The notes under the pieces: model-generated
Seen by the model: only the letters and a program-made list of their open reading frames with translations
What the model was told of the DNA's origin: nothing
The model's database searches: none
From: Halomontanus rarus
Lineage (GTDB): Archaea > Halobacteriota > Halobacteria > Halobacteriales > Natrialbaceae
Assembly (NCBI RefSeq): GCF_017357405.1
Contig: NZ_CP071597.1
Coordinates: forward strand, 496,001-560,000
Direction of reading: 5' to 3'
DNA: 64,000 nt
Translations under genes and position numbers: made by a program
Part shown: piece by piece, positions 1 through 64,000 of the stretch
How the letters are laid out: every line of letters starts with the position of its first letter
Numbering within the stretch: the first letter of the stretch is position 1

Positions 1-2
1 CG

Positions 3-530
3 GAGGGACCGAAGGTCGTCGAGTTCAACGCCCGCTTCGGCGACCCCGAGGCGATGAACACCCTGCCGGTCCTCGAGACGGACTTCCTCGACGTCCTCGT
101 CGCGGCCCGCAACGGCGAGTCCGTGCCGGAACTCGAGTTCGCCGAGCAGGCAACGGTCTGCAAGTACGCCGTCCCGAAGGGGTATCCCACGGACCCCGAG
201 GCAGGTGCGAAGGTGCGAGTGGACGAGGAGAGCGTGGCGCGCACCGTGGGCGCCACGGAAGACTCGAGCGAGCAGGGCTCGCGAGAGAGCGCCGGGGACG
301 CACTGCTCTACTACGCCAGCGTGGACGCACGCAAGGACGGCATCTACACGACCACGTCGCGATCGTTCGCCGTCGTCGGGGTCGCCGACTCGATCGCCGA
401 CGCCGAGGAGATCGCCGAGGACGCGCTGGCCGTCGCGGGCGAGGAGGGCCTGCACATGCGCCACGACATCGGCAAAGCGGACCTCGTCCAGCGGCGGATC
501 GATCACATGGACGAACTCCGAAGCGACTGA
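3..530 (+). CDS. purD: Phosphoribosylamine-glycine ligase, C-terminal part
   Basis: This is the 3' end of a gene that starts left of the window; the frame is open from base 3. PurD joins glycine to phosphoribosylamine in purine synthesis and is an ATP-grasp enzyme of the cytoplasm. The visible part begins with VEFNARFGDPEAMN, the metal-binding end of the ATP-grasp fold, where E and N ligate Mg. The PurD C-terminal domain follows, with YYASVDARKDGIYTTTSRSFAV and a final helix rich in charged residues. An acidic stretch around EDSSEQGSRESAGD is a haloarchaeal insertion. The call rests on the family motif; the N-terminal half cannot be checked here. Confidence 0.9.
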   Translation, partial: EGPKVVEFNARFGDPEAMNTLPVLETDFLDVLVAARNGESVPELEFAEQATVCKYAVPKGYPTDPEAGAKVRVDEESVARTVGATEDSSEQGSRESAGDALLYYASVDARKDGIYTTTSRSFAVVGVADSIADAEEIAEDALAVAGEEGLHMRHDIGKADLVQRRIDHMDELRSD

Positions 531-749
531 ACACGTCGTACTCGTCCGTATCGGCCGGACGGAGGGGTGATTCGAGTTTCGCGGGGGACGGGTAAGCGTT
601 CCATTACAATGGCTCTCTCCCAGAATAGTGAGTGCAATGCCAGCACCGTACACGCAGGTCGTCTCGACCGCGTCGAACGAGACGATCCGACCGTCCGCGA
701 GTGTAGGAACCGCTAGACCTTTGCTCGCGGCGAGAGCATCTCTCGAGCA
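531..749. other. Intergenic region after purD
   Basis: 219 bp with no supportable gene. A short minus-strand open frame is Arg-rich and lacks the acidic bias of the neighbours. No clear TATA box was found for the downstream GTG-start gene. Confidence 0.4.
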
Positions 750-1313
750 GTGACCGACTCCGATCCCGACCTCGGCTCCGACCCCGACGACACCCCACCG
801 TCGCACTCGAGACACGACCGGGTGCGCCGTCACGCGACCCCCGGCCCGGCGAACTCGCTGGCCCACTGGCCGAGCGCCCGCCACCCGGTTCGCGTCGCGA
901 TCAACTACGTCGCGGTGTGGCTGATCCGCATCTCGCCGAGTCTCCGGCTCAAACGCTGGCTCCTCCGCCGGCTCGGCGCGACGGTCGGCCCGGGCGTCTC
1001 GTGGGGACTCGAGGCCACGCCGGACGTCTTCTGGCCGGATCTGATCACCGTCGGTGAGGGGGCGATCGTCGGCTACGACGCGACGCTGCTGTGTCACGAG
1101 TTCCTGCAGGACGAGTACCGCACCGGCGAGGTCGTCGTCGGCGAGCGGGCGATGATCGGCGCGGGTGCGATCGTACTGCCCGGCGTCGAAATCGGCGCAG
1201 AAGCCAGCGTCGCCGCGAATTCGCTCGTCACGCGGGACGTGGCTCCCGGCGAGACCGTCGCGGGAGTCCCGGCGGAACCGATGGGCTCGCGGACCGACGA
1301 AACGGCGGAGTGA
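750..1313 (+). CDS. Hexapeptide-repeat acyltransferase
   Basis: 187 residues from a GTG start. The C-terminal half (about 95-180) shows left-handed beta-helix hexapeptide repeats such as ITVGEGAIVGYDATL, VVVGERAMIGAGAIVLPGVEIG and NSLVTRDVAPGETVAGVPAEP, the last being the usual closing motif of the maltose/galactoside O-acetyltransferase group. The N-terminal part has a basic amphipathic stretch (SPSLRLKRWLLRRLGATVG), common in membrane-associated members. The substrate cannot be told from the sequence; sugar or lipid-linked glycan acetylation is a guess. It stands alone between purD and a convergent membrane-protein gene. Confidence 0.8.
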   Translation: MTDSDPDLGSDPDDTPPSHSRHDRVRRHATPGPANSLAHWPSARHPVRVAINYVAVWLIRISPSLRLKRWLLRRLGATVGPGVSWGLEATPDVFWPDLITVGEGAIVGYDATLLCHEFLQDEYRTGEVVVGERAMIGAGAIVLPGVEIGAEASVAANSLVTRDVAPGETVAGVPAEPMGSRTDETAE

Positions 1314-1372
1314 CGACGCCGCCGAGTTCGTCACGGTCGAGGCCGCGTTCGATCGGCCGGCCACCGGAGACG

Positions 1373-1918
1373 CTACACCCAGCCCTCGAGAATCGAAACC
1401 CCGGTCACCGAGACGACCGTGATGACGACGGTCCACAGCGCGATACTCAGCGTCATCCAACCGAGCGTCGCTCGCTTCCGAGCGCCGAGTCCCATCGCGA
1501 GGACCGCGGCGAGGTGGACGCCGGTCAGGATCGGGGCCGCGAGCGCGAGTCCGGGGAGCCCGTAGGACCGCCAGATGCGTTTCGCTCGAGCGCTGCGAGC
1601 CGACCGCTCGTCGTCGTCGTCTCGGCGGCGCGCCAGCCATGTAGAAATTCGATCGAAGAGCGTGACGATGAGGTAGATCGGTACCACGTTCCCGGCGAAC
1701 GCGACGACGGCGACGGCGACCGGATCGAGATCGAGCGCGACGCCGATCGGGATCACGATCAGAATCTCGAGCCACGGAGTCGCTGCGAGGACGAACACCA
1801 AGAGGTACTGCCAGGGGCCGCTCGCGGCGGCGAGCCACTCGCGAGCGTGATTCTCGAATCCCGCGAGTACCAGCGGATGGAGTGTACCACACTCGAGGAG
1901 GGAACAGGTCGTAGACAT
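1373..1918 (-). CDS. Small multidrug export-like membrane protein
   Basis: 181 residues with about four to five hydrophobic segments: WQYLLVFVLAATPWLEILIVIPIGVAL, AVAVVAFAGNVVPIYLIVTLF, LPGLALAAPILTGVHLAAVLAMGLG and LGWMTLSIALWTVVITVVSV. A charged cytoplasmic loop (RRRDDDDERSARSARAKR) lies near residues 95-112. The pattern ATPWLEILIVIPIG plus the late GLPGLALAAPILTG matches the COG2426 / putative small multidrug export family. The transport function is only a family label; no substrate is known. Its ATG is at 1916-1918 on the minus strand. Confidence 0.75.
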   Translation of the reverse strand: MSTTCSLLECGTLHPLVLAGFENHAREWLAAASGPWQYLLVFVLAATPWLEILIVIPIGVALDLDPVAVAVVAFAGNVVPIYLIVTLFDRISTWLARRRDDDDERSARSARAKRIWRSYGLPGLALAAPILTGVHLAAVLAMGLGARKRATLGWMTLSIALWTVVITVVSVTGVSILEGWV

Positions 1919-2009
1919 AGAACGGAGAGTCAGGGCGCCATCGTGTCGTGTTATGTCGTCTCGAGTCTGGGTTGGTAGTCGCTATCGTATCGCGACCGAA
2001 CGAGGTCGG

Positions 2010-3179
2010 CTACAGCGACGACCAGGACTTGCGCGCGCGGTTCCAGGACGTGATGTCGGCGAGCCAGCGTGCGGCGATCATCTTCTTCAGGTTCTTCGCC
2101 GGGAAACCGCCGAAGGTGTCGACGGGGAGTGAGATGCCGAACGCCGGTTTGACTTCGTGGGCGACGGCCTCCTCACCGACGGAGATGACGGTCCCCTTGT
2201 CCTCGAACTCCCAGGTCTTCAGCGGACGGTTTTCGATCGCGCGGGCGATGTTCTCGCCGGCGACCTCTGCGGCCTGCCAGGCGGCCTGCGCCGTCGGCGG
2301 CGCGGGCATGTCGCCCTGGTCGATGATCGCCGAGTCGCCGATGGCGAACACGCGCTCGTCGGAGGTCTGGAAGTTCGCCTCCGTGTTCAGACGGTTGTGC
2401 TCGTTCTCGAGGTCGGTCCCGTCGAAGGCCTCGCGCCCGGTGATGCCGCCGGTCCAGACGAAGACGTCGTACTCGAGGGGGTCGCCCTCGTCGAAGTTGA
2501 TGACGCCGTCCTCGGCTTCCGTGATCGGGTCGTCGGTGTGGATCTGGACGCCCGCTTCTTCGAGCAGGTCGCGAAGCGCCTGCTGGATTTCGGGGTCGTT
2601 ACCCGGGAAGATTTCGTCGAGCGCCTCGACGAGGTGGATGTCGATCGGCGCGCGGTGTTCGTCGCGGAATTCGGCGATTTCGCCGGCGGTCTGGATACCC
2701 GAGAGTCCAGCGCCGCCGATGACGACCTGCGCCGGCTCGCCGCGGGTGGCTTCCTGGCTGGCGGTCTTGACCTGATCGTGGATCTCGAGGGCGTCGTCGA
2801 GGCTCTTCAGCGTGAGCGAGTGCTCTGCGAGTCCGGGAATGCCGTAGTAGGCGGTCGAACTGCCGAGGCCGACCAGTACGTAGTCGTACTCGACGTCGTC
2901 TCCGTCCTCGAGTTCGACGACCCGATCGTCGGTGTCGAGGCCCGTAACGCGGTCCTGAACGAATCGGGTGCTGGGATCGGTGATTTCGTGAACGGGGACA
3001 GTGATGTCAGATCGAACGTCCGGGTCACGAACGACACGGTGTGCTTCGTGTAAAACGAGGTGATAGTCCGTCTCCGAGATCCAGGTGATTCGTGCATCAT
3101 CGTCGAGCTCCGACTGGAGCTTTGCGACCGTTCCGGTGCCGGCGTATCCGGCACCGAGAACGACGACGTTCTCAGTCAT
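2010..3179 (-). CDS. NDH-2-like FAD-dependent NAD(P)H dehydrogenase
   Basis: 389 residues, the length expected for type II NADH dehydrogenases. It carries an N-terminal FAD-binding Rossmann motif VVVLGAGYAGTG (5-16), a second dinucleotide site VVIGGAGLSGIQTAGE near 150-165 for NAD(P)H, and the late FAD motif ERVFAIGDSA near 290. These enzymes pass electrons from NADH to quinone at the membrane surface without pumping protons. The C terminus (PAKNLKKMIAARWLADITSWNRARKSW) is basic and amphipathic and could attach to the membrane. A sulfide:quinone reductase-type role is an alternative, but no catalytic Cys pair is evident. A weak TATA box on the minus strand lies near 3203-3211. Confidence 0.8.
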   Translation of the reverse strand: MTENVVVLGAGYAGTGTVAKLQSELDDDARITWISETDYHLVLHEAHRVVRDPDVRSDITVPVHEITDPSTRFVQDRVTGLDTDDRVVELEDGDDVEYDYVLVGLGSSTAYYGIPGLAEHSLTLKSLDDALEIHDQVKTASQEATRGEPAQVVIGGAGLSGIQTAGEIAEFRDEHRAPIDIHLVEALDEIFPGNDPEIQQALRDLLEEAGVQIHTDDPITEAEDGVINFDEGDPLEYDVFVWTGGITGREAFDGTDLENEHNRLNTEANFQTSDERVFAIGDSAIIDQGDMPAPPTAQAAWQAAEVAGENIARAIENRPLKTWEFEDKGTVISVGEEAVAHEVKPAFGISLPVDTFGGFPAKNLKKMIAARWLADITSWNRARKSWSSL

Positions 3180-3307
3180 ACTGAACAGTCAGAAACACTC
3201 CGATACAAAGGTGTTGGAAGCGATATCGGAATGTTGGTTGTTACCACGAGTCAAAATGTGTCGTTTCGTCGAACGAACCGGACGATCTTTCCGGATGTGG
3301 TATCGAA

Positions 3308-4234
3308 TTATAAAATTCGCTTCCCGAACGCACTCGCGGTCAACTCCGTCGCGAGCGTCGCAGTTTCGTTGTGTTCGTCCAGAATCGGATTCACCTCGAC
3401 GACGTCCATCGAGCGTACAATTGCGCCGTCTTCGGCCTCGTCGCGAACCGAGACCGTCTCGAGTGCGGAGTGGGCCTCCCGGTAGGTGACGCCGCCGCGG
3501 ACCGGGGTCCCGACGCCGGGTGCGGTCTTGGGATCGAGCCAGTCGAGGTCGAGGCTGACGTGGACGCCGTCGGTCCCGTCGGTCGCGACCGCGAGGGCGT
3601 CCTCGACGACGTCCGTAATGCCTCGCTCGTCGATATCGGACATCGTGAACGCGGTCATCTCGCTGTCGCGAATCGCGTCCCGCTCGCGCTCGTCGATACT
3701 CCGCAGGCCGACGTAGGCGACGGATTCTTCGCGGACGCGAGGTGCGTTGGCCCACGGTAACTCGCCGAAGAGGCCGTGCCCGAGCACCGCCGCGAGGGGC
3801 ATCCCGTGGACGTTTCCACTGGGTGAGGTCTCGGGGGTGTTGATGTCCGCGTGAGCGTCGAACCAGATCACGCCGAGATCGGCGTCGCGAGCCGATCCGC
3901 CCATCGTCCCGATCGCGATCGAGTGATCGCCGCCCAGCACCAGCGGCGTCGTTCCCTCCGCGAGCGTCTCCGCGACCTGGTCTGCCAGCCGCGAACAGAC
4001 GTCCTCGACCTCGAGCAGGAACTTCGCCTCACCACGACGCGGCGGATTGGCGTCGGGGTCGCGTTCCTCCGCGCGCGGAACGAGAAGATCACCCGAGTCG
4101 AGACACGTCACGCCGGCGTCCTCGAGTTCGTCGCCCAGTCCGGCGTACCTGATCGCCGACGGACCCATGTCGACGCCACGCCGGTTCGCCCCGAAGTCCA
4201 TCGGCGCACCGATGAGTCGAACGGTTCGGTCCAT
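3308..4234 (-). CDS. rocF: Arginase-family ureohydrolase
   Basis: 308 residues. The metal-binding motifs of the ureohydrolase fold are present: GGDHS (101-105), DAHAD (126-130) and SLDLDWLDP (227-235), which keeps the Asp residues of the usual SxDxDxxDP. A late Glu sits in SMDVVEVNP. The N-terminal MGPSAIRYAGL and length favour arginase (arginine to ornithine plus urea) over agmatinase or formiminoglutamase, but the exact substrate is inferred. The gene is divergent from the DtxR-type regulator gene, with about 90 bp between the starts. Mn2+ is the usual cofactor, which makes the neighbouring metalloregulator of interest. Confidence 0.82.
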   Translation of the reverse strand: MDRTVRLIGAPMDFGANRRGVDMGPSAIRYAGLGDELEDAGVTCLDSGDLLVPRAEERDPDANPPRRGEAKFLLEVEDVCSRLADQVAETLAEGTTPLVLGGDHSIAIGTMGGSARDADLGVIWFDAHADINTPETSPSGNVHGMPLAAVLGHGLFGELPWANAPRVREESVAYVGLRSIDERERDAIRDSEMTAFTMSDIDERGITDVVEDALAVATDGTDGVHVSLDLDWLDPKTAPGVGTPVRGGVTYREAHSALETVSVRDEAEDGAIVRSMDVVEVNPILDEHNETATLATELTASAFGKRIL

Positions 4235-4292
4235 ACACCTCCTACGGGGGACACCGGTTTAGGTGATAGGACCGATTACGGACGACGACGGA

Positions 4293-4304
4293 AGATTTAG
4301 AAAT
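4293..4304 (+). promoter_or_regulatory. TATA box of the DtxR/SirR gene
   Basis: The sequence gatttagaaat is centred about 27 nt before the ATG at 4327. That is the haloarchaeal TATA-to-start distance for a leaderless transcript. Confidence 0.6.
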
Positions 4305-4326
4305 AGACGGCCCGAAACTTCGAACG

Positions 4327-5007
4327 ATGATGCTCAGCGACGTGATGGAAGACTACCTCAAGGTCATCTATCAACTCCAGCGCGACCGCGAGGGCCGCAT
4401 CAAAACCTCGGAGATCGCCGAGGAACTCGACGTCACGTCGCCGACGGTCACCAGTATGATCGAGAAACTCGAGGACCGAGGACTGGTCGACCGAGAGAAG
4501 TACCGCGGAGTCGTCTTGACCGACGAAGGAGAGACCGTCGCGATCGAGGTCGTCCGCCACCACCGATTGCTCGAAGCCTACCTCACCGAACACCTAGACT
4601 ACGACTGGGCGGAGGTCCACGACGAGGCTGACCGCCTCGAGCACCACATCAGCGAGAACTTCGAAGCGCGCGTGGCGGCCGCACTCGGCGACCCGGACGT
4701 CGATCCCCACGGCTCGCCGATCCCCGGCGCCGATCTCGAACCGCCCGCGGCACCGACCGGCAAATCCATCACGGAATTCGACGAGGGGACGACGGTCGTC
4801 GTCGAGGAGGTCGCAGACCACGACCCCGAGGTCCTCTCGTATCTCGCCGACCACGGCGTCGAACCCGGCGTGGAACTCGAGATACTCGAGGTCGCTCCGT
4901 TCGGAATGGTAACCGCGCGCGCCACCCACCTCGACGACGCCGTCTCGTTGCCACAGGACGTCGCCAGATACGTCCGCGTCGCCGTGCCTACAGAAATAGA
5001 ACACTGA
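4327..5007 (+). CDS. sirR: DtxR-family metal-dependent transcriptional regulator
   Basis: 226 residues. Residues 1-65 form the winged-helix domain (MEDYLKVIYQLQ, then KTSEIAEELDVTSPTVTSMIEKLEDRGLV). A metal-binding dimerisation domain follows with His-rich VVRHHRLLEAYLTEHLDYDWAEVHDEADRLEHHIS, where the His and Glu ligands of the DtxR family lie. The C-terminal part from about residue 150 (TTVVVEEVADHDPEVLSYLADHGVEPGVELEILEV) is a FeoA/SH3-like domain. Family members repress iron or manganese uptake genes when loaded with metal. Haloarchaea have several paralogs (SirR, Idr1, Idr2), so the symbol is tentative. It diverges from the arginase gene and appears leaderless. Confidence 0.85.
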   Translation: MMLSDVMEDYLKVIYQLQRDREGRIKTSEIAEELDVTSPTVTSMIEKLEDRGLVDREKYRGVVLTDEGETVAIEVVRHHRLLEAYLTEHLDYDWAEVHDEADRLEHHISENFEARVAAALGDPDVDPHGSPIPGADLEPPAAPTGKSITEFDEGTTVVVEEVADHDPEVLSYLADHGVEPGVELEILEVAPFGMVTARATHLDDAVSLPQDVARYVRVAVPTEIEH

Positions 5008-5224
5008 CCGAGACGTACAACGACGCGTTCCCGATTCGACACTGCCACGCCCGTCCACGGCCCCTCGTATTCGTGTCTAGCGGTCGCATCGAGAAAGAGA
5101 ACCGTCGTTCGGTCGGTCGTCAAAACCGAACTAGGAGAGCGACTATCGACTGACGACCGAAAAGAAACGCTTACCACGACGACGACAAATGATCAAATCG
5201 AAGGACATCGTCGGCTAACCCTCG

Positions 5225-5234
5225 CATTTAAGGA
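5225..5234 (+). promoter_or_regulatory. TATA box of the winged-helix regulator gene
   Basis: The sequence catttaagga is centred about 28 nt before the ATG at 5257, fitting a leaderless start. Confidence 0.6.
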
Positions 5235-5256
5235 AATCTACTACGAAGGATTCCCC

Positions 5257-5790
5257 ATGTCATCAATCGAACTCACACCTAGTCAGAAGAAGATATTGCG
5301 TGCACTCACGAACCTGCACAAAGAAACCGAAGACGCGATCAAAGGCGAAGACATCGCCGAACAGGTCGACCGCAATCCCGGTACCATCCGCAACCAGATG
5401 CAGAGTCTCAAAGCCCTCCAGCTCGTCGAGGGCGTTCCCGGCCCCAAAGGCGGCTACAAGCCGACCGCAGCCGCCTACGAGGCACTCGAGATCCAGCAGA
5501 TGGACGAGCCAGCCTCGGTCCCGATCAAACACGAAGGCGAAGAAGTGACCGACATCATCGTCGAAGAGATCGACCTCTCGAGTGTCCACCACCCCGAACT
5601 CTGTCGGGCGGAGGTCCACGCTCAGGGTTCGATCGGCGACATTCACGAGGGCGACTCGGTGACCGTCGGCCCGACGCCACTGTCGAAACTCCGAATCGAC
5701 GGCACGCTCGACGGGAAAGACGACACGAACAACATCCTCATCCTCCAGATCGACGAGATGGTCGCGCCCGCGGAAGAACCCGAACACTGA
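5257..5790 (+). CDS. Winged-helix regulator with C-terminal sensor-like domain
   Basis: 177 residues. The N-terminal 65 residues form a winged helix (LTPSQKKILRALTNLHKE, then KGEDIAEQVDRNPGTIRNQMQSLKALQLVEGVPGPKGGYKPT). The GPKGGY wing resembles that of Rrf2/TrmB-type regulators. Residues 80-175 make a beta-rich domain (VTDIIVEEIDLSSVHHPELCRAEVHAQGSIGDIHEGDSVTVGPTPLSKLRIDGTL) with no Cys cluster of the IscR kind. It contains one Cys and paired His residues (VHHPELC). Proteins of this build are conserved in haloarchaea, but I know no assigned target. Its own leaderless promoter suggests single-gene transcription. Confidence 0.75.
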   Translation: MSSIELTPSQKKILRALTNLHKETEDAIKGEDIAEQVDRNPGTIRNQMQSLKALQLVEGVPGPKGGYKPTAAAYEALEIQQMDEPASVPIKHEGEEVTDIIVEEIDLSSVHHPELCRAEVHAQGSIGDIHEGDSVTVGPTPLSKLRIDGTLDGKDDTNNILILQIDEMVAPAEEPEH

Positions 5791-6092
5791 GACGTCGCGG
5801 TCGGGGGACTCGCTGTCTCGCGTCTACACACTTACCGAGACTATCACTCCCGCTTCCAATCTTGCTTCCATTTTCACTCACACTCACACTCACACTCTCG
5901 CCATAAGACTCTCCGCTCGATCTCGGTAACTGCCGCCACCGTACTCGCTCACGATTGCCACGTTCGCTTCTCGAGTCGAGCGTTCGCTCCCGTACTGTGG
6001 TAAAAACACCGTCTCAGCGCGGACTTCGATTCGTTCTTCCTCCAACCGACCCGACCGACAGTGCACGACTCGAGCGGTGAACGTCCGTTTCG
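5791..6092. other. Intergenic region between convergent genes, with CACTCA-type repeat
   Basis: 302 bp between two convergent gene ends. It holds a short tandem run of the hexamer cactca at about 5872-5898. T-rich bases on both sides may serve transcription termination. No gene is supportable. Confidence 0.5.
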
Positions 6093-8657
6093 TTACTCGT
6101 CGACTGCCTCGCTTTCGCCAGTCTCACTTGCGGTTCGGGGTTCGGTTTTGTCTCCATCTCCGATTTCGGCCTCGACCTCGACCTCGCGGTCACCCTCCGA
6201 CCCCAGCGACGACCCCGGAATCACGTCGACGCTCGCGACCGCATCGTCGGCAACGACGTCCATAACCGTTACACCCATCGTGTTGCGCCCCACAGTCGAG
6301 ATCTCGCCCGCTCGAGTGCGCATGATCTGGCCGTCCTCGCTCATGATGACGAGGTGGTCGTCCTCGGTGACGGCCTTGACCGCCGTCACCGGTCCGTTCC
6401 GGTCGTTGGTCTTGATGTCGATCAACCCTTTGCCGTACCGCGACTGGGTGCGGTACTCCGAGAGTAGCGTCCGCTTCCCGTAGCCGTTTCGCGTCACCGT
6501 CAACAGTGCGCTCTCGTCGCCTTCGTCGGTCGCGACCAACCCGGCGACCGCGTCATCGTCCTCGAGTTTGATTCCGCCGACGCCGCGAGCGTTGCGCCCC
6601 ATCGATCGGACTTCGTCCTCGTCGAACCGGATCGTCATTCCGCCTTCGGTGGCGACGACGATGTCTTTCGTCCCGTCGGTGACCTCGACGTCGACGAGTT
6701 CGTCACCCTCCTCCAAACTGGCGGCGATGATCCCGGTCGAGAGGATATTGTCGAACTCCTCGCCGGCGGTGCGCTTGACGTAGCCGTCGCGGGTGGCCAT
6801 CGTCACGTACTCCTCGTCCTCAAAGGCGTCGGTGTCGACGATGGCCGTGATGTTCTCGCCCGGATCGAGGTCGAGGATGTTGACCGCGGACTTGCCGCGA
6901 GCCGTGCGGCTCATCTCCGGGATCTCGTAGGTCTTGAGCCGGTATACCTGCCCGTGGTTCGTAAAGCAAAGCAGGTAATCGTGGGTGTTCGCCCGGAACA
7001 CCGTTGCGACACGATCGTCCTCCTTGACGTCGGCGCCGATGATCCCCTTGCCGCCGCGACGCTGGGGATCGAACGAGTCGATCGGCATCCGCTTGACGTA
7101 GTCGTCTTCGGTCATGACGACGAAGACGTCCTCCTCCGGAATGAGGTCCTCGTGGGTGACCGTCCCGTGGTCCTCGACGATCGAGGTCCGACGGTCGTCG
7201 GCGTACTCGTCTTTGATCTCCCGGAGTTCGTCGGTGATGACCTCGAGCAAGCGCTCTTCGCTCCCCAGAATCTCTTCGAGGAACTCGATCTCGGCCTGGA
7301 CCTCCTCGTATTCCGCCTCGATCTCGGCGGACTCCATGGAGGTGAGACTGCCCAGTTGCATCCGGACGATGTGGTCGGCCTGACGCTCGGAGAAGTCGAA
7401 CTCCTCGCGAAGGCCGGTCTTCGCCGCCGAGCGGTCCTCGGAGTTGCGGATGAGTTCGACGACGTCCTCGACGTTCTCGAGGGCCCTGAGCCGCCCCTCC
7501 AAGATGTGAGCCCGTTCTTCGGCCTCGTTCAGGTCGTACTCGCTGCGTCGGCGAACGACCTCGCGGCGGTGGGAAACGTACTCCTCTAGGGTTTCCTTGA
7601 GCGAGAGCACCTGCGGCTGGCCGTCGACCAGCGCGAGGTTGATGACGCCGAACGTGCGTTCGAGGTGGTTCTCGAGCAATCGGTTCTTGACGACCTCCGT
7701 GTTGGCGCCGCGTTTGAGTTCGACGACGACGCGGACACCGTCACGGTCGGACTCGTCGCGCAGGTCGGAGATGCCCTCGATCTCGCCGTCGTTGACGTCC
7801 TCGGCGATGCGCTCGACCATGCGAGCCTTGTTCGCCTGGTAGGGGAGTTCGGTGATGACGATGCGCTCGCGGTCGGTCTTCCACTCCTCGACCTCGAACT
7901 CCGCGCGGACGCGGAGCCGTCCGCGACCGGTCGCGTACGCCGAGTAGATGGCGTCGCGGCCGACGATGTTCGCTCCGGTCGGGAAATCGGGGCCCTTGAC
8001 GTGTTCCATCAGACCCTCGACGGTGATCTCGGGATCCTCGATGAGCGCGATCGTCGCGTCGATCACTTCACCCAGATTATGCGGCGGGATGTTCGTCGAC
8101 ATCCCGACCGCGATCCCCGAGGAGCCGTTGACGAGCAGGTTCGGGAACGCCGCCGGCAGGACGTCGGGTTCCTGGAGGCGATCGTCGTAGTTCGACGAGA
8201 AGTCGACCGTGTCCTTCTCGAGGTCGGCGAGGAGTTCCTCGGCGATCGAATCCATCCGGGCCTCCGTGTATCGCATGGCCGCGGCCGGATCGCCGTCCAT
8301 CGAGCCGAAGTTCCCCTGGCTGTCGACCAGCGGATACCGCATCGCGAAGTCCTGTGCCATCCGCACGAGCGCGTCGTAGATGGCGGTGTCCCCGTGCGGG
8401 TGGTAGTCACCCATCGTCTCGCCGACGATCGAGGAACACTTTCGGTGGCTCGTGTTCGACGTGATCCCCATTTCGTGCATCGCGTAGAGGATGCGCCGGT
8501 GGACCGGCTTCAGGCCGTCCCGGACGTCCGGCAGGGCCCGTCCCGCGATGACGCTCATCGCGTAGTCGATGTACGACTGTTCCATCTCGTCTTCGATGCG
8601 GACGGGTTCGACCGCCTGCGCATCTATATCGGTTGGATCGGGAACTTCTGAACTCAT
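6093..8657 (-). CDS. gyrA: DNA gyrase subunit A
   Basis: 854 residues, the usual length. The breakage-reunion domain begins with [29 protein letters not shown] and has the catalytic tyrosine at Y130 in [10 protein letters not shown]. The quinolone-pocket segment [13 protein letters not shown] lies at 83-95. The GyrA box QRRGGKG is present in the C-terminal beta-pinwheel domain, which marks gyrase rather than topoisomerase IV. The C-terminal 45 residues are a Glu/Asp-rich tail. Gyrase introduces negative supercoils into DNA. The gene lies just downstream of gyrB on the same strand (about 108 bp gap), so the two are probably cotranscribed. Haloarchaea acquired gyrase from bacteria. Confidence 0.97.
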
Positions 8658-8765
8658 GTGCTCACCTCGAGGTCGGGGTCGATTCCGAGGTCGCGGCTAC
8701 CGTTCGCGGCGACTCGTCGGACTCGTCGATCGCGTGGCTGTGTGTTGGTCATGTCTCTCTCTCTC

Positions 8766-10898
<2,133 letters not shown>

Positions 10899-10922
10899 TC
10901 ACTTTCACTCCGGTAACACACA

Positions 10923-10932
10923 CCTTTTAGCC
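10923..10932 (+). promoter_or_regulatory. TATA box of top6B
   Basis: The sequence ccttttagcc is centred about 27 nt before the ATG at 10955. The divergent gyrB and top6B promoters share a 272-bp spacer. Confidence 0.5.
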
Positions 10933-10954
10933 TCCCCACTAGTACAGGAAGACG

Positions 10955-13447
10955 ATGACCGCGTTCCAGTCGACACTCGGCGACGAAGCGGGGATCGCCG
11001 AAGAGCTCGCTGAAAACCAGCGGGCGATCTCCATCGCCGAGTTCTTCGAGAAGAACAAGCACATGCTCGGCTTCGACAGCGGTGCTCGAGGTCTAGTCAC
11101 GGCCGTCAAAGAAGCCGTCGACAACGCCTTAGACGCCGCCGAAGAGTCGGGAATCCTCCCGGATATCTACGTCGAAATCGAGGAGTCGGGCGACTACTAC
11201 AAACTGATCGTCGAGGACAACGGCCCGGGACTGACCAAAGAATCGCTTCCGAAAGTCTTCGGGAAACTGCTGTACGGCTCGCGCTTTCACAAACGCGAAC
11301 AGAGCCGCGGCCAGCAGGGGATCGGGATCTCGGCCGCCGTCCTCTACTCCCAGCTCACCAGCGGGAAACCCGCCAAGATCACCAGTCGAACCCAGGGTTC
11401 GAGCGAGGCTCAGTACTTCGAACTGATCATCGACACCGACGAGAACGAACCCGAGATCAGCGTCGATCGCACGACCACCTGGGACCGCCCCCACGGGACG
11501 CGAATCGAACTCGAGATGGAGGGGAACATGCGCGCCCGCCAGCAGCTCCACGACTACATCAAGCACACGGCGGTCGTCAATCCCCACGCGCGACTCGAGT
11601 TGCGAGAGCCACAAGCTCACTTCAAGTTCGAGCGCGCGACGGACCAGCTCCCAGAGGAGACCGAGGAGATCCGACCCCACCCCCACGGGGTCGAACTCGG
11701 AACCGTGATCAAGATGTTGAACGCGACCGACTCCCACTCCGTCTCCGGGTTCCTCCAGGAGGAGTTCACCCGCGTCGGGAAGAAGACCGCCGACTCGGTT
11801 ATCGACGAGTTCCGCGACCGCCACTACGGCCGCGAGATGTCCTGGACGCCGCCCGGACCGCACGAATCCGCGGACGTCGCCGCCGCCGTCACGGACGCGA
11901 CCGTCAACAAGGGCGCGACGGCGACCGAGGCCTTCGCCACCGCCATCGCCGACGCCGTCGCCGACAGCGACCGCGTTGCCCACCACGAACTGCTCGCGAT
12001 CGTCGACTCGAGCGCCGACGCTGCCGAGGACGAACACGGAACGACCTTCGGCGAGACGGTCCGAGAGAACGCGGCCGAGGCTGCCTGGGCCGAACTCGCA
12101 GGTATCGCCGGTGAGGAGGAGTCGACGGACGAAACCGACGCCGACGCCGACGCGGACCCCGACGACCACTCCCGGCTCGTCACCGACCTCTACGAACTGG
12201 CAGACGGCGCGACGAGCACCCGCAAGGACGACGAGGTGGTCCACGCCTTCGCCGTTCGCCTCGCGGGCAAGTTCGAGGACAGCGAGGACACACGCCACCG
12301 ACTCACCCACAAGACGCTCGTCGAGTTCGTCGACCGCGCGGCCGAGTTGACCGAGGAGTACGACGACGTCGCGTTCGGCGACACCGCTCGAGAGAACGTC
12401 GTCGACGCGATCTGGTCGGTCATGGTCACGGTTCCCGACGACCCGCCGCTGGTGCGAGAGCTCTCGGGCGACCGCGACGCGACGAGCGAACTCGTCGACG
12501 GGATGCGCGCGACCGACATCATGGCCCCGCCGACGCGGTGTCTCTCACCCATCTCCGACGAACTCATCGAAGCCGGCCTCAAGAAGGAGTTCGACGCCGA
12601 CTTCTACGCCGCCGCGACCCGCGACGCGGACGTCTCGGGCGGCGATCCGTTCATCGTCGAAGCCGGCATCGCCTACGGCGGCGACTTAGAGGCCGAGGGG
12701 AGCGCGAACGTGATGCGCTTTGCCAACCGCGTCCCGCTGGTCTACCAGCGCGGTGCGTGTGCGACGACGGACGTCGTGAAGTCGATCGGCTGGCGCAACT
12801 ACGGCCTCGACCAGCCGGGTGGCAGCGGCGTCCCCAACGGCCCCGTCGTCATCATGATCCACATCGCCTCGACGAACGTTCCCTTCACCAGCGAATCCAA
12901 GGACGCCGTCGCCAACGTCCCCGAGATCGAAGACGAGATCGAACTCGCGATTCGCGAAGCGGCGCGCGATCTCAAGAGCTACCTCAACAAGCGCCGATCG
13001 ATGCAGAAACGCCGGAAGAAACAGAACGTCCTCGGAAAGATCCTGCCGGAGATGGCGACGAAGGTCGCCGAGGTTACCGGACGGAACGAACCCGAGATCG
13101 ACGACGCCATCGCCCGTATCATGAACAACGTCCTCGTCGAGCGCCGCCTCGAGGAAAACGGCGACGGCCAGTCCGTCGAAGTGGTCGTCGAGAACCACTC
13201 CGGGACCACGGAATCCCTCGCGGTGACCGACATCGTCACCGCCGAGCCCTCGAACCTCTCGGACGGCGCGACCGTCGTCGAGATGGACGGCGAATGGTTC
13301 GTCAAGTGGAACGCGGACGTCTCGAGCGGCGACGAAGCAGTACTGACCTACGAGGTGTCGACCGACGCCGCCTTCGACATCGACGTCGACGGTGTCGAAG
13401 CGGAGAAACTGACGGTTACCGATACGGACACAGGCACAAACCAATGA
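10955..13447 (+). CDS. top6B: DNA topoisomerase VI subunit B
   Basis: 830 residues. The GHKL ATPase starts with [40 protein letters not shown]; the VDN/ALDA N-box binds Mg-[29 protein letters not shown] and [16 protein letters not shown] are further ATP-lid motifs. The transducer end includes [36 protein letters not shown]. The protein is much longer than crenarchaeal homologs because of an acidic and Ala-rich helical insertion around 300-510, which fits H2TH-region expansion in haloarchaea. It forms the A2B2 type IIB topoisomerase with the next gene, whose ATG overlaps its stop (ATGA). Confidence 0.96.
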
Positions 13448-14535
13448 GCGCAGACAACGAACAACAGGCCCGCGAGCAACTGATCGACCTCGCCGCACAG
13501 TTTTACGACCAGTTCGAACTGGGGGAGATCCCCCACATGGACGTCCCGACGCGGACGAAGAGCAACATCGAGTACGACGAGGACCTCGACGTGTGGGTCT
13601 ACGGCGACCGCACCTCGACCCGCTCGGCCAACTCCGTCCGGGGCGCCCGCAAACTCCTCAAGGCCGTCTACACCATCGAGTTCCTCGCGGACCAACTCGA
13701 TCAAGACCGCTCGTCGACCCTGCGTGAGCTGTACTACCTTTCGGAGAGCTGGGACAACGAGAACGCCCAGTTCAACGACCAGGACGAGTCCAACCAGCTG
13801 GTCGAGGACCTCGAGATCGTCTCCGGGGCGACCCGTGAGGACTTCCACATGCGCCCCGAGGAGTCGGGGGCGACGATCATGGGACCGCTGTTCCTTCGCG
13901 AACAGACCCGGAGAGGCGAACGCGAGATCCACTGTCAGGAAGACGTCGGCGAAGGTGGCTACCAGATCCCCAACAACCCGGATACGATCGAGTTTCTGGA
14001 CTCCGACGCCGAGTTCATCCTCTGCGTGGAGACCGGCGGGATGCGCGATCGACTCGTCGAGAACGGGTTCGACGAGGAGTACGGTGCCCTGATCGTCCAC
14101 CTCAAGGGCCAGCCCGCACGGGCGACCCGACGCATCACGAAGCGACTCCACGACGAACTCGAGATTCCGGTGACGGTCTTCGCCGACGGTGACCCGTGGT
14201 CGTATCGCATCTACGCTTCCGTCGCGTACGGCTCGATCAAATCCGCCCACCTCTCGGAGTACCTCGCGACACCCCAGGCACAGTACATCGGCATCCAGCC
14301 CGCGGACATCGTCGAGTACGACCTGCCGACCGATCCGCTGTCGGATTCGGACATCAACGCCCTCGAGAGCGAACTCGAGGATCCGCGGTTCCAGACCGAC
14401 TACTGGGAAGAACAGATCGAGTTACAGCTCGACATCGGGAAGAAGGCAGAACAGCAGGCACTGGCCTCTCGCGGCCTGGATTTCGTGACGGATACGTACC
14501 TGCCGGAACGACTGGAAGCGATGGGTGTCTTCTGA
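13444..14535 (+). CDS. top6A: DNA topoisomerase VI subunit A
   Basis: 363 residues, starting at the ATG that overlaps the top6B stop. The winged-helix/CAP domain holds the catalytic tyrosine in [13 protein letters not shown] (Y97 or Y98, by analogy with Spo11). The Toprim domain follows with [40 protein letters not shown] and the acidic metal site [20 protein letters not shown]. Top6A makes the transient double-strand break during decatenation and relaxation. Translational coupling with top6B is likely. Its stop lies one base from the stop of the convergent gene at 14537. Confidence 0.97.
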
Positions 14536-14536
14536 A

Positions 14537-15697
14537 CTAGCTGAGTTCGGTATTGCGTTCGCGGTCGCGGTCGCGGTCGTGATCGGAATCGTAGCTGTCG
14601 GACGTCTGTTCGTGATCGACCGAGGTGTCGATGTCGTCTTTCGTCTGGTTCTGATCGGCGTGTTGAGATCGCTCCTGTTTCTCGTCCCCATCCCCGTCCG
14701 AACGCTCGAGTCTGTCTCGGTTCGAGTCCAGATTCCGATCCGACTGTCGATCTGACTGGTGTGCTCGCTTCGAACGGGACTCCGGTTCCGGTTCCGATTC
14801 CGATTCCGACTCCGACTCCGAGTCTAATTCTGAGTCCGACTCCGAGTCCAGATCCGGGTTCGCCGTCGGAACCTCACCGTTCGCACACCGGCGACAGTAG
14901 TAGTTGGTCCCGCGTTCGTCCGTCGTCAACGGAACACCGAGGACGGCGAACTCCGTGCTGTAGGTCCGCTCGACGCCGCGTCCAATGGGGCCGGCGCAGG
15001 CCGCACAGGCCTCGTCGGGATTGACGACGGATCGTTCGCGAACCGACCGCGTCCACCCGTTGTCGGTTATCGACTGGCGCTTCTCGAGGCGGCGTCGAAC
15101 CGGCGACAGGGAACTGGTCCCGGAGAGCGCGAGTACGATGGCGACGGCCCCAAAGAGCAGGGTCCAGAGAATCGTGGCACTCGCCTGTGCGGCGGCCACC
15201 ATGATCAACGCGCCCAACCAGAGGAGGATCGTCGTTCCGAGACTCCCCGACGAACTGGATTCGACGGCTTCGTGCGCGGAGTCCCCGGCTCTGGCTGCCG
15301 GTTCGTTCGATCGATTCGCCTGATCCGCCCACAGCACCCGCCGTTCGGCGTTGCTGTAATAGCAGTAGGCCGCGTAGAGTGCGTTACCGATTCCCATCGT
15401 CCACCAAACCGTAAAGAACCCGATGAGGATGTGCGTTCCCGTCGAGCCGAACGAGCGCCGAATCAACACGACGCGATCGCCGAAGTCATGTTCGACCTCC
15501 CAGCCGTCCTCGATGGCCTTCGTCACGCGGAACTCGAGTCCGTCACGATCGGATCTCGACCGAGTACGAGTGCCGGGCTGAGAGCCGGTCTCACGACTGG
15601 TACCGCAGTCCGGACAGAAGTTCGCCGACGGAGACAGCTCCTCGCCACAGTTCGGGCAGTAAGACGATCCGGATCCCGGCCGGTGACGGCTATCCAT
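14537..15697 (-). CDS. Zinc-ribbon membrane protein with acidic repeat tail
   Basis: 386 residues. An N-terminal zinc ribbon (YCPNCGEELSPSANFCPDCG) is followed by a small domain (RVTKAIEDGWEVEHDFGDRVVLIRRSFGSTGTHILIG) and by hydrophobic segments (ILIGFFTVWWTMGIGNALYAAYCYY; TILLWLGALIMVAAAQASATILWTLLFGAVAIVLAL). A second Cys set occurs later (ACAACAGPIG and YYCRRCANG), so it may bind two zinc ions. The last 110 residues are Ser/Glu/Asp repeats encoded by a hexanucleotide microsatellite. Function is unknown; the body looks like a haloarchaeal zinc-ribbon membrane family. Confidence 0.65.
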   Translation of the reverse strand: MDSRHRPGSGSSYCPNCGEELSPSANFCPDCGTSRETGSQPGTRTRSRSDRDGLEFRVTKAIEDGWEVEHDFGDRVVLIRRSFGSTGTHILIGFFTVWWTMGIGNALYAAYCYYSNAERRVLWADQANRSNEPAARAGDSAHEAVESSSSGSLGTTILLWLGALIMVAAAQASATILWTLLFGAVAIVLALSGTSSLSPVRRRLEKRQSITDNGWTRSVRERSVVNPDEACAACAGPIGRGVERTYSTEFAVLGVPLTTDERGTNYYCRRCANGEVPTANPDLDSESDSELDSESESESESEPEPESRSKRAHQSDRQSDRNLDSNRDRLERSDGDGDEKQERSQHADQNQTKDDIDTSVDHEQTSDSYDSDHDRDRDRERNTELS

Positions 15698-15778
15698 ACC
15701 TAACGAAACGACAACGGGACAACTAATACTTTCGCCATCAGAACGAGCCGGACGATCGTATCGAACGCGATCAGGCCC

Positions 15779-16486
15779 TCACTGCTCGGGCGTCTCGAGC
15801 GCGACCGGAATCCCCCGTTTCGCGACGTCGACGGCGAAGGCCTCCTCGTCGGCCTCCAGATCCGGGAAGGTGTCGTAGTGGATCGGAACGACGACGTCGG
15901 GCTCGAGCGTCTCGGCGAGGTCGGCCGCGTCGTGGCGATCCATCGTGAAGTTCTGGGCGATCGAGGGCAGGAGGAAGTCGACGTCCATCCCCTCGTGATA
16001 CTCGAGGACGTCCGAGTCTCCCGGCCAGAAGATCGAGACGCCGTCCATGGTGACGCCGTAGCCACAGCCGAAGCCCTCGGGGTGGATCGGTTCGCCGTCG
16101 TCGCGGACGTTCGGGCCGTCGGGGAGGTTGTGTGCGGGCGTGGTGAAGAGGTCGATCGGGCCGGCGGCGAATGCCTCGTCCTGCCCGACGCGTTCGACGG
16201 TGTAAGGGAGATCTTCGGGTTTCTCGACGTCGCGATCGATCCGATCCGCGTCGACTTCCTCGTAGACGACCACGAGCGCGTCGTCACTGGCGACGCGGCG
16301 AATCCCGTCGGAATCGTAGTGGTGATCGTGCGTTACGAGGACCAGATCGCCGTCCTGGGCGTCGTAGTCGTCGAGCACGCCGTATCGGCCGGGGTCCATG
16401 TAGACGACCGTGCCGGTCTGACTCTCGAGGCGAGCGGTCGCGTAGCCGAGCCAATCCATCGTTATCGGGCCGTGTCGGACGGTCAT
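15779..16486 (-). CDS. MBL-fold metal-dependent hydrolase (UPF0173-like)
   Basis: 235 residues from the ATG at 16484-16486. The open frame extends 61 residues upstream, but that part is Arg-rich and not acidic, so the shorter start is chosen. The metal-binding HxHxDH-type motif appears as THDHHYDSDG. Further ligands fit TTPAHNLP, WPGDSD and PIHYDTFP, in the usual order for the metallo-beta-lactamase fold. The N terminus (ITMDWLGYATARLES) resembles the UPF0173/YtkL-like group of simple MBL hydrolases. No substrate is assigned. It is codirectional with the FAH-family gene. Confidence 0.8.
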   Translation of the reverse strand: MTVRHGPITMDWLGYATARLESQTGTVVYMDPGRYGVLDDYDAQDGDLVLVTHDHHYDSDGIRRVASDDALVVVYEEVDADRIDRDVEKPEDLPYTVERVGQDEAFAAGPIDLFTTPAHNLPDGPNVRDDGEPIHPEGFGCGYGVTMDGVSIFWPGDSDVLEYHEGMDVDFLLPSIAQNFTMDRHDAADLAETLEPDVVVPIHYDTFPDLEADEEAFAVDVAKRGIPVALETPEQ

Positions 16487-16583
16487 GCTCGGCTGTTTGC
16501 GGAGCGGGCCGAAAAACGTTGGCCTCGCGGCACTCGGGGCCGACGCTGCAGTCGAGTCTCGGTTCGGGCCCGAACCGTGGACG

Positions 16584-17327
16584 TCAGGGAATCCGAACCG
16601 AGTGCGAGAGGGTTCCAACACCCTCGACCTCGATCTCGACCTCGTCGCCGTCCTCGAGCGGGCCGACACCCTCCGGCGTGCCGGTCGCGATGACGTCGCC
16701 TGCCTCGAGGGTGAGGTAGGTCGTAATCTCGGCGATCAGCTCCGGGATCGAGAAGATAAGCTGGGAGCGCGACCCCCGCTGTTTCGTCTCGCCGTTGACC
16801 CGCGACTCGACGGTCGCGTCCGCGGGGACTTCCTCCGGCGTCGCGAGCACGGGACCGATCGGCGCGGAGCCATCGAACGCTTTCCCGCGGACCCAGTTCT
16901 GTTCCTGGCGCTGATCGTCCCGGTTCGACACGTCGTTCACGCACGTGAATCCCTCGACGACGTCCATCGCCTTCGCCTCGGGGACGTGACGACACTGCTC
17001 GCCGATGACGACGCCGAGTTCCGCCTCGTAGTCGATCCGGTCCTTACCCGCGGGCGCGGTAATCGTATCGCCGTGACCCGCAAGCGTGTTCGACGGTTTC
17101 AAAAAGAGGAGCGGTCGGTCGGGGACGTCGTTGTCCATCTCGGCCGCGTGGTCGGCGTAGTTGCGACCGATGCAGACGATCTTCGACGGCTCGCACGGCG
17201 GGAGGACGTCGATTTCGTTGTCTTCAGACTCGAATTCGTAGCTCTCGTTCGCGAAGTGGACCTGCCCATCCTCGAGCGTTCCCCGTCGCGTCGCGCCGGC
17301 CGGATCGCGGAATCGGACGTATTTCAT
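16584..17327 (-). CDS. Fumarylacetoacetate hydrolase-family protein
   Basis: 247 residues. The FAH fold is marked by IVCIGRNYADHAAEM, PLLFLKPSNTLAGHGD, the metal-binding YEAELGVVIG (Glu pair) and the C-terminal GDVIATGTPEGVGPLEDGDEVEIEVEGVG. Members include 2-hydroxyhepta-2,4-diene-1,7-dioate isomerase, acylpyruvase and oxaloacetate decarboxylase. The length and the compact N terminus fit the acylpyruvase/oxaloacetate decarboxylase side, but no neighbour points to an aromatic catabolic pathway. The exact reaction is not known. Confidence 0.85.
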   Translation of the reverse strand: MKYVRFRDPAGATRRGTLEDGQVHFANESYEFESEDNEIDVLPPCEPSKIVCIGRNYADHAAEMDNDVPDRPLLFLKPSNTLAGHGDTITAPAGKDRIDYEAELGVVIGEQCRHVPEAKAMDVVEGFTCVNDVSNRDDQRQEQNWVRGKAFDGSAPIGPVLATPEEVPADATVESRVNGETKQRGSRSQLIFSIPELIAEITTYLTLEAGDVIATGTPEGVGPLEDGDEVEIEVEGVGTLSHSVRIP

Positions 17328-17469
17328 GGGTGGTGATCACGCTCGAGGTGGAAAAACGTTGAGAAGCCGGCGACGGCGGGTCTCGAAAGGGGTGTGAGTG
17401 AACGCGTACCACTCCACGCTCGGAACGGAACGTTTTTTACTAGCCCCGGGTAACCACAGGTTGTCGAAC

Positions 17470-17544
17470 GCTCCGTTGGTGTAGTCCGGCCAATCATTTC
17501 GGCCTTTCGAGCCGATGACCTGGGTTCAAATCCCAGACGGAGCA
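17470..17544 (+). tRNA. tRNA-Glu (TTC)
   Basis: 75 nt fold by eye. The acceptor stem is GCTCCGT with ACGGAGC, the anticodon stem is TCGGC/GCCGA around loop CTTTCGA (anticodon TTC) and the T arm is CTGGG-TTCAAAT-CCCAG. The discriminator is A. The CCA end is not encoded. The last 22 bases recur exactly at 17625-17646. Confidence 0.95.
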
Positions 17545-17646
17545 CTCTTCTGACCGAACGAAGTGAGTAAAGAGGAAGCGCACGGTATAGGATTTAAATC
17601 AGGGAGCAGTTTGGCTGCGACCGTGGTTCAAATCCCAGACGGAGCA
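17523..17646 (+). repeat. Direct repeat of tRNA-Glu 3' end (att-like pair)
   Basis: The 22 bases at 17523-17544, which are the 3' end of tRNA-Glu including the T loop and acceptor strand, are repeated without a mismatch at 17625-17646. Only 80 bp lie between the two copies. The bases just before the copies differ, so the repeat has a sharp left edge. This is the form left by integration of an element into a tRNA 3' end, here almost empty. No integrase gene is seen nearby. Confidence 0.8.
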
Positions 17647-17849
17647 TTTTACCGCGAACGCACGCTCGAGGCGTACCTACATCTCTGGATTCGGATAGAC
17701 TTCTGTCGTAGGGACGGCAGGAATCGCTCAGAGCAGCGAGATCGGGACACGATGGCCGCGGGACGAATCACCGTCGAGCGGCGACCGTACTTAAAGTGCT
17801 GATAGTACAAGCCCGCCAGTAATCCTCCGGTCTCGCGATAGGAGTGCTA
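17545..17849. other. Gene-free stretch after tRNA-Glu
   Basis: 305 bp holding the second copy of the tRNA 3' end. A possible TATA element (acttaaag) lies near 17789-17796, before the DUF7344-type gene. A 79-codon open frame crosses the repeat, but its composition is not haloarchaeal and it has no family resemblance. Confidence 0.5.
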
Positions 17850-18239
17850 ATGGACGTCAACTCCCCGTCACTCGAACTCGACGCGGTCTTTTCGATTCTG
17901 GATACTCGTCGCCGCCGGACGACGCTCGCCGTCCTCGCCGATCACCGGAAGACGCTGTCGCTCGCCGATCTGGCCGACGAGGTCGCCGTCCGCGAACACG
18001 ACACCACGATTACGAACCTCTCGCCGACGGTAGTCGACGAGATCTCCCGCTCCCTCTATCACAATCACGTTCCGGTGCTCGCAGACGCGGGTCTCGTGGC
18101 GTACGACCGGGAACGCGACCTGGTCACCGCTACCGGCCGACTGGACGAACTCGAGCCGTTTCTCTCGATGGCGCTCGAAACCGAGCGCGTCGAGGAGCCA
18201 GTTCCGACCGCCGACTGGCGGGAAACCGACGGCGATTGA
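17850..18239 (+). CDS. DUF7344-type winged-helix protein
   Basis: 129 residues from the ATG at 17850; a GTG two codons upstream is possible. The core LELDAVFSILDTRRRRTTLAVLADHRKTLSLADLADEVAVRE followed by DEISRSLYHNHVPVLADAGLVAYDRERDLVTAT is the haloarchaeal DUF7344 pattern. That domain is a winged-helix-like module, often beside sensory or membrane proteins. No effector domain is present here. It sits directly after the tRNA-Glu repeat and before a Bat-type regulator, so it may belong to an acquired regulatory islet. Its target is unknown. Confidence 0.7.
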   Translation: MDVNSPSLELDAVFSILDTRRRRTTLAVLADHRKTLSLADLADEVAVREHDTTITNLSPTVVDEISRSLYHNHVPVLADAGLVAYDRERDLVTATGRLDELEPFLSMALETERVEEPVPTADWRETDGD

Positions 18240-18500
18240 CGATCGGCACGCCCCCGGACCGTGGGGCTGGAAACCCGTTCCCAAATACTGGAGACCGAAC
18301 GCCTGACCTCGAGCGAGCCGCTTTCGCCATCGACCACAAACACGGTCGACGACAGCCCTCCGATACTCGAGGTGCCGGTCGGCGGTCGAACTCGAGTCAC
18401 AGCTTCGTGTGACGTCTATCGTGCGTCGTCCGGCGAGGCTGGAATCCGAACTAACAGTGTTGGGTTGCAGACTAAACCGATCCACGTCGAACGAACACGC

Positions 18501-19163
18501 ATGAGCGTCTTCGCGACCTTCAGTGTTCCCTCCGGATCTTTCGTTCTCGGCGACGCACTGCAGGTCGACGCGATCGAGCGGATCGAGTTCGAACGGGTCG
18601 TCCCGTCGAGACACGACATCATGCCGTACTTCTGGGTGTGGGGATCGAATCTCGAGCGGTTCGAGACGGTCGTCGAAAACGAACCGGAGATCGCCTCGAT
18701 CACCCGTATCGACACCGTCGACGAGGGTGGGCTCTACAGGGTCGAGTGGGACGAACTCGTGACCGGGTTCGTCGACTGCGTTCAGCGGACGGACGCCATG
18801 CTGACCGAGGGACACGGGATGGACCGAGACGACGGGGACGAGTGGTGGTTCGAGTTTCGGTTTCCCGATCGCACACACGTCGAGACGTTTCACGCGATCT
18901 GCGAGGAAACCGAACTCGGATTCGACTTGCGACGGATCTTTTCGATTCAGGAACACACCCGAGATCAGGCCTACGATCTGACAGAAAAACAACGAGAGAC
19001 GCTCGCCGTCGCGGCAGCGAACGGCTACTTCGACGAGCCACGCTCGATATCGACCGAGGAGCTGGCGGCGACGTTCGACGTCACGCCAGCGGCGATCAGC
19101 GGCCGTCTACGCCGGGCGGAACGGACGCTCATCGAGAACACCGTACTCCAGTCATTCCGGTAA
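18501..19163 (+). CDS. Bat-type (bacterio-opsin activator-like) HTH regulator
   Basis: 220 residues from the ATG at 18501. The open frame runs upstream, but that part lacks acidic bias. The N-terminal 150 residues match the Bat-like sensor half (FVLGDALQVDAIERIEFERVVPSRHDIMPYFWVWG and later FRFPDRTHVETFHAICEETELGFDLRRIF). The C-terminal HTH_10 domain reads LTEKQRETLAVAAANGYFDEPRSISTEELAATFDVTPAAISGRLRRAERTLIENTV. Haloarchaea have many such one-component regulators with unknown ligands. It may act with the DUF7344 protein upstream, but this is not shown. Confidence 0.8.
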   Translation: MSVFATFSVPSGSFVLGDALQVDAIERIEFERVVPSRHDIMPYFWVWGSNLERFETVVENEPEIASITRIDTVDEGGLYRVEWDELVTGFVDCVQRTDAMLTEGHGMDRDDGDEWWFEFRFPDRTHVETFHAICEETELGFDLRRIFSIQEHTRDQAYDLTEKQRETLAVAAANGYFDEPRSISTEELAATFDVTPAAISGRLRRAERTLIENTVLQSFR

Positions 19164-19385
19164 GCCCCGCAGAGCTCCGGGACACCTCTTAAAGGCATTA
19201 ACTGGTTAACGGAAACTGGTACCCCATTGGATCGCGTACGGTCAGTAGACTGTCACCCAGTTTTGTGATTTGATCGGGCTCACCGCTCGGCCACAGTCTC
19301 CAACCGTCGAAGAATCGACGGTCCGAAAGTTGGGGAGACGAGCGATGGCCGTCGCTCGATCGGACGTTGGGGGCGAGCCGAAACG

Positions 19386-19697
19386 ATGACACGGGAACCC
19401 ATACTCGAAGTCGACGGCGATCAGTATCGCTCGATCACGGAAGCAGTCGTCCGAGCTGCTGCCGCAGTTCGAAACGACGAGATTACGGAGATGCAACCGC
19501 TGTACCACGCGATCGATTCCGATGCGCTCGAGCGGTTGTTCACCGCTGCTCGAGACGTATCGGTCGCGTTCGAGTACGCCGGGCTGTCGATTCGGGTCGA
19601 CAGTTCGAGGACGGTCTTCGTGGATGGTGAGGTCGAATCGTCGCTGATCGACTCAGATCCGGATCCGGGTCAAGAACCGGGTTCAGAACCGATATAA
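19386..19697 (+). CDS. HalOD1 output-domain protein
   Basis: 103 residues. The pattern YRSITEAVVRAAAAVRNDEITEMQPLYHAIDSDALERLF, followed by VAFEYAGLSIRVDSSRTVFVDGE, fits the HalOD1 domain. That domain is a haloarchaeal output module, found alone or after receiver domains. The C-terminal tail is acidic and Pro/Gly-rich (DPDPGQEPGSEP). It follows the Bat-type gene after a 220-bp gap. A standalone HalOD1 gene has no assigned mechanism. Confidence 0.7.
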   Translation: MTREPILEVDGDQYRSITEAVVRAAAAVRNDEITEMQPLYHAIDSDALERLFTAARDVSVAFEYAGLSIRVDSSRTVFVDGEVESSLIDSDPDPGQEPGSEPI

Positions 19698-20057
19698 CCT
19701 CCCGAGAGACGGTGGCATGCGCGAGATTCGGATCGCCACTCTCGTCGGTCCGCCGTCCAGATGCCGCGAGACCGCTCGCAACCCCGTCGACTCGTCGCGG
19801 CTCCGACCGCCGTTCACGCTCGGCAACGTGATCGCGACTCGAGCAGATGTCGTCGAAGAGGGGCGTCTCGTCGTCGACCGGCATCGCAACCGGTTCTTCC
19901 GCCGTCGAAGCCACTTTGTCAAATTTTAGTCGGTCCTTTCGGATATATTAGCGAGAAAGAGACGACTGGAGGCGATGTTCGTTGGATCGACAAGCATCAC
20001 GCTTGGCGAACGAAACTGCAGGATTTAAGCGGTGAGGAGTCCGCCTTTCGAGTGCAC
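19698..20057. other. Gene-free region upstream of sucC
   Basis: 360 bp. Two short open frames are Arg-rich and not supported. An AT-rich element (ggatatattag) near 19938 and the better-placed box at 20022-20029 are candidate promoters for sucCD. Confidence 0.5.
20022..20029 (+). promoter_or_regulatory. TATA box of sucCD
   Basis: The sequence gatttaag is centred about 32 nt before the sucC ATG at 20058. Confidence 0.5.
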
Positions 20058-21206
20058 ATGAAACTCCACGAGTATCAGGCGAAGCAGGTCTTCGCCGATG
20101 CCGGGATTCCGACGCCGGACTCACAACTCGCGTCGGACGTCGACGGCGTTGTGGCCGCAGCCGAGGAGATCGGCTATCCGGTCGCGATCAAAGCGCAGGT
20201 ACAGGTCGGCGGCCGCGGCAAGGCCGGGGGAATCGAACTCGTCGAAAACGAGGACGAAGCGCGCGAGGCGGCCGACTCCATCCTCGGGATGGATCTCAAG
20301 GGCTACCACGTCGACCGCGTTCTCGTCGAAGAGGCGGTCGACTTCATCAACGAACTCTACGTCAGCGTCACGATGGACCGGGGCGCGGGCAAACCCGTCG
20401 CCATGGTCTCGACGAAGGGTGGCGTCAACATCGAGGAGGTCGCCGAGGAGACTCCCGAGGCGATTGCTCGAGAGCACATCGACCCCGCCTTCGGGATGCA
20501 CCCCTACCAGGCCCGCAAGGCCGTCTACGACGCCGGTGTCGACAGCGAGCTGGCGCGGGACGTCTCGAGCGTCCTCACGACGCTCTACCAGCTCTGGGAC
20601 GACCGGGACGGCTCCGACGCGGAGATCAACCCGCTGATGGTCACCAGCGACGGCGAGGTCATCGCAGCCGACGCCGTGATGAACATCGACGAGGACGCCC
20701 TCTTCCGCCAGCCCGAGTTAGCTGAAATGGAAGAGGAAGCGGCCAGCGGCGACGCGCTCGAGCAGAAGGCCGACGAGTACGACTTCGACTACGTCCGCCT
20801 CGAGGGCAACGTCGGCATCATCGGCAACGGCGCCGGCCTCGTGATGACGACGCTCGACCTCGTCGACCACTACGGCGGCGAACCCGCCAACTTCCTCGAC
20901 GTCGGTGGCGGCGCGAAGGCCGAGCGGATCGCGAACGCGCTGGACATGGTGTTCTCCGACGAGAACGTCGACAGCGTCGTGTTCAACATCTTCGGCGGGA
21001 TCACCCGCGGCGACGAGGTCGCCAAGGGGATCAACGAGGCCCTGGGACAGTTCGACGAGATTCCGAAACCCGTCGTCGTCCGACTGGCTGGGACGAACTG
21101 GGAGGAAGGCATGGAGATTCTCAACGAGGACCTCGTGACGGTCGAACAGACCCTCGAGGACGCGGTCCAGCGTGCCGTCGAATACGCTGACGAGGTGGAA
21201 GCATGA
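20058..21206 (+). CDS. sucC: Succinate-CoA ligase (ADP-forming) subunit beta
   Basis: 382 residues from the ATG at 20058, beginning [20 protein letters not shown]. An ATP-grasp domain covers residues 1-230, with [21 protein letters not shown] and DAEINPLMV for nucleotide and Mg2+ binding. The CoA-ligase domain follows with [27 protein letters not shown] and [16 protein letters not shown]. The enzyme makes ATP (or GTP) from succinyl-CoA in the citric acid cycle. Its stop overlaps the start of sucD, so both subunits are probably made in step. Confidence 0.97.
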
Positions 21207-22072
21207 GTGTACTCGTCGACGACGACACCCGAGTAGTTGTACAGGGGATTACCGGCGGCGAAGGCAAGTTCCACGCCGGTCAGATGATCGAGTACGGCAC
21301 CAACGTCGTCGCCGGTGCGGTCCCCGGCAAGGGCGGGCAGGAAGTCCACGGCGTGCCCGTCTACGACACGGTCGACGAAGCGGTCGAGGAAGAAGACGCC
21401 GACGCCTCGGTCATCTTCGTCCCGCCGGCGTTCGCCGGCGACGCCATCTTCGAGGCGCTCGACACCGACCTCGACCTGGCAGTCGCGATCACCGAGGGCG
21501 TCCCGACCCAGGACATGGCCCGGGTCAACAAGCGCCTGACCGAGACCGACACCCGACTCATCGGTCCGAACTGTCCCGGACTGATCACGCCCGGCGAGGC
21601 CAAACTCGGCATCCTGCCGGGTAACATCTTCGCGGAGGGCGACGTCGGTCTCGTCTCCCGTTCGGGTACGCTGACCTACCAGGTCGTCGACAGCCTCACC
21701 AACCGAGGCATCGGCCAGACGACCGCGATCGGCATCGGCGGCGACCCCATCATCGGCACTGACTTCGTCGACGCGCTCGAGCTCTTCGAGAACGATCCCG
21801 ATACGAAGGCGATCGTGATGTGCGGCGAGATCGGCGGCGAGGACGAGGAGGAGGCCGCGGCGTTCATCGACGAACACGTCGAGACGCCCGTCGCAGGCTT
21901 CATCGCCGGCCGAACCGCGCCACCGGGCAAGCGAATGGGTCACGCCGGTGCGATCGTCTCCGGGTCCGGAACCGGAACCGCAGAGAGCAAGATCAACGCT
22001 CTCAACGACGCGGGCGTCCCCGTCGGCGACACCCCCGAAGAGGTCGCCGACCACATCGAGAGTTTCCTGTAG
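21203..22072 (+). CDS. sucD: Succinate-CoA ligase subunit alpha
   Basis: 289 residues. It overlaps sucC by ATGA, with a Shine-Dalgarno-like GAGGTGG just before. The CoA-binding Rossmann part has [35 protein letters not shown]. The phosphorylated active-site histidine is in [41 protein letters not shown] is the usual signature. The two subunits form the heteromeric enzyme that converts succinyl-CoA with ADP to succinate and ATP. Confidence 0.97.
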
Positions 22073-22073
22073 C

Positions 22074-22097
22074 CGCGCCGGCGCGCACTCATTTTTG
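22074..22097 (+). terminator. Palindrome plus T-run after sucD
   Basis: A perfect 12-bp palindrome (cgcgccggcgcg) two bases after the sucD stop is followed by attttt at 22091-22096. Its place fits a transcription end for sucCD. Archaeal termination needs mainly the T-run. Confidence 0.5.
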
Positions 22098-22263
22098 TCG
22101 TCTACTGCTCTCTTCGTCTACTGCTCTCTCGTCGAACCCGAACGAGCCCCGCTGCCGCGGACGCCGATTCGTCGGTCTTTGAGAGAGCGCCACGTATTCG
22201 AGTTCGGACGCTCGAGTACGAAGACGTCAGAACATCGAGAACAGAACGCCGAAGAACGGACAC

Positions 22264-23256
22264 CTAGGAGAACAGTCGACCGACTTTCGATCCGAGTCGT
22301 TCGAAGAGGCTTCGTGACGAGTCCTCGGATTCCGAGTTCTTTGGTCCTTTCTTAGCCTTCTTGCCCTTCTTGGCTTTCGTTGTTTTCTTGGCTTTCGTGG
22401 ATTTCACCTTCTTCTTGCGCGGGTTACGCTTGTTGGCTTTCCGGACCCCCTTGGACGTCTTCTGCGGAGTCGTTTCCGATTCCGTGTTCGACGAACCGCT
22501 GGTCGTCGAAGACGACGATCGAGCGGTGTCCGTGGCGTCGGTCTCTGTGTCGGTGTCGGTGTCGGTATCCGTGTTCGTATTCGTGGTCGCCGCCGACTTC
22601 GATCGAGATTGTGCCGATGACTGTGACCGAGATTCAGTACCAGACGACTCGAGTTCTCCATCGGACTCACCAGCAGAACCGCCTGTCGAACCCGCTTCGA
22701 CGGACTCATCCGTAGCCGAGTCCGAATCCGTCGCGGACGACGCATTCTCGACCGGTTCGGTCGAGCCCGAATTGGCCCCGTCGAAGACCGGGTGCTGCTC
22801 GTCGCTGGCAGTCTCGTCTTCCTCCCCATCCGTCTCGGCACTCGAACCGTCGTCGACCCAGAGGAACTCGTCTTCTTTCGTCCGTCCGGTCAACAGGAGG
22901 TTCTCGAGTGCGTGCTCGTCGACGAGGAGGTCGTCGTCGACCGTGGGCGCATCGTCTGTCGGCTCGTCGGCGCTAGCGATGATGTCGGTCGGACTCTCGT
23001 CCTCGAGGATGTCGCTGTCGATATCGGCCTCGCCGGTGTCCGTTGCTTCGTCCCGAAGCTGGTTGAATACGTCCGCGGCCGTCTGGTCTTCGATGCCGTC
23101 GTCGGCGGTGTCCTCGGTGGTCGCCCCGTCGTCTTCTTCGTTCTGAACCCGCTCCGAGGACGACTCGTCCTCGATATCGCCGAATAATTCGTCGACACTC
23201 GGACCGAGATCGAAAGATCCATCGCCCGATTTGTTGTCGATCGTACTATCAGTCAT
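22264..23256 (-). CDS. Low-complexity acidic/basic protein of unknown function
   Basis: 330 residues with an unusual layout. Residues 1-165 are very acidic, with short hydrophobic patches (FDLGPSVDELFGDI; DEHALENLLLTGRTKEDEFLWVDDG). Residues 165-260 are Ser/Thr/Asp low complexity with a TD dipeptide run. Residues 269-306 are almost purely Lys/Ala/Thr (KKKVKSTKAKKTTKAKKGKK), like histone H1 tails. The end is an amphipathic SRSLFERLGSKVGRLFS. No signal peptide or membrane helix is seen. I do not recognise the family. A Lys-rich block is rare in a haloarchaeal protein and could bind nucleic acid or a polyanion. The gene has its own AT-rich upstream region. Confidence 0.65.
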   Translation of the reverse strand: MTDSTIDNKSGDGSFDLGPSVDELFGDIEDESSSERVQNEEDDGATTEDTADDGIEDQTAADVFNQLRDEATDTGEADIDSDILEDESPTDIIASADEPTDDAPTVDDDLLVDEHALENLLLTGRTKEDEFLWVDDGSSAETDGEEDETASDEQHPVFDGANSGSTEPVENASSATDSDSATDESVEAGSTGGSAGESDGELESSGTESRSQSSAQSRSKSAATTNTNTDTDTDTDTETDATDTARSSSSTTSGSSNTESETTPQKTSKGVRKANKRNPRKKKVKSTKAKKTTKAKKGKKAKKGPKNSESEDSSRSLFERLGSKVGRLFS

Positions 23257-23432
23257 GACTCCTTACACCCCCTACAGACCACCACGCCTTTAATTTTTGG
23301 AATATTAACAGTCATGTTAGTCTATAGATCACAGTGTCAAACAGGTTTGAATCTCTGACTGTTGTGAAATATGGAGTGTGATTTTTGCTGGATTAATACC
23401 AGTGGAGGGAGCAGCCTCGCGACGACCGATCG

Positions 23433-23717
23433 CTACTCGAGTCGACTCCCGCAGACGACACAAACGTCGTGGTCGGCGAGCGTTTCGACACCGCAGGACG
23501 GACAGCGAACCAGCGAGGGCGTCTCTCGGCCCGTCGATCGCGCACCGAGCGCGGTGAACCCGGTCAGTTCGGTCGGGTCGAGATCGTGCTCGAGTCGGAT
23601 ATCCTCGATGAGGGCGTCGTCGCGGAGAGAGACGAGAAACTCCCAGAAGAGAAGAAACATGACCGCCGGTGTGATCGCGAGCACGACCAGGACCACGAGT
23701 GCAGTCAGGGGGTCCAT
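23433..23717 (-). CDS. Small membrane protein with C-terminal zinc ribbon
   Basis: 94 residues. One N-terminal membrane helix (LTALVVLVVLAITPAVMFLLFWEFL) is followed by a short linker (IEDIRLEHDLDPTELTGFTALGA). A C-terminal zinc ribbon (LVRCPSCGVETLADHDVCVVCGSRLE) carries four Cys in two CxxC knuckles. Such proteins place a zinc ribbon on the cytoplasmic face of the membrane. The role is unknown. It faces a divergent small membrane-protein gene. Confidence 0.7.
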   Translation of the reverse strand: MDPLTALVVLVVLAITPAVMFLLFWEFLVSLRDDALIEDIRLEHDLDPTELTGFTALGARSTGRETPSLVRCPSCGVETLADHDVCVVCGSRLE

Positions 23718-23830
23718 GTGTTACGTTCGACTGCAGGATACGAGCATGTGTCGCCCGTAAGTACGCTGATACGTCGTCGCTCCCGTGTCTGTTCTGTTTC
23801 GAGAGTAGTATCCACTGTTGTCCATCCGTT

Positions 23831-24061
23831 ATGTGCCTCGTACTTACTACGGCGACCGTCGTTCTCGGAGGTGTGTCCAGTCACGATCAACAACAGGGCG
23901 TCCTCCTGTTCGGCGCGGCCGTCGGACTCCTCACGATCTCGATCGGATACGTCGTGGCGTTCGAGGCGACCGTTACTGACTACGTCGTGATCGCACTCGG
24001 GATCGGCCTCGCCTGGGCCGCCTTCTACTACTTTCAGGATCGACTCGCCGAGTGGGAGTGA
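23831..24061 (+). CDS. Small two-helix membrane protein
   Basis: 76 residues from the ATG at 23831; the frame is open further upstream but without a hydrophobic or acidic character. Hydrophobic segments are LTTATVVLGGV, GVLLFGAAVGLLTISIGYVVAF and YVVIALGIGLAWAAFYYF. The tail is DRLAEWE. It resembles small haloarchaeal membrane proteins of unknown function. It lies 89 bp before bioB with a promoter between them. Confidence 0.55.
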   Translation: MCLVLTTATVVLGGVSSHDQQQGVLLFGAAVGLLTISIGYVVAFEATVTDYVVIALGIGLAWAAFYYFQDRLAEWE

Positions 24062-24118
24062 CGATCGCCCGGACTCGAACCGTCCCTCGAGCCTGTCATA
24101 CTACCGGAGTATCCACAA

Positions 24119-24128
24119 GTATTATAGG
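24119..24128 (+). promoter_or_regulatory. TATA box of the biotin operon
   Basis: The sequence gtattatagg is centred about 27 nt before the GTG at 24151. A leaderless GTG start is implied. Confidence 0.55.
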
Positions 24129-24150
24129 TGCGTCAACCGCGTGCTAGCGT

Positions 24151-25341
24151 GTGGTTTACGAGACGGGTAATCGGACGATCGACGACGCACTCGAGCGCGT
24201 GTTCGACGGTGAAACGCTCGATCGAACGGACGGACTCGCGTTGCTCGCCCAGCCGACCGACCAGTTGGCTGCGGCGGGCGCAGCGGTCCGCGATCACTTC
24301 GGCGACGGAACGGTCGACGCCTGCTCGATCGTCAACGCCAAAGCCGGCAACTGCGCCGAGGACTGTGGCTTTTGCGCCCAGTCGGTCCACTTCGACACCG
24401 GCATCGACACCTACGGCTTCCTCGGCCCGGAGAAGATCCTCGAGGCCGCAAAGCGCGCCGAACGCGACGGTGCCCAGCGCTTCGGTATCGTCGTGGCGGA
24501 ACGCGGCGTCTCCAAAGAAAAACGACCCGAGGAGTGGGCTGAGGTGATCGAATCGATCCGTCGCGTGCGCGAGGAGTGTGACCTCGAGATCGACGCCTCC
24601 CTCGGCATCCTCACCGAGGAGGAAGCAGCGATCCTCGCCGAGGAGGGAATCGGCCACTACAATCACAACATCGAGACGTCTCCCCGGTACTTCCCGGAGA
24701 TCGTCGGCACGCACGAGTTCGAGGATCGAGTGGCGACGCTCGAGGTAGCCAAGGACGCCGGGATGGACCTCTGTGCGGGCGTCATCCTCGGGATGGGTGA
24801 GACGCCGACCGACCGCGTCGACGCGGCGATCGCACTCCAGGAGATCGGCGTCTCGTCGCTGCCGGTGAACGTGTTGAATCCGGTGGCCGGGACGGCACTC
24901 GGTGATAGCGATTGCGACGAGAGCGGATACGGAGACGACACGGACGCCGGAGACGCGAACACGGGCGCCGACATCACCACCGAGGAGATCGTCGAGACCG
25001 TCGCCGTCTACCGACTCCTCCATCCGCACGCTCGCGTGCGACTGACCGGCGGCCGCGAGGTCAACCTCGCACCGGAAGAACAGCACCTCCCATTCGAGGC
25101 CGGGGCGGACGGCATCCTCACCGGCGACTACCTCACGACTGATGGCCAATCCGCCGGCGAAGACATCGAAATCGTCGAACGCGCCGGCCTCGAGCCCAAC
25201 CGCGAGGTCAACGACTTCGATCCGGCGGCGGTGAAAGCGCGCGGTACCGACGACGACGCACCACTCGAGACAGCCGCCGGGACAGCCACCAGTACCGCCG
25301 ACAAAACGCGAGAGTCGAGTCGAGGTTCGACTGACGACTGA
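24151..25341 (+). CDS. bioB: Biotin synthase
   Basis: 396 residues from a GTG start. The radical-SAM cluster motif is NCAEDCGFCAQ (CxxxCxxC), followed by YNHNIETSPRYFPEIV, VCAG-type GMDLCAGVILGMGET and RLTGGREVNL, which match BioB positions that bind SAM, the auxiliary 2Fe-2S cluster and dethiobiotin. The enzyme inserts sulfur into dethiobiotin. An acidic insertion of about 20 residues (after AGTALGDSD) and a 60-residue disordered C-terminal tail are additions over bacterial BioB. It is first in a four-gene operon. Confidence 0.95.
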   Translation: MVYETGNRTIDDALERVFDGETLDRTDGLALLAQPTDQLAAAGAAVRDHFGDGTVDACSIVNAKAGNCAEDCGFCAQSVHFDTGIDTYGFLGPEKILEAAKRAERDGAQRFGIVVAERGVSKEKRPEEWAEVIESIRRVREECDLEIDASLGILTEEEAAILAEEGIGHYNHNIETSPRYFPEIVGTHEFEDRVATLEVAKDAGMDLCAGVILGMGETPTDRVDAAIALQEIGVSSLPVNVLNPVAGTALGDSDCDESGYGDDTDAGDANTGADITTEEIVETVAVYRLLHPHARVRLTGGREVNLAPEEQHLPFEAGADGILTGDYLTTDGQSAGEDIEIVERAGLEPNREVNDFDPAAVKARGTDDDAPLETAAGTATSTADKTRESSRGSTDD

Positions 25342-25415
25342 CGACCACCGATCGACGACCAATTGACTACCAACTGACGATCGACTGACGACTACCAACC
25401 GACGACTGACAACAC
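25325..25415 (+). repeat. Degenerate tandem repeat between bioB and bioU
   Basis: The unit actgacgac and near copies (accgacgac, gatcgacgac, accaactgac) recur about eight times from the last codons of bioB into the bioU leader. It encodes no extra product. It may be slippage-prone. Confidence 0.6.
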
Positions 25416-25419
25416 GACT

Positions 25420-26463
25420 ATGGACACAGACATCTCATTCGCCGTACTCGGAACCGGTGGAATCGGCCGACGAACGCTCGAGGTCAGCCGGCACAAGGAT
25501 GGCCTCACCCCCGTCGCGGCGTGTGATCGCCACGGGGTCGCGATCGATTTCGACGGACTGGACGTCGACGAACTGCTCGCTGCGACGGAGGGAAACATCG
25601 ACAACGAAGTCGCGACCGACGGTGGTGGGGCCGCCGTCAAGCAACACGGTGAGAGCCGTGGTGTCGTCGCCTCCGAACAGGCCCGCGCGAGCGACGATTC
25701 CATCCAGGAGATTATCGACGCGGGCGCCGAAATCGACGCCGTCTTGCTGGCGCTGCCGAACTACGAACACGACTTCATCCCGCGCGTCGCGGATCGGTTC
25801 GTCGACGGCGGCTACTCGGGCGTCCTCGTGGACGTGCTCAAACGCTCGCGCGTGATCGGGATGCTCGACGAGCGCGCGGACGCGTTCGAGGACGCTGGCA
25901 TCACCTTCGTCTGCGGTGCCGGCGCGACGCCCGGCTTCCTCACCGGGGCCGCCGCACTCGCCGCCCAGTCGTTCGTCGAGGTCCACGAGGTCGACATCTG
26001 GTGGGGCGTCGGCCTCAAATCGGGCTACGAGGACAACCGCGGTACCGTGCGAGAGGACATCGCACATCTGGACGGCTACGACATCGAGACCGCACGCGAC
26101 CTCTCGGACGAGGAGATCGGGGCGATCGTCGACGACCACGACGGCGTGATCGAGTTTCGAGATATGGAACACGCCGACGACGTTCTGCTCGAGCGCGCCG
26201 GAATCTGCGACGCCGAGGACGTCTCCGTCGGCGGCCTGCTGGACGTCCGCAGCGACGAAAAGCCCACCACGACGACCGTCTCGGTGACGGGAACGACCTT
26301 CGACGGCGAGCGGGCGACGAACACGTTCCAGCTCGACGACGCGACGAGCATGGAGGCGAACGTCAACGGTCCCGCGCTGGGCTATTTAAAGACCGGCGCG
26401 CGTCGCAACCGGGCGGGCGAGTACGGGGTCTTTGGACCGGTCGAACTGATGCCCACGTTCTGA
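25420..26463 (+). CDS. bioU: BioU-like (S)-8-amino-7-oxononanoate-to-DAPA enzyme
   Basis: 347 residues. The N terminus is a Rossmann fold (ISFAVLGTGGIGRRTLEV), followed by DAVLLALPNYEHDFIPRVADRFVDGGYSGVLVDVLKRSRV and CGAGATPGFLTGAAALAA, like saccharopine- or homoserine-dehydrogenase relatives. It sits between bioB and bioF, and no bioA is present in the operon. BioU of cyanobacteria is a dehydrogenase-like suicide enzyme that replaces BioA, donating the amino group of its own lysine. K141 in DVLKRS, next to the nucleotide fold, is a candidate donor lysine. The function here is inferred from context and fold; a sequence comparison with cyanobacterial BioU would settle it. Confidence 0.75.
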   Translation: MDTDISFAVLGTGGIGRRTLEVSRHKDGLTPVAACDRHGVAIDFDGLDVDELLAATEGNIDNEVATDGGGAAVKQHGESRGVVASEQARASDDSIQEIIDAGAEIDAVLLALPNYEHDFIPRVADRFVDGGYSGVLVDVLKRSRVIGMLDERADAFEDAGITFVCGAGATPGFLTGAAALAAQSFVEVHEVDIWWGVGLKSGYEDNRGTVREDIAHLDGYDIETARDLSDEEIGAIVDDHDGVIEFRDMEHADDVLLERAGICDAEDVSVGGLLDVRSDEKPTTTTVSVTGTTFDGERATNTFQLDDATSMEANVNGPALGYLKTGARRNRAGEYGVFGPVELMPTF

Positions 26464-26598
26464 TGGATCGGCCCGATTCGAGCCCTACAGGACCGCTTCG
26501 AGTCAGGTTTCGAATTGATTCGAACGCCAGACAGTCAGGCGATCCGCCGGGAACAGAACCGTGAAAGTAAAATCGGGGGCCTGTGAGCCTTGAACCAG

Positions 26599-27804
26599 AT
26601 GGAAGACCGCGGGTTCGACCTCGGACGGCGCCTCGAGTCCCTCGAGGACGCCGACCTCAGACGAACGCTCTCACCCGTCGATCGGATCGCAGAGCGGGGC
26701 TACTTCGCACAACCGTCGGGCGGCGACCTCCCGGTACTCGAGTCCGATCAGGAACTCGTGTTCGCCTCGAACAACTACCTCGGCCTGACGTCCGACCAGC
26801 GGATTCAGGACGCCGCTCGTCAGGCCGCGGCGACCGTCGGCACGGGATCGGGTGCGAGTCGACTCGTCACCGGCGACACGATCGTCCACCACGACCTCGA
26901 GCGACTGCTGGCCGAGACCAAAGGGACCGATCGCGCGCTCACGTTCTCCTCCGGGTACGCCGCGAACGTCGGGACGATCACGGCGCTCGAACCCGACGTC
27001 ATCTTCTCCGACGAGTTCAATCACGCGAGCATCATCGACGGCTGCCGACTCTCGAACGCCGACGTGGTCCAGTACGACCACTGTAACGTCCCGAACCTGC
27101 GAGCGAAACTCGCCGACCGGGCGGACGGCTACCCGGAAGACGAATCCTGGCTGATCGTCACGGATTCGGTGTTCAGTATGGACGGCACCGTCGCACCCCT
27201 GTCGGCGATCTGCGACGCCGCCGAGGAGTTCGGCGCGTGGGTCATGGTCGACGAAGCCCACGCGACCGGGCTGTACGTCGACGGCGGCGGCATCGTTCAG
27301 GCCGAGGGTATCAGTGACCGTATCGACATCCAGCTCGGGACGCTCTCGAAGGCCCTCGCCAGTCAGGGCGGCTACGTCGCCGGCAGCGACGACCTGATCG
27401 AGTGTCTGGTCAACGACGCCCGCTCGTTCGTCTTCTCGACGGGTCTCTCGCCGCCGGCCGCCGCGGCCGCCAGCGAAGCCCTCCACGTCTCGCGACACGG
27501 CGACGCCCGCGAACGCCTCTGGGAGAACGTCTCCCACCTCCGGGACGGTCTCGAGTCGATGGGCTACGACGTGCTGGGCGACTCGCAGATCCTCCCGGTC
27601 GTGATCGGCGACCGGAGGACGGCGCTCGACCTCGCAGCGGCCGTTCGCGACCGCGGCATCGTCACCCCCGCGATCCGTCCGCCGACGGTCCCCGAGGGGA
27701 CGAGTCGGATCAGAATCGCCCCCATGGCGACACACTCACAGGAGGACATCGTCACCTGTCTCGAGGCGTTTCAGGAAGCCGGGAGGGAAGTCGGGTTGTT
27801 ATGA
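26599..27804 (+). CDS. bioF: 8-amino-7-oxononanoate synthase
   Basis: 401 residues from the ATG at 26599; a TTG three codons upstream is also possible, but MEDRGFDLGRRLESLEDADLRRTLSPVDRI is the usual haloarchaeal start. This PLP-dependent alpha-oxoamine synthase condenses pimeloyl-thioester with alanine. Visible motifs are FASNNYLGLTSDQRIQDAA, GTGSGASRLVTGDTIVHHDLE, FSSGYAANVGTI, MVDEAHATGLYVDGGG and the PLP lysine in GTLSKALASQGGY. The C-terminal part has RIRIAPMATHSQEDI. It lies 135 bp after bioU and overlaps bioD by ATGA. Confidence 0.95.
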   Translation: MEDRGFDLGRRLESLEDADLRRTLSPVDRIAERGYFAQPSGGDLPVLESDQELVFASNNYLGLTSDQRIQDAARQAAATVGTGSGASRLVTGDTIVHHDLERLLAETKGTDRALTFSSGYAANVGTITALEPDVIFSDEFNHASIIDGCRLSNADVVQYDHCNVPNLRAKLADRADGYPEDESWLIVTDSVFSMDGTVAPLSAICDAAEEFGAWVMVDEAHATGLYVDGGGIVQAEGISDRIDIQLGTLSKALASQGGYVAGSDDLIECLVNDARSFVFSTGLSPPAAAAASEALHVSRHGDARERLWENVSHLRDGLESMGYDVLGDSQILPVVIGDRRTALDLAAAVRDRGIVTPAIRPPTVPEGTSRIRIAPMATHSQEDIVTCLEAFQEAGREVGLL

Positions 27805-28520
27805 GCGCGAACGGGACCCGTATCGCCGTCGTCGGAACCGATACCGGCGTCGGCAAGACCGTCGTCACGGCGGCACTGACCGCCCGGCTCCGCGAGGCGG
27901 GGCTCGAGGCGCGCGCGGTGAAACCCGTCCAGACGGGGTATCCGCCGGACGACGACGCTCGAGTCGTCGAACGGGTCTGTGACGACCCCGACGCGGCTAC
28001 CTGCCTCCGATATCTCGAACCGCCGCTCGCGCCGCGAGTCGCTGCCGAACGTCAGGGAGACGACGTCTCGCTCGACTACGAGACAGTACTCGCAGACTGC
28101 GAACGGGAACTCGAGGCCGGCGAGATCGCTCTCCTCGAGGGCATCGGCGGACTCCGGGTGCCGCTCGCCGACGACCGCGAGGTGATCGATCTCGTCGCCG
28201 ACCTCGACTGTGCGGCGATCCTCGTCTCTCGGTCGGGACTGGGAACGCTCAACCACACCGCGCTCTCGGTCGACGCGCTCGAGCGTCGGGGGATCGACGT
28301 TCGCGCGATCGTGCTCAACGAGTACGCCGGCGAGACGGTCGCCGAGCGGACGAACCCCGCAGAACTCGAGCGCATGACCGGTTTGCCGGTTGAGACGGTG
28401 CCCCGGCTCGAGTCGGATGGGGCGGATTCGGCCACCGTCGCAGCGGGAGTTCGGGATTCGCTGCCGGCGGCCGTTCTTCGGTGGGTCGTCCCGTCGGAGT
28501 GGGACAACACGGGACCGTGA
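27801..28520 (+). CDS. bioD: Dethiobiotin synthetase
   Basis: 239 residues from the ATG that overlaps the bioF stop, with a purine-rich ggagggaa upstream. The Walker A motif is GTDTGVGKT (residues 12-20). KPVQTGY and EGIGGLRVPLADDREVIDLVADL are BioD signatures. The enzyme uses CO2 and ATP to close the ureido ring of DAPA. It is the last gene of the operon, which then meets a convergent small zinc-finger gene about 50 bp away. Confidence 0.95.
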   Translation: MSANGTRIAVVGTDTGVGKTVVTAALTARLREAGLEARAVKPVQTGYPPDDDARVVERVCDDPDAATCLRYLEPPLAPRVAAERQGDDVSLDYETVLADCERELEAGEIALLEGIGGLRVPLADDREVIDLVADLDCAAILVSRSGLGTLNHTALSVDALERRGIDVRAIVLNEYAGETVAERTNPAELERMTGLPVETVPRLESDGADSATVAAGVRDSLPAAVLRWVVPSEWDNTGP

Positions 28521-28569
28521 CGACGATCCAGTCGATCGCACACAACGTACCGAATCGACCGTCGAGAAT

Positions 28570-28746
28570 TCACGCCGGCGGTACTGGCTGGTCGCGCTCG
28601 ACGGTCGGATCGGTCGTCGTCTCTACGTCGTCGACGATGAAGACCGCGAGTTCGGACTTGCGGTGCTCGACTTCGAGGTGGACTCGCAGGTTGGTCTCCT
28701 TCTCGTAGGTGTCGTTACAGAGCGGACAGTCAGTGTATCTGGTCAT
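28570..28746 (-). CDS. 58-residue C2H2 zinc-finger protein
   Basis: This small gene lies on the minus strand after bioD. The protein begins MTRYTDCPLCNDTYEKETNL and has C7, C10, H23 and H28, a C-x2-C-x12-H-x4-H zinc finger. The remaining 30 residues are acidic with an IVDDVET core. The size, acidic tail and exact finger spacing support it as a true gene. Small single-finger proteins are common in haloarchaea and often affect swarming, biofilm or metabolism; the target here is unknown. Confidence 0.75.
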   Translation of the reverse strand: MTRYTDCPLCNDTYEKETNLRVHLEVEHRKSELAVFIVDDVETTTDPTVERDQPVPPA

Positions 28747-28875
28747 CGCCGCTCACCGTCATCGACTGTCGCCACCAGTCATCCTAATAGTGTCGTTCGT
28801 CAAACAGTCTGAGTGTCCGGTCCGCGAGACACTCGGTGAGCTGAGACGTAGACAGTCCGGTGGCGACGAGACACC

Positions 28876-30396
28876 TCAGAAGAAGTCCGAGAGCCCCGAC
28901 TGATCGTCGTTCGTCTCGACGTCGTCGGTCACCTGGGATTCGTCGTTGGGGTCCGAACTCGAGGACGCGTCCGAATCCGCCTCCGAATGTTCGAGTGTCC
29001 GCTGTCCGCCATCGTCGGTCGTCTCCTCGGTCACGTCGTCCCCATCACTACTCGAATTCGGGCTCAAGTCCGACGCCGACGTCGAGGCGTTCAGGAACGC
29101 ATCCCCGCCGTGTTCGACGGCCTGTTTGGCCGATCGTTCTTCGGCGTCAGCCACGATGTCCTGAACCTTGTTGGTGCTCTCGCCGCTGCCCGTAATGAAG
29201 GAGAGTTCCTTCGCGTCGAGCTCGTAGGCCGCGGCCATGCGGACGGTGAGGTCGCGGTTCGAACAGTGGTGGGTCATCGTCGAGAGGTAGGGCAGCAGTT
29301 CCCGACGCGCAGTCGCGAGGCTCGTCCCCTCGACTTCGGCGACCCGCTGGGCGATCGAGTCGCGGGTGTCGCGGGTCCCGCGCGTGCTCCCGAGTTTCGA
29401 CCAGTAGCTCGGCGGCCCGTACCGGGTCCAGCCACCCTTCGGCTCGCGGCGGGAGGCCGCGACGCCCGCGGTCAGGTTGTCGGTCGCGTACCGCCAGTAG
29501 GAGTAGTCCTGAGTGGCACGCACGCGACCCAGCCAGCGGTCGGCGTTCGAGAGGAACTCGTAGGCGTCGGCCAGCTCCGCGCCGTGGTAATCCTTCGGGA
29601 CGTTGTCTTCGACCCAGTTGAGCAGATCGTCCGGCGTCTCGTCGACGTCGTAGGAGGCCCGCAGGGCCTCCTCCGCGGTCGCCTCCTTGATCAACGTATC
29701 GAGGAAGTCGAAGATCCCTTCGGTTCGGTCGCGTTCTCCTGTCACCACGTCGTCCTCGGTCAACCGCTCGGCTCCCTCGGCGATCGCCTGCAGGTCGTTG
29801 ATCGCGGAGCGGAGATCGCCGCTGGTCGAGTCGGCGATCTTCTCCAAGGCACCCTCGTCGAAGTCGATCCCCTCGCGCCGGCAGATGTCCCGCAGGACGG
29901 GTACGATCGAGCGTTTGGAGACGTCGCGGAACTCGATGGTCTCGCAGTTGTTTCGCAGCGACTGACTCATGTCGTAGAACTCGTTGGCCACGAGGACGAT
30001 CGGCTGGTTGGCCTCCTTGACGACTCGCGTGACCTCTCGAGCGCCGCCGTAGTCGGCGTTTCCGTGGAAGTTGTCGGCCTCGTCTAAGATGACCAACCGT
30101 CGGCCCGCGCCGCCGGCGGTGAGGGTGCCGGTCTTGGACGCTTCGCCGGCGACTCGCTTGATGACGTCCGCCTGACGGTCGTCGCTGGCGTTGAGTTCCA
30201 TCACCGGCCAGCCCATGTCGTTGGCCAACGCGTGGGCGGCCGACGTCTTCCCGACGCCGGGGCTCCCGTGAAGGATGACCGACTTGCGGTGGTCCGCCCA
30301 CGTCTCGGCCCACTCCCTGAGCTGGTCACGGGCCTTGTTGTTCCCTCGTACCTCCGAGAGTGTGCTCGGACGGTACGTCTCGGTCCAATCGCTCAT
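28876..30396 (-). CDS. rfcL: Replication factor C large subunit
   Basis: 506 residues. The clamp-loader AAA+ domain has Walker A GSPGVGKT (44-51), Walker B LVILDEADN (101-109) and sensor 1 as PIVLVANEFYDMSQSLRNNCETIEF. The C-terminal collar region includes YSYWRYATDNLTAGVAASRREPKGGWTRYGPPSYWSKLG. The last about 90 residues are acidic, ending near SGLSDFF, which resembles a PCNA-interacting (PIP-like) tail. RfcL loads the sliding clamp with RfcS; no small subunit is in this window. Length and order of motifs fit haloarchaeal RfcL. Confidence 0.95.
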   Translation of the reverse strand: MSDWTETYRPSTLSEVRGNNKARDQLREWAETWADHRKSVILHGSPGVGKTSAAHALANDMGWPVMELNASDDRQADVIKRVAGEASKTGTLTAGGAGRRLVILDEADNFHGNADYGGAREVTRVVKEANQPIVLVANEFYDMSQSLRNNCETIEFRDVSKRSIVPVLRDICRREGIDFDEGALEKIADSTSGDLRSAINDLQAIAEGAERLTEDDVVTGERDRTEGIFDFLDTLIKEATAEEALRASYDVDETPDDLLNWVEDNVPKDYHGAELADAYEFLSNADRWLGRVRATQDYSYWRYATDNLTAGVAASRREPKGGWTRYGPPSYWSKLGSTRGTRDTRDSIAQRVAEVEGTSLATARRELLPYLSTMTHHCSNRDLTVRMAAAYELDAKELSFITGSGESTNKVQDIVADAEERSAKQAVEHGGDAFLNASTSASDLSPNSSSDGDDVTEETTDDGGQRTLEHSEADSDASSSSDPNDESQVTDDVETNDDQSGLSDFF

Positions 30397-30621
30397 TGGT
30401 CGCTGTTGGTGCGAGTCGCGTTTAGTGGTTGCGGAGCGTCACTCCTCGAGAGCAGTCTTCGAGTCGAGGAGGGGTGTGCTCTCTCGTCTCTCTCGTCGCT
30501 GGAAACGACCGTGCCGTCCGTCGAGATACGCTGCTAATCTGTCACTCCCACTCTCGAGAATTTGTAGCCCTTACGGCGCCTGAACAGAAGGTATTTTGGA
30601 GTCGGTTTCGTGACCGAAGGT

Positions 30622-31200
30622 ATGAGTGAATCCGGCCGGCTCCGAATCCCGATCCTGCGCGGTGCGGTCGCCGGCGCCGTCGCGTGGCTACTCGGCTACC
30701 TCGTGACCTACCTCGTCGTGATCGACAGAGTTCAGGGGAACTGGCAGGCCGAGTGGTTACAGTTCGCCGCCGACGACGCGAGCGACTGGAAGCTCGTCGG
30801 CTGGCTGTTCTACAACGCACACAACGTCGATATCCGTTTTCCAACCGTCGGGATATTCACGGTCGAGAACCAGAACTTCGTCACCGCCGACGACGGCTCG
30901 CTGTGGCTGTTGTATCTCGTCCCGCCGCTGCTCTTGCTCGTCGCCGGTGCAGTCGTCACCGCATCGAGTACGGGTGCCCTTCGGAACTCGACCGACGCCG
31001 CCATCGCCGGCGCGACAGTGACCGTGAGCTATCTCGTCCTCGCCATCGTCTGTCTCTTCGTGTTCGGCGTCACCGTCGGTGAGAGCGTGATCCGTCCCGA
31101 CACGGTCCCGGCCGTTTTCCTCGCCGGTGTCGTGTATCCGCTCGTCTTCGGTGCGACCGGCGGTGTGATACGGTGGATCGGCTCGAGCGAGACCGAGTAG
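30622..31200 (+). CDS. Haloarchaeal multi-pass membrane protein
   Basis: 192 residues from the ATG at 30622; a GTG four codons upstream is open too. Hydrophobic segments are ILRGAVAGAVAWLLGYLVTYLVV, LWLLYLVPPLLLLVAGAVVTA, ATVTVSYLVLAIVCLFVFGV and PAVFLAGVVYPLVFGATGGVI. An extracellular-looking loop (DASDWKLVGWLFYNAHNVDIRFP) follows the first helix. This is a haloarchaeal family (similar in build to DUF7978 proteins) with no known function. It diverges from rfcL. Confidence 0.6.
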   Translation: MSESGRLRIPILRGAVAGAVAWLLGYLVTYLVVIDRVQGNWQAEWLQFAADDASDWKLVGWLFYNAHNVDIRFPTVGIFTVENQNFVTADDGSLWLLYLVPPLLLLVAGAVVTASSTGALRNSTDAAIAGATVTVSYLVLAIVCLFVFGVTVGESVIRPDTVPAVFLAGVVYPLVFGATGGVIRWIGSSETE

Positions 31201-31308
31201 CGGTTCGGGCGGTCGACTCGACCCCGTTTCACTCGTTAGCTTCTCTCCTCCGTTCCCCCTTCCGCTTCCGTTTCCGCTTCCCCTTCTGCTTCGTCTGCGT
31301 CCTCACCC

Positions 31309-31884
31309 TCACGAGTCCGACGACGAATCCGAATCAGGATCCGACAGCGAACGCGCGACGAGCTCGCCCCAGTGATCGAACCCGTGGCGTCGATAGAACG
31401 CCCGCGCCCGATCGTTTTCGCGATCGACGTCCAGGACGAGTCGCTCGAGCGGGAGGTCCTGTTCGCGAGCGGTTTCGACGGCGGCGTCCATCAGGTCGTC
31501 GGCGACGCCGGTTCCGCGGTGGGACTCGGCGACGAACAGTTCGTTGAGCACGGCCGCATCCCAGACGTACGCGAAGGAATCGGGGAGGACGAAGACGTAG
31601 CCGACGAGGGTAACCGTCGGTCCCCCGCCAGAGTCGTGCTCGTCCCCATCAGAACCCTCCTGCTCGGCCTCGGCGACCGTCACCGCAGTCGGACACGCTT
31701 CGGCGCACCGGTCGACCCACTCGAGGTAGCCCTCGCGGTACTCGTCGGTGAGTTTCTCCTGGTAGACCTGCGCTTTCTCGTCGCCGCCGGTACCGGACCC
31801 GAGTCCGAGTTCGAACTCTCGCTTGAGCGACCAGAGTGCTGTCCGATCGGTCGACGACTCGTAGGGGCGAATTCGGATCGTCAC
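31309..31884 (-). CDS. GNAT-family N-acetyltransferase
   Basis: 191 residues. The acetyl-CoA-binding motif A is ELFVAESHRGTGVADDLMDAAVETA, followed by RLVLDVDRENDRARAFYRRHGFDHWGELVAR, typical of GNAT motif B. The N-terminal part has an acidic and Gly-rich insertion (AEAEQEGSDGDEHDSGGG). The acceptor is unknown; protein N-termini, ribosomal proteins and small amines are all possible for this family. It stands alone between two unrelated genes. Confidence 0.85.
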   Translation of the reverse strand: MTIRIRPYESSTDRTALWSLKREFELGLGSGTGGDEKAQVYQEKLTDEYREGYLEWVDRCAEACPTAVTVAEAEQEGSDGDEHDSGGGPTVTLVGYVFVLPDSFAYVWDAAVLNELFVAESHRGTGVADDLMDAAVETAREQDLPLERLVLDVDRENDRARAFYRRHGFDHWGELVARSLSDPDSDSSSDS

Positions 31885-32041
31885 GTCTACGAGGGGCTTC
31901 GGGAGGGTGATACATACAACGCGCTATCCTCACCGGGCCGGTTTCGGAGCGAGTCAGCGCGGATCGGAACGAACGGCGGCTGGAGTCGGCGACGGCTGTC
32001 CGCCGCAATCGCTCTCGAGGCGCTGGTGGCGTTCACACGAG

Positions 32042-32848
32042 CTATCGACTGTTGGCGCTGCCCCTGCCCCGCCTGCGTCCGGCGGGCCGCCACCGACGAC
32101 CGTAGATCCGCGGGAGCGCGTCGATCGTCGCCTGCCGAACGTTCGACGGGACGGACGAGAACCTCGTCGAGGCGCTATCCGGCACCGGACCCGCAGGGAC
32201 GAGCGAGACGGCCGTCGCGTTCCGCGAGACGGGACGTCGACCGGCGTACCCGGACTGGGACTGGTTCTCGTACAGCTCCTCGAAGGCGGCGTGGGCCGCA
32301 ATAACGCCCTCTCTGCCCTTCTCCACGCCCTTTTGTGCCTGCTGCTGGATCGCGGCGTTCTTCGCCTTCGGTCGAATCTCGGCGGCGAACCGCCGAATTT
32401 CCGCTGTCGCTTCAGAGTCGCCGGAGCCCCGCATCGCGTCTTCGCCGACGATATCGGCGAGTTCGTCCTCGAGCCGTTCTTTCGTCCCCGCGAACTCGAC
32501 GAGGTCGACCGAGTTCCAGAGCTCCCGAAATCTGATCGCGTGGCGGACCGTGTGCAGGTCCAGCGCGGCGTCCGGATCGCGCTCCCTGATCGCCGTCGGC
32601 AGCCCCTCTACGTCGATCAGTTCGGGGAGTTCCTCGAGGTCGACGACGTCCGGCAGCGATTTCAGATCGACCGTCTCGAGGAGGTTGCCGGCCTCCTCGA
32701 CGACGTCCCGGAGTTCGGACGCCGTCCTCGAGAGGTCGCTATCGGGATCGTCTCGCTCGATGACGCCTAGCAGTCGGTCGGCCGCGGTTTCGATGCGCTC
32801 TGCCGTTCCGTTGGACCCGGTCTCGGATCGAGTTGTAGCATCGCTCAT
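32042..32848 (-). CDS. Conserved haloarchaeal helical protein
   Basis: 268 residues from the ATG at 32846-32848. The middle is helical and acidic (RTASELRDVVEEAGNLLETVDLKSLPDVVDLEELPELIDVEGLP), with KERLEDELADIVGEDAMRG and RRFAAEIRPKAKNAAIQQQAQKGVEKGREGVIAAHAAFEELYE. The last about 70 residues are Arg-rich and not acidic (GRRWRPAGRRRGRGSANSR), unlike the rest, so the true gene may once have ended earlier or this may be a read-through tail. No family function is known to me. The upstream frame is not used. Confidence 0.55.
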   Translation of the reverse strand: MSDATTRSETGSNGTAERIETAADRLLGVIERDDPDSDLSRTASELRDVVEEAGNLLETVDLKSLPDVVDLEELPELIDVEGLPTAIRERDPDAALDLHTVRHAIRFRELWNSVDLVEFAGTKERLEDELADIVGEDAMRGSGDSEATAEIRRFAAEIRPKAKNAAIQQQAQKGVEKGREGVIAAHAAFEELYENQSQSGYAGRRPVSRNATAVSLVPAGPVPDSASTRFSSVPSNVRQATIDALPRIYGRRWRPAGRRRGRGSANSR

Positions 32849-32995
32849 GTGTGAGATCAAAGATGATAGGACACCAGCAGCAAAAAGGGTGTGCCAGTCC
32901 CTCGCAACTCCGATCCGAGGGCCGGGACGGTCGCTCGTGGGGGGGTCGTTTCACAAGAGTCGGAGAGCGTACTCTCCGCCGCCAACAGCGACCGT

Positions 32996-33664
32996 TCACT
33001 CCTCACCCCAGAAACGGAGGTCCTCGGCGATCCGGACGAGCACCGTCGCGAACCCGGCGATCGCGATCACGAACCGCTCGCCGGACCCCGCGATCGGGAA
33101 GATTCGTTCGACGTCTGCCGGTGGCTCGTCTCGAGTCGGATCGAACCCGGTCGTGTAGTGGGTGTCGGCGGTCGTCCCGCGCGCCGTCGAATCGGCGACG
33201 CCTCGAGTGCCGTCGGCTCTGGATTCGAACTCGACGAACGTCTGGACCAGTCCGCGCTGGTCGGTGAGGAGCAATTTTCCGGAGAGATCGTAGAAGCGGT
33301 CGTGGAGCGGCCAGAAGAGGTTGACGCCGTTGAAGAACGCGTCGAGCAGGACGTGAGCGAACAGGACGGCGACGAGGGTGACCCACGCGACCCGGTAGCC
33401 GTACGACCCCCACCGGGACAGGACGAACGATTCCTCGCTGCGGGTGACGTCCCACAGGAGCACCGCAGCCGGGACGAGCACGACGAAGACGTTGTGGAAG
33501 GCGGCGCGGTGGGTTCCGGGGACGTAGATCCCGACCAGCGTATCGAGGTCGATCAGCGCACAGACGCTCATCACGAACAGGATCGCTTTCGTGTCGAACT
33601 TCCGACCGAGGAGCGCCGTCCCCATCATCCCTGCGAGCGCGACGTGGACGACCGTCGATGGCAT
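32996..33664 (-). CDS. YdjM-like membrane-bound metal-dependent hydrolase
   Basis: 222 residues. The N terminus MPSTVVHVALAGMMGTALLG begins the YdjM/LexA-regulated membrane hydrolase family pattern, with a His in the first helix. Other family features are SVCALIDLDTLVGIYVPGTHRAAFHNVFVVL and VLFAHVLLDAFFNGVNLFWPLHDRFYDLSGKLLL, giving the conserved H, D and H residues that hold metal. Several membrane helices are present. The substrate is unknown. A charged loop near 150-185 is haloarchaeal. Confidence 0.8.
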   Translation of the reverse strand: MPSTVVHVALAGMMGTALLGRKFDTKAILFVMSVCALIDLDTLVGIYVPGTHRAAFHNVFVVLVPAAVLLWDVTRSEESFVLSRWGSYGYRVAWVTLVAVLFAHVLLDAFFNGVNLFWPLHDRFYDLSGKLLLTDQRGLVQTFVEFESRADGTRGVADSTARGTTADTHYTTGFDPTRDEPPADVERIFPIAGSGERFVIAIAGFATVLVRIAEDLRFWGEE

Positions 33665-33806
33665 GTCAGCCCGACTCGCACCGAGAGGACTTGATTGTTC
33701 GCTCTCGAGAACGGTTCGGCGTACGAGACGGTCGTCCCTCGAGTGCGATACCGTGACGCGGGCACGCTCCGGTAGCTACTTCAATGGACCGCCCAACCCA
33801 TCGCAC

Positions 33807-34517
33807 ATGGGCGGTCGTGGACCCAAAGCGGAACTCGCGGAGAAAATAGCCGGCGAAATCACGCTCAGCGACGACCCCGGAGCGACGCTGCGCAAGTGGC
33901 GAACCGACTTCGACATCTCCCAGACGGACCTGGCGAGCGAACTCGAGGTGTCCTCGTCGGTCATCTCGGACTACGAGAGCGGTCGCCGCGAGAGCCCCGG
34001 CATCGGCGTCGTCCGACGACTCGTCGACGGACTGTTGACGATCGACGAGCGCCGTGGCGGGGATCGCATTCGGCAGTACGGCCGCGTCCTCTCGGCGGGC
34101 TTCGAGAGCGACGTCGTCCACGACCTCCGGGAGTACGCGAGTTCCATTCCGCTCTCGCGACTGCACGAGGACATCGAGGCCACCGAAATCGCGAGCGGCG
34201 CGAACGACCACGTCAGCGGCCACACTGTCATCGACAGCGTTCAGGCGATCACTCGCCTCTCGAGCGAGGAGTTCTATCGTCTCTACGGACAGAGTACGAA
34301 CCGGGCGCTCGTGTTCACCAACGTCACCCGCGGCGAGGGCGTCGGCATCGCCCTCCGGGTGATCAACCCGACGCCGAACGCTGTAATCCTCCACGGACTC
34401 GAGGAGGAGGAACTGTGGGATCACGCCGCCGATCTCGCTCGGATCGACGGCTACTCGCTCGCAGTCTCGGCGGTGTCACTCGAGGAGTTACTCGACAGTC
34501 TCGCCGAGCTCGAGTGA
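33807..34517 (+). CDS. XRE-type HTH regulator with C-terminal domain
   Basis: 236 residues from the ATG at 33807. Residues 27-75 form a Cro/CI-like HTH (ATLRKWRTDFDISQTDLASELEVSSSVISDYESGRRESPGIGVVRRLVDGLL). The N terminus (KAELAEKIAGEITLSDDPG) and the C-terminal domain (SSEEFYRLYGQSTNRALVFTNVTRGEGVGIALRVINPTPNAVILHGLEEEELWDHA) match a conserved archaeal family of predicted regulators (COG1709-like, from memory). The C-terminal part looks like a ligand- or partner-binding domain. No target gene is evident, and the downstream genes are on the other strand. Confidence 0.75.
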   Translation: MGGRGPKAELAEKIAGEITLSDDPGATLRKWRTDFDISQTDLASELEVSSSVISDYESGRRESPGIGVVRRLVDGLLTIDERRGGDRIRQYGRVLSAGFESDVVHDLREYASSIPLSRLHEDIEATEIASGANDHVSGHTVIDSVQAITRLSSEEFYRLYGQSTNRALVFTNVTRGEGVGIALRVINPTPNAVILHGLEEEELWDHAADLARIDGYSLAVSAVSLEELLDSLAELE

Positions 34518-34712
34518 TCAGTTCCGAACGCGGAGATCGCTCTCGATTCTCAGCACGTCTTCGATCAGTGTCCCGCGAGGGCCCACGGCAACCAGAATCC
34601 GACCTCCGTCGACGTGACGGCTGCGACTACGCAGACGACGAGCGTCTCGAGTACTGTCAGTTATCGCTCTCTCGCACTTTTCGCTCGAAGATGTTAGACA
34701 AAGCCGACTCGA

Positions 34713-35114
34713 TCAGGCGATCTGCTCGTCGTACTCGTCGGCCGAGAGTAACTCGAGGTCGGCCGACTCGAGGTCGTCGTCGGTTTCGACCTCGAGCATC
34801 CAACCCTCGCCGAAGGGGTCGTCGTTGACGAGTTCGGGCGAGTCGAACAGGGTTTCGTTGACGGCGACGACCTCGCCGCTGACGGGAGCGTAGAGGTCGG
34901 AGACGGCCTTGATCGATTCGATGACGCCGAACTGCTCGCCGGCGGTGATTGACTCGCCCTCCTCGGGTAACTCGACGAAGACGACGTCGCCGAGTTCGTC
35001 CTGTGCGAAGTCGCTGATGCCGATTCGAACGACGCCGTCGCCGTCACTCTCGAGGGCGTGTGCCCACTCGTGCGATTCCAGATACCGTCGGTCTGCAGGG
35101 ATGTCGAAGCTCAT
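34713..35114 (-). CDS. gcvH: Glycine cleavage system H protein
   Basis: 133 residues. The lipoyl-binding lysine is K69 in [21 protein letters not shown], and the N terminus ([40 protein letters not shown]) is the standard hybrid motif. The lipoylated arm shuttles the methylamine group between P, T and L proteins. It follows gcvT on the minus strand, with a 26-bp gap, so both are likely cotranscribed. The P-protein subunits lie about 10 kb away. Confidence 0.97.
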
Positions 35115-35140
35115 TGTGATTTGAGATTTGGGATTCGTGA

Positions 35141-36238
35141 TTATACCGTGTCGATGAACGGCGTGGTTTCAACTCTTGCTTTCTTGGGCTGGCCGCGGAC
35201 GATCACGCGAAGCGTCGTCCCGGGCTCGGCGTACTCGACGGGTACGTACCCGAGGCCGATCGGTGCACTGAGGGTCGGACTCATCGTCCCGCTCGTAACG
35301 GTCCCGACGACCCGGCCTTCGGTGTTGGTGATATCGTAGCCGTGGCGGGGCACGCCGCGGTCGATGAGTCTGAAGCCGACCAGTTTCTCCTCGACGCCCT
35401 CCTCCTTGACTCGTTCGAGGGCGTCTCGCCCCACGAACTCGGTGTCGAGTTTGACCGTGAAGCCGATCCCCGCCTCGTAGGGCGTTCGCGGATCCGACTC
35501 GTGATCGAAGTCCTCGCCGGCGAGGACGTACCCGGCCTCGAGTCGGAGGGTGTCGCGCGCGCCGAGTCCGCAGGGCTGGCAGTCGAAGGCCGACCAGACC
35601 GTCTCGGCGTCCATCCAGGGAACGAGGAACTCGAAGCCGTCCTCGCCGGTGTACCCGGTGCGGGCCGTCCAGCACTCGATCCCCTCGATCGTGACGGACC
35701 TGGCCTCGAAACGCCCGAGGTCGTCGATCGGTTCGGCGACGACGTCGCTGGCCAGGGCCGCCGCCTCGGGTCCCTGCAGGGCGAACATGGCGTACTCGTC
35801 GGTCTGGTTGTCGACCGTCGCCTCGAGGCCCCACTCGTTGCGGTACTCGATCCAGCGTTCGTGCATCGCCTCGTCGTTGCCCGCGTTGGGAACGAACAGG
35901 TAGGTCGCCTCGCCGTTCTCGTCGGGGAGTCGGTAGACGACCGTATCGTCGATGATGATCCCTTCTTCGTCGGTGATCGTCGCGTACTGCGAATCGCCGA
36001 CCTCGAGTGTGGTCACGTCGTTGGACGTGAGTCGTCCCATGAGCGTCGTCGCGTCCGGTCCGGTGACGTGAATCTCGCCCATGTGCGAGACGTCGAAGAT
36101 GCCGACGTCGTCGCGGACGGCCGCGTGCTCCTCGCGGATCGAATCGAACTCGACGGGCATGTCCCAGCCGCCGAACTCCGTGAATTTCGCCCCGCGCTCG
36201 TCGTGTAACCCACGTAACGGCGGCGTCTGAAGCGGCAT
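35141..36238 (-). CDS. gcvT: Glycine cleavage system aminomethyltransferase (T protein)
   Basis: 365 residues. The start [31 protein letters not shown] is the usual GcvT N terminus. [59 protein letters not shown] and [20 protein letters not shown] follow in order and include the folate-binding region. The enzyme moves the methylene group from lipoylated H protein to tetrahydrofolate. It is divergent from the GH4 gene, with about 125 bp between the starts. Confidence 0.97.
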
Positions 36239-36330
36239 ACTCGGGAGGACACTCTCGGAGTAGTAATGTCTTTTTGTCCGCGGAGTTCGCGAACGGTCTC
36301 GGAGACAACGTGAAAGTCACGCGTCACGAA

Positions 36331-36340
36331 ATTTTTATAG
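36331..36340 (+). promoter_or_regulatory. TATA box of the GH4 gene
   Basis: The sequence atttttatag is centred about 29 nt before the ATG at 36365, fitting leaderless transcription. Confidence 0.6.
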
Positions 36341-36364
36341 GCACAGTTTCGAAGGTGTGGACGA

Positions 36365-37672
36365 ATGACACGGATCGCGTTCATCGGCGCCGGTAGCATC
36401 GTCTTCTCGAAGAACCTCGTCGGCGACATCCTCTCGTTTCCGGAGCTCTCGGACAGCGAAATCGCCCTCATGGACATCGACGAACACCGACTGGCACAGA
36501 CCACCAACGTCGCCGAGGCGATGGTCGAACAGGGTGACGTCGACGCCACGATCGAGTCGACGACGGACCGGCGAGAGGCCCTCGAGGGCGCCGACTACGT
36601 GCTCAACATGATCAACGTCGGCGGGACGGAACCGTTCGAAAACGAGATCGAGATCCCCCGAAAGTACGGCGTCGAGCAGGCGATCGGCGACACGCTGGGG
36701 CCGGGCGGCGTCTTCCGCGGCCTGCGGACGATTCCGACGATGCTGGACATCGCCCGCGACATGGAGGAACTGTGTCCCGACGCGCTCCTGTTGAACTACA
36801 CCAACCCGATGGCGATCCTCTGTTGGACCATGTTCGAGGAGACCGATATCGAGACGGTCGGCCTCTGTCACAGCGTCCCCCACACCGCGTCGGCGATCGC
36901 GGAGTACATCGACGCGCCCCAGGAGGAACTGGACTACTGGGTCGCCGGCATCAACCACATGGCCTGGTTCCTCGAGTGCGAGTGGGACGGACTCGACGTC
37001 TACCCGCTGCTCGAGGAGGCAATGGAAGATCCCGAGACCTACGAGAAGGACACGGTGCGGTTCGAACTCATGAAGCACTTCGGCGCCTTCGTCACCGAGT
37101 CGAGCCACCACCTCTCGGAGTACCTCCCGTACTTCCGGACCGACGAGGAGGAGATCGACCGCCTCACCGGAACCCAGAGTGCGGGCCGGATGCCGACCGC
37201 GACCTACCTCGAGGGCTGGAAGGAGCGCTCGGAGGAACGGGACGACGCGTTAGCCGAGGTCGATCCCGACGAGGTCTCGATCGAGCGCTCCGAGGAGTAC
37301 GCCTCCCGTCTCATCCACTCGCTCGAGACGGACACGCCGCGGCGGCTGAACCTCAACGTCAGCAACGAGACGGACGCGATCCAGAATCTGCCCTCGGAGG
37401 CGTGCGTGGAGGTTCCCTGCCTGATCGACGGCACCGGTGTGCACCCGTGTTCGGTGGGGAAACTGCCGTCACAGCTCGTCTCGCTCATCCGGACGAACGT
37501 CAACGTCCAGCAACTCGCCGTCGAAGGGGCTGCCAACGGCGACCGCGAGGCGGTCCACCGGGCGATCAAACTCGACCCGCTCACCGCCGCCGTCTGCACG
37601 CTCGACGAGGCCCACGAGATGACCGAGGAGTTACTCGAGGCCAACGAGGCGTATCTGCCGGAGTTGACGTAG
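36365..37672 (+). CDS. melA: Glycoside hydrolase family 4 alpha-galactosidase-like
   Basis: 435 residues. The NAD-binding start is [21 protein letters not shown] (GxGS form of GH4). The catalytic metal-binding residues are C168 in [10 protein letters not shown] and H198 in [21 protein letters not shown] and the C-terminal [21 protein letters not shown] also match MelA rather than phospho-glycosidases. GH4 enzymes act by NAD-dependent oxidation at C3 and beta-elimination with Mn2+. No sugar transporter is nearby, so the natural substrate is inferred. The start is set by a TATA box 29 nt upstream. Confidence 0.88.
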
Positions 37673-38244
37673 ACGCTCGAGGTCGCGAAGCGCCGTGCGG
37701 TCGTGAATCGTCCTTGCAGTCTCCGCGGAGGAACGCTTTCTGTCACGGTGGGAAGGCGATCGACCCGAGGACTACAAGATAAAATCTGCCCCTACTTCGC
37801 GTCGTTCGTTCTTTACACATCGGGTACCCTCCCGAATCGACGAGATCGGTGAAGTCTGACGCTTGTCAGACATTACTATCGGAGACGAGTTCAACGATAT
37901 AAATGGTGCGCTCGAACTCAGTGAAACGTCGACCGGGTATTAATAATAGCGGACGGAGAGTCAGAGTGCCCGGACTGACCGACTTCCACCACCACTCCAC
38001 CTACCGTGGTCAGCTCGGGCGTCTTCGTTCTCGGAACTGACCGGGGTGGTTCGTCGGTCCTTCTGGTTCGAGCGGCTCACCTCGTCGCTATACTAACAAC
38101 TGAAACGATTTACACACTGATCGCACAGCAGTCGTGCGATCAGGTGTGCATTGACTTTCAGTGGCTACTATAGACCTACAGCAGTGCTCAGCGGAATGCT
38201 CGAGCCGTGACACGGCAGAACCGTGACCGACGAGCGGCCGCCGA
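37673..38244. other. Gene-free region with hairpins
   Basis: 572 bp between the GH4 gene and orc1. It holds a perfect hairpin (gtctgac-gctt-gtcagac, 37854-37871), AT-rich stretches (tattaataat near 37939) and the palindromic element at 38088-38173. No supportable gene. Confidence 0.55.
38088..38173. mobile_element. MITE-like palindromic element
   Basis: 86 bp. Its ends are imperfect inverted repeats: ctatactaacaactgaaa on the left and the complement of tttcagtggctactatag on the right (about 14 of 18 match). The middle is a strong hairpin, tgatcgcac-agcagtc-gtgcgatca, extended by cacac/gtgtg. No target-site duplication is obvious. The size and nested inverted repeats fit a miniature inverted-repeat element or an IS-end remnant. 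Confidence 0.6.
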
Positions 38245-39471
38245 TCACTCCTCCATCGACAATCGCGAATCCCGAAGCAAGACCTTCTTGACGATCTCCG
38301 GGTCCTCGAGCAGCCGATGCTTCGCGTGGGCCCCGCGCCCGCGTCCGCGCCCCTCGCGCTCGGACTGGATCACGTTCAGGAAGTTCTGCTCCTGGAGGAT
38401 CTCCTGAACTCGCCGTTCCGAGAGGACGTCGAGCTCGAGCTGGCCGGTGATCTGTTTGTACTGACTGTAGATGATCTTGGTCGGAAACTCGTCTTCGGTG
38501 CTGTTCTCGGTCAGAAGCGTCAGGGCGTAGAGGATGGCTTTGGCCTGCTGGGGCGAGCCCTCGATCAGTTCGCTGAACCGGTCGGCCTCGGTCTTCTCCT
38601 TGGCCGCCCTGACGTGTTCTTCCGTTACGCGCGCATCGTTTCGCTTCTTGGCGAGTCGGCCCGCGTTTCGCAGGATGTCGATCGCCTTCCGGGCGTCGCC
38701 GTGTTCCTGTGCCGCGAGCGCCGCCGTCAGCGGGATCACCTCGTCGGTGATCACCTCCTCGTGGAAGGCGTCGCGACGTTTGTTGAGAATGTCGATCAAC
38801 TGGTTGGCGTCGTAGGGCGGAAAGACGAGTTCGTCCCGCGAGAGGCTCGACTTCACCCGCTCGGAGAGGTTGTCCGGGAAGTCGATCTTGTTCGAGATGC
38901 CGACGATGCCGATACTCGAGTCGGAGATGCGACGATTCTCGCCCGCCCGCGAGAGTTTTCGGAGGACTTCGTCGTCCTCGAGCATGTCGATCTCGTCCAA
39001 GATGACGATCGTGACGTCGGTACAGTGGTCGATGACGTCCCAGAGGCGCTTGTAGTAGTCGCCGGTCCCGAGTCCGCGATCGGGTACCGTGACGCCGCTG
39101 CGTTCGGGTTCGTTGACGACCTGGGCGACGGTCTTGACGATCGACGCCTCGGTGTTCTGTTCGCCGCAGTCGATGAACGCGTACTTGACGTTGATGTCGT
39201 CTCGCTCCGCCTCGGAGATCACGCGCTGGGTGATCGACCGCGAGATGAGCGACTTTCCGGTTCCCGTTTTGCCGAAGATAAAGAGGTGAGACGGCTTGCT
39301 CCCGAAGATCGCGGGGTTGAGGGCGTCGGCGACGCGCAACATCTGATCGTCGCGGCCGACGATCCGGTCCGGCCCGGGCAGGTGCGTGATCTCGAGCAAC
39401 CGCTCGTCGGCGAAGATCGGATCGTCGTAGCGAAAGAGCGGATCGCGTCCGTCTGACTCGTCGGAAGCCAT
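38245..39471 (-). CDS. orc1: Orc1/Cdc6 replication initiator
   Basis: 408 residues. The AAA+ domain has Walker A GKTGTGKS (67-74) and Walker B IVILDEIDM (155-163), with EVITDEVIPLTAALAAQEHGDARKAIDILRNAG as sensor 2/lid. The C-terminal winged helix (LTENSTEDEFPTKIIYSQYKQITGQLELDVLSERRVQEILQEQNFLNVIQSEREGRGRGRGAHAKH) binds origin recognition boxes. The gene is directly next to a group of ORB repeats, so it is the initiator paired with this origin. A half-ORB-like sequence lies just upstream of its own TATA box, which suggests self-regulation. Haloarchaea have many paralogs; this one resembles the main chromosomal type. Confidence 0.95.
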   Translation of the reverse strand: MASDESDGRDPLFRYDDPIFADERLLEITHLPGPDRIVGRDDQMLRVADALNPAIFGSKPSHLFIFGKTGTGKSLISRSITQRVISEAERDDINVKYAFIDCGEQNTEASIVKTVAQVVNEPERSGVTVPDRGLGTGDYYKRLWDVIDHCTDVTIVILDEIDMLEDDEVLRKLSRAGENRRISDSSIGIVGISNKIDFPDNLSERVKSSLSRDELVFPPYDANQLIDILNKRRDAFHEEVITDEVIPLTAALAAQEHGDARKAIDILRNAGRLAKKRNDARVTEEHVRAAKEKTEADRFSELIEGSPQQAKAILYALTLLTENSTEDEFPTKIIYSQYKQITGQLELDVLSERRVQEILQEQNFLNVIQSEREGRGRGRGAHAKHRLLEDPEIVKKVLLRDSRLSMEE

Positions 39472-39498
39472 GTACTACCCCCGCCTTGCCACCGGACT

Positions 39499-39509
39499 GG
39501 AATAAAGGT
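39499..39509 (-). promoter_or_regulatory. TATA box of orc1
   Basis: On the minus strand the sequence reads acctttattcc, about 33 nt before the ATG at 39471. The ORB-like half-site at 39511-39534 abuts its upstream edge. Confidence 0.55.
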
Positions 39510-39510
39510 A

Positions 39511-39534
39511 TGGGGGGTCGGTCGCGTATGTAAA
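39511..39534 (-). repeat. ORB-like half-site at the orc1 promoter
   Basis: The minus strand reads tttacatacgcgac, then ccgacccccc. The first part matches the ORB core; the G-string is in reverse orientation. Confidence 0.5.
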
Positions 39535-39595
39535 CCATCCATCTCGAGGCAGAACGCGCCGATATTGTTCGTGATTGCCGAACCATCCCGTGGTA

Positions 39596-39613
39596 ACCAC
39601 CCTCGCGTTTCTA
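39596..39613 (-). repeat. Degenerate ORB
   Basis: The minus strand reads tagaaacgcgagggtggt, matching the ORB core but lacking the ttaca at its left. Confidence 0.6.
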
Positions 39614-39638
39614 GGCGCGAGCGGGCCGAGCGGGGCCC

Positions 39639-39660
39639 ACACCCCCCTCGCGGATGTAAC
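39639..39660 (-). repeat. Origin recognition box (reverse)
   Basis: The minus strand begins gttacatccgcgagg and ends in a G-string followed by tgt. It is a full 22-bp ORB. Confidence 0.88.
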
Positions 39661-39741
39661 GAGGGATCGATGGGGGACTCGAGGTCGAGTCGAGAACGTG
39701 AGACACCAACACACGATCTGCCGTGGTGACCGACGGGGGAC

Positions 39742-39763
39742 ACACCACCGTCGCGGATGTAAC
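39742..39763 (-). repeat. Origin recognition box (reverse)
   Basis: The minus strand begins gttacatccgcgacgg and ends tggtgt. It is a full ORB in the same orientation as the one at 39639. Confidence 0.88.
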
Positions 39764-39823
39764 GCCAAACGGGTGGGTGGGGTTCGGCAGAATGTTGGGT
39801 TTCGACCGGTGAGAACCCCGTGA

Positions 39824-39845
39824 TTTACAAACGCGACGGTGGTGT
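39824..39845 (+). repeat. Origin recognition box (forward)
   Basis: The sequence begins tttacaaacgcgacgg and ends tggtgt, identical in the core to the reverse copy at 39742. The pair is inverted about 60 bp apart. Confidence 0.88.
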
Positions 39846-39877
39846 GTTGTCGATCAGTACCCCCACACAGGTACGGC

Positions 39878-39899
39878 GTTACAAACGCGAAGGGGGTGT
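39878..39899 (+). repeat. Origin recognition box (forward)
   Basis: The sequence begins gttacaaacgcgaagg and ends gggtgt. Confidence 0.88.
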
Positions 39900-40115
39900 C
39901 CGTGTACTCGAACGTAGACTTGCAGTTCTCTGCAGATACTGCAACGTCTCTCGAGGCGTGGAATCACAACGCAGAGATCCACACAAGCGGTACGAACGAT
40001 GCAGCCACGGCTCGGGATCGAGAACCAATCGACGACGGTCTCGAGGAGACCTCCTGAACCGAGCCGAGTCGCTGTAATCGATCGATCGGAAGACGACTAC
40101 TCGAGGGCCAGATTC

Positions 40116-40162
40116 ACTAGTCTAGTTCTAGTAACTAGACTAGTAACTAACAACTAGACTAG
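40116..40162. repeat. CTAG-rich inverted/direct repeats in the origin
   Basis: A perfect 12-bp inverted repeat (actagtctagtt ... aactagactagt, 40116-40127 and 40133-40144) is followed by a third copy of aactagactag at 40152-40162. Seven CTAG sites fall within 46 bp (40117, 40122, 40128, 40135, 40140, 40154, 40159). The stretch is AT-richer than its surroundings and may be the unwinding element. Confidence 0.85.
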
Positions 40163-40373
40163 CTCAACTAACACAACACTCTCAACGGGCATCCCCAACA
40201 ACACTCTCGAAGACATCCACAGTGGAATCATCGAGTACACGATCGCTCGAGAGCTCGATACGTGACGACGGACACCGTCCCTGATACTCTCGACGTCTCG
40301 GAATCGTCGATGGGGAGGGACTCGAATTATCCACGACGATCACCTCACGACGACCTCCGATTTCGACCCGTCT

Positions 40374-40392
40374 CCCACCGATCGCGTTTCGT
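40374..40392 (-). repeat. Degenerate ORB on the far side of the CTAG cluster
   Basis: The minus strand reads gacgaaacgcgatcggtgg, near to the ORB core aaacgcgacggtgg with one extra base. It would flank the CTAG cluster opposite the forward ORBs. Confidence 0.45.
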
Positions 40393-40425
40393 CACACCTA
40401 TTTCGGGACCACGGAAAGAACGGGC

Positions 40426-40884
40426 ATGTTCGACCGCGTTCGCGCCCGACTCGCACCCGACACACACAGCGACCCGGTCGTCGGACTTTTCGTCGACGGG
40501 CCGAACGTGCTTCGCGACGAGTTCGACGTCGATCTGGACGATCTCCGCGAGGTCGCCACCGATCTGGGCCAGCTCGGAGTCACCCGTCTCTACCTCAACG
40601 AACACGCCACGCCGGGACTGATCCAGGCCGCCGAAGCCCGCGGGTTCGAAGTCGTCGTCACCAGCGGCGACGTCGACGTCAAACTCGCCGTCGACGCGAC
40701 CGCCCTCGTCGCCGACGGTTCGCTGGACACCCTCGCAGTCGCCTCCCGCGATACGGACTTCAAGCCGGTCCTCGAGTTCGCCGGGACCCGGGGCATCAAG
40801 ACGGTCGCGATCGCGCCCGGTTCTTACGGACGCTCGGACGCGCTTCGCAACGCCGCCGACGAGGCGATGACGCTGGGTCCGTGA
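40426..40884 (+). CDS. NYN-domain (PIN-like) nuclease-family protein
   Basis: 152 residues. The PIN-like fold shows its acidic residues in VGLFVDGPNVLRDEF, VVVTSGDVDVKLAVDATALVADG and LAVASRDTDFKPVLEFAGTRGIKTVAIAPG. This matches the LabA/NYN group (TIGR00288-type in archaea), predicted metal-dependent RNases. The gene starts directly at the edge of the origin, and such a protein is often found beside the haloarchaeal orc1-linked origin. A role in replication is not shown. Confidence 0.8.
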   Translation: MFDRVRARLAPDTHSDPVVGLFVDGPNVLRDEFDVDLDDLREVATDLGQLGVTRLYLNEHATPGLIQAAEARGFEVVVTSGDVDVKLAVDATALVADGSLDTLAVASRDTDFKPVLEFAGTRGIKTVAIAPGSYGRSDALRNAADEAMTLGP

Positions 40885-40966
40885 GGCCGTAAGTCCGTTG
40901 TACCGTCTCAGCGCCGAAAACGCCGAAGTCGGAGGCTTTTCACACGATCCGCCCGCATACTGAGGT

Positions 40967-41842
40967 ATGACCGACGGAACCGACGACAGCAGAACCGACG
41001 AGTGGCGGGGCCCGATCCTCGACGACCACCTCCACCTCGACCCCGACCACGCCCGGGGCCTCGAGGCGGTCGAGGACTTCGTGAACGTCGGCGGGACCCA
41101 CTTGCTGATCGTGAACAAACCCTCGTGGCACCTCGACGTCGAAGCCGAGCGCGGTGAGGACTTCCGTCCGGTGTTCGACCGCACCATCGAAATCGTCGCC
41201 GAGGCGACCGACCGCTTGCCGGGGCGAGCGTGGCCGATCCTCGGCGTCCATCCCGGACTGGTCTCTCGGCTGGTCGACGACCGCGGCTACGCGCCCGACG
41301 AGGCTCGCGAGATCATGCAGGCCGGGATCGGCGTCGCCGCGGAGTACGTCGCCGACGGCCGCGCGCTCGGATTGAAGTCGGGGCGTCCACACTACGACGT
41401 CTCCGAGGCGGTCTGGGAGGCCTCGAACGAAGTCATGCGTCGGGCGTTCGAGCACGGCGTCGACCTCGAGTGCGCCGTCCAGCTCCACACCGAAGCCAGC
41501 GAGGACCTGACCGAGATCGCCGACTGGGCCGAAGCTGCCGGTCTCCCGGCCCACCGGGTCGTGAAACACTACGCGAGCGGCCGACTCGAGGGGCCGACAC
41601 CGAGCGTGATGTGCGAGAAAGACTGGTTGACGGAGGCGGCCGAACGCGGGGCTCCCTTCCTGATGGAGACCGACTTCGTCGACGACCCGGATCGTCCGGG
41701 TGCCGTAATGGGACCCAAGACCGTCCCGCGTCGCGTCTCGTGGCTGCTCGAGAACGGTCACGAGGACGCCGTCCGCATCGCGCACGTCGAGACGCCCGCC
41801 CGGGTGTACGATATCGACACCGAAGCGACGCTCGAGCGGTGA
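40967..41842 (+). CDS. TatD-related metal-dependent hydrolase
   Basis: 291 residues. The amidohydrolase-like start is ILDDHLHLDP (HxH motif). Later metal ligands fit PILGVHPGLV, AVQLHTEASEDLTEIA, VVKHYASG and METDFVDDP. The protein resembles archaeal TatD-related predicted hydrolases (COG1099-like). TatD members are often DNases, but that activity is not proven for this group. It lies 82 bp after the NYN gene in the same direction and could share its transcript. Confidence 0.8.
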   Translation: MTDGTDDSRTDEWRGPILDDHLHLDPDHARGLEAVEDFVNVGGTHLLIVNKPSWHLDVEAERGEDFRPVFDRTIEIVAEATDRLPGRAWPILGVHPGLVSRLVDDRGYAPDEAREIMQAGIGVAAEYVADGRALGLKSGRPHYDVSEAVWEASNEVMRRAFEHGVDLECAVQLHTEASEDLTEIADWAEAAGLPAHRVVKHYASGRLEGPTPSVMCEKDWLTEAAERGAPFLMETDFVDDPDRPGAVMGPKTVPRRVSWLLENGHEDAVRIAHVETPARVYDIDTEATLER

Positions 41843-42047
41843 CCTGAAACGAGATAGTTACATTCGCTCATTATTCTGATATTTACGTCGAAGAACCAAC
41901 CGACGTTCTCGGAAGACACGAAGACTGAAGTGGTTCGATGGGGCTGGCAGATTTTCGGCTCGAGAGTCGCTGTATGGCCGATTGAGACACTCCGACAAAC
42001 CGCGCGGGTAGAGAAAGGCATTTCAAGCGGCCGGTGTAGGTGTGTGT

Positions 42048-42626
42048 ATGAGCAATCCCCCCACCGAGTTCTACTCGGCGGAACGCTGGCAGAACTGGAT
42101 CGACCGCATCGACGACGAAGAGATCGATCCCGAAGACGAATCGTCGGCTCGTCTCCTCTTGAACTTACAAGACGACACCGCGATCGCGATCGCCAAGATC
42201 GTCTCCGCCTACGACGACGGCGAACTCGACGGGGAGGCAGCACTCGAGGAGATCGCGGACGTCCGTAATATCGTCCTCGACGAGGTCGACATCGACGACG
42301 AGGAGAAACTGATGCTCGTCGACGGCGTCCAGACGAGCCTCGTCTGCGTCTTCTTCGCCGCCGAGGAGTACGTCGCGAACGGCCCAGCAGAAGAGGCAAG
42401 CGTCAGCGAGTACCTCCGGGCGGCCGCCGACGCGGAGGCCGAAGAGGACCTCGACGCCGCACTCGGCTACGCCGCACAGGCCGGGACGCTGGTCATCGAC
42501 GGCGAGGAACTGGATATGGCCGTCGCCGAGGATCTCGAGTACGGCCTCGTCACGGAGTGGATCAACGGCCTCGACAGCCTCCAGAGCGCGATGAGCGATC
42601 CGGAAGTCGTCGAAGAAGACGAGTAG
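42048..42626 (+). CDS. DUF2150-family protein
   Basis: 192 residues from the ATG at 42048. The sequence (FYSAERWQNWIDRIDDEEIDPEDESSARLLLNLQDDTAIAIAKIVSAYDDGELDGEAALEEIADVRNIVL) is the conserved archaeal DUF2150 pattern. It is very acidic and predicted to be all helical. No catalytic motif is visible, and the function is unknown. It has its own upstream region of about 200 bp. Confidence 0.75.
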   Translation: MSNPPTEFYSAERWQNWIDRIDDEEIDPEDESSARLLLNLQDDTAIAIAKIVSAYDDGELDGEAALEEIADVRNIVLDEVDIDDEEKLMLVDGVQTSLVCVFFAAEEYVANGPAEEASVSEYLRAAADAEAEEDLDAALGYAAQAGTLVIDGEELDMAVAEDLEYGLVTEWINGLDSLQSAMSDPEVVEEDE

Positions 42627-42883
42627 CGGCCTCGTCGGACGACGAATGCGGGAGGATATTCGAGGACGGCGACGTCTCACTCGAATCTGCATTCGCATCC
42701 GCGCCGCGCCCACGTTCACGTTCACATTCACATCACGATCCAGAGACGCTCGTTCGGGTCACTCGGGCCAGACTCGACCCGACCCGATCCGACACGAAAC
42801 GGGGACTCACTTTTCGTCTTTCGTACGCGACCGACGGCCGCAACCTCGCGTAGGCCCGCGACCCGTCGCGACTGGCCAACAAG

Positions 42884-42892
42884 CGTTTAACC
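42884..42892 (+). promoter_or_regulatory. TATA box of the surface-protein gene
   Basis: The sequence cgtttaacc is centred about 25 nt before the ATG at 42913. Confidence 0.5.
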
Positions 42893-42912
42893 GACGCTGA
42901 CTATCCTCGGCT

Positions 42913-44709
42913 ATGTCACGTCGGGTCGACGAGCGCGCCGTCACGGTGCAGATCGGTGCCGTGTTGATGCTCGCGATCCTCGTCTCGGCGCTGGCGCTCT
43001 ATCAGGTGTCGGCCGTTCCCGACCAGAATCAGGAGACGGAATTTACCCACAACGAACGGGTGGCTGGCGAACTGGTCGAGTTGCGCGATACGATTCGAAA
43101 CGCCGGCAGCGAGCGACTCGAGCGTGGCGTTCCGATAACACTCGGAGCGCAGTACCAGACGCGAACGGTGGCGATCAACCCACCCGCGCCGTCGGGTCGA
43201 CTCTCCACATCGGACCCGCGACCGGTGAAGATTGAAAACGTGACTATCGAGGAGGGAGATCCCAACGGAACCGTTCAGGACGTTCTGGACGACCCACCGA
43301 CGACACGCCTGCTCACGTACGATCCGCGTTACAACGAATACCGTGGTCCGACGACCCGAATCGAACACTCACTTCTGTACAACGAGTTCGGCGCAGCGAA
43401 CGTCACCCTCGAGGAACAGACGATGATCGACGACGACAGCGTGACGCTCGTGTTCCTCGAGGGGAACCTCTCGAGGAGTACGACCGGAACTGTTTCGGTC
43501 GACGTCGAGACGATCGGTGGGCCAACGGGGGAGAGCAAATTCGAGTCGAACGGGAGTGGAAACGTCACGATCACCCTGCCGACGGACTCACCCGAGCGCT
43601 GGGAGGCGGCTCTCGGAACGACGTTCGAAGGGTCTCCGCAGGAGAACGCGCGGATCCGGCACAGCGATCGTCGGAACGTCACGATCGAACTCGCGAACGA
43701 GACGTACGATCTTCGACTGGCGCAGGTGAGCGTCGGCGACGGAAGTACACCTGACAGCCGGTTCGACGATGCTCGAGCGCCTGCGTCAGAGAAGGGATCT
43801 GGAACGTTTACCGTCGAGTGGGACTCCGACGCTGAAACGATTCAAGAAGGCCAGACCGAGAGAATCGACGTTCACGTTACTGACGATCAGACCGGCGATC
43901 CGATCGCAGACGTGGCAGTCGACTTCGCTCGACGTGGTGACGGGTCGGTCAGCTTCTCCGGGGATACGCAGGCCGATACCGACGAAACGGGGACCGCCAG
44001 TATCGACGTTACCGGAGAGAGCGCGGGGGAGACGACGATCTTCGCGTCCACGGTCAGCGGCACGGACCGCCTCCCGGTTACCGTCGATCCGTTCGAGCCA
44101 CCGGCGGACGGACCGTACTTCGACGTCCAGATAACGCAGACGAACTCGCCAGTGACGGAGGGAGAGACGGTGACGGTCGACGCCACCATCGAGAATCGCG
44201 GTACCCAACCGGACACACAGACGATTCAGCTGGTGGCTTCGGACGGGGTCGAACTCGATAGTCAGGCCGTCAGTCTCGAGTCCGGGGAACAGTCGACGAT
44301 TACCCTCGAGTGGGATACGACGGCCGATGATGCGGGTGACCAGACGATCCGGGTTTCGACCGACGACGAGAGCGACCAGACGACGGTCAGGGTCGAGCGT
44401 AATTCGGGTGCTACCGGACCGACCGTCGATTCGTTCGATACGAGTGAACAGCCCGGAAACAACGCGGGTATTCGATACAGCTGGGCGGTCTCCGCCGGTG
44501 ATGCAGAACTTGAGTCCGCCGTCGTCGAATTACATCGAGACGGAACCCCTGTCGACCGACACACCCATCCTCTCAGCGGACAGAACGGAGGGTCTAACAA
44601 CGAGAAATTCGCCGATCTCGGAAACGGACAGGAGTACACGCTTCGACTGACCGTCACCGATACGAACGGTAACACCGCCGAAGCCGTCGAAACGCAGATC
44701 GCAGGATGA
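42913..44709 (+). CDS. Pilin-like N-terminus surface protein with Ig-like domains
   Basis: 598 residues. The N terminus has charged residues, then VTVQIGAVLMLAILVSALALYQ, as in archaeal pilin-like or DUF7289-type proteins. Residues 30-290 form a beta-rich outside domain with many N-glycosylation-type NxS/T sites. Around 300-395 an Ig-like Big_1-type domain shows TDDQTGDPIADVAVDFARRGDGSVSFSGDTQADTDETGTASIDVTG. Residues 400-490 look like a CARDB domain (VTEGETVTVDATIENRGTQPDTQTIQL). The end (500-598) is fibronectin-like (RYSWAVSAGDAELESAVVELHRDG). An adhesion or surface role is inferred. No pilus assembly genes are nearby. Confidence 0.7.
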   Translation: MSRRVDERAVTVQIGAVLMLAILVSALALYQVSAVPDQNQETEFTHNERVAGELVELRDTIRNAGSERLERGVPITLGAQYQTRTVAINPPAPSGRLSTSDPRPVKIENVTIEEGDPNGTVQDVLDDPPTTRLLTYDPRYNEYRGPTTRIEHSLLYNEFGAANVTLEEQTMIDDDSVTLVFLEGNLSRSTTGTVSVDVETIGGPTGESKFESNGSGNVTITLPTDSPERWEAALGTTFEGSPQENARIRHSDRRNVTIELANETYDLRLAQVSVGDGSTPDSRFDDARAPASEKGSGTFTVEWDSDAETIQEGQTERIDVHVTDDQTGDPIADVAVDFARRGDGSVSFSGDTQADTDETGTASIDVTGESAGETTIFASTVSGTDRLPVTVDPFEPPADGPYFDVQITQTNSPVTEGETVTVDATIENRGTQPDTQTIQLVASDGVELDSQAVSLESGEQSTITLEWDTTADDAGDQTIRVSTDDESDQTTVRVERNSGATGPTVDSFDTSEQPGNNAGIRYSWAVSAGDAELESAVVELHRDGTPVDRHTHPLSGQNGGSNNEKFADLGNGQEYTLRLTVTDTNGNTAEAVETQIAG

Positions 44710-44844
44710 CCTCGAGGCAGCCGTCGGCGTAGCACGGCCTCGGACGGGTGGTCGCTTCGATTAGCTGCCACAGAAGACGTACATTCGACACTCGTCGAAC
44801 CTCCGAACGACAATATCATGTGGCCACACCTGTATGCACAGCAT

Positions 44845-46182
44845 ATGACTACAGTCGGTATCGACGCCATCGAAATCTGGACCGGGAACCTCAAACTCGA
44901 TCTCCCCGGGACGTTCGCGCCACAGAAGGGCGAAGACCCCGAAAAGTACACCAAGGGACTCGGCCTCAACGCGAGTTCGTTCCCCGACAGCTACGAGGAC
45001 ATCGTCACGATGGGGGCCAACGCCGCCTATCGCCTGATGGATCGCAAGGGCCTCGAGCCCGAGGACATCGGCCGGATCGACGTCGCCACCGAGAGTTCCT
45101 TCGACAACTCGAAACCTGTTTCGACGTACGTCGCAGGCTGCCTCGAACAGGTCTACGAGGGTGACTTTCACCACGCGAACAAGGGCGAGCGGAAGTTCGC
45201 CTGTATCGCGGGGACCCAGAGTTTAGACGACGCGTACAACTGGATCAAGGCGGGTCGAAACCGCGGCCGAGCCGCGCTCGTGATCGCGACCGACACGGCC
45301 CTCTACGCCCGCGGTGACGCCGGCGAGGCGACGCAGGGCGCGGGTGCTGTCGCGATGCTCATCAGCGAGGATCCCTCGCTGGTGGAACTCTCGATCGAAC
45401 AGGGCTACGGCAGCGCCGACGAGACCGACTTCCTCAAGCCCAACCAGCAGTTCCCGAGCGTCGACGGCAAGCGCTCCGTGCAGGTGTACCTCGCCCGAAT
45501 GCGCGAAGCCCTCGAGGACTTCGAGAGCATCGCCGGCGACAGCCACCCCGACCAGTACGCCTACATCCCGTTCCACACCCCATTCCCCGGGATGGTCCGA
45601 AAGGCCGGCCTGCTGGGCTATCGGCACATGATCCGGGACACGGAAATCGAAGACGAGCTGGCCGCGGAGATCGGTCGCCAGCCCCGCGCCGAGGCGTTCG
45701 ACGACGACGAGGCCTTCCGCGAGGCCCTTCGAGAGTACATGGATTCGCTCAAGGAGACCGAAACCTACCAGGACTGGTACGCGAAGACGATCGATCCCAC
45801 CCTCACCATCTCTCGAGAGGTCGGAAACTGGTACACCGGCTCGGTACACGTCGCTCGAGCGAGCGTTCTCAAACACGGCCTCGAGAACGAGCTAGATCTC
45901 ACCGGGAGCAAACTGCTGGTCGGCTCCTACGGCAGTGGGGCCGAAGCGGAGATCCACGCCGAGACGATCCAGGAGGGCTGGCGCGAGGAGATCGGGGCGC
46001 TCAACGTCGACGAACAGCTCGCAGCGCGGTACAATCTCACCTGGGACGATTACGAGGAGATCCACGACGCCCACAACCACGAGATGGACGTCGACATCGA
46101 GCCGCGCACGACGCCGGAAGCGGAGTTCGTGTTCGACGGCTGGGGTCGGATGGGCGAGCGGAAGTACACGTTCGTCGAGTAG
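44845..46182 (+). CDS. hmgB: Hydroxymethylglutaryl-CoA synthase
   Basis: 445 residues from the ATG at 44845. The catalytic cysteine is C120 in RKFACIAGTQSLDDA, with E83 in ATESSFDNSKP and H244 in YIPFHTPFPGMVRKA. The thiolase-fold halves are clear (VGIDAIEIWTGNLKLDLPGTFA at the start, GSYGSGAEAEIHAETIQEGW near the end). The enzyme condenses acetyl-CoA with acetoacetyl-CoA in the mevalonate pathway for archaeal lipid synthesis. It stands alone with no other mevalonate gene nearby. Confidence 0.95.
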   Translation: MTTVGIDAIEIWTGNLKLDLPGTFAPQKGEDPEKYTKGLGLNASSFPDSYEDIVTMGANAAYRLMDRKGLEPEDIGRIDVATESSFDNSKPVSTYVAGCLEQVYEGDFHHANKGERKFACIAGTQSLDDAYNWIKAGRNRGRAALVIATDTALYARGDAGEATQGAGAVAMLISEDPSLVELSIEQGYGSADETDFLKPNQQFPSVDGKRSVQVYLARMREALEDFESIAGDSHPDQYAYIPFHTPFPGMVRKAGLLGYRHMIRDTEIEDELAAEIGRQPRAEAFDDDEAFREALREYMDSLKETETYQDWYAKTIDPTLTISREVGNWYTGSVHVARASVLKHGLENELDLTGSKLLVGSYGSGAEAEIHAETIQEGWREEIGALNVDEQLAARYNLTWDDYEEIHDAHNHEMDVDIEPRTTPEAEFVFDGWGRMGERKYTFVE

Positions 46183-46376
46183 ATTTTTCACGAAGAGCTC
46201 GGCGAGAAACAACTGATTCGGCTCGAATCGACCGATACGAAACCGTCGTAGTCATTATCCCCTGTTCGCTAGTAGTGCCCAACGTGACACGGACCGGATG
46301 CGGTGACGGAGTCGGACTCCCTTCTGTTGGGCTGCCGTGTCGCCGCTATCACTATCACTATTACGACCACTAACGC

Positions 46377-47714
46377 ATGCACGGATCACACACTACGGGG
46401 AGCCCGTACGCTCCCCACACGGACGACGAAACCGCGGCGATGCTCGAGGCAGTCGGCGTCGAGTCGGTCGAGGACCTGTTCGACATACCCGAGGACGTTC
46501 ACTTCGACGGCGAGTTCGACATCGACGCGCGCACGGAACGCGAGACCCGCCAGCTGGTGGGGTCGGTCCTCGAGCGAAACGACGAACTCACCGAACTGCT
46601 GGGGCGGGGACACTACGGCTACTACATCCCCTCGCTGGTCGACCACCTCGCCGACCGCTCGGAGTTTCTGACCTCCTACACGCAGTACCAGCCCGAGGTC
46701 TCGCAGGGCTTCTTGCAGGCGCTGTTCGAGTACCAGTCGCTGCTGGTCGAACTCACCGGTCTCGGGGTCGCCAACTGCTCGATGTACGACGCGGCGACAG
46801 CACTGGGAGAAGCGGCCACGCTGGCCGACCGGACGCGCAAGACGAGCGGTCACCGCGTGCTCGTCCCCGACATTCTTCGCACGGGCCGGCGCAGCACGCT
46901 CGAGAACTACGTCGCCGGGACAGACCTCGAGATCGAACCGTACGCGACCGCGGAATCGACTGTCGACGTCCCGGCGCTCGAGTCCCAGCTCGACGAGGAC
47001 GTCGTGATGGTCTACGCGGAGAATCCCACGGTACGCGGGGCGATCGAGGGACGACTCGCCGAGATTGGAGAGCGCGCCGCGGACGCCGACGCGCTCTTCG
47101 TCCTTGGGTCGGACCCGGTCGCGCTCTCCCTGTTGCAGAAACCCTCTGACGTGGGTGCCGACGTCGTCGTCGGCGACGCGAGCGTGCTCGGACTCCCGAC
47201 GAGCTACGGGATGGGACTCGGTCTCTTCGCCACCGACGAGCGGTTCCTCCGACAGGTTCCCGGCCGGCTCGTGGGCGCGAGCGAGGACGCCACGGAGCGA
47301 CGCGCGTTCACGCTCACGCTCCAGACCCGCGAACAGCACATCCGCCGCGAGCGCGCGACGAGTAACATCTGCACGAACCAGGCGTGGGTCGCCCTTCGGA
47401 GCGCGATTCACGCGGCTACGCTCGGTCCGAGCGGACTCGTCGAACTCGCCGCGCGGGACGTCACGCGAGCCGAGACGCTGGCCGACCGCGTCGACGCACT
47501 CGTCGGCGTCAAAGCGCCCGTCGACGACCGACGCCACATTCGAGAGTTCGTCGCCAGGATCGACCAGCCAGCGAGGCCCATCGCCGACGACCTCGAAGAC
47601 CGCGGCTTCGCCGTCCACGTCGTCGGCGAGCACGAGATCCAGCTCTGTGTCGCTGGTGTCGACGACGAGACGCTCGAGGAGTTCGTCGACGCGTTCGCGG
47701 AGGTGGTCCGATGA
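46377..47714 (+). CDS. gcvPA: Glycine dehydrogenase (decarboxylating) subunit 1
   Basis: 445 residues, the usual size of the N-terminal P-protein half in archaea. The start [33 protein letters not shown] is the family signature. [65 protein letters not shown] and [23 protein letters not shown] follow. It lacks the PLP lysine, which is in subunit 2. Its stop overlaps the gcvPB start by ATGA. T and H proteins are encoded on the other side of the origin. Confidence 0.96.
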
Positions 47715-49240
47715 GCGACGACCGGAGTGAGAGCGGGAACGAGAACGAGAACGGAAACGAAAACGGGCACGACCAGGCTCGCTGGACCACCAACGGCCAG
47801 TACGAACCGTTGCTTTCGGAGAAGAACCAAACCCGCGTCGAGATCGGCACGGACGTCGACTCGCCGCTTCCCGACGACCTCACCCGCGACGACCTCGAGT
47901 TGCCCGACCTCTCGGAGCCGGAACTCGCGCGCCACTACACGCGCCTCTCCCAGATGATCTACGGGATCGACAGCGGTCCCTACCCGCTGGGCTCGTGTAC
48001 GATGAAGTACAATCCGAAGTTCACCGAGGACGTCGCGGCGCTCCCGTCCGCGGCGGTCCACCCGGACCGCTCGCCAGAATCGGTTCAGGGAACCCTCGAG
48101 GTCCTCGCTCGACTGCAGGACTACCTGGGTCGGATCGGCGGTATGGACGCCGTCACGCTCCAGCCGCCCGCGGGCGCGGCCGGCGAGTTCGTCGGCATCC
48201 GCGTCGCAGCTGCGTATCACGAACACAACGGCGAGGGTCACCGCTACGAGGTGATCATTCCCGAGAGCGCTCACGGAACCAACTTCGCGACCGCCGCGCT
48301 CGGGGGCTACGACGTGGTCTCGCTGCCCAGCGACGACGCGGGCCGGGTCGACCTCGAGGCGCTCGATGCGGCGCTCTCCGAGGACACTGCAGCACTCATG
48401 CTGACGAACCCGAACACGCTCGGCCTGTTCGAGCGCGATATCACGGAGATCGCCGGGATGGTCCACGACGTCGGCGGACTGCTGTACTACGACGGGGCGA
48501 ACCTGAACGCCCTGCTCGGCCGGGCGCGACCGGGCGACATGGGGTTCGACGTGATGCACTACAACGTTCACAAGACGTTCGCGACCCCCCACGGCGGCGG
48601 CGGACCCGGTGCCGGACCGGTCGGCGTCGTCGAAGACCTCGCGCCGTTCCTGCCCGCGCCGCGGGTTCGGGCGGTAGACGGTGACGGCGACGCCACGCCC
48701 GCCGAATACGAACTCTTCGACCCCGAGCACACAATCGGACGGGTCCACGGCTATCAGGGCAACTGGCTCGTCCTCGTGAAGGCGTTCGCCTACATCGCGC
48801 GGCTGGGCGACGAGGGATTGACCGACGCCAGCGCGAAGGCCGTGTTGAACGCCAACTACCTCGCCAGTCAGGTCGACTACGAGGTTCCCTACGGTCCGTT
48901 CCACCACGAGTTCGTCGCCAGCGCCGGCGAGCAGGACGCCGCCGACGTCGCCAAGCGCATGCTCGACTACGGCGTCCACCCGCCGACGACGAAGTGGCCC
49001 GAGATCGTCAGCGAGGCGCTGATGACCGAGCCGACGGAGGTCGAGAGCAAGTCGACGCTCGATACGCTGGCGGGCGCGTTCAACGCCGTCGCCAGCGAAG
49101 ACGACGAGATCCTCGAGTCCGCTCCCGAGCGGACCGCGGCACGTCGGATCGACCAGACGAGCGCCGCACGGAACCCGCGGTTGTCGTGGCACGCGCTCTC
49201 GACGACGGACGGGGAGGGAGACGGCGAACGTGAGGAGTAA
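47711..49240 (+). CDS. gcvPB: Glycine dehydrogenase (decarboxylating) subunit 2
   Basis: 509 residues from the ATG at 47711, with the ribosome-binding sequence ggaggtg about 6 nt before it. The PLP lysine is K288 in [31 protein letters not shown] and [20 protein letters not shown] also mark the subunit. The first 30 residues are an Asn/Glu-rich haloarchaeal extension ([12 protein letters not shown]), and the C terminus is Glu-rich. With subunit 1 it decarboxylates glycine and hands the aminomethyl group to lipoyl-H protein. Confidence 0.96.
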
Positions 49241-49501
49241 GGCCTCGAGCGACCGGTGACTGAGAGTCTGGCTGAATCGTTTGCAACCCTCTTTTCGATA
49301 CAGCACTCGAATCGACGGATGCCTGCGACACGATGGCGTGACTCGAGTTCTACCACGGTATACCGATTGGTTCGACGAGATGAGATTCTATATCGTCATA
49401 TAGTTCATCCACTGCAACTCGAAGCGAATACACATCGTTCGGTATCGAACGTCGAACCCGCTGTACACAAGACATTTGTGCTGATTAACGGTGGTGAAAA
49501 T

Positions 49502-49921
49502 ATGAATCGGCGGCAAGTTCTCGCTACGATCGGGATGTTACCCGCTGTCGGCTGTCTCGCGACCGACAGCGATTCCCTCTCAGGAGATGACTCCCGTTCG
49601 GACACACCCGACGAAACAGTCGACACAGCCGTCGAGGAAATCGTCGTCGACTGTGAAACGAAGTACATCCGAGAGAACGTCACAGGGAACAACGAAACAG
49701 TGGGATCACTACAGCCACGAGTCGAAGCGACGGATATCCGTCCGAAAGGAAAATTCGTAGAAGTTCGTTCGACATTTGGGACGACGATTTCACACAGTGA
49801 CGAACCCGACCTGCACGCCGATTACGAGATCGGCGCTTCGTATCTCGTGACAGAAGACGACGTATACCGGACCGAAGCGGAAGCCGGTGATCCGCGTGAT
49901 GGAACGAAGGTCGATTGCTGA
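49502..49921 (+). CDS. Small predicted lipoprotein (Tat-like signal)
   Basis: 139 residues from the ATG at 49502; upstream extension lacks a signal peptide. The N terminus MNRRQVLATIGMLPAVGCLAT has an RR pair and a lipobox (AVGC), so a lipid-modified Cys at 18 and Tat export are likely. The mature part begins with a Ser/Asp/Thr-rich linker (SLSGDDSRSDTPDET) and a small beta-rich domain with VVDCETKYIRENV and ASYLVTEDDVYRTEAEAGD, with a Cys near each end. The function is unknown. Confidence 0.65.
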   Translation: MNRRQVLATIGMLPAVGCLATDSDSLSGDDSRSDTPDETVDTAVEEIVVDCETKYIRENVTGNNETVGSLQPRVEATDIRPKGKFVEVRSTFGTTISHSDEPDLHADYEIGASYLVTEDDVYRTEAEAGDPRDGTKVDC

Positions 49922-50141
49922 GTGGTTCCGTCGAATCCCCAATCTCGAGTCTGAACAGAGATACAGACAGTCGTCTATGATTCACGAACGGTCGTGACGA
50001 TCCCAATTGAATGGAAACAGATCTACGAACACACAGTCAGTTGATTCGAACGTACCTACACGGGGGTCGGATTCACGCTAGAGCCACACCTCTCCGAGCG
50101 AGAACGGCAAAAACCGACGTCGAAGGTGCTCGACTGGAACG

Positions 50142-50315
50142 TTACGCCGTTTCGGCTTCGCTCGAGTCGATCCCGTCGATCTGGACGAAGCCGTAGTCGC
50201 AGTCGGGGCAGTGCCACTTGACTTTCGTACCGAGGTGGAGCGTCGTGCTCGCTGCGCGATAGAAGGTCTTCTCCCCACCACAGTCGGGGCAGTCGTGGTC
50301 GAGTTCTTGGGCCAT
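50142..50315 (-). CDS. 57-residue zinc-ribbon protein
   Basis: A small minus-strand gene; the ATG is at 50313-50315. The protein has CPDCGGEKTFYRA near the start and WHCPDCDYGFVQIDGID near the middle, giving two CPxC knuckles (C9/C12 and C36/C39) of a zinc ribbon. The tail is acidic (SSEAETA). Such short proteins are conserved in haloarchaea with unknown function. A longer upstream frame is Arg-rich and not used. Confidence 0.75.
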   Translation of the reverse strand: MAQELDHDCPDCGGEKTFYRAASTTLHLGTKVKWHCPDCDYGFVQIDGIDSSEAETA

Positions 50316-50640
50316 ACGGGACCTCTGACGTCGACGATGTTTAACGTACTGGATTCTGGCGATGTCACTGACCGTCTCGTCTCCAACCACTGAAGACGCC
50401 ACACCGACGGCGGAGTCTCGAGGACGACCGTGGAATCGACCGCGATCCGGACCGCCGGACGGTTTTGCGACCCGCTTCGAGCGTCGGAGACCGCTTTGGA
50501 AGCCACACCCAATTCTCGCTCGTTGGGGTCTGAGAGGGACGATTCCCACTGTTCACGTCTTCTTCGGAGACGTGATTTTGTCTAGTACAGTTCGGATCGG
50601 ATAGGTGTCTTTATGTCTACGGGACCACATTTTCTGCGTG
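50316..50640. other. Gene-free region with a hairpin
   Basis: 325 bp between a minus-strand zinc-ribbon gene and the glycosyltransferase gene. A hairpin (cacgtct-tcttcgg-agacgtg, 50554-50574) followed by attttg lies upstream of the glycosyltransferase start. No gene is supportable. Confidence 0.5.
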
Positions 50641-51930
50641 ATGTCTGTTGCCCTCCGAGACGCCTTGGGATGGACCGGTTCCTTCACCGGAACGGGTCTG
50701 TGCCTCTGTATCGGCGCCTATCAGGGAATCCAGCAGTTCGAACTGATCCTCGAGTTGCAGGGATTCGCCGTCCACGTCGCGACCAGAAGCGCGGCACCCG
50801 CAGTCACGGTGTTTACCGTCCTCGCGACGCTCTCGGGCGTGTTGCTCGTTCGGGAGATCTACCAGCGTCGGGACCCCGACGCCCGAGTGTTCGACGGACC
50901 GACGGTTGCCGCCATCGTTCCCGTCTACCGGGACGGAGACGTGGTCGCGACGAGCGTCCGCTCGCTGCTCGAGTCGAACTACGAGAGCCTCGAGGTCGTA
51001 ATCGTGGGGGAACCCGGCGACGAGCCGACGCTCGAGACCGCACGGGAGTTGGCCGAACACCCGGACGTTCGACTCCTCCGTAACGACCGGCCCGGTTCGA
51101 AAGCGAGAGCCATCAACGACGCCGTCTCGCGGATCGATGCGGACTTCCTCTGTGCGTTCGACGCAGACGAACGCGTCGATCCCGACTTCGTCCCGGCGGC
51201 GATGCACGCCCTGCTCGAGGAGGATCGGGACGTGTTTCAGGCCCGCCGCGTCCCTCGAGCGAACGGGCCGGTCGAAACGCTCGCCTACTGCGAACGGCTC
51301 CTCTTTCACGCCAGCTACAAACTTATCGAACCCTTCGGATTCACCTACTGTCGGAGTTCCTCCGCGGTGTTCACTCGCGAGGCGTTCGAGTCCGTCGGTG
51401 GGCTGGACGATCTCCTCACAGAAGATATCGACTTCGCACACAAGTGTTTCCGACGGGGACTCGACGTCCGCCAGTCGAGGCACATCACGAACGAGATGGA
51501 AGCGCCGCACACGGTCGCCGATCTGTGGGGCCAACGGAAACGATGGCGGATCGGCCACATTCAGGTGTTCCGAAAGGCCCTCAGCGGCGGATTCGAGCCC
51601 AGCGGCGTGCGTGGACTGGCGTCGACGGTTCGCCTCGCGACCAGCCTGTTCGCGAGCGTGTTCATGGTCGCACTCGTGGCGAAAGTCGCGGTACTCGCCT
51701 ATTACGGGTTCACCGGGTTCGCCCTGTTACCGCTCGTCCCGGTCTGCGTGATGATTCCGCCGATCCTCTATCACGACTATCGAGCGGGTCACGTTCGACG
51801 CCTGTCCCCGACGGTCGCGCTCTCGCCGCTGATTTATCCCGGATTCGGACTGGTGACGATCCGCTGTACCTTCGAGTATTTTCTCAGCTGGGACGGAACC
51901 TGGTATCGCGTCGAAAAGACCGGTGCGTAA
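50641..51930 (+). CDS. Membrane-bound processive glycosyltransferase family 2
   Basis: 429 residues from the ATG at 50641. Two hydrophobic segments (TGTGLCLCIGAYQGIQQFELI; TVFTVLATLSGVLLVREIY) precede a GT-A domain at about 90-305 (TVAAIVPVYRDGDVVATSVRSLLESNYESLEVVIVGEP; FLCAFDADERVDPDF). QRKRWRIGHIQVFRKAL gives the QxxRW motif typical of processive cellulose/hyaluronan-type synthases. The C-terminal helices (SVFMVALVAKVAVLAYYG; LLPLVPVCVMIPPILYHDY) form the channel region. The product is unknown; a surface polysaccharide or lipid-linked glycan is likely. No glycan operon surrounds it. Confidence 0.83.
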   Translation: MSVALRDALGWTGSFTGTGLCLCIGAYQGIQQFELILELQGFAVHVATRSAAPAVTVFTVLATLSGVLLVREIYQRRDPDARVFDGPTVAAIVPVYRDGDVVATSVRSLLESNYESLEVVIVGEPGDEPTLETARELAEHPDVRLLRNDRPGSKARAINDAVSRIDADFLCAFDADERVDPDFVPAAMHALLEEDRDVFQARRVPRANGPVETLAYCERLLFHASYKLIEPFGFTYCRSSSAVFTREAFESVGGLDDLLTEDIDFAHKCFRRGLDVRQSRHITNEMEAPHTVADLWGQRKRWRIGHIQVFRKALSGGFEPSGVRGLASTVRLATSLFASVFMVALVAKVAVLAYYGFTGFALLPLVPVCVMIPPILYHDYRAGHVRRLSPTVALSPLIYPGFGLVTIRCTFEYFLSWDGTWYRVEKTGA

Positions 51931-52282
51931 TGGGACTCGCTCTCGTTGAGCCACGGTTGACGGTGCTCAAACCACTAATTGCTTTATCGATCGACCCCAG
52001 CCGTCGCGTGCGCATCATCGCTCTCACGTCCAGTCTTTCCCGTTTCCCGTCTCGACTCGAGCGGATCGCCGCAGATTACGAAACTGAATCGGGTCCCGTT
52101 TCTCGCTTTGTCTCGAGTGAACACTATCGATTTCACGGGAGCGAGCCACACTCGACGCCCGAATCACCACACATACACCCTATGGCGATATATGAATTAC
52201 CGAGGTGCGGTGGACTCACTCGAGTGAGAGCGCGCGAGGAAAACCGGTGTCCCATCTCGAGCGTGCTCGAGACGGCCGTCGG
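51931..52282. other. Gene-free region
   Basis: 352 bp between convergent gene ends. A short plus-strand open frame is Arg/Pro-rich and not acidic. Nothing else is seen. Confidence 0.4.
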
Positions 52283-52603
52283 CTACGGTGCGCCTGCGAG
52301 GACGAACGTGGTCTCGGCCTCTCCGTTTCGGATTCGTCGGGTGGTATCGGGTGCGATTCGCAGAGCGTCTCGCGGTTCCATCGAAATCTCCTCACCGTCG
52401 ACGACGACGGTCGCGCTTCCCTCGACGAGGTAGTACACCTCCTCGTGGTCCTCGTCGGCGTGATCGTGTTCCATCCCCTCCCACCCCGGCTCGCACTCGA
52501 GAACCGAGAACCCGAGTCGGTCGCACTCGAGCGGTTCGCGAAGGAACCGCAGGCCGTCCGAAACCGGGTCGACGTCGTCGGCGTTGACTTTCGTGTATGA
52601 CAC
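52283..52603 (-). CDS. Cupin-domain protein
   Basis: 106 residues. The cupin metal-binding box is HDHADEDHEEVYYLVEGSATVVVDGEE (G-x5-HxH-x-E type), followed by EPRDALRIAPDTTRRIRNG. The core MSYTKVNADDVDPVSDGLRFLREPLECDRLGFSVLECEPGWEG is typical of small haloarchaeal cupins. Such proteins bind metal or small ligands; no reaction is assigned. It is divergent from the cobalamin adenosyltransferase gene. Confidence 0.85.
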   Translation of the reverse strand: MSYTKVNADDVDPVSDGLRFLREPLECDRLGFSVLECEPGWEGMEHDHADEDHEEVYYLVEGSATVVVDGEEISMEPRDALRIAPDTTRRIRNGEAETTFVLAGAP

Positions 52604-52740
52604 GGGTGAGTATCCGACGCGGAACGTGAAAAAACTCGGTCGGTGATCGGTGTGAGAGGATCCGCGAACGAGAGCGCTCGAGAGAGCGCCGAAGCGGAGG
52701 ATGACTCGGAGTTAAGTGACGCCGAAACGTCGTTCCGCGT

Positions 52741-53274
52741 ATGAAGATCTACACCGGCCGCGGCGACGAGGGCCAGACCGATCTGCAGGACATGACCCGC
52801 GTTTCCAAGGCTAGCCCCCGAATCGAAGCCTACGGCACGGTCGACGAACTCAACGCGCTCGTCGGTACGGTCCGACCGACCGGTCACGACGACGTCGACG
52901 AGCAACTCGAGTCCGTCCAGAATCACCTCCACGTCGTCCAGGCCGACTTCGCGAATCCGGATCCGGACGACGACGATCCCGTCGTCCGAGCCGAACACGT
53001 CGAGACGATCGAAACGTGGATCGACGGCTACGACGACGAACTCGAGCCGCTGCAGTCGTTCATCCTCCCGACGGGAAGTGAGACGGGTGCGCGATTACAC
53101 CACGCCCGGACCGTCTGTCGCCGAGCGGAACGGCGAGCCGTCGCGCTCGCGGTCGAGGAGTCGATCAACGAGGAGGCGATCCAGTATCTCAACCGGTTGT
53201 CGGATGGATTGTTCGTCCTCGCGCGCGTCGTCAACCAGCGCGACGGTGAAGTCGAGGAGCAACCGTCGTACTAA
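52741..53274 (+). CDS. PduO-type cob(I)alamin adenosyltransferase
   Basis: 177 residues. The ATP-binding start KIYTGRGDEGQTDL is the PduO family motif, followed by EAYGTVDELNALVGTVR and the C-terminal ARTVCRRAERRAVALA with YLNRLSDGLFVLARVVN. The enzyme transfers adenosyl from ATP to cob(I)alamin, making the coenzyme for methylmalonyl-CoA mutase and ribonucleotide reductase. No cobalamin cluster is nearby, so it stands alone. Confidence 0.93.
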   Translation: MKIYTGRGDEGQTDLQDMTRVSKASPRIEAYGTVDELNALVGTVRPTGHDDVDEQLESVQNHLHVVQADFANPDPDDDDPVVRAEHVETIETWIDGYDDELEPLQSFILPTGSETGARLHHARTVCRRAERRAVALAVEESINEEAIQYLNRLSDGLFVLARVVNQRDGEVEEQPSY

Positions 53275-53506
53275 CGGTCCTGAATCGGCCAGTCGCCACT
53301 CGAGTGAGCGGAGCCTCACGAGCGGGATCGGGACGATTACGTACGAAAAGCGGTGTCGACGCCGGTGATGCCCACGGCGCCGGTATGGTGGGACAGCCAG
53401 TCGCACCGAGTGCGACTACGTTTTAGGTCTGCCTAAACAACTATGAATCCTTTGGTCCTCCGTGACACCGCCCTCGAAAGTCCGTTCAAACATTCTGTCC
53501 CTACGA

Positions 53507-53520
53507 AAAGGATATATTCG
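53507..53520 (+). promoter_or_regulatory. TATA box of the 89-residue protein gene
   Basis: The sequence gatatattcg, preceded by a purine-rich BRE-like aaaag, is centred about 32 nt before the ATG at 53547. Confidence 0.6.
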
Positions 53521-53546
53521 ACGCGGCCCTATTTGTTGGATAGATC

Positions 53547-53816
53547 ATGAACAAACACTTCGAAGATGCGCGGTACTATCTGGCGCGAGCGGGTTACCAC
53601 GTCAAACTCGGTCTCGAGGAGTCACTCGAGCCCGTCGAGACGAAACTCCGCGATTTGACCAGTCGTGAGTCCGAACCCGAACTCGAACCGGAGTCGTCGC
53701 GCGTCGAGACGCTCCTCGAGGAGGCCAAATCGGTCGAACGAAAGGCCGAAAACGGTGCTCGCGAGACGATCGGCGGTGCCCGACAAAAACTCGAGTCGTA
53801 CCGGCCGGCGAAATAG
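53547..53816 (+). CDS. Small helical haloarchaeal protein (DUF7553-like)
   Basis: 89 residues. The start MNKHFEDARYYLARAGYHVKLGLEE is the pattern of a small haloarchaeal family (DUF7553, from memory). The rest is Glu-rich and helical (ETLLEEAKSVERKAENGARETIGGARQKLES). No catalytic or membrane motif is seen. A clear promoter and the 60-bp distance to tRNA-Val suggest independent transcription. Function is unknown. Confidence 0.65.
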   Translation: MNKHFEDARYYLARAGYHVKLGLEESLEPVETKLRDLTSRESEPELEPESSRVETLLEEAKSVERKAENGARETIGGARQKLESYRPAK

Positions 53817-53874
53817 TCTAGTTCGGGAATTCGAAAGGAACGCTTAAGTTGAACGGACGGATACCACCGTGTGC

Positions 53875-53949
53875 GGGTTGGTGATCTAGTCCGGTTATGA
53901 TACCTCCTTCACACGGAGGAAGTCGGCAGTTCAAATCTGCCCCAACCCA
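53875..53949 (+). tRNA. tRNA-Val (CAC)
   Basis: 75 nt fold by eye. The acceptor is GGGTTGG/CCAACCC, the anticodon stem is CCTCC/GGAGG with loop TTCACAC (anticodon CAC), and the T arm is GGCAG-TTCAAAT-CTGCC. The discriminator is A. CCA is not encoded. No second copy of its 3' end was found downstream in the window. Confidence 0.95.
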
Positions 53950-54484
53950 TTACAATCCTTCTGTCGCGTGAAGTAGTGAAATTTGGAGTGCCAAATGATC
54001 AGCAGAACTGGACTGAACCACTCGTTCGGTTAGTCTGACCGGTGCTCTCTTCGTAATCCTCTGCCACCGACAATGGCCCGATGACCCCGAGTATTCCGAG
54101 TCCGATTCTCGGTATTCAGTCAACCCACCGCTCTACATCCGCTCGATTACAGAAGTCGTCGCCGCTCAAAGTACAGGAGTCAACGTACGCAACCTCCTGT
54201 GTCGGTGTCTCTTTGCAGCGTATCGATACTGGTTGCAGTGATCAATACGCACGTGTATATACCCGATTTAGATCAAACGCAAAGAATTCTTGGACACTCT
54301 CAGAACTCGAAAACCGGTCCGAAATCGTGGTTTCATCGACAGACATTCCCGAATGGATCAATTAGTGATATTACTTATTCGACAGAGAGACGGTCTCTCG
54401 AGCCTGATAGTCACCGTTCGATGGTGGCGGGAAAGGCTTCCGCAAACCAAAGTCGCCTATACCTGACTGTGGTGGATGGCGATA
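53950..54484. other. Gene-free region after tRNA-Val
   Basis: 535 bp, AT-richer than average. A 94-codon open frame (from 54081) is Ser/Arg-rich and not supportable. No att-like repeat of tRNA-Val is seen. Confidence 0.45.
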
Positions 54485-55144
54485 ATGACGACAGTCGTCG
54501 AACTCGAGATCCCGGCCGATCGCATGGGCTGTGCCCAGACGTTCGACCGCGTTCCAACGTTCGAATTCGAGATCGCGGGGATGATCGGGGATTCGCCGCC
54601 GTTAGTCTGGGTATCGGGGGAGGACCGAGACGCCGTCGAGGAGGCACTCGAGACGGATCCGACCGTCGAGGTCATCGCGTCGCTGACCGATGTGAGCGAC
54701 GATCGGTGGTTGTTCCGCCTCGATTTCGGTCGCGGCGTCAAACTCTTCGAGCAACTCGTCTCGTCGAACGACGGCGCGATCCTCGAGGCGACGGGCCACG
54801 ACGACACCTGGTCGCTCGAACTGTTGTTCCACGATCGTTCGGGGCTATCGGAGGCCCACGCGCTGTTCAGACAGTACGATTTCCAGACGACCGTCACCAG
54901 AGTGAACTCGCTTGACAATCCCTCGAGTAGCCACACGGCGTTGACCGCGACGCAGTACGAGACCATCATCGCGGCTCACGAGCGGGGGTACTTCGACGTG
55001 CCACGGGGGGTAACCCTGCAGGAACTCGCCGCCGAACTCGATATCTCCCACCAGGCGCTCTCGGAGCGACTTCGTCGGAGCCACGCGGCACTCGTGAGTT
55101 CGGAACTATCGGACCGGATGGCGCCAACCGGAATCGAACCGTAA
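54485..55144 (+). CDS. Bat-type HTH regulator with a tRNA-end-derived C terminus
   Basis: 219 residues from the ATG at 54485; an ATG three codons upstream is also open. The sensor part starts MTTVVELEIPADRMGCAQTFDRVPTFEFEI, the common form in this group. HTH_10 is at the C terminus (LTATQYETIIAAHERGYFDVPRGVTLQELAAELDISHQALSERLRRSHAALVSSELS). The last codons (MAPTGIEP) read across a tRNA 3'-end-like sequence on the other strand, so the natural end may have been replaced. It is the second such regulator in the window and follows tRNA-Val. Confidence 0.75.
   Translation: MTTVVELEIPADRMGCAQTFDRVPTFEFEIAGMIGDSPPLVWVSGEDRDAVEEALETDPTVEVIASLTDVSDDRWLFRLDFGRGVKLFEQLVSSNDGAILEATGHDDTWSLELLFHDRSGLSEAHALFRQYDFQTTVTRVNSLDNPSSSHTALTATQYETIIAAHERGYFDVPRGVTLQELAAELDISHQALSERLRRSHAALVSSELSDRMAPTGIEP
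55117..55140 (-). repeat. tRNA 3'-end-like fragment
   Basis: The minus strand reads cggttcgattccgg then ttggcgcca, with a T-loop sequence (TTCGATT) and an acceptor-like end. The T-stem 5' side has mismatches and no matching 5' acceptor lies 75 nt upstream, so it is a fragment and not a full tRNA. It may be an old att site. Confidence 0.5.
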
Positions 55145-55976
55145 GACGGCGTGTTGTGTCGTCCGCCCCATCGAAGTCGAGCGTCTCGCCGCCCTTCGGG
55201 TGACGAGTTGAACAGGCCCACAGCCTCGCCGTTGGCAGTGAAGAGGATGGCGAAACAGCGGACCGGTCGAAACTCGTGTACTCGTGCGGATCGCAGTAGC
55301 GACGTGTTTTGCAGTCTGTTGTCGTCCCGTGTGATCGAGACGAGTCTCGAGATGTACGGGTCGCCGGACATCGAGTGGGGTATAGACTGTCGGTCGACGA
55401 GAGCGATTGCTCACCGTCGGTGGAACGACGAGTTTCAAGAAGTCCGTGTCATCGCGTAACTGTAATTTGACGACTCTGCTAATTTAGACATAATTCTGTA
55501 AAAATAGTGCACCTTTACTGAGTAATGGGGCGTATTCTCACCAACAGTTAGTTTTATTACTGTAACTACCGACAATACAATCGTCGGCGCAACACCCGAC
55601 GACGTGACGATGCACTGCCAACCGATTACCCTGTGAGTGCCGGTGGATCACTCATGCTCAATCAGCGTCTGCGGCCATTCGTGGCTGTGTGGCCGCTCGC
55701 CTGCCGTGTCGCGGTCTGTCGTCTCCACACGACGACCGCGGTTCGTTTTCGCCGACTCGAGTCGACCTGTGAACCGATCCCGAGACTCGAGTGGCCGAAC
55801 TATGTCGTGATCGGGCGCGATCGGTAGATCGCGAGAAGTGGTCCCGTCAGTACGGATTCTCGTTTCGAGACTCTCCGTAGCGCGAGTTCACGGCCGGCGT
55901 AACCACGAGATTTCCCCTCGATTTGAAATAGACCGCTCATTTATGTGGTGTGCCTGTGTCGAATCCATCAAGCACG
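55145..55976. other. Gene-free region with AT-rich part and hairpin
   Basis: 832 bp. It includes an AT-rich block (55470-55575, with ttagttttatta near 55546), a hairpin (cgcgatc-ggta-gatcgcg, 55816-55833) and short open frames of Arg/Cys-rich, non-acidic composition. A TATA box (catttatg near 55938-55945) precedes the next gene. Confidence 0.5.
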
Positions 55977-56654
55977 ATGAATCTCGCAGACGCTGTCCTG
56001 GATCGGATTAGTGATGGTGATGACGGGGACGAAGACGAAGATGAGGACGAGGACGGAGACAGAGGCGGAGACGAAGACGGGGAGTCTCGAACGGTGACCG
56101 AGAGTACGGCGAGCGGTGACAGAGAGGAAAAAGAGATGCGCCCGGATACGGTAACCGAAGCCGACCTCTCGACCGACGACGTCTTTCACGTCTTGCAAAC
56201 CAAACGCCGCCGAGACGTCTTACGGTACTTACAGGACACCTCCGGTCCGGTTCGAATGCGAGACCTCGCCGAACAGGTCGCCGCATGGGAACAACAAACG
56301 AGTATCGAGGCCCTCTCCTCGAACGAGCGCCAGCGCGTCTATATCTCTCTCTATCAGTCGCATCTCCCGAAACTCGACGAGGAGGGGATCGTCACCTACG
56401 ACAAAGATCGCGGCATCGTCGAACGGGCGCCGCTGGCGGCGGCGTTCGATCCGTACATCGACGAGGCGATCGGAAGTGAGAGTGAGGAAGTGCGTGATCC
56501 GTGGCCGGAACGGTACGCCGTCGCCATCGTCGCCGGTGCCGTCGTTCTGACGGTCGCCGGCTTCGGACTCGTCCCCCTGTCCGGGATCGCCGCAGGGACG
56601 ATCGCACTCTCGTTCGTCACAGCAGTGACCGTCGCCCACGCACTCGCTCGTTGA
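55977..56654 (+). CDS. DUF7344-type winged-helix protein with C-terminal membrane helices
   Basis: 225 residues from the ATG at 55977. A GTG nine codons upstream is open, but the TATA box near 55940 favours the ATG. An acidic linker (DGDDGDEDEDEDEDGD) is followed by the DUF7344-like winged helix (LSTDDVFHVLQTKRRRDVLRYLQDTSGPVRMRDLAEQVAAWE and RQRVYISLYQSHLPKLDEEGIVTYDKDRGIVERAP). Two membrane helices end the protein (YAVAIVAGAVVLTVAGFGLVPLSGIAAGTIALSFVTAVTVAHAL). A membrane-tethered regulator is implied. The partner is unknown. Confidence 0.75.
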   Translation: MNLADAVLDRISDGDDGDEDEDEDEDGDRGGDEDGESRTVTESTASGDREEKEMRPDTVTEADLSTDDVFHVLQTKRRRDVLRYLQDTSGPVRMRDLAEQVAAWEQQTSIEALSSNERQRVYISLYQSHLPKLDEEGIVTYDKDRGIVERAPLAAAFDPYIDEAIGSESEEVRDPWPERYAVAIVAGAVVLTVAGFGLVPLSGIAAGTIALSFVTAVTVAHALAR

Positions 56655-56725
56655 TATCGTTCCCGCGCTGGCACGGGGTCGTTCTCTGGACACAGCGCGA
56701 CCGAAACGGCGCACTCGAGAACCGG

Positions 56726-57397
56726 TCAATAGATCAATTCGTCGTCGTTTTCGACCATGTACAGCGTCCGGGCTGCGATGTTGACCGCGTGATCGCCGAC
56801 GCGCTCGAGGTCTCTGATCGTTAGCAAGAGTCGTGAGACGTCCTGGAGCAGGTATTCGACCTCGTCGGGCGACTCGAGTTCACGTTCGATGAGGTCGCGA
56901 ACGACGATTTCGCTCGCGCGTTCGGCGAAGTGGTCGAGGTCGTCGTCGCGGTCGGCGAGTTCGTAACAGAAGTCGACGTCTTCGGTGTCGTACGCGATCA
57001 TCGCGTCCTCGATCATCTGGAGGGTGAGCGTCCCCATCTCCTGGACGTCGACGTCGGGAAAGAGGTCGCGCTCGGCGTCGATAGTGTACTCCCCGAGGTT
57101 GGTCGCGAGGTCGCCGATCCGTTCTAAGTCGGTGATGATTTTGAACGACGCGGCGATAAAGCGCAGGTCACTCGCGACCGGTTGCTGGAGCGCCAGCAAG
57201 TCGATACAGTCCTGTTCGAGATCGAGATACATCCGGTTGACTTCGCCGTCGCCCTCGATGACTTCCTCTGCCAGTTCCACGTCCTTTTGCTCGAGGGCGT
57301 CGAGTCCCATGCGAAGTCGTTCCATGACGACCTCACTCATGTATAGCACGTCCTCACGGAGTTCCGTGAGTTGTTCCTGATACGATTGTCTAGCCAT
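56726..57397 (-). CDS. phoU: Phosphate transport regulator PhoU
   Basis: 223 residues. Two PhoU helical repeats are visible, each with the metal-site pattern (LEQDCIDLLALQQPVASDLRFIAASFKIITDLERIGDLATNLGEYT and LLTIRDLERVGDHAVNIAARTLYMVE). PhoU restrains phosphate uptake when phosphate is plentiful by acting on the Pst transporter and its signal partner. It ends the pst operon on the minus strand, about 135 bp after the last pstB. Confidence 0.95.
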   Translation of the reverse strand: MARQSYQEQLTELREDVLYMSEVVMERLRMGLDALEQKDVELAEEVIEGDGEVNRMYLDLEQDCIDLLALQQPVASDLRFIAASFKIITDLERIGDLATNLGEYTIDAERDLFPDVDVQEMGTLTLQMIEDAMIAYDTEDVDFCYELADRDDDLDHFAERASEIVVRDLIERELESPDEVEYLLQDVSRLLLTIRDLERVGDHAVNIAARTLYMVENDDELIY

Positions 57398-57532
57398 GAA
57401 TGGGTAGACTTCGTCCGGGATTAATGTACCTTGTGCTCACGGAGATACGCGAACGCGGGGATCGACGTTCAGATCCGGCGGCTGGACGGGCCGCGTCGAT
57501 CGGGAGACCGAATCTCGAAATCGCGAGCTGCC

Positions 57533-58396
57533 TCATCCGAACTTGCCGGTGATGTAGTCCTCGACGCGGTCGTGGTCGGGGTTCTCGAAGATCTGATTCG
57601 TCTCGCCGAACTCGACGAGTTCGCCGCCGGTGAGGAAGACGGCCGTCTTGTCGGAGATGCGAGCGGCCTGTTGCATGTTGTGGGTGACGATCACGACGGT
57701 GTACTCCTCGGCGAGGTCCTCGATCAGGTCCTCGATCTTCGAGGTGGCGACCGGGTCGAGCGCGCTGGCGGGTTCGTCCATGAGGATGACCTCGGGATCG
57801 GTCGCGATCGCGCGAGCGATACAGAGACGTTGTTGCTGGCCGCCCGAGAGCTCGAGGCCCGACTCGTCGAGTCGGCCCTCGACTTCGTCGATCAGCGCCG
57901 CGCGCTCGAGGGCGGTGTGGACCTGCTCCTCGAGGTCGTCCGTCATTCCCTGTACCTTGAGGCCGTAGGCGACGTTGTCGAAGATGCTCTTGGGGAACGG
58001 GTTCGGTTTCTGGAATATCATGCCGATCTTGCGACGGAGGGCGACGGGGTCGACATCGTCGTCGTAGACGTTCTTCCCGCGAAAGAGGAGCTCGCCCTCG
58101 ACGCGAGCGATGTCGATGAGGTCGTTCATGCGGTTGATCGAGCGCAAGAACGTCGATTTCCCACACCCCGACGGCCCGATGAGCGCCGTCACCTGTCGCT
58201 CGGGAATCTTCATATTGATCCCGTGTAACGCCTGATCGTCGCCGTAGAACACGTCGAGATTCCGCGATTCGATGACGGGGTCGTCTCCCCGCGTCGCGGG
58301 ACCCGACGACGGACGGTCGACCGCCGACTTGGCCGGCCGTGTATCGCGACGCTGGGATTCCGATACAGCCCCCGAAGTACCGCCATCTGGGGTCAT
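57533..58396 (-). CDS. pstB: Phosphate ABC transporter ATP-binding protein (distal copy)
   Basis: 287 residues. An N-terminal acidic extension precedes the ABC domain with Walker [11 protein letters not shown]-loop [11 protein letters not shown], signature LSGGQQQR and Walker [14 protein letters not shown]. Its last about 112 residues are identical to those of the neighbouring pstB, while the middle ([28 protein letters not shown]) differs. It powers import through PstC-PstA. The gene follows the other pstB after 111 bp. Confidence 0.95.
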
Positions 58397-58507
58397 GAAG
58401 ATACGCTAGTATTGCCCCTGAGGCAGTTACCTGTTCCGGATGTTCGGATCGCTGGATCGCCTCGTTCGAGACGCGCTCGAGTCGACTGTGAGTGAAAACG
58501 GAGCCCG

Positions 58508-59398
58508 TTACCCGAATTTGCCGGTGATGTAGTCCTCGACGCGGTCGTGGTCGGGGTTCTCGAAGATCTGATTCGTCTCGCCGAACTCGACGAGTTCGCC
58601 GCCGGTGAGGAAGACGGCCGTCTTGTCGGAGATACGAGCGGCCTGTTGCATGTTGTGGGTGACGATCACGACGGTGTACTCCTCGGCGAGGTCCTCGATC
58701 AGGTCCTCGATCTTCGAGGTGGCGACCGGGTCGAGCGCGCTGGCGGGTTCGTCCATGAGGATGACCTCGGGATCGGTCGCGATCGCGCGAGCGATACAGA
58801 GACGTTGTTGCTGGCCGCCCGAGAGTTCGAGGCCCGACTCGTCGAGTTGGTCTTTCACCTCGTCCCAGAGGGCAGCCCGTTTCAGCGCCTGCTCGACGGC
58901 CTCGTCGACGTTGTCGTCGATGCCCTGCACCTCGAGTCCGTAGGCGACGTTATCGCGAATCGACTTCGGAAACGGGTTCGGCGACTGAAAGACCATGCCG
59001 ATCTTGCGACGGAGGGCGACGGGGTCGACGTCCTCGTCGTAGACGTTTTTGCCGTCGAAGGCCAGTTTGCCGTCGACGCGACAGGTGTCGACGAGGTCGT
59101 TCATGCGGTTGATCGAGCGCAGGAACGTCGACTTCCCACAACCCGAGGGTCCGATAACCGCGGTCACGCGGTTTTCCGGAATGTCGATGTCGACGTCGCG
59201 GAGCGCCTGTTCGTCCCCGTAGAAAACGTCCAGGTTGCGGGCCTCGAGGACCGTTCGCTCCGTTTCCGAACGGGTCCCGCCACCGTCAGCGTCGTCGGTG
59301 AGTCCGCTGCCCGGCGTCGGTGCGGTCTGTTGTTCGCGTCCGTGTTCGTGTTCGTCGGTCGATTCCGTCTCCGAGGAAGTCATCTGTTCGTTGGTCAT
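58508..59398 (-). CDS. pstB: Phosphate ABC transporter ATP-binding protein (proximal copy)
   Basis: 296 residues. Same ABC motifs as the distal copy (Walker [30 protein letters not shown]). The N-terminal tail is longer and acidic ([19 protein letters not shown]). Its start is two bases after the pstA stop, so translational coupling is likely. The C-terminal half is almost the same DNA as the distal copy (57533 onward); the N-terminal half has diverged. Confidence 0.95.
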
Positions 59399-59400
59399 TG

Positions 59401-60285
59401 TCAGGACTGCTGTTGCTGGTATTTGTTCCGGATGAGGATCGCGATCGAGTTGATCGTGAGCAACACGGCCAGAAGCGTCACGGCGCTGGCGGCGACGACC
59501 CCGTACTGGAATTCGGTGCTCGGGTACTGCGCCCAGGTGTAGATCTGCATCGGCATCGCACTGATCTTGCTGAACAGGCTGTTGGGGACGCCGAAGACCG
59601 TCGTCGGTGCGCCGATCATGATCAGCGGCGCGGTCTCGCCGATGGCGCGACCGAGTGCGAGGATCGTGCCGGTCATGATACCGGGCATCGCCCGCGGAAG
59701 GACGACGTTACGGATCGTCTGCCACTTGGTCGCACCCATCCCGTAGCTCGCCTGTCGCTGGGAGTCGGGCACCGCCCGGATGGCCTCCTGGGCGGAGATG
59801 ATCACGATCGGTAGGACCAGCAACGAGACGGTAAAGCCCGCGACCAGCAGCGTCCCGAATCCGAGGTTCAACAGGCCGACGAACAGCCCGAGGCCGAGTA
59901 ACCCGTAGACGACCGAGGGGACGCCCGCGAGGTTGGCGATGTTGAGTTGGATGAAACGCGTGAGCAGATTGTCGCTCGCGTACTCCTCTAAGTAGATCGC
60001 CGCTCCGACGCCGAGCGGGAAGGTGACGAGCGCGATCAGAACCATGAGTGCGATCGAGCCCACCAGCGCCGGATAGTATCCCGCCTCGAAGGGATCGGGG
60101 TGGGGCGGACTCGTGAGGAACTGCCAGTCGAGCCAGCCGACGGCGTCGACTGTGACGTAGGCGAGCAAGATCGCGAGCGAGACGATGCCGACTAGCGTCG
60201 CCGCCAGCGTCACGTACCGGAACGCGACGTCTTTCGCACGGCTGACCTGTCCGAAGCCGGTGTCTCCGCCGGTTTCGGTCGCCAT
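59401..60285 (-). CDS. pstA: Phosphate ABC transporter permease PstA
   Basis: 294 residues from the ATG at 60283-60285, which touches the pstC stop (TAATG) and has a strong ribosome site (gggaggtg). The upstream extension is not used. Six membrane helices are visible ([42 protein letters not shown]). The permease EAA-like loop is [41 protein letters not shown]. It forms the channel with PstC. Confidence 0.96.
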
Positions 60286-61208
60286 TATTGGTACACCTCC
60301 CGGTACCGCGAGGCGATCCACTCGCTGACGAGGTTCATCGCGAACGTGATGACGAACAGCGTGAGCCCGACGGCGAAGAGGCTCTTGTAGGCGGTCGACG
60401 CGCCGACCACGTCACTCGCACCGATCTGAACCATCGCCGAAGTCATCGGCTGGATGGAGTCCAAGAACATGCCGCCGGGATCGGTTATATCCAGCATCCG
60501 CGGCGTCTGTCCCGCCGCGATAGCGACGATCATCGTCTCGCCGATCGCCCGCGAGAGCGCGAGGATGAACGACGAGAAGATACCCGACAGCGCGGCCGGA
60601 ACGACCACGCTCGTCGAGACGGTGAACTTCGTCGCGCCGAGGCCGTAACTGGCCTGTCGGAGCGAGTCGGGCACCGCGCTCATTGCGTCTTCGCTGATCG
60701 AGGAGACCATGGGGATGATCATGATCCCGACGATGATCGACGCCGAGAGCGCGTTGAAGGTGCTCAGTGGGAGGATCACGTCGAGTGCGGGCGTAATGTA
60801 GACCAGCGCGAAGTACCCGTAGATCACGGTCGGAACCCCCGCGAGCACCTCGAGTGCGGGCTTGAGGAACGCTCGCCGTCGCCGGGAGGCGTACTCGCTG
60901 AGGTAGATCGCCGTCAACAGTCCGATCGGGAGTGCGATCAGCGCCGAGCCGAACGTGATGACTAACGTACCGGAAACCAGCGGGAGAACGCCGAAGGAGA
61001 CCGGATCGTTCGTCGGACTCCACCGGGTGCCCGTGAGAAAGTCGATCGGGGAGATGGCGGCGAAGAAGTCGAGCGAGTCGATCAGGAGCGTCAACACGAT
61101 CGCGACCGTCGTCGCGATCGAGAGGAGCGCACACAGCGCGAAGAGATACCGGAACACGGCCCCGCGCATCGATCGGAACCCGTCGTGGGTGAGATCGGGA
61201 GCGCTCAT
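60285..61208 (-). CDS. pstC: Phosphate ABC transporter permease PstC
   Basis: 307 residues. About six membrane helices and the loop [44 protein letters not shown] identify the family. [46 protein letters not shown] is a standard PstC stretch. It pairs with PstA to form the membrane channel. The gene follows pstS after 106 bp. Confidence 0.96.
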
Positions 61209-61314
61209 CGATACGCCCGCCTCCGGTCAGTGGTGGTGATGGTGAGTCGGTCTCGGGGGCAGTCAAGGGTCGTGTTTAGCTCGTTCGTCTGCGTGTGCGT
61301 ATTCGTCGTCGAGA

Positions 61315-62328
61315 TCATTCGGTCACCTCCTCGATCGCCGCCTCGAGTCGCTCGAGGTTCTCGTCGCGTTGCTCTTCCGTGATCGGAACGTAGCCGACCT
61401 CTGAAACCAGATCGGTCGCCGCCTGTTCCATGTAGAAGCGAGCGAAGTCCTGAACCTCCGGTTCGGCGAGCATCTGATCGGAGATGTAGATGAATAGCGG
61501 ACGCGAGAGAGGCGTGTACACCTCGTTCATCGCGTTCTCGACGGACGGCTCGACGCAGCCGTCGCCGTCGTCGATCTTGACCGCCTTGATCTGGTCCGGG
61601 TTCTCGCTGTAGTAGGCGAACCCGAAGTAACCGATCGCGTACTGTGAGCCCCGAATGCCCTGTACGATCGTCCGGTCGCGTTCGGTGGCGTGGTAGTCGC
61701 TTCGATGGTTGGCCTCCTCGCCGATGATCGCCTCGACGAAGTAGTCGAACGTGCCGGAGGTCGTATCCGCGCCGTAGAGTTCGAATTCCTCGTCGGGCCA
61801 GTCGTCGCGGATGTCACTCCATTGCTCGGCGCCGTCGGTTCGCCAGATCTCCCGGAGTTCCTCGACGGTAAGACAGTCGATCCAGTCGGCTTCGGGGTTG
61901 ACGACGACCGTGAGCGCGTCGGTCGCGACGGTAAACTCGAGGGGAGTAATATCGTTTTCCCCACACTGCTCGAGTTCTTCCTCGACGATCTCGCGGCTGG
62001 CGTTGTTGATCGCGGTCATGCCCGGACAGAAAAAGTTCGAGAACCCGCCGCCGGTCCCCGTTTGACTGATCGAGACGGTCACGTCGGTTCGGCGCTGTGT
62101 GAACGCCGACCCGACCGCCTCGGTTACGGGGAAGACCGTCGAACTCCCCGCGATCGTCACCTGTCTGGCCTCCTGTGCAAAGACGCCGGTACAACCGGAC
62201 AGCCCCGCGGCGGCCCCAACGCCCGCCGCGGCGAGAAAACTCCGCCGCCCGAACCCGGATCCGGATCCACCGTCGGATCCGTCCCCGACTCCGGTCGACG
62301 GGGGTCCAGTGGTGTCTTTCGACATCAC
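61315..62328 (-). CDS. pstS: Phosphate-binding lipoprotein PstS
   Basis: 337 residues. The N terminus has a Tat signal with lipobox (FGRRSFLAAAGVGAAAGLSGCTG), so it is exported folded and tethered. The phosphate-binding fold shows VTIAGSSTVFPVTEAVGSAF, ISQTGTGGGFSNFFCPG and DTTSGTFDYFVEAI. It delivers phosphate to PstC-PstA. A second Met one codon in (62325) is an equally possible start. It is the first gene of the operon, and a promoter lies just upstream. Confidence 0.96.
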   Translation of the reverse strand: MMSKDTTGPPSTGVGDGSDGGSGSGFGRRSFLAAAGVGAAAGLSGCTGVFAQEARQVTIAGSSTVFPVTEAVGSAFTQRRTDVTVSISQTGTGGGFSNFFCPGMTAINNASREIVEEELEQCGENDITPLEFTVATDALTVVVNPEADWIDCLTVEELREIWRTDGAEQWSDIRDDWPDEEFELYGADTTSGTFDYFVEAIIGEEANHRSDYHATERDRTIVQGIRGSQYAIGYFGFAYYSENPDQIKAVKIDDGDGCVEPSVENAMNEVYTPLSRPLFIYISDQMLAEPEVQDFARFYMEQAATDLVSEVGYVPITEEQRDENLERLEAAIEEVTE

Positions 62329-62345
62329 CGGTAACTCGCCACAGA

Positions 62346-62392
62346 TGAGATAAGTACCCTACTATGATAGATATATAGAGATATATAGTCAT
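62346..62392 (-). promoter_or_regulatory. pst operon promoter with repeated TATA-like units
   Basis: A TATA-like element (gagataagtac on the plus strand, 62347-62357) lies about 25 nt before the pstS start. Upstream of it a tandem unit gatatata(g) occurs twice in 62369-62388. The tandem may be an activator or Pho-box site; this is inferred from position only. Confidence 0.45.
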
Positions 62393-62988
62393 ACGGCCCC
62401 AGTGAACGTTCCCGTTCTCGAGGAGCGTTATCGGCAGCAGGAACGGGTATATGTGTCAATCGGTACCATCCGTAGTCGTGGTCGACGACTCACTGGTTGG
62501 GACTCGTCGCTAAATTGGGCGGATCCGTCTCGAGGTATATAGAATCGGACGCGAAGATCGTCTCCCCTGCCCAGGACCGTTGCGCCGAACTACCGCCCGC
62601 TATCCGGTTCTCGTGGGACGACACGGACAGGTCGGTGTCTGAATCGTTTCGACGTGTAGTCCGTCTGCCGGTGAACGAGACTCGGACCGCCGATTTTCGT
62701 TCGTGATCGACAGACTCGTGTATTCGTTCGACTGCGTTCGTCGGTCGAAGCACTGACCCGAAAACCGCGATTCGACCGAACGACCGAGAAAGGAGACGAC
62801 GAGTGGGCCGTCGGTTACACGTCGACTACCTACTTCTCACTATTCCTCACTAGGGCTATATAGATATACGTGAGGCAATTATTAACGAGGGTAGGGATAC
62901 GTATCTAACCGCGAAACTCACACCTCAAAATCGAGGGACACAAGCCGTATTCTCGATTCGAATTCTATCGATCTATAGATTTGGGTGG

Positions 62989-62997
62989 ATTTATATT
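62989..62997 (+). promoter_or_regulatory. TATA box of the PhoU-like gene
   Basis: The sequence atttatatt is centred about 27 nt before the ATG at 63020. Confidence 0.6.
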
Positions 62998-63019
62998 CCC
63001 ACGGTTGGAAGCGCGTCAC

Positions 63020-64000
63020 ATGGAGACGCGCAAGGTCCAGGTGACCGGCGGCTCGACGTACACGGTTTCGCTCCCCAAATCCTGGGCGACGGACAACGAC
63101 GTCAGCGCCGGCACCACGGTCGAATTCTATCCGGAAGACGACGCGCTCTTACTCACGCCACAGAGCGAAACCCACCGCCAGAAGGGGACGCTCGACATCT
63201 CGAACCTCGAGGGCGAGCGACTCACGCGCGCGGTCATGACCATGTACGTCAGCGGTTTCGACATCATCTCGCTCGAGGCCGGGCGGATCACGACCGACCA
63301 GCGACGGGCGATCCGCAGCGCAACGCAGGGGCTCGTCGGCGTCGAAGTCTTGGAGGAGACGACCGACAGCGTCGTCATTCAGGACCTGCTGGATTCCTCG
63401 GAACTGTCGATCGTCAACGCCGTCACGCGCATGCGTCTGATCGCCCAGTCGATGCTCGAGGACGCGGTTCGCGCACTCGTCGAGAACGACGACGACATCG
63501 CCCGCGACGTCATCGAACGCGACGACGACGTCGATCGGCTCTGGCTCGTCGTCTCGCGGATCTTCCGGGCGACCCTCCGATCACCCCGCGCGGCCGAGGA
63601 ACTGGGCGTCCCCCGCGAGGACTGTTTCGACTTCCACTCGAGCGCCCGACAACTCGAGCGCGTCGCCGACCACGCCGTCAAGATCAGCACGCTCGCGCTC
63701 AAACACGACGACATTCCCGAGGGCGTCGCCGACGCGCTCGCGGAACTACAGAACGACGCCTTCGACATCCTCGAGAAATCGATGGACGCCCTGTTCGCCG
63801 ACGATAGTGCGGAGGCCAACGAGCTCGGACACGCCGCCCGCGAAGCGGTACTCGAGATCGACGAACACACCCGTACCATCGACGAGATGCTTCGCGACCT
63901 CGATCCGGTTCAGGCCCAGTCGCTCGGGTTGATCATCGACTCGCTCTCCCGCAGTGCCGACTACGGCGGGAATATCGCCGAAACCGCGCTGCAGAAGGCC
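63020..64000 (+). CDS. AbrB/SpoVT-domain PhoU-like regulator (partial)
   Basis: At least 327 residues; the gene runs off the window. Residues 1-45 form an AbrB/SpoVT-like DNA-binding domain (RKVQVTGGSTYTVSLPKSWA). Then come PhoU-type helical repeats (RLIAQSMLEDAVRALVENDDDIARDVIERDDDVDRLWLVVSRIFRATL; FHSSARQLERVADHAVKISTLALKHDD; SRSADYGGNIAETALQKA). Such fused proteins are found in archaea next to pst operons and probably regulate them in response to phosphate. It is divergent from pstS. Confidence 0.9.
   Translation, partial: METRKVQVTGGSTYTVSLPKSWATDNDVSAGTTVEFYPEDDALLLTPQSETHRQKGTLDISNLEGERLTRAVMTMYVSGFDIISLEAGRITTDQRRAIRSATQGLVGVEVLEETTDSVVIQDLLDSSELSIVNAVTRMRLIAQSMLEDAVRALVENDDDIARDVIERDDDVDRLWLVVSRIFRATLRSPRAAEELGVPREDCFDFHSSARQLERVADHAVKISTLALKHDDIPEGVADALAELQNDAFDILEKSMDALFADDSAEANELGHAAREAVLEIDEHTRTIDEMLRDLDPVQAQSLGLIIDSLSRSADYGGNIAETALQKA

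Follow-up and report, generated by a model that had tools for sequence, protein, structure and literature searches.

We describe a conserved array of CTAG sites in the intergenic DNA upstream of an orc1/cdc6 initiator gene of Halomontanus rarus, within a window of 64,000 nucleotides (the whole stretch of DNA analysed), and establish that the CTAGs of this origin element are selected as CTAGs. We suggest that the best reading of these observations is methylation-coupled control of the origin acting through the conserved array, to which, unproven as it is, we give a probability of roughly 0.5. The element is real and conserved and is described here at base level; elements of its kind have already been reported (Blow et al. 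2016).

The window's orc1 gene (38245–39471, minus strand) encodes a protein of 408 aa whose Cdc6 lid and C-terminal winged-helix domains match Cdc6_lid and Cdc6_C above the Pfam cut-offs, and whose best solved-structure matches are the Cdc6 homologues 2v1u and 2qby. An intergenic region of 954 bp separates it from a divergent gene (40426–40884, plus strand) that forms the far border and, according to its domain match, encodes an NYN-domain protein of 152 aa. ORB-like repeats occur within this region, with four (39639–39660) and two (39742–39763) mismatches to the 22-bp reference in the inverted, minus-strand copies and one (39824–39845) and two (39878–39899, the outermost) in the plus-strand copies. 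The array occupies 40117–40162, where a direct count gives CTAG starts at 40117, 40122, 40128, 40135, 40140, 40154 and 40159, in agreement with the seven sites in 46 bp of a preliminary description of this DNA. The 12-bp inverted repeat and additional copy noted there are likewise present: a perfect inverted repeat spans 40116–40144 (arms 40116–40127 and 40133–40144, 100% complementary), with two CTAGs in each arm and one more in or around the 5-bp spacer, and a third copy of the AACTAGACTAG unit is found on the plus strand at 40152–40162. The 12-bp inverted repeat as such was not seen by eye in the arrays of relatives.

Within the orc1 intergenic region, the array occupies the part richest in A and T. 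It is 217 bp past the end of the outermost ORB (39899) and about 645–650 bp from orc1, from which the ORB repeats separate it; its distance to the NYN gene is 263 bp. It had been described as lying next to the ORB repeats; the sites do not stand among them. By nearest-neighbour energy, only one other 60-bp site in the window is less stable than the 60 bp at 40112–40171 (33% GC, the lowest of the intergenic region), which we regard as a candidate, and probable, unwinding element at which the duplex would open. Like other archaeal unwinding elements, this stretch is the least stable AT-rich DNA beside initiator sites; unlike them, it is not enclosed by inverted ORBs, as every ORB found is on the orc1 side of the array and none (with up to five mismatches) was detected on the orc1-distal side within the 2.5 kb scanned upstream of orc1. 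Haloarchaeal origins adjacent to orc/cdc6 genes, as outlined in PMC3528665, likewise bring together orc1, inverted ORBs and AT-rich DNA within a single intergenic region, whereas here the AT-rich element is orc1-distal, not ORB-enclosed and filled with CTAGs. The orc1-linked origin is presumably active; the cumulative GC skew of the window does not change course at the array and was not informative as a marker of the start point.

CTAG is rare in the remainder of the window, where 27 copies were counted (34 in total with the seven of the array), within the two to three dozen previously estimated by eye. The accompanying expectation of about 250 by chance was too high because equal base use had been assumed; dinucleotide-preserving shuffles of the window give 85.6 ± 8.7, so that the depletion is approximately 2.5-fold rather than 8-fold. 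Pattern searches, from which all genome-wide counts derive, located CTAG triples with gaps of at most 20 at six distinct places in the 5.17-Mb genome. The window array is the densest of them, which answers the concern that equally dense clusters might occur elsewhere. Three of the six lie 0.6–1.1 kb upstream of an orc gene; the second densest place has 6 CTAG in 87 bp (C1:2350141–2350227, with an orc match from 2351331), and another is upstream of an orc gene on the minus strand (C2:733421–733456, orc at 731147–732358). The genome carries nine orc-like genes (ten rows of matches, two being one reading frame). At the second and third own origins (L275 and L272) the 100 bp of lowest GC within the 1.5 kb upstream again contain CTAGs (5 and 4, respectively), and in three further own origins no 100 bp hold more than one CTAG.

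A scan of genomes with the Orc1 protein yielded 57 loci, 48 at 85–99% identity and 9 at 63–74%, and we define the close group as the 49 loci with at least 85% Orc1 identity, window included. Natronoglomus belongs to Natrialbaceae according to the taxonomy dump, and the remaining close-group loci, apart from Natronoglomus and two MAGs so titled, we take to be Natrialbaceae as well. Within 1.5 kb upstream of orc1, 45/49 close-group loci have at least three CTAG per 100 bp, compared with 0/224 other 1.5-kb tiles of the same 49 loci, and the tie of the cluster to the origin and its conservation in close relatives are thereby strongly supported. The position is also maintained, since of the 321 close-group CTAGs up to 1 kb from the outermost ORB, 250 fall 100–300 bp past it. 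The exceptions are L016 and L052, with a maximum of 1 CTAG per 100 bp, and L053 and L054, with a maximum of 2. At 500–1000 bp upstream of orc1, L016 and L052 have no strongly AT-rich element, and their ORB-adjacent DNA appears by eye to be coding-like, as if the far half of the origin had been lost through rearrangement.

Beyond the close Orc1 group the array is only occasional, and a strong, regular array was seen only within it. At 63–74% identity, one of nine loci has at least three CTAG per 100 bp (L063, one of five Halorussus), and this number is reached by 4/13 loci at 62–75% identity, a set that overlaps the previous one in at least two genomes. Four of five plasmid loci with the window's Orc1 lineage also reach 3 CTAG per 100 bp (largest counts: L279, 3; L282, 4; L280, 1; L281, 3; L283, 3), and two of these four are Natrialbaceae with Orc1 identities of 84.6% and 88.6%. 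Among 20 orc-upstream regions of Natrialbaceae besides the window's, six reach 3 CTAG per 100 bp and two have at least three CTAG in the GC-minimum piece.

An explanation that would require no recognition of CTAG is that the array is a plain duplex-unwinding element in which CTAG is a by-product of AT-richness and the weak TA step. The low stability of the site within the window is consistent with this, as is the GC content of the 45 loci with an array, which is 36% at the array centre and 53–63% more than 80 bp away. We therefore consider 49 GC-minimum 100-bp pieces, picked from a region fixed by the ORBs and not by CTAG. CTAG is their commonest 4-mer (220 in 4,900 bases), present at least once in 43/49 pieces and at least three times in 41/49, whereas AT-rich pieces elsewhere in the same loci, which are less AT-rich (44.8% GC versus 39.2% GC), hold only 19 in 13,800 bases and orc1 coding DNA 2 in 58,800 bases. 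Dinucleotide shuffles of the GC-minimum pieces give 72.1 ± 7.3 CTAG (largest of 300: 93), a 3.05-fold excess, while the easier-melting TATA (40 versus 66.3) and TTAA (8 versus 20.6) are below their shuffle expectation, as are ATAT (21 versus 31.5) and GTAC (27 versus 38.1), and AGCT is slightly above (38 versus 29.3). The ratio of CTAG to a second-order Markov expectation is 1.43, that expectation itself containing much of the signal. Since nearest-neighbour energy is set by dinucleotides, which the shuffles keep, melting ease alone cannot yield the excess, and a plain unwinding element is unlikely. The preliminary description had offered methylation or an unwinding element; array and AT-rich unwinding element are both in place at one site, the one inside the other, yet the CTAG excess is greater than selection for melting explains. 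It is very improbable that the sites reflect relaxed avoidance or mutational bias, whereby CTAG is purged from coding DNA and drifts free in AT-rich non-coding DNA. Such a process accords with the window-wide depletion of CTAG and the non-coding location of the array but would restore the expected number at most, and it is contradicted because the excess is three-fold and absent from other AT-rich pieces.

In particular, the CTAG words are retained while the surrounding sequence turns over. L014, whose Orc1 is 99% identical to that of the window, matches the window at 50% identity on the AT side and at 87% over the ORB array, and despite this divergence the window and L014 have seven and six CTAGs. 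In alignments of 20 close pairs, 150/218 CTAG 4-mers and 735/2183 other 4-mers of the cluster are identical, a comparison that favours CTAG somewhat, as repeated words can inter-align, and in which within-group pairs are not independent. From one CTAG start to the next the distance is 4 to 48 bp (mode 5), with no clear helical phase. Retention amid turnover together with variable spacing is as expected if site number counts, and the number of CTAG sites seems more important than their exact spacing. As a separate feature, 45 loci (the window and members of L014–L070) have a T-rich, pyrimidine-rich flank on the orc1-distal side, 20–60 bp from the array centre and ahead of or overlapping the array edge (purine fraction 0.40–0.45 and AT skew −0.25 to −0.29 on the orc1-oriented strand). 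This flank could mark the opening strand; the skew shift across the array in these loci is confounded by neighbouring genes.

A role of the CTAGs in transcription, as methylation-sensitive elements in the promoter of orc1 or the divergent gene, we consider quite improbable. In a Haloferax strain, the DNA immediately ahead of transcription starts is enriched in CTAG (PMC11001535), but the present array is some 650 bp from orc1, across the ORBs, and 263 bp from the NYN gene, and it is kept beside other neighbours. Of the 57 relatives, L014 alone has the NYN gene next to orc1, and the gene is consequently not part of the conserved unit; for the same reason it was dropped as the border defining the intergenic region in relatives.

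The best PF01555 protein of the genome (C1:3740803–3741855) is 49% identical to the pFZ1 methyltransferase over 331 aligned positions, with strong conservation between the motifs SPPY and GTGTT. The pFZ1 methyltransferase, whose gene adjoins an MjaI-family restriction gene, is presumably the CTAG enzyme M.MthZI. No MjaI-type nuclease was found within 10.5 kb around the own methyltransferase, and on homology the genome probably encodes a CTAG m4C methyltransferase that is an orphan within the 10.5 kb searched. MthZI is CTAG-recognising, with a plasmid-encoded methyltransferase gene, according to a reference title in PMC6471742. Within the order, enzyme matches occur in 229/243 genomes at E ≤ 0.001 and in 222/243 at E < 1e-90; 20 of the 21 genomes outside the latter threshold belong to one family (f3), 12 of those to one genus. 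This distribution agrees with the published one, in which the CTAG enzyme is rare or absent in Halorubrum and Haloquadratum (PMC10609329). CTAG was reported to be modified at 97.0% and 98.7% in strains of Natrinema versiforme and N. pallidum (PMC6696651), and the array is present in different strains of these two species (L032 and L023). Among the methyltransferases of haloarchaea the CTAG enzyme is one of the most conserved, and its function was called open in surveys of 2019 and 2023 (PMC6471742; PMC10609329).

We suggest that the seven CTAGs may be a conserved functional component of this orc1-linked origin, forming a target-site array inside an easily opened AT-rich element beside the Orc1-binding ORBs. 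Its sites would be methylated by the cell's own m4C methyltransferase and would be briefly hemimethylated after fork passage, and this state might be read by the opening machinery or another protein so as to time the re-opening of the origin. Whereas the conservation, specific enrichment, position and turnover of the sites are properties of the genomes compared, the methylation and its reading are what we infer. More tentatively, it is possible that in Natrialbaceae the unwinding element is itself a methylation array and that m4C gates origin re-opening, which, if true, would be an archaeal licensing switch with a role like that of Dam/SeqA, built at the unwinding element and not at the initiator boxes. 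We know of no protein that reads CTAG methylation. As with GATC, Dam and SeqA at E. coli oriC (PMC5867850), a palindromic tetranucleotide that would be the target of an orphan methyltransferase is clustered at the origin; in contrast, the enzyme is here of m4C type on CTAG and not m6A on GATC, and CTAG is rare in this genome. In H. volcanii only one origin has a high CTAG density, and a strain without methylation (several genes deleted) was described as having no growth defect (Ouellette et al. 2018, PMC5867850), which counts against such control. A weaker melting of m4C DNA was considered as the mechanism and dropped, as a destabilisation by N4-methylcytidine was not evident in the reports covered by PMC4477647.

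An argument against methylation-coupled control is that the enzyme is near-universal in the order (222/243) and a consistent array is found only in the close Orc1 group; moreover, L016 lacks the array at this origin although its genome encodes the enzyme (L086, 81% identical). Since the window's Orc1 lineage was found in only 13/80 genomes of f3 and other families, the association of array and enzyme was examined on all orc genes of those genomes, comparing 21 lacking the enzyme (20 of f3, one of f4) with 21 enzyme-bearing genomes of f3. 'Lacking' here denotes no match (14) or a weak match (7, best E = 5.4e-25), and two genomes at E = 4.8e-92 and 4.4e-99 were counted as enzyme-bearing. CTAG clusters at most 1 kb upstream of an orc gene occur in at least 4/21 genomes without and at least 7/21 with the enzyme (Fisher p = 0.48), and account for at least 4/24 and at least 9/42 of the cluster places, respectively, the clusters and orc distances having been merged by eye. 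Three of the four orc-upstream clusters in enzyme-lacking genomes are on contigs of 114–431 kb.

The same comparison was made on regions, using full-length orc matches ranked 1 to 66 per list, which gave 65 regions per group after one gene without upstream DNA and one with an overlapping upstream region were left out; in each group 18 of the 21 genomes are represented. Two regions span only 1,001 and 681 bases, and that of L256, with the enzyme, extends nearer to its gene than the rest. CTAG in the GC-minimum pieces numbers 32 without the enzyme (22.2 ± 4.3 expected, inside the range of 300 shuffles) and 50 with it (28.1 ± 4.7 expected, above all 300 shuffles). At least three CTAG per 100 bp are reached in 6/65 regions without and 12/65 with the enzyme (Fisher p = 0.20; Mann–Whitney on the largest counts, 65 versus 65 regions, p = 0.24), and a sample of 60 regions per group, not strictly ordered by E-value, gave 31 versus 21.1 expected without and 46 versus 25.6 with (p = 0.26). 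The correlation of enzyme and array in f3 thus has the published direction, with a small difference that is not significant. TCGA was about twice its shuffle number in the GC-minimum pieces of the 65 enzyme-bearing f3 regions (L198–L257 and L290–L294; 51 versus 27.7) and was not raised in the 65 enzyme-lacking ones (28 versus 29.7).

Clusters upstream of orc genes in at least 4/21 genomes without the methyltransferase are in keeping with the main rival of methylation-coupled control, in which a methylation-blind DNA-binding protein reads CTAG and helps to load or release the MCM helicase, methylation being incidental. Such a protein would equally account for the CTAG excess over dinucleotide shuffles in the AT element and for the retention of CTAGs between closely related loci, and it has a precedent in UBP, which acts at ucm inside the Sulfolobus unwinding element (PMC12141716). 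Like the array, ucm is short and lies within the AT-rich element of an Orc1 origin in archaea; it is placed between inverted ORBs, however, whereas the array is outside the ORBs and is a repeated palindrome (PMC12141716). Considering that no fixed longer motif or spacing accompanies the CTAGs (4 to 48 bp, mode 5), we hold a methylation-blind reader to be a doubtful, if serious, alternative.

CTAG clusters upstream of haloarchaeal orc1/cdc6 genes, with a proposed role in replication control, were described by Blow et al. (2016, PMC4752239), whose text prints CATG and whose figure legend has CTAG, and were restated in PMC10609329. The present array resembles those clusters in motif, in its location in non-coding DNA upstream of orc1/cdc6, in its recurrence at orthologous places of several organisms, and in belonging to a genome with several orc genes and a CTAG orphan methyltransferase predicted by homology. 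The density plots of Blow et al. use 500-bp windows, whereas we locate each site to the base, within the AT element and outside the ORBs, and add the CTAG excess over dinucleotide expectation and the retention amid turnover. They further report that clusters correlate with presence of the methyltransferase, a tendency that has the same direction here and is not significant in the one family tested. Among literature titles and abstract openings, we found none describing this base-level arrangement. The locus offers a small, sharp target, a 46-bp array whose CTAGs could be removed at unchanged predicted melting energy, and vectors built on the Natrinema J7 origin are available (PMC5350488). If methylation-coupled control is true, DNA methylation would control replication initiation in archaea; if false, the array would point to an origin factor that reads CTAG.

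Finally, eight complete Natrialbaceae genomes scanned for CTAG clusters with gaps of at most 14 gave a mixed outcome. G016 and G040 each have a single cluster, which is orc-upstream, and in G243 (the genome of L016) one of two is, on a second replicon. G093 (three places) and G106 (two places) have one each that may be orc-upstream across the record start (in G106 at about 1.8 kb if the record is circular), the others not being so placed. None of seven clusters in G070 and not the single one in G236 is orc-upstream, and G076 has no cluster. An identical 22-mer with three CTAGs recurs in G070 in either orientation (C1:583610, 732756, 1194852, 1235992 and 3004975, with a near variant at C1:3703654) and is probably part of a mobile element. 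Tandem repeats with one CTAG per unit, located away from listed orc genes, occur at G061:C1:1668012–1668207 (24-bp unit) and G188:C11:370965–371088 (15-bp unit). Near-identical 29-bp CTAG clusters are present at G157:C3:95224–95252, 749 bp upstream of an orc gene, and G071:C8:30888–30916, in genomes of families f3 and f9, and probably represent a transferred plasmid origin.
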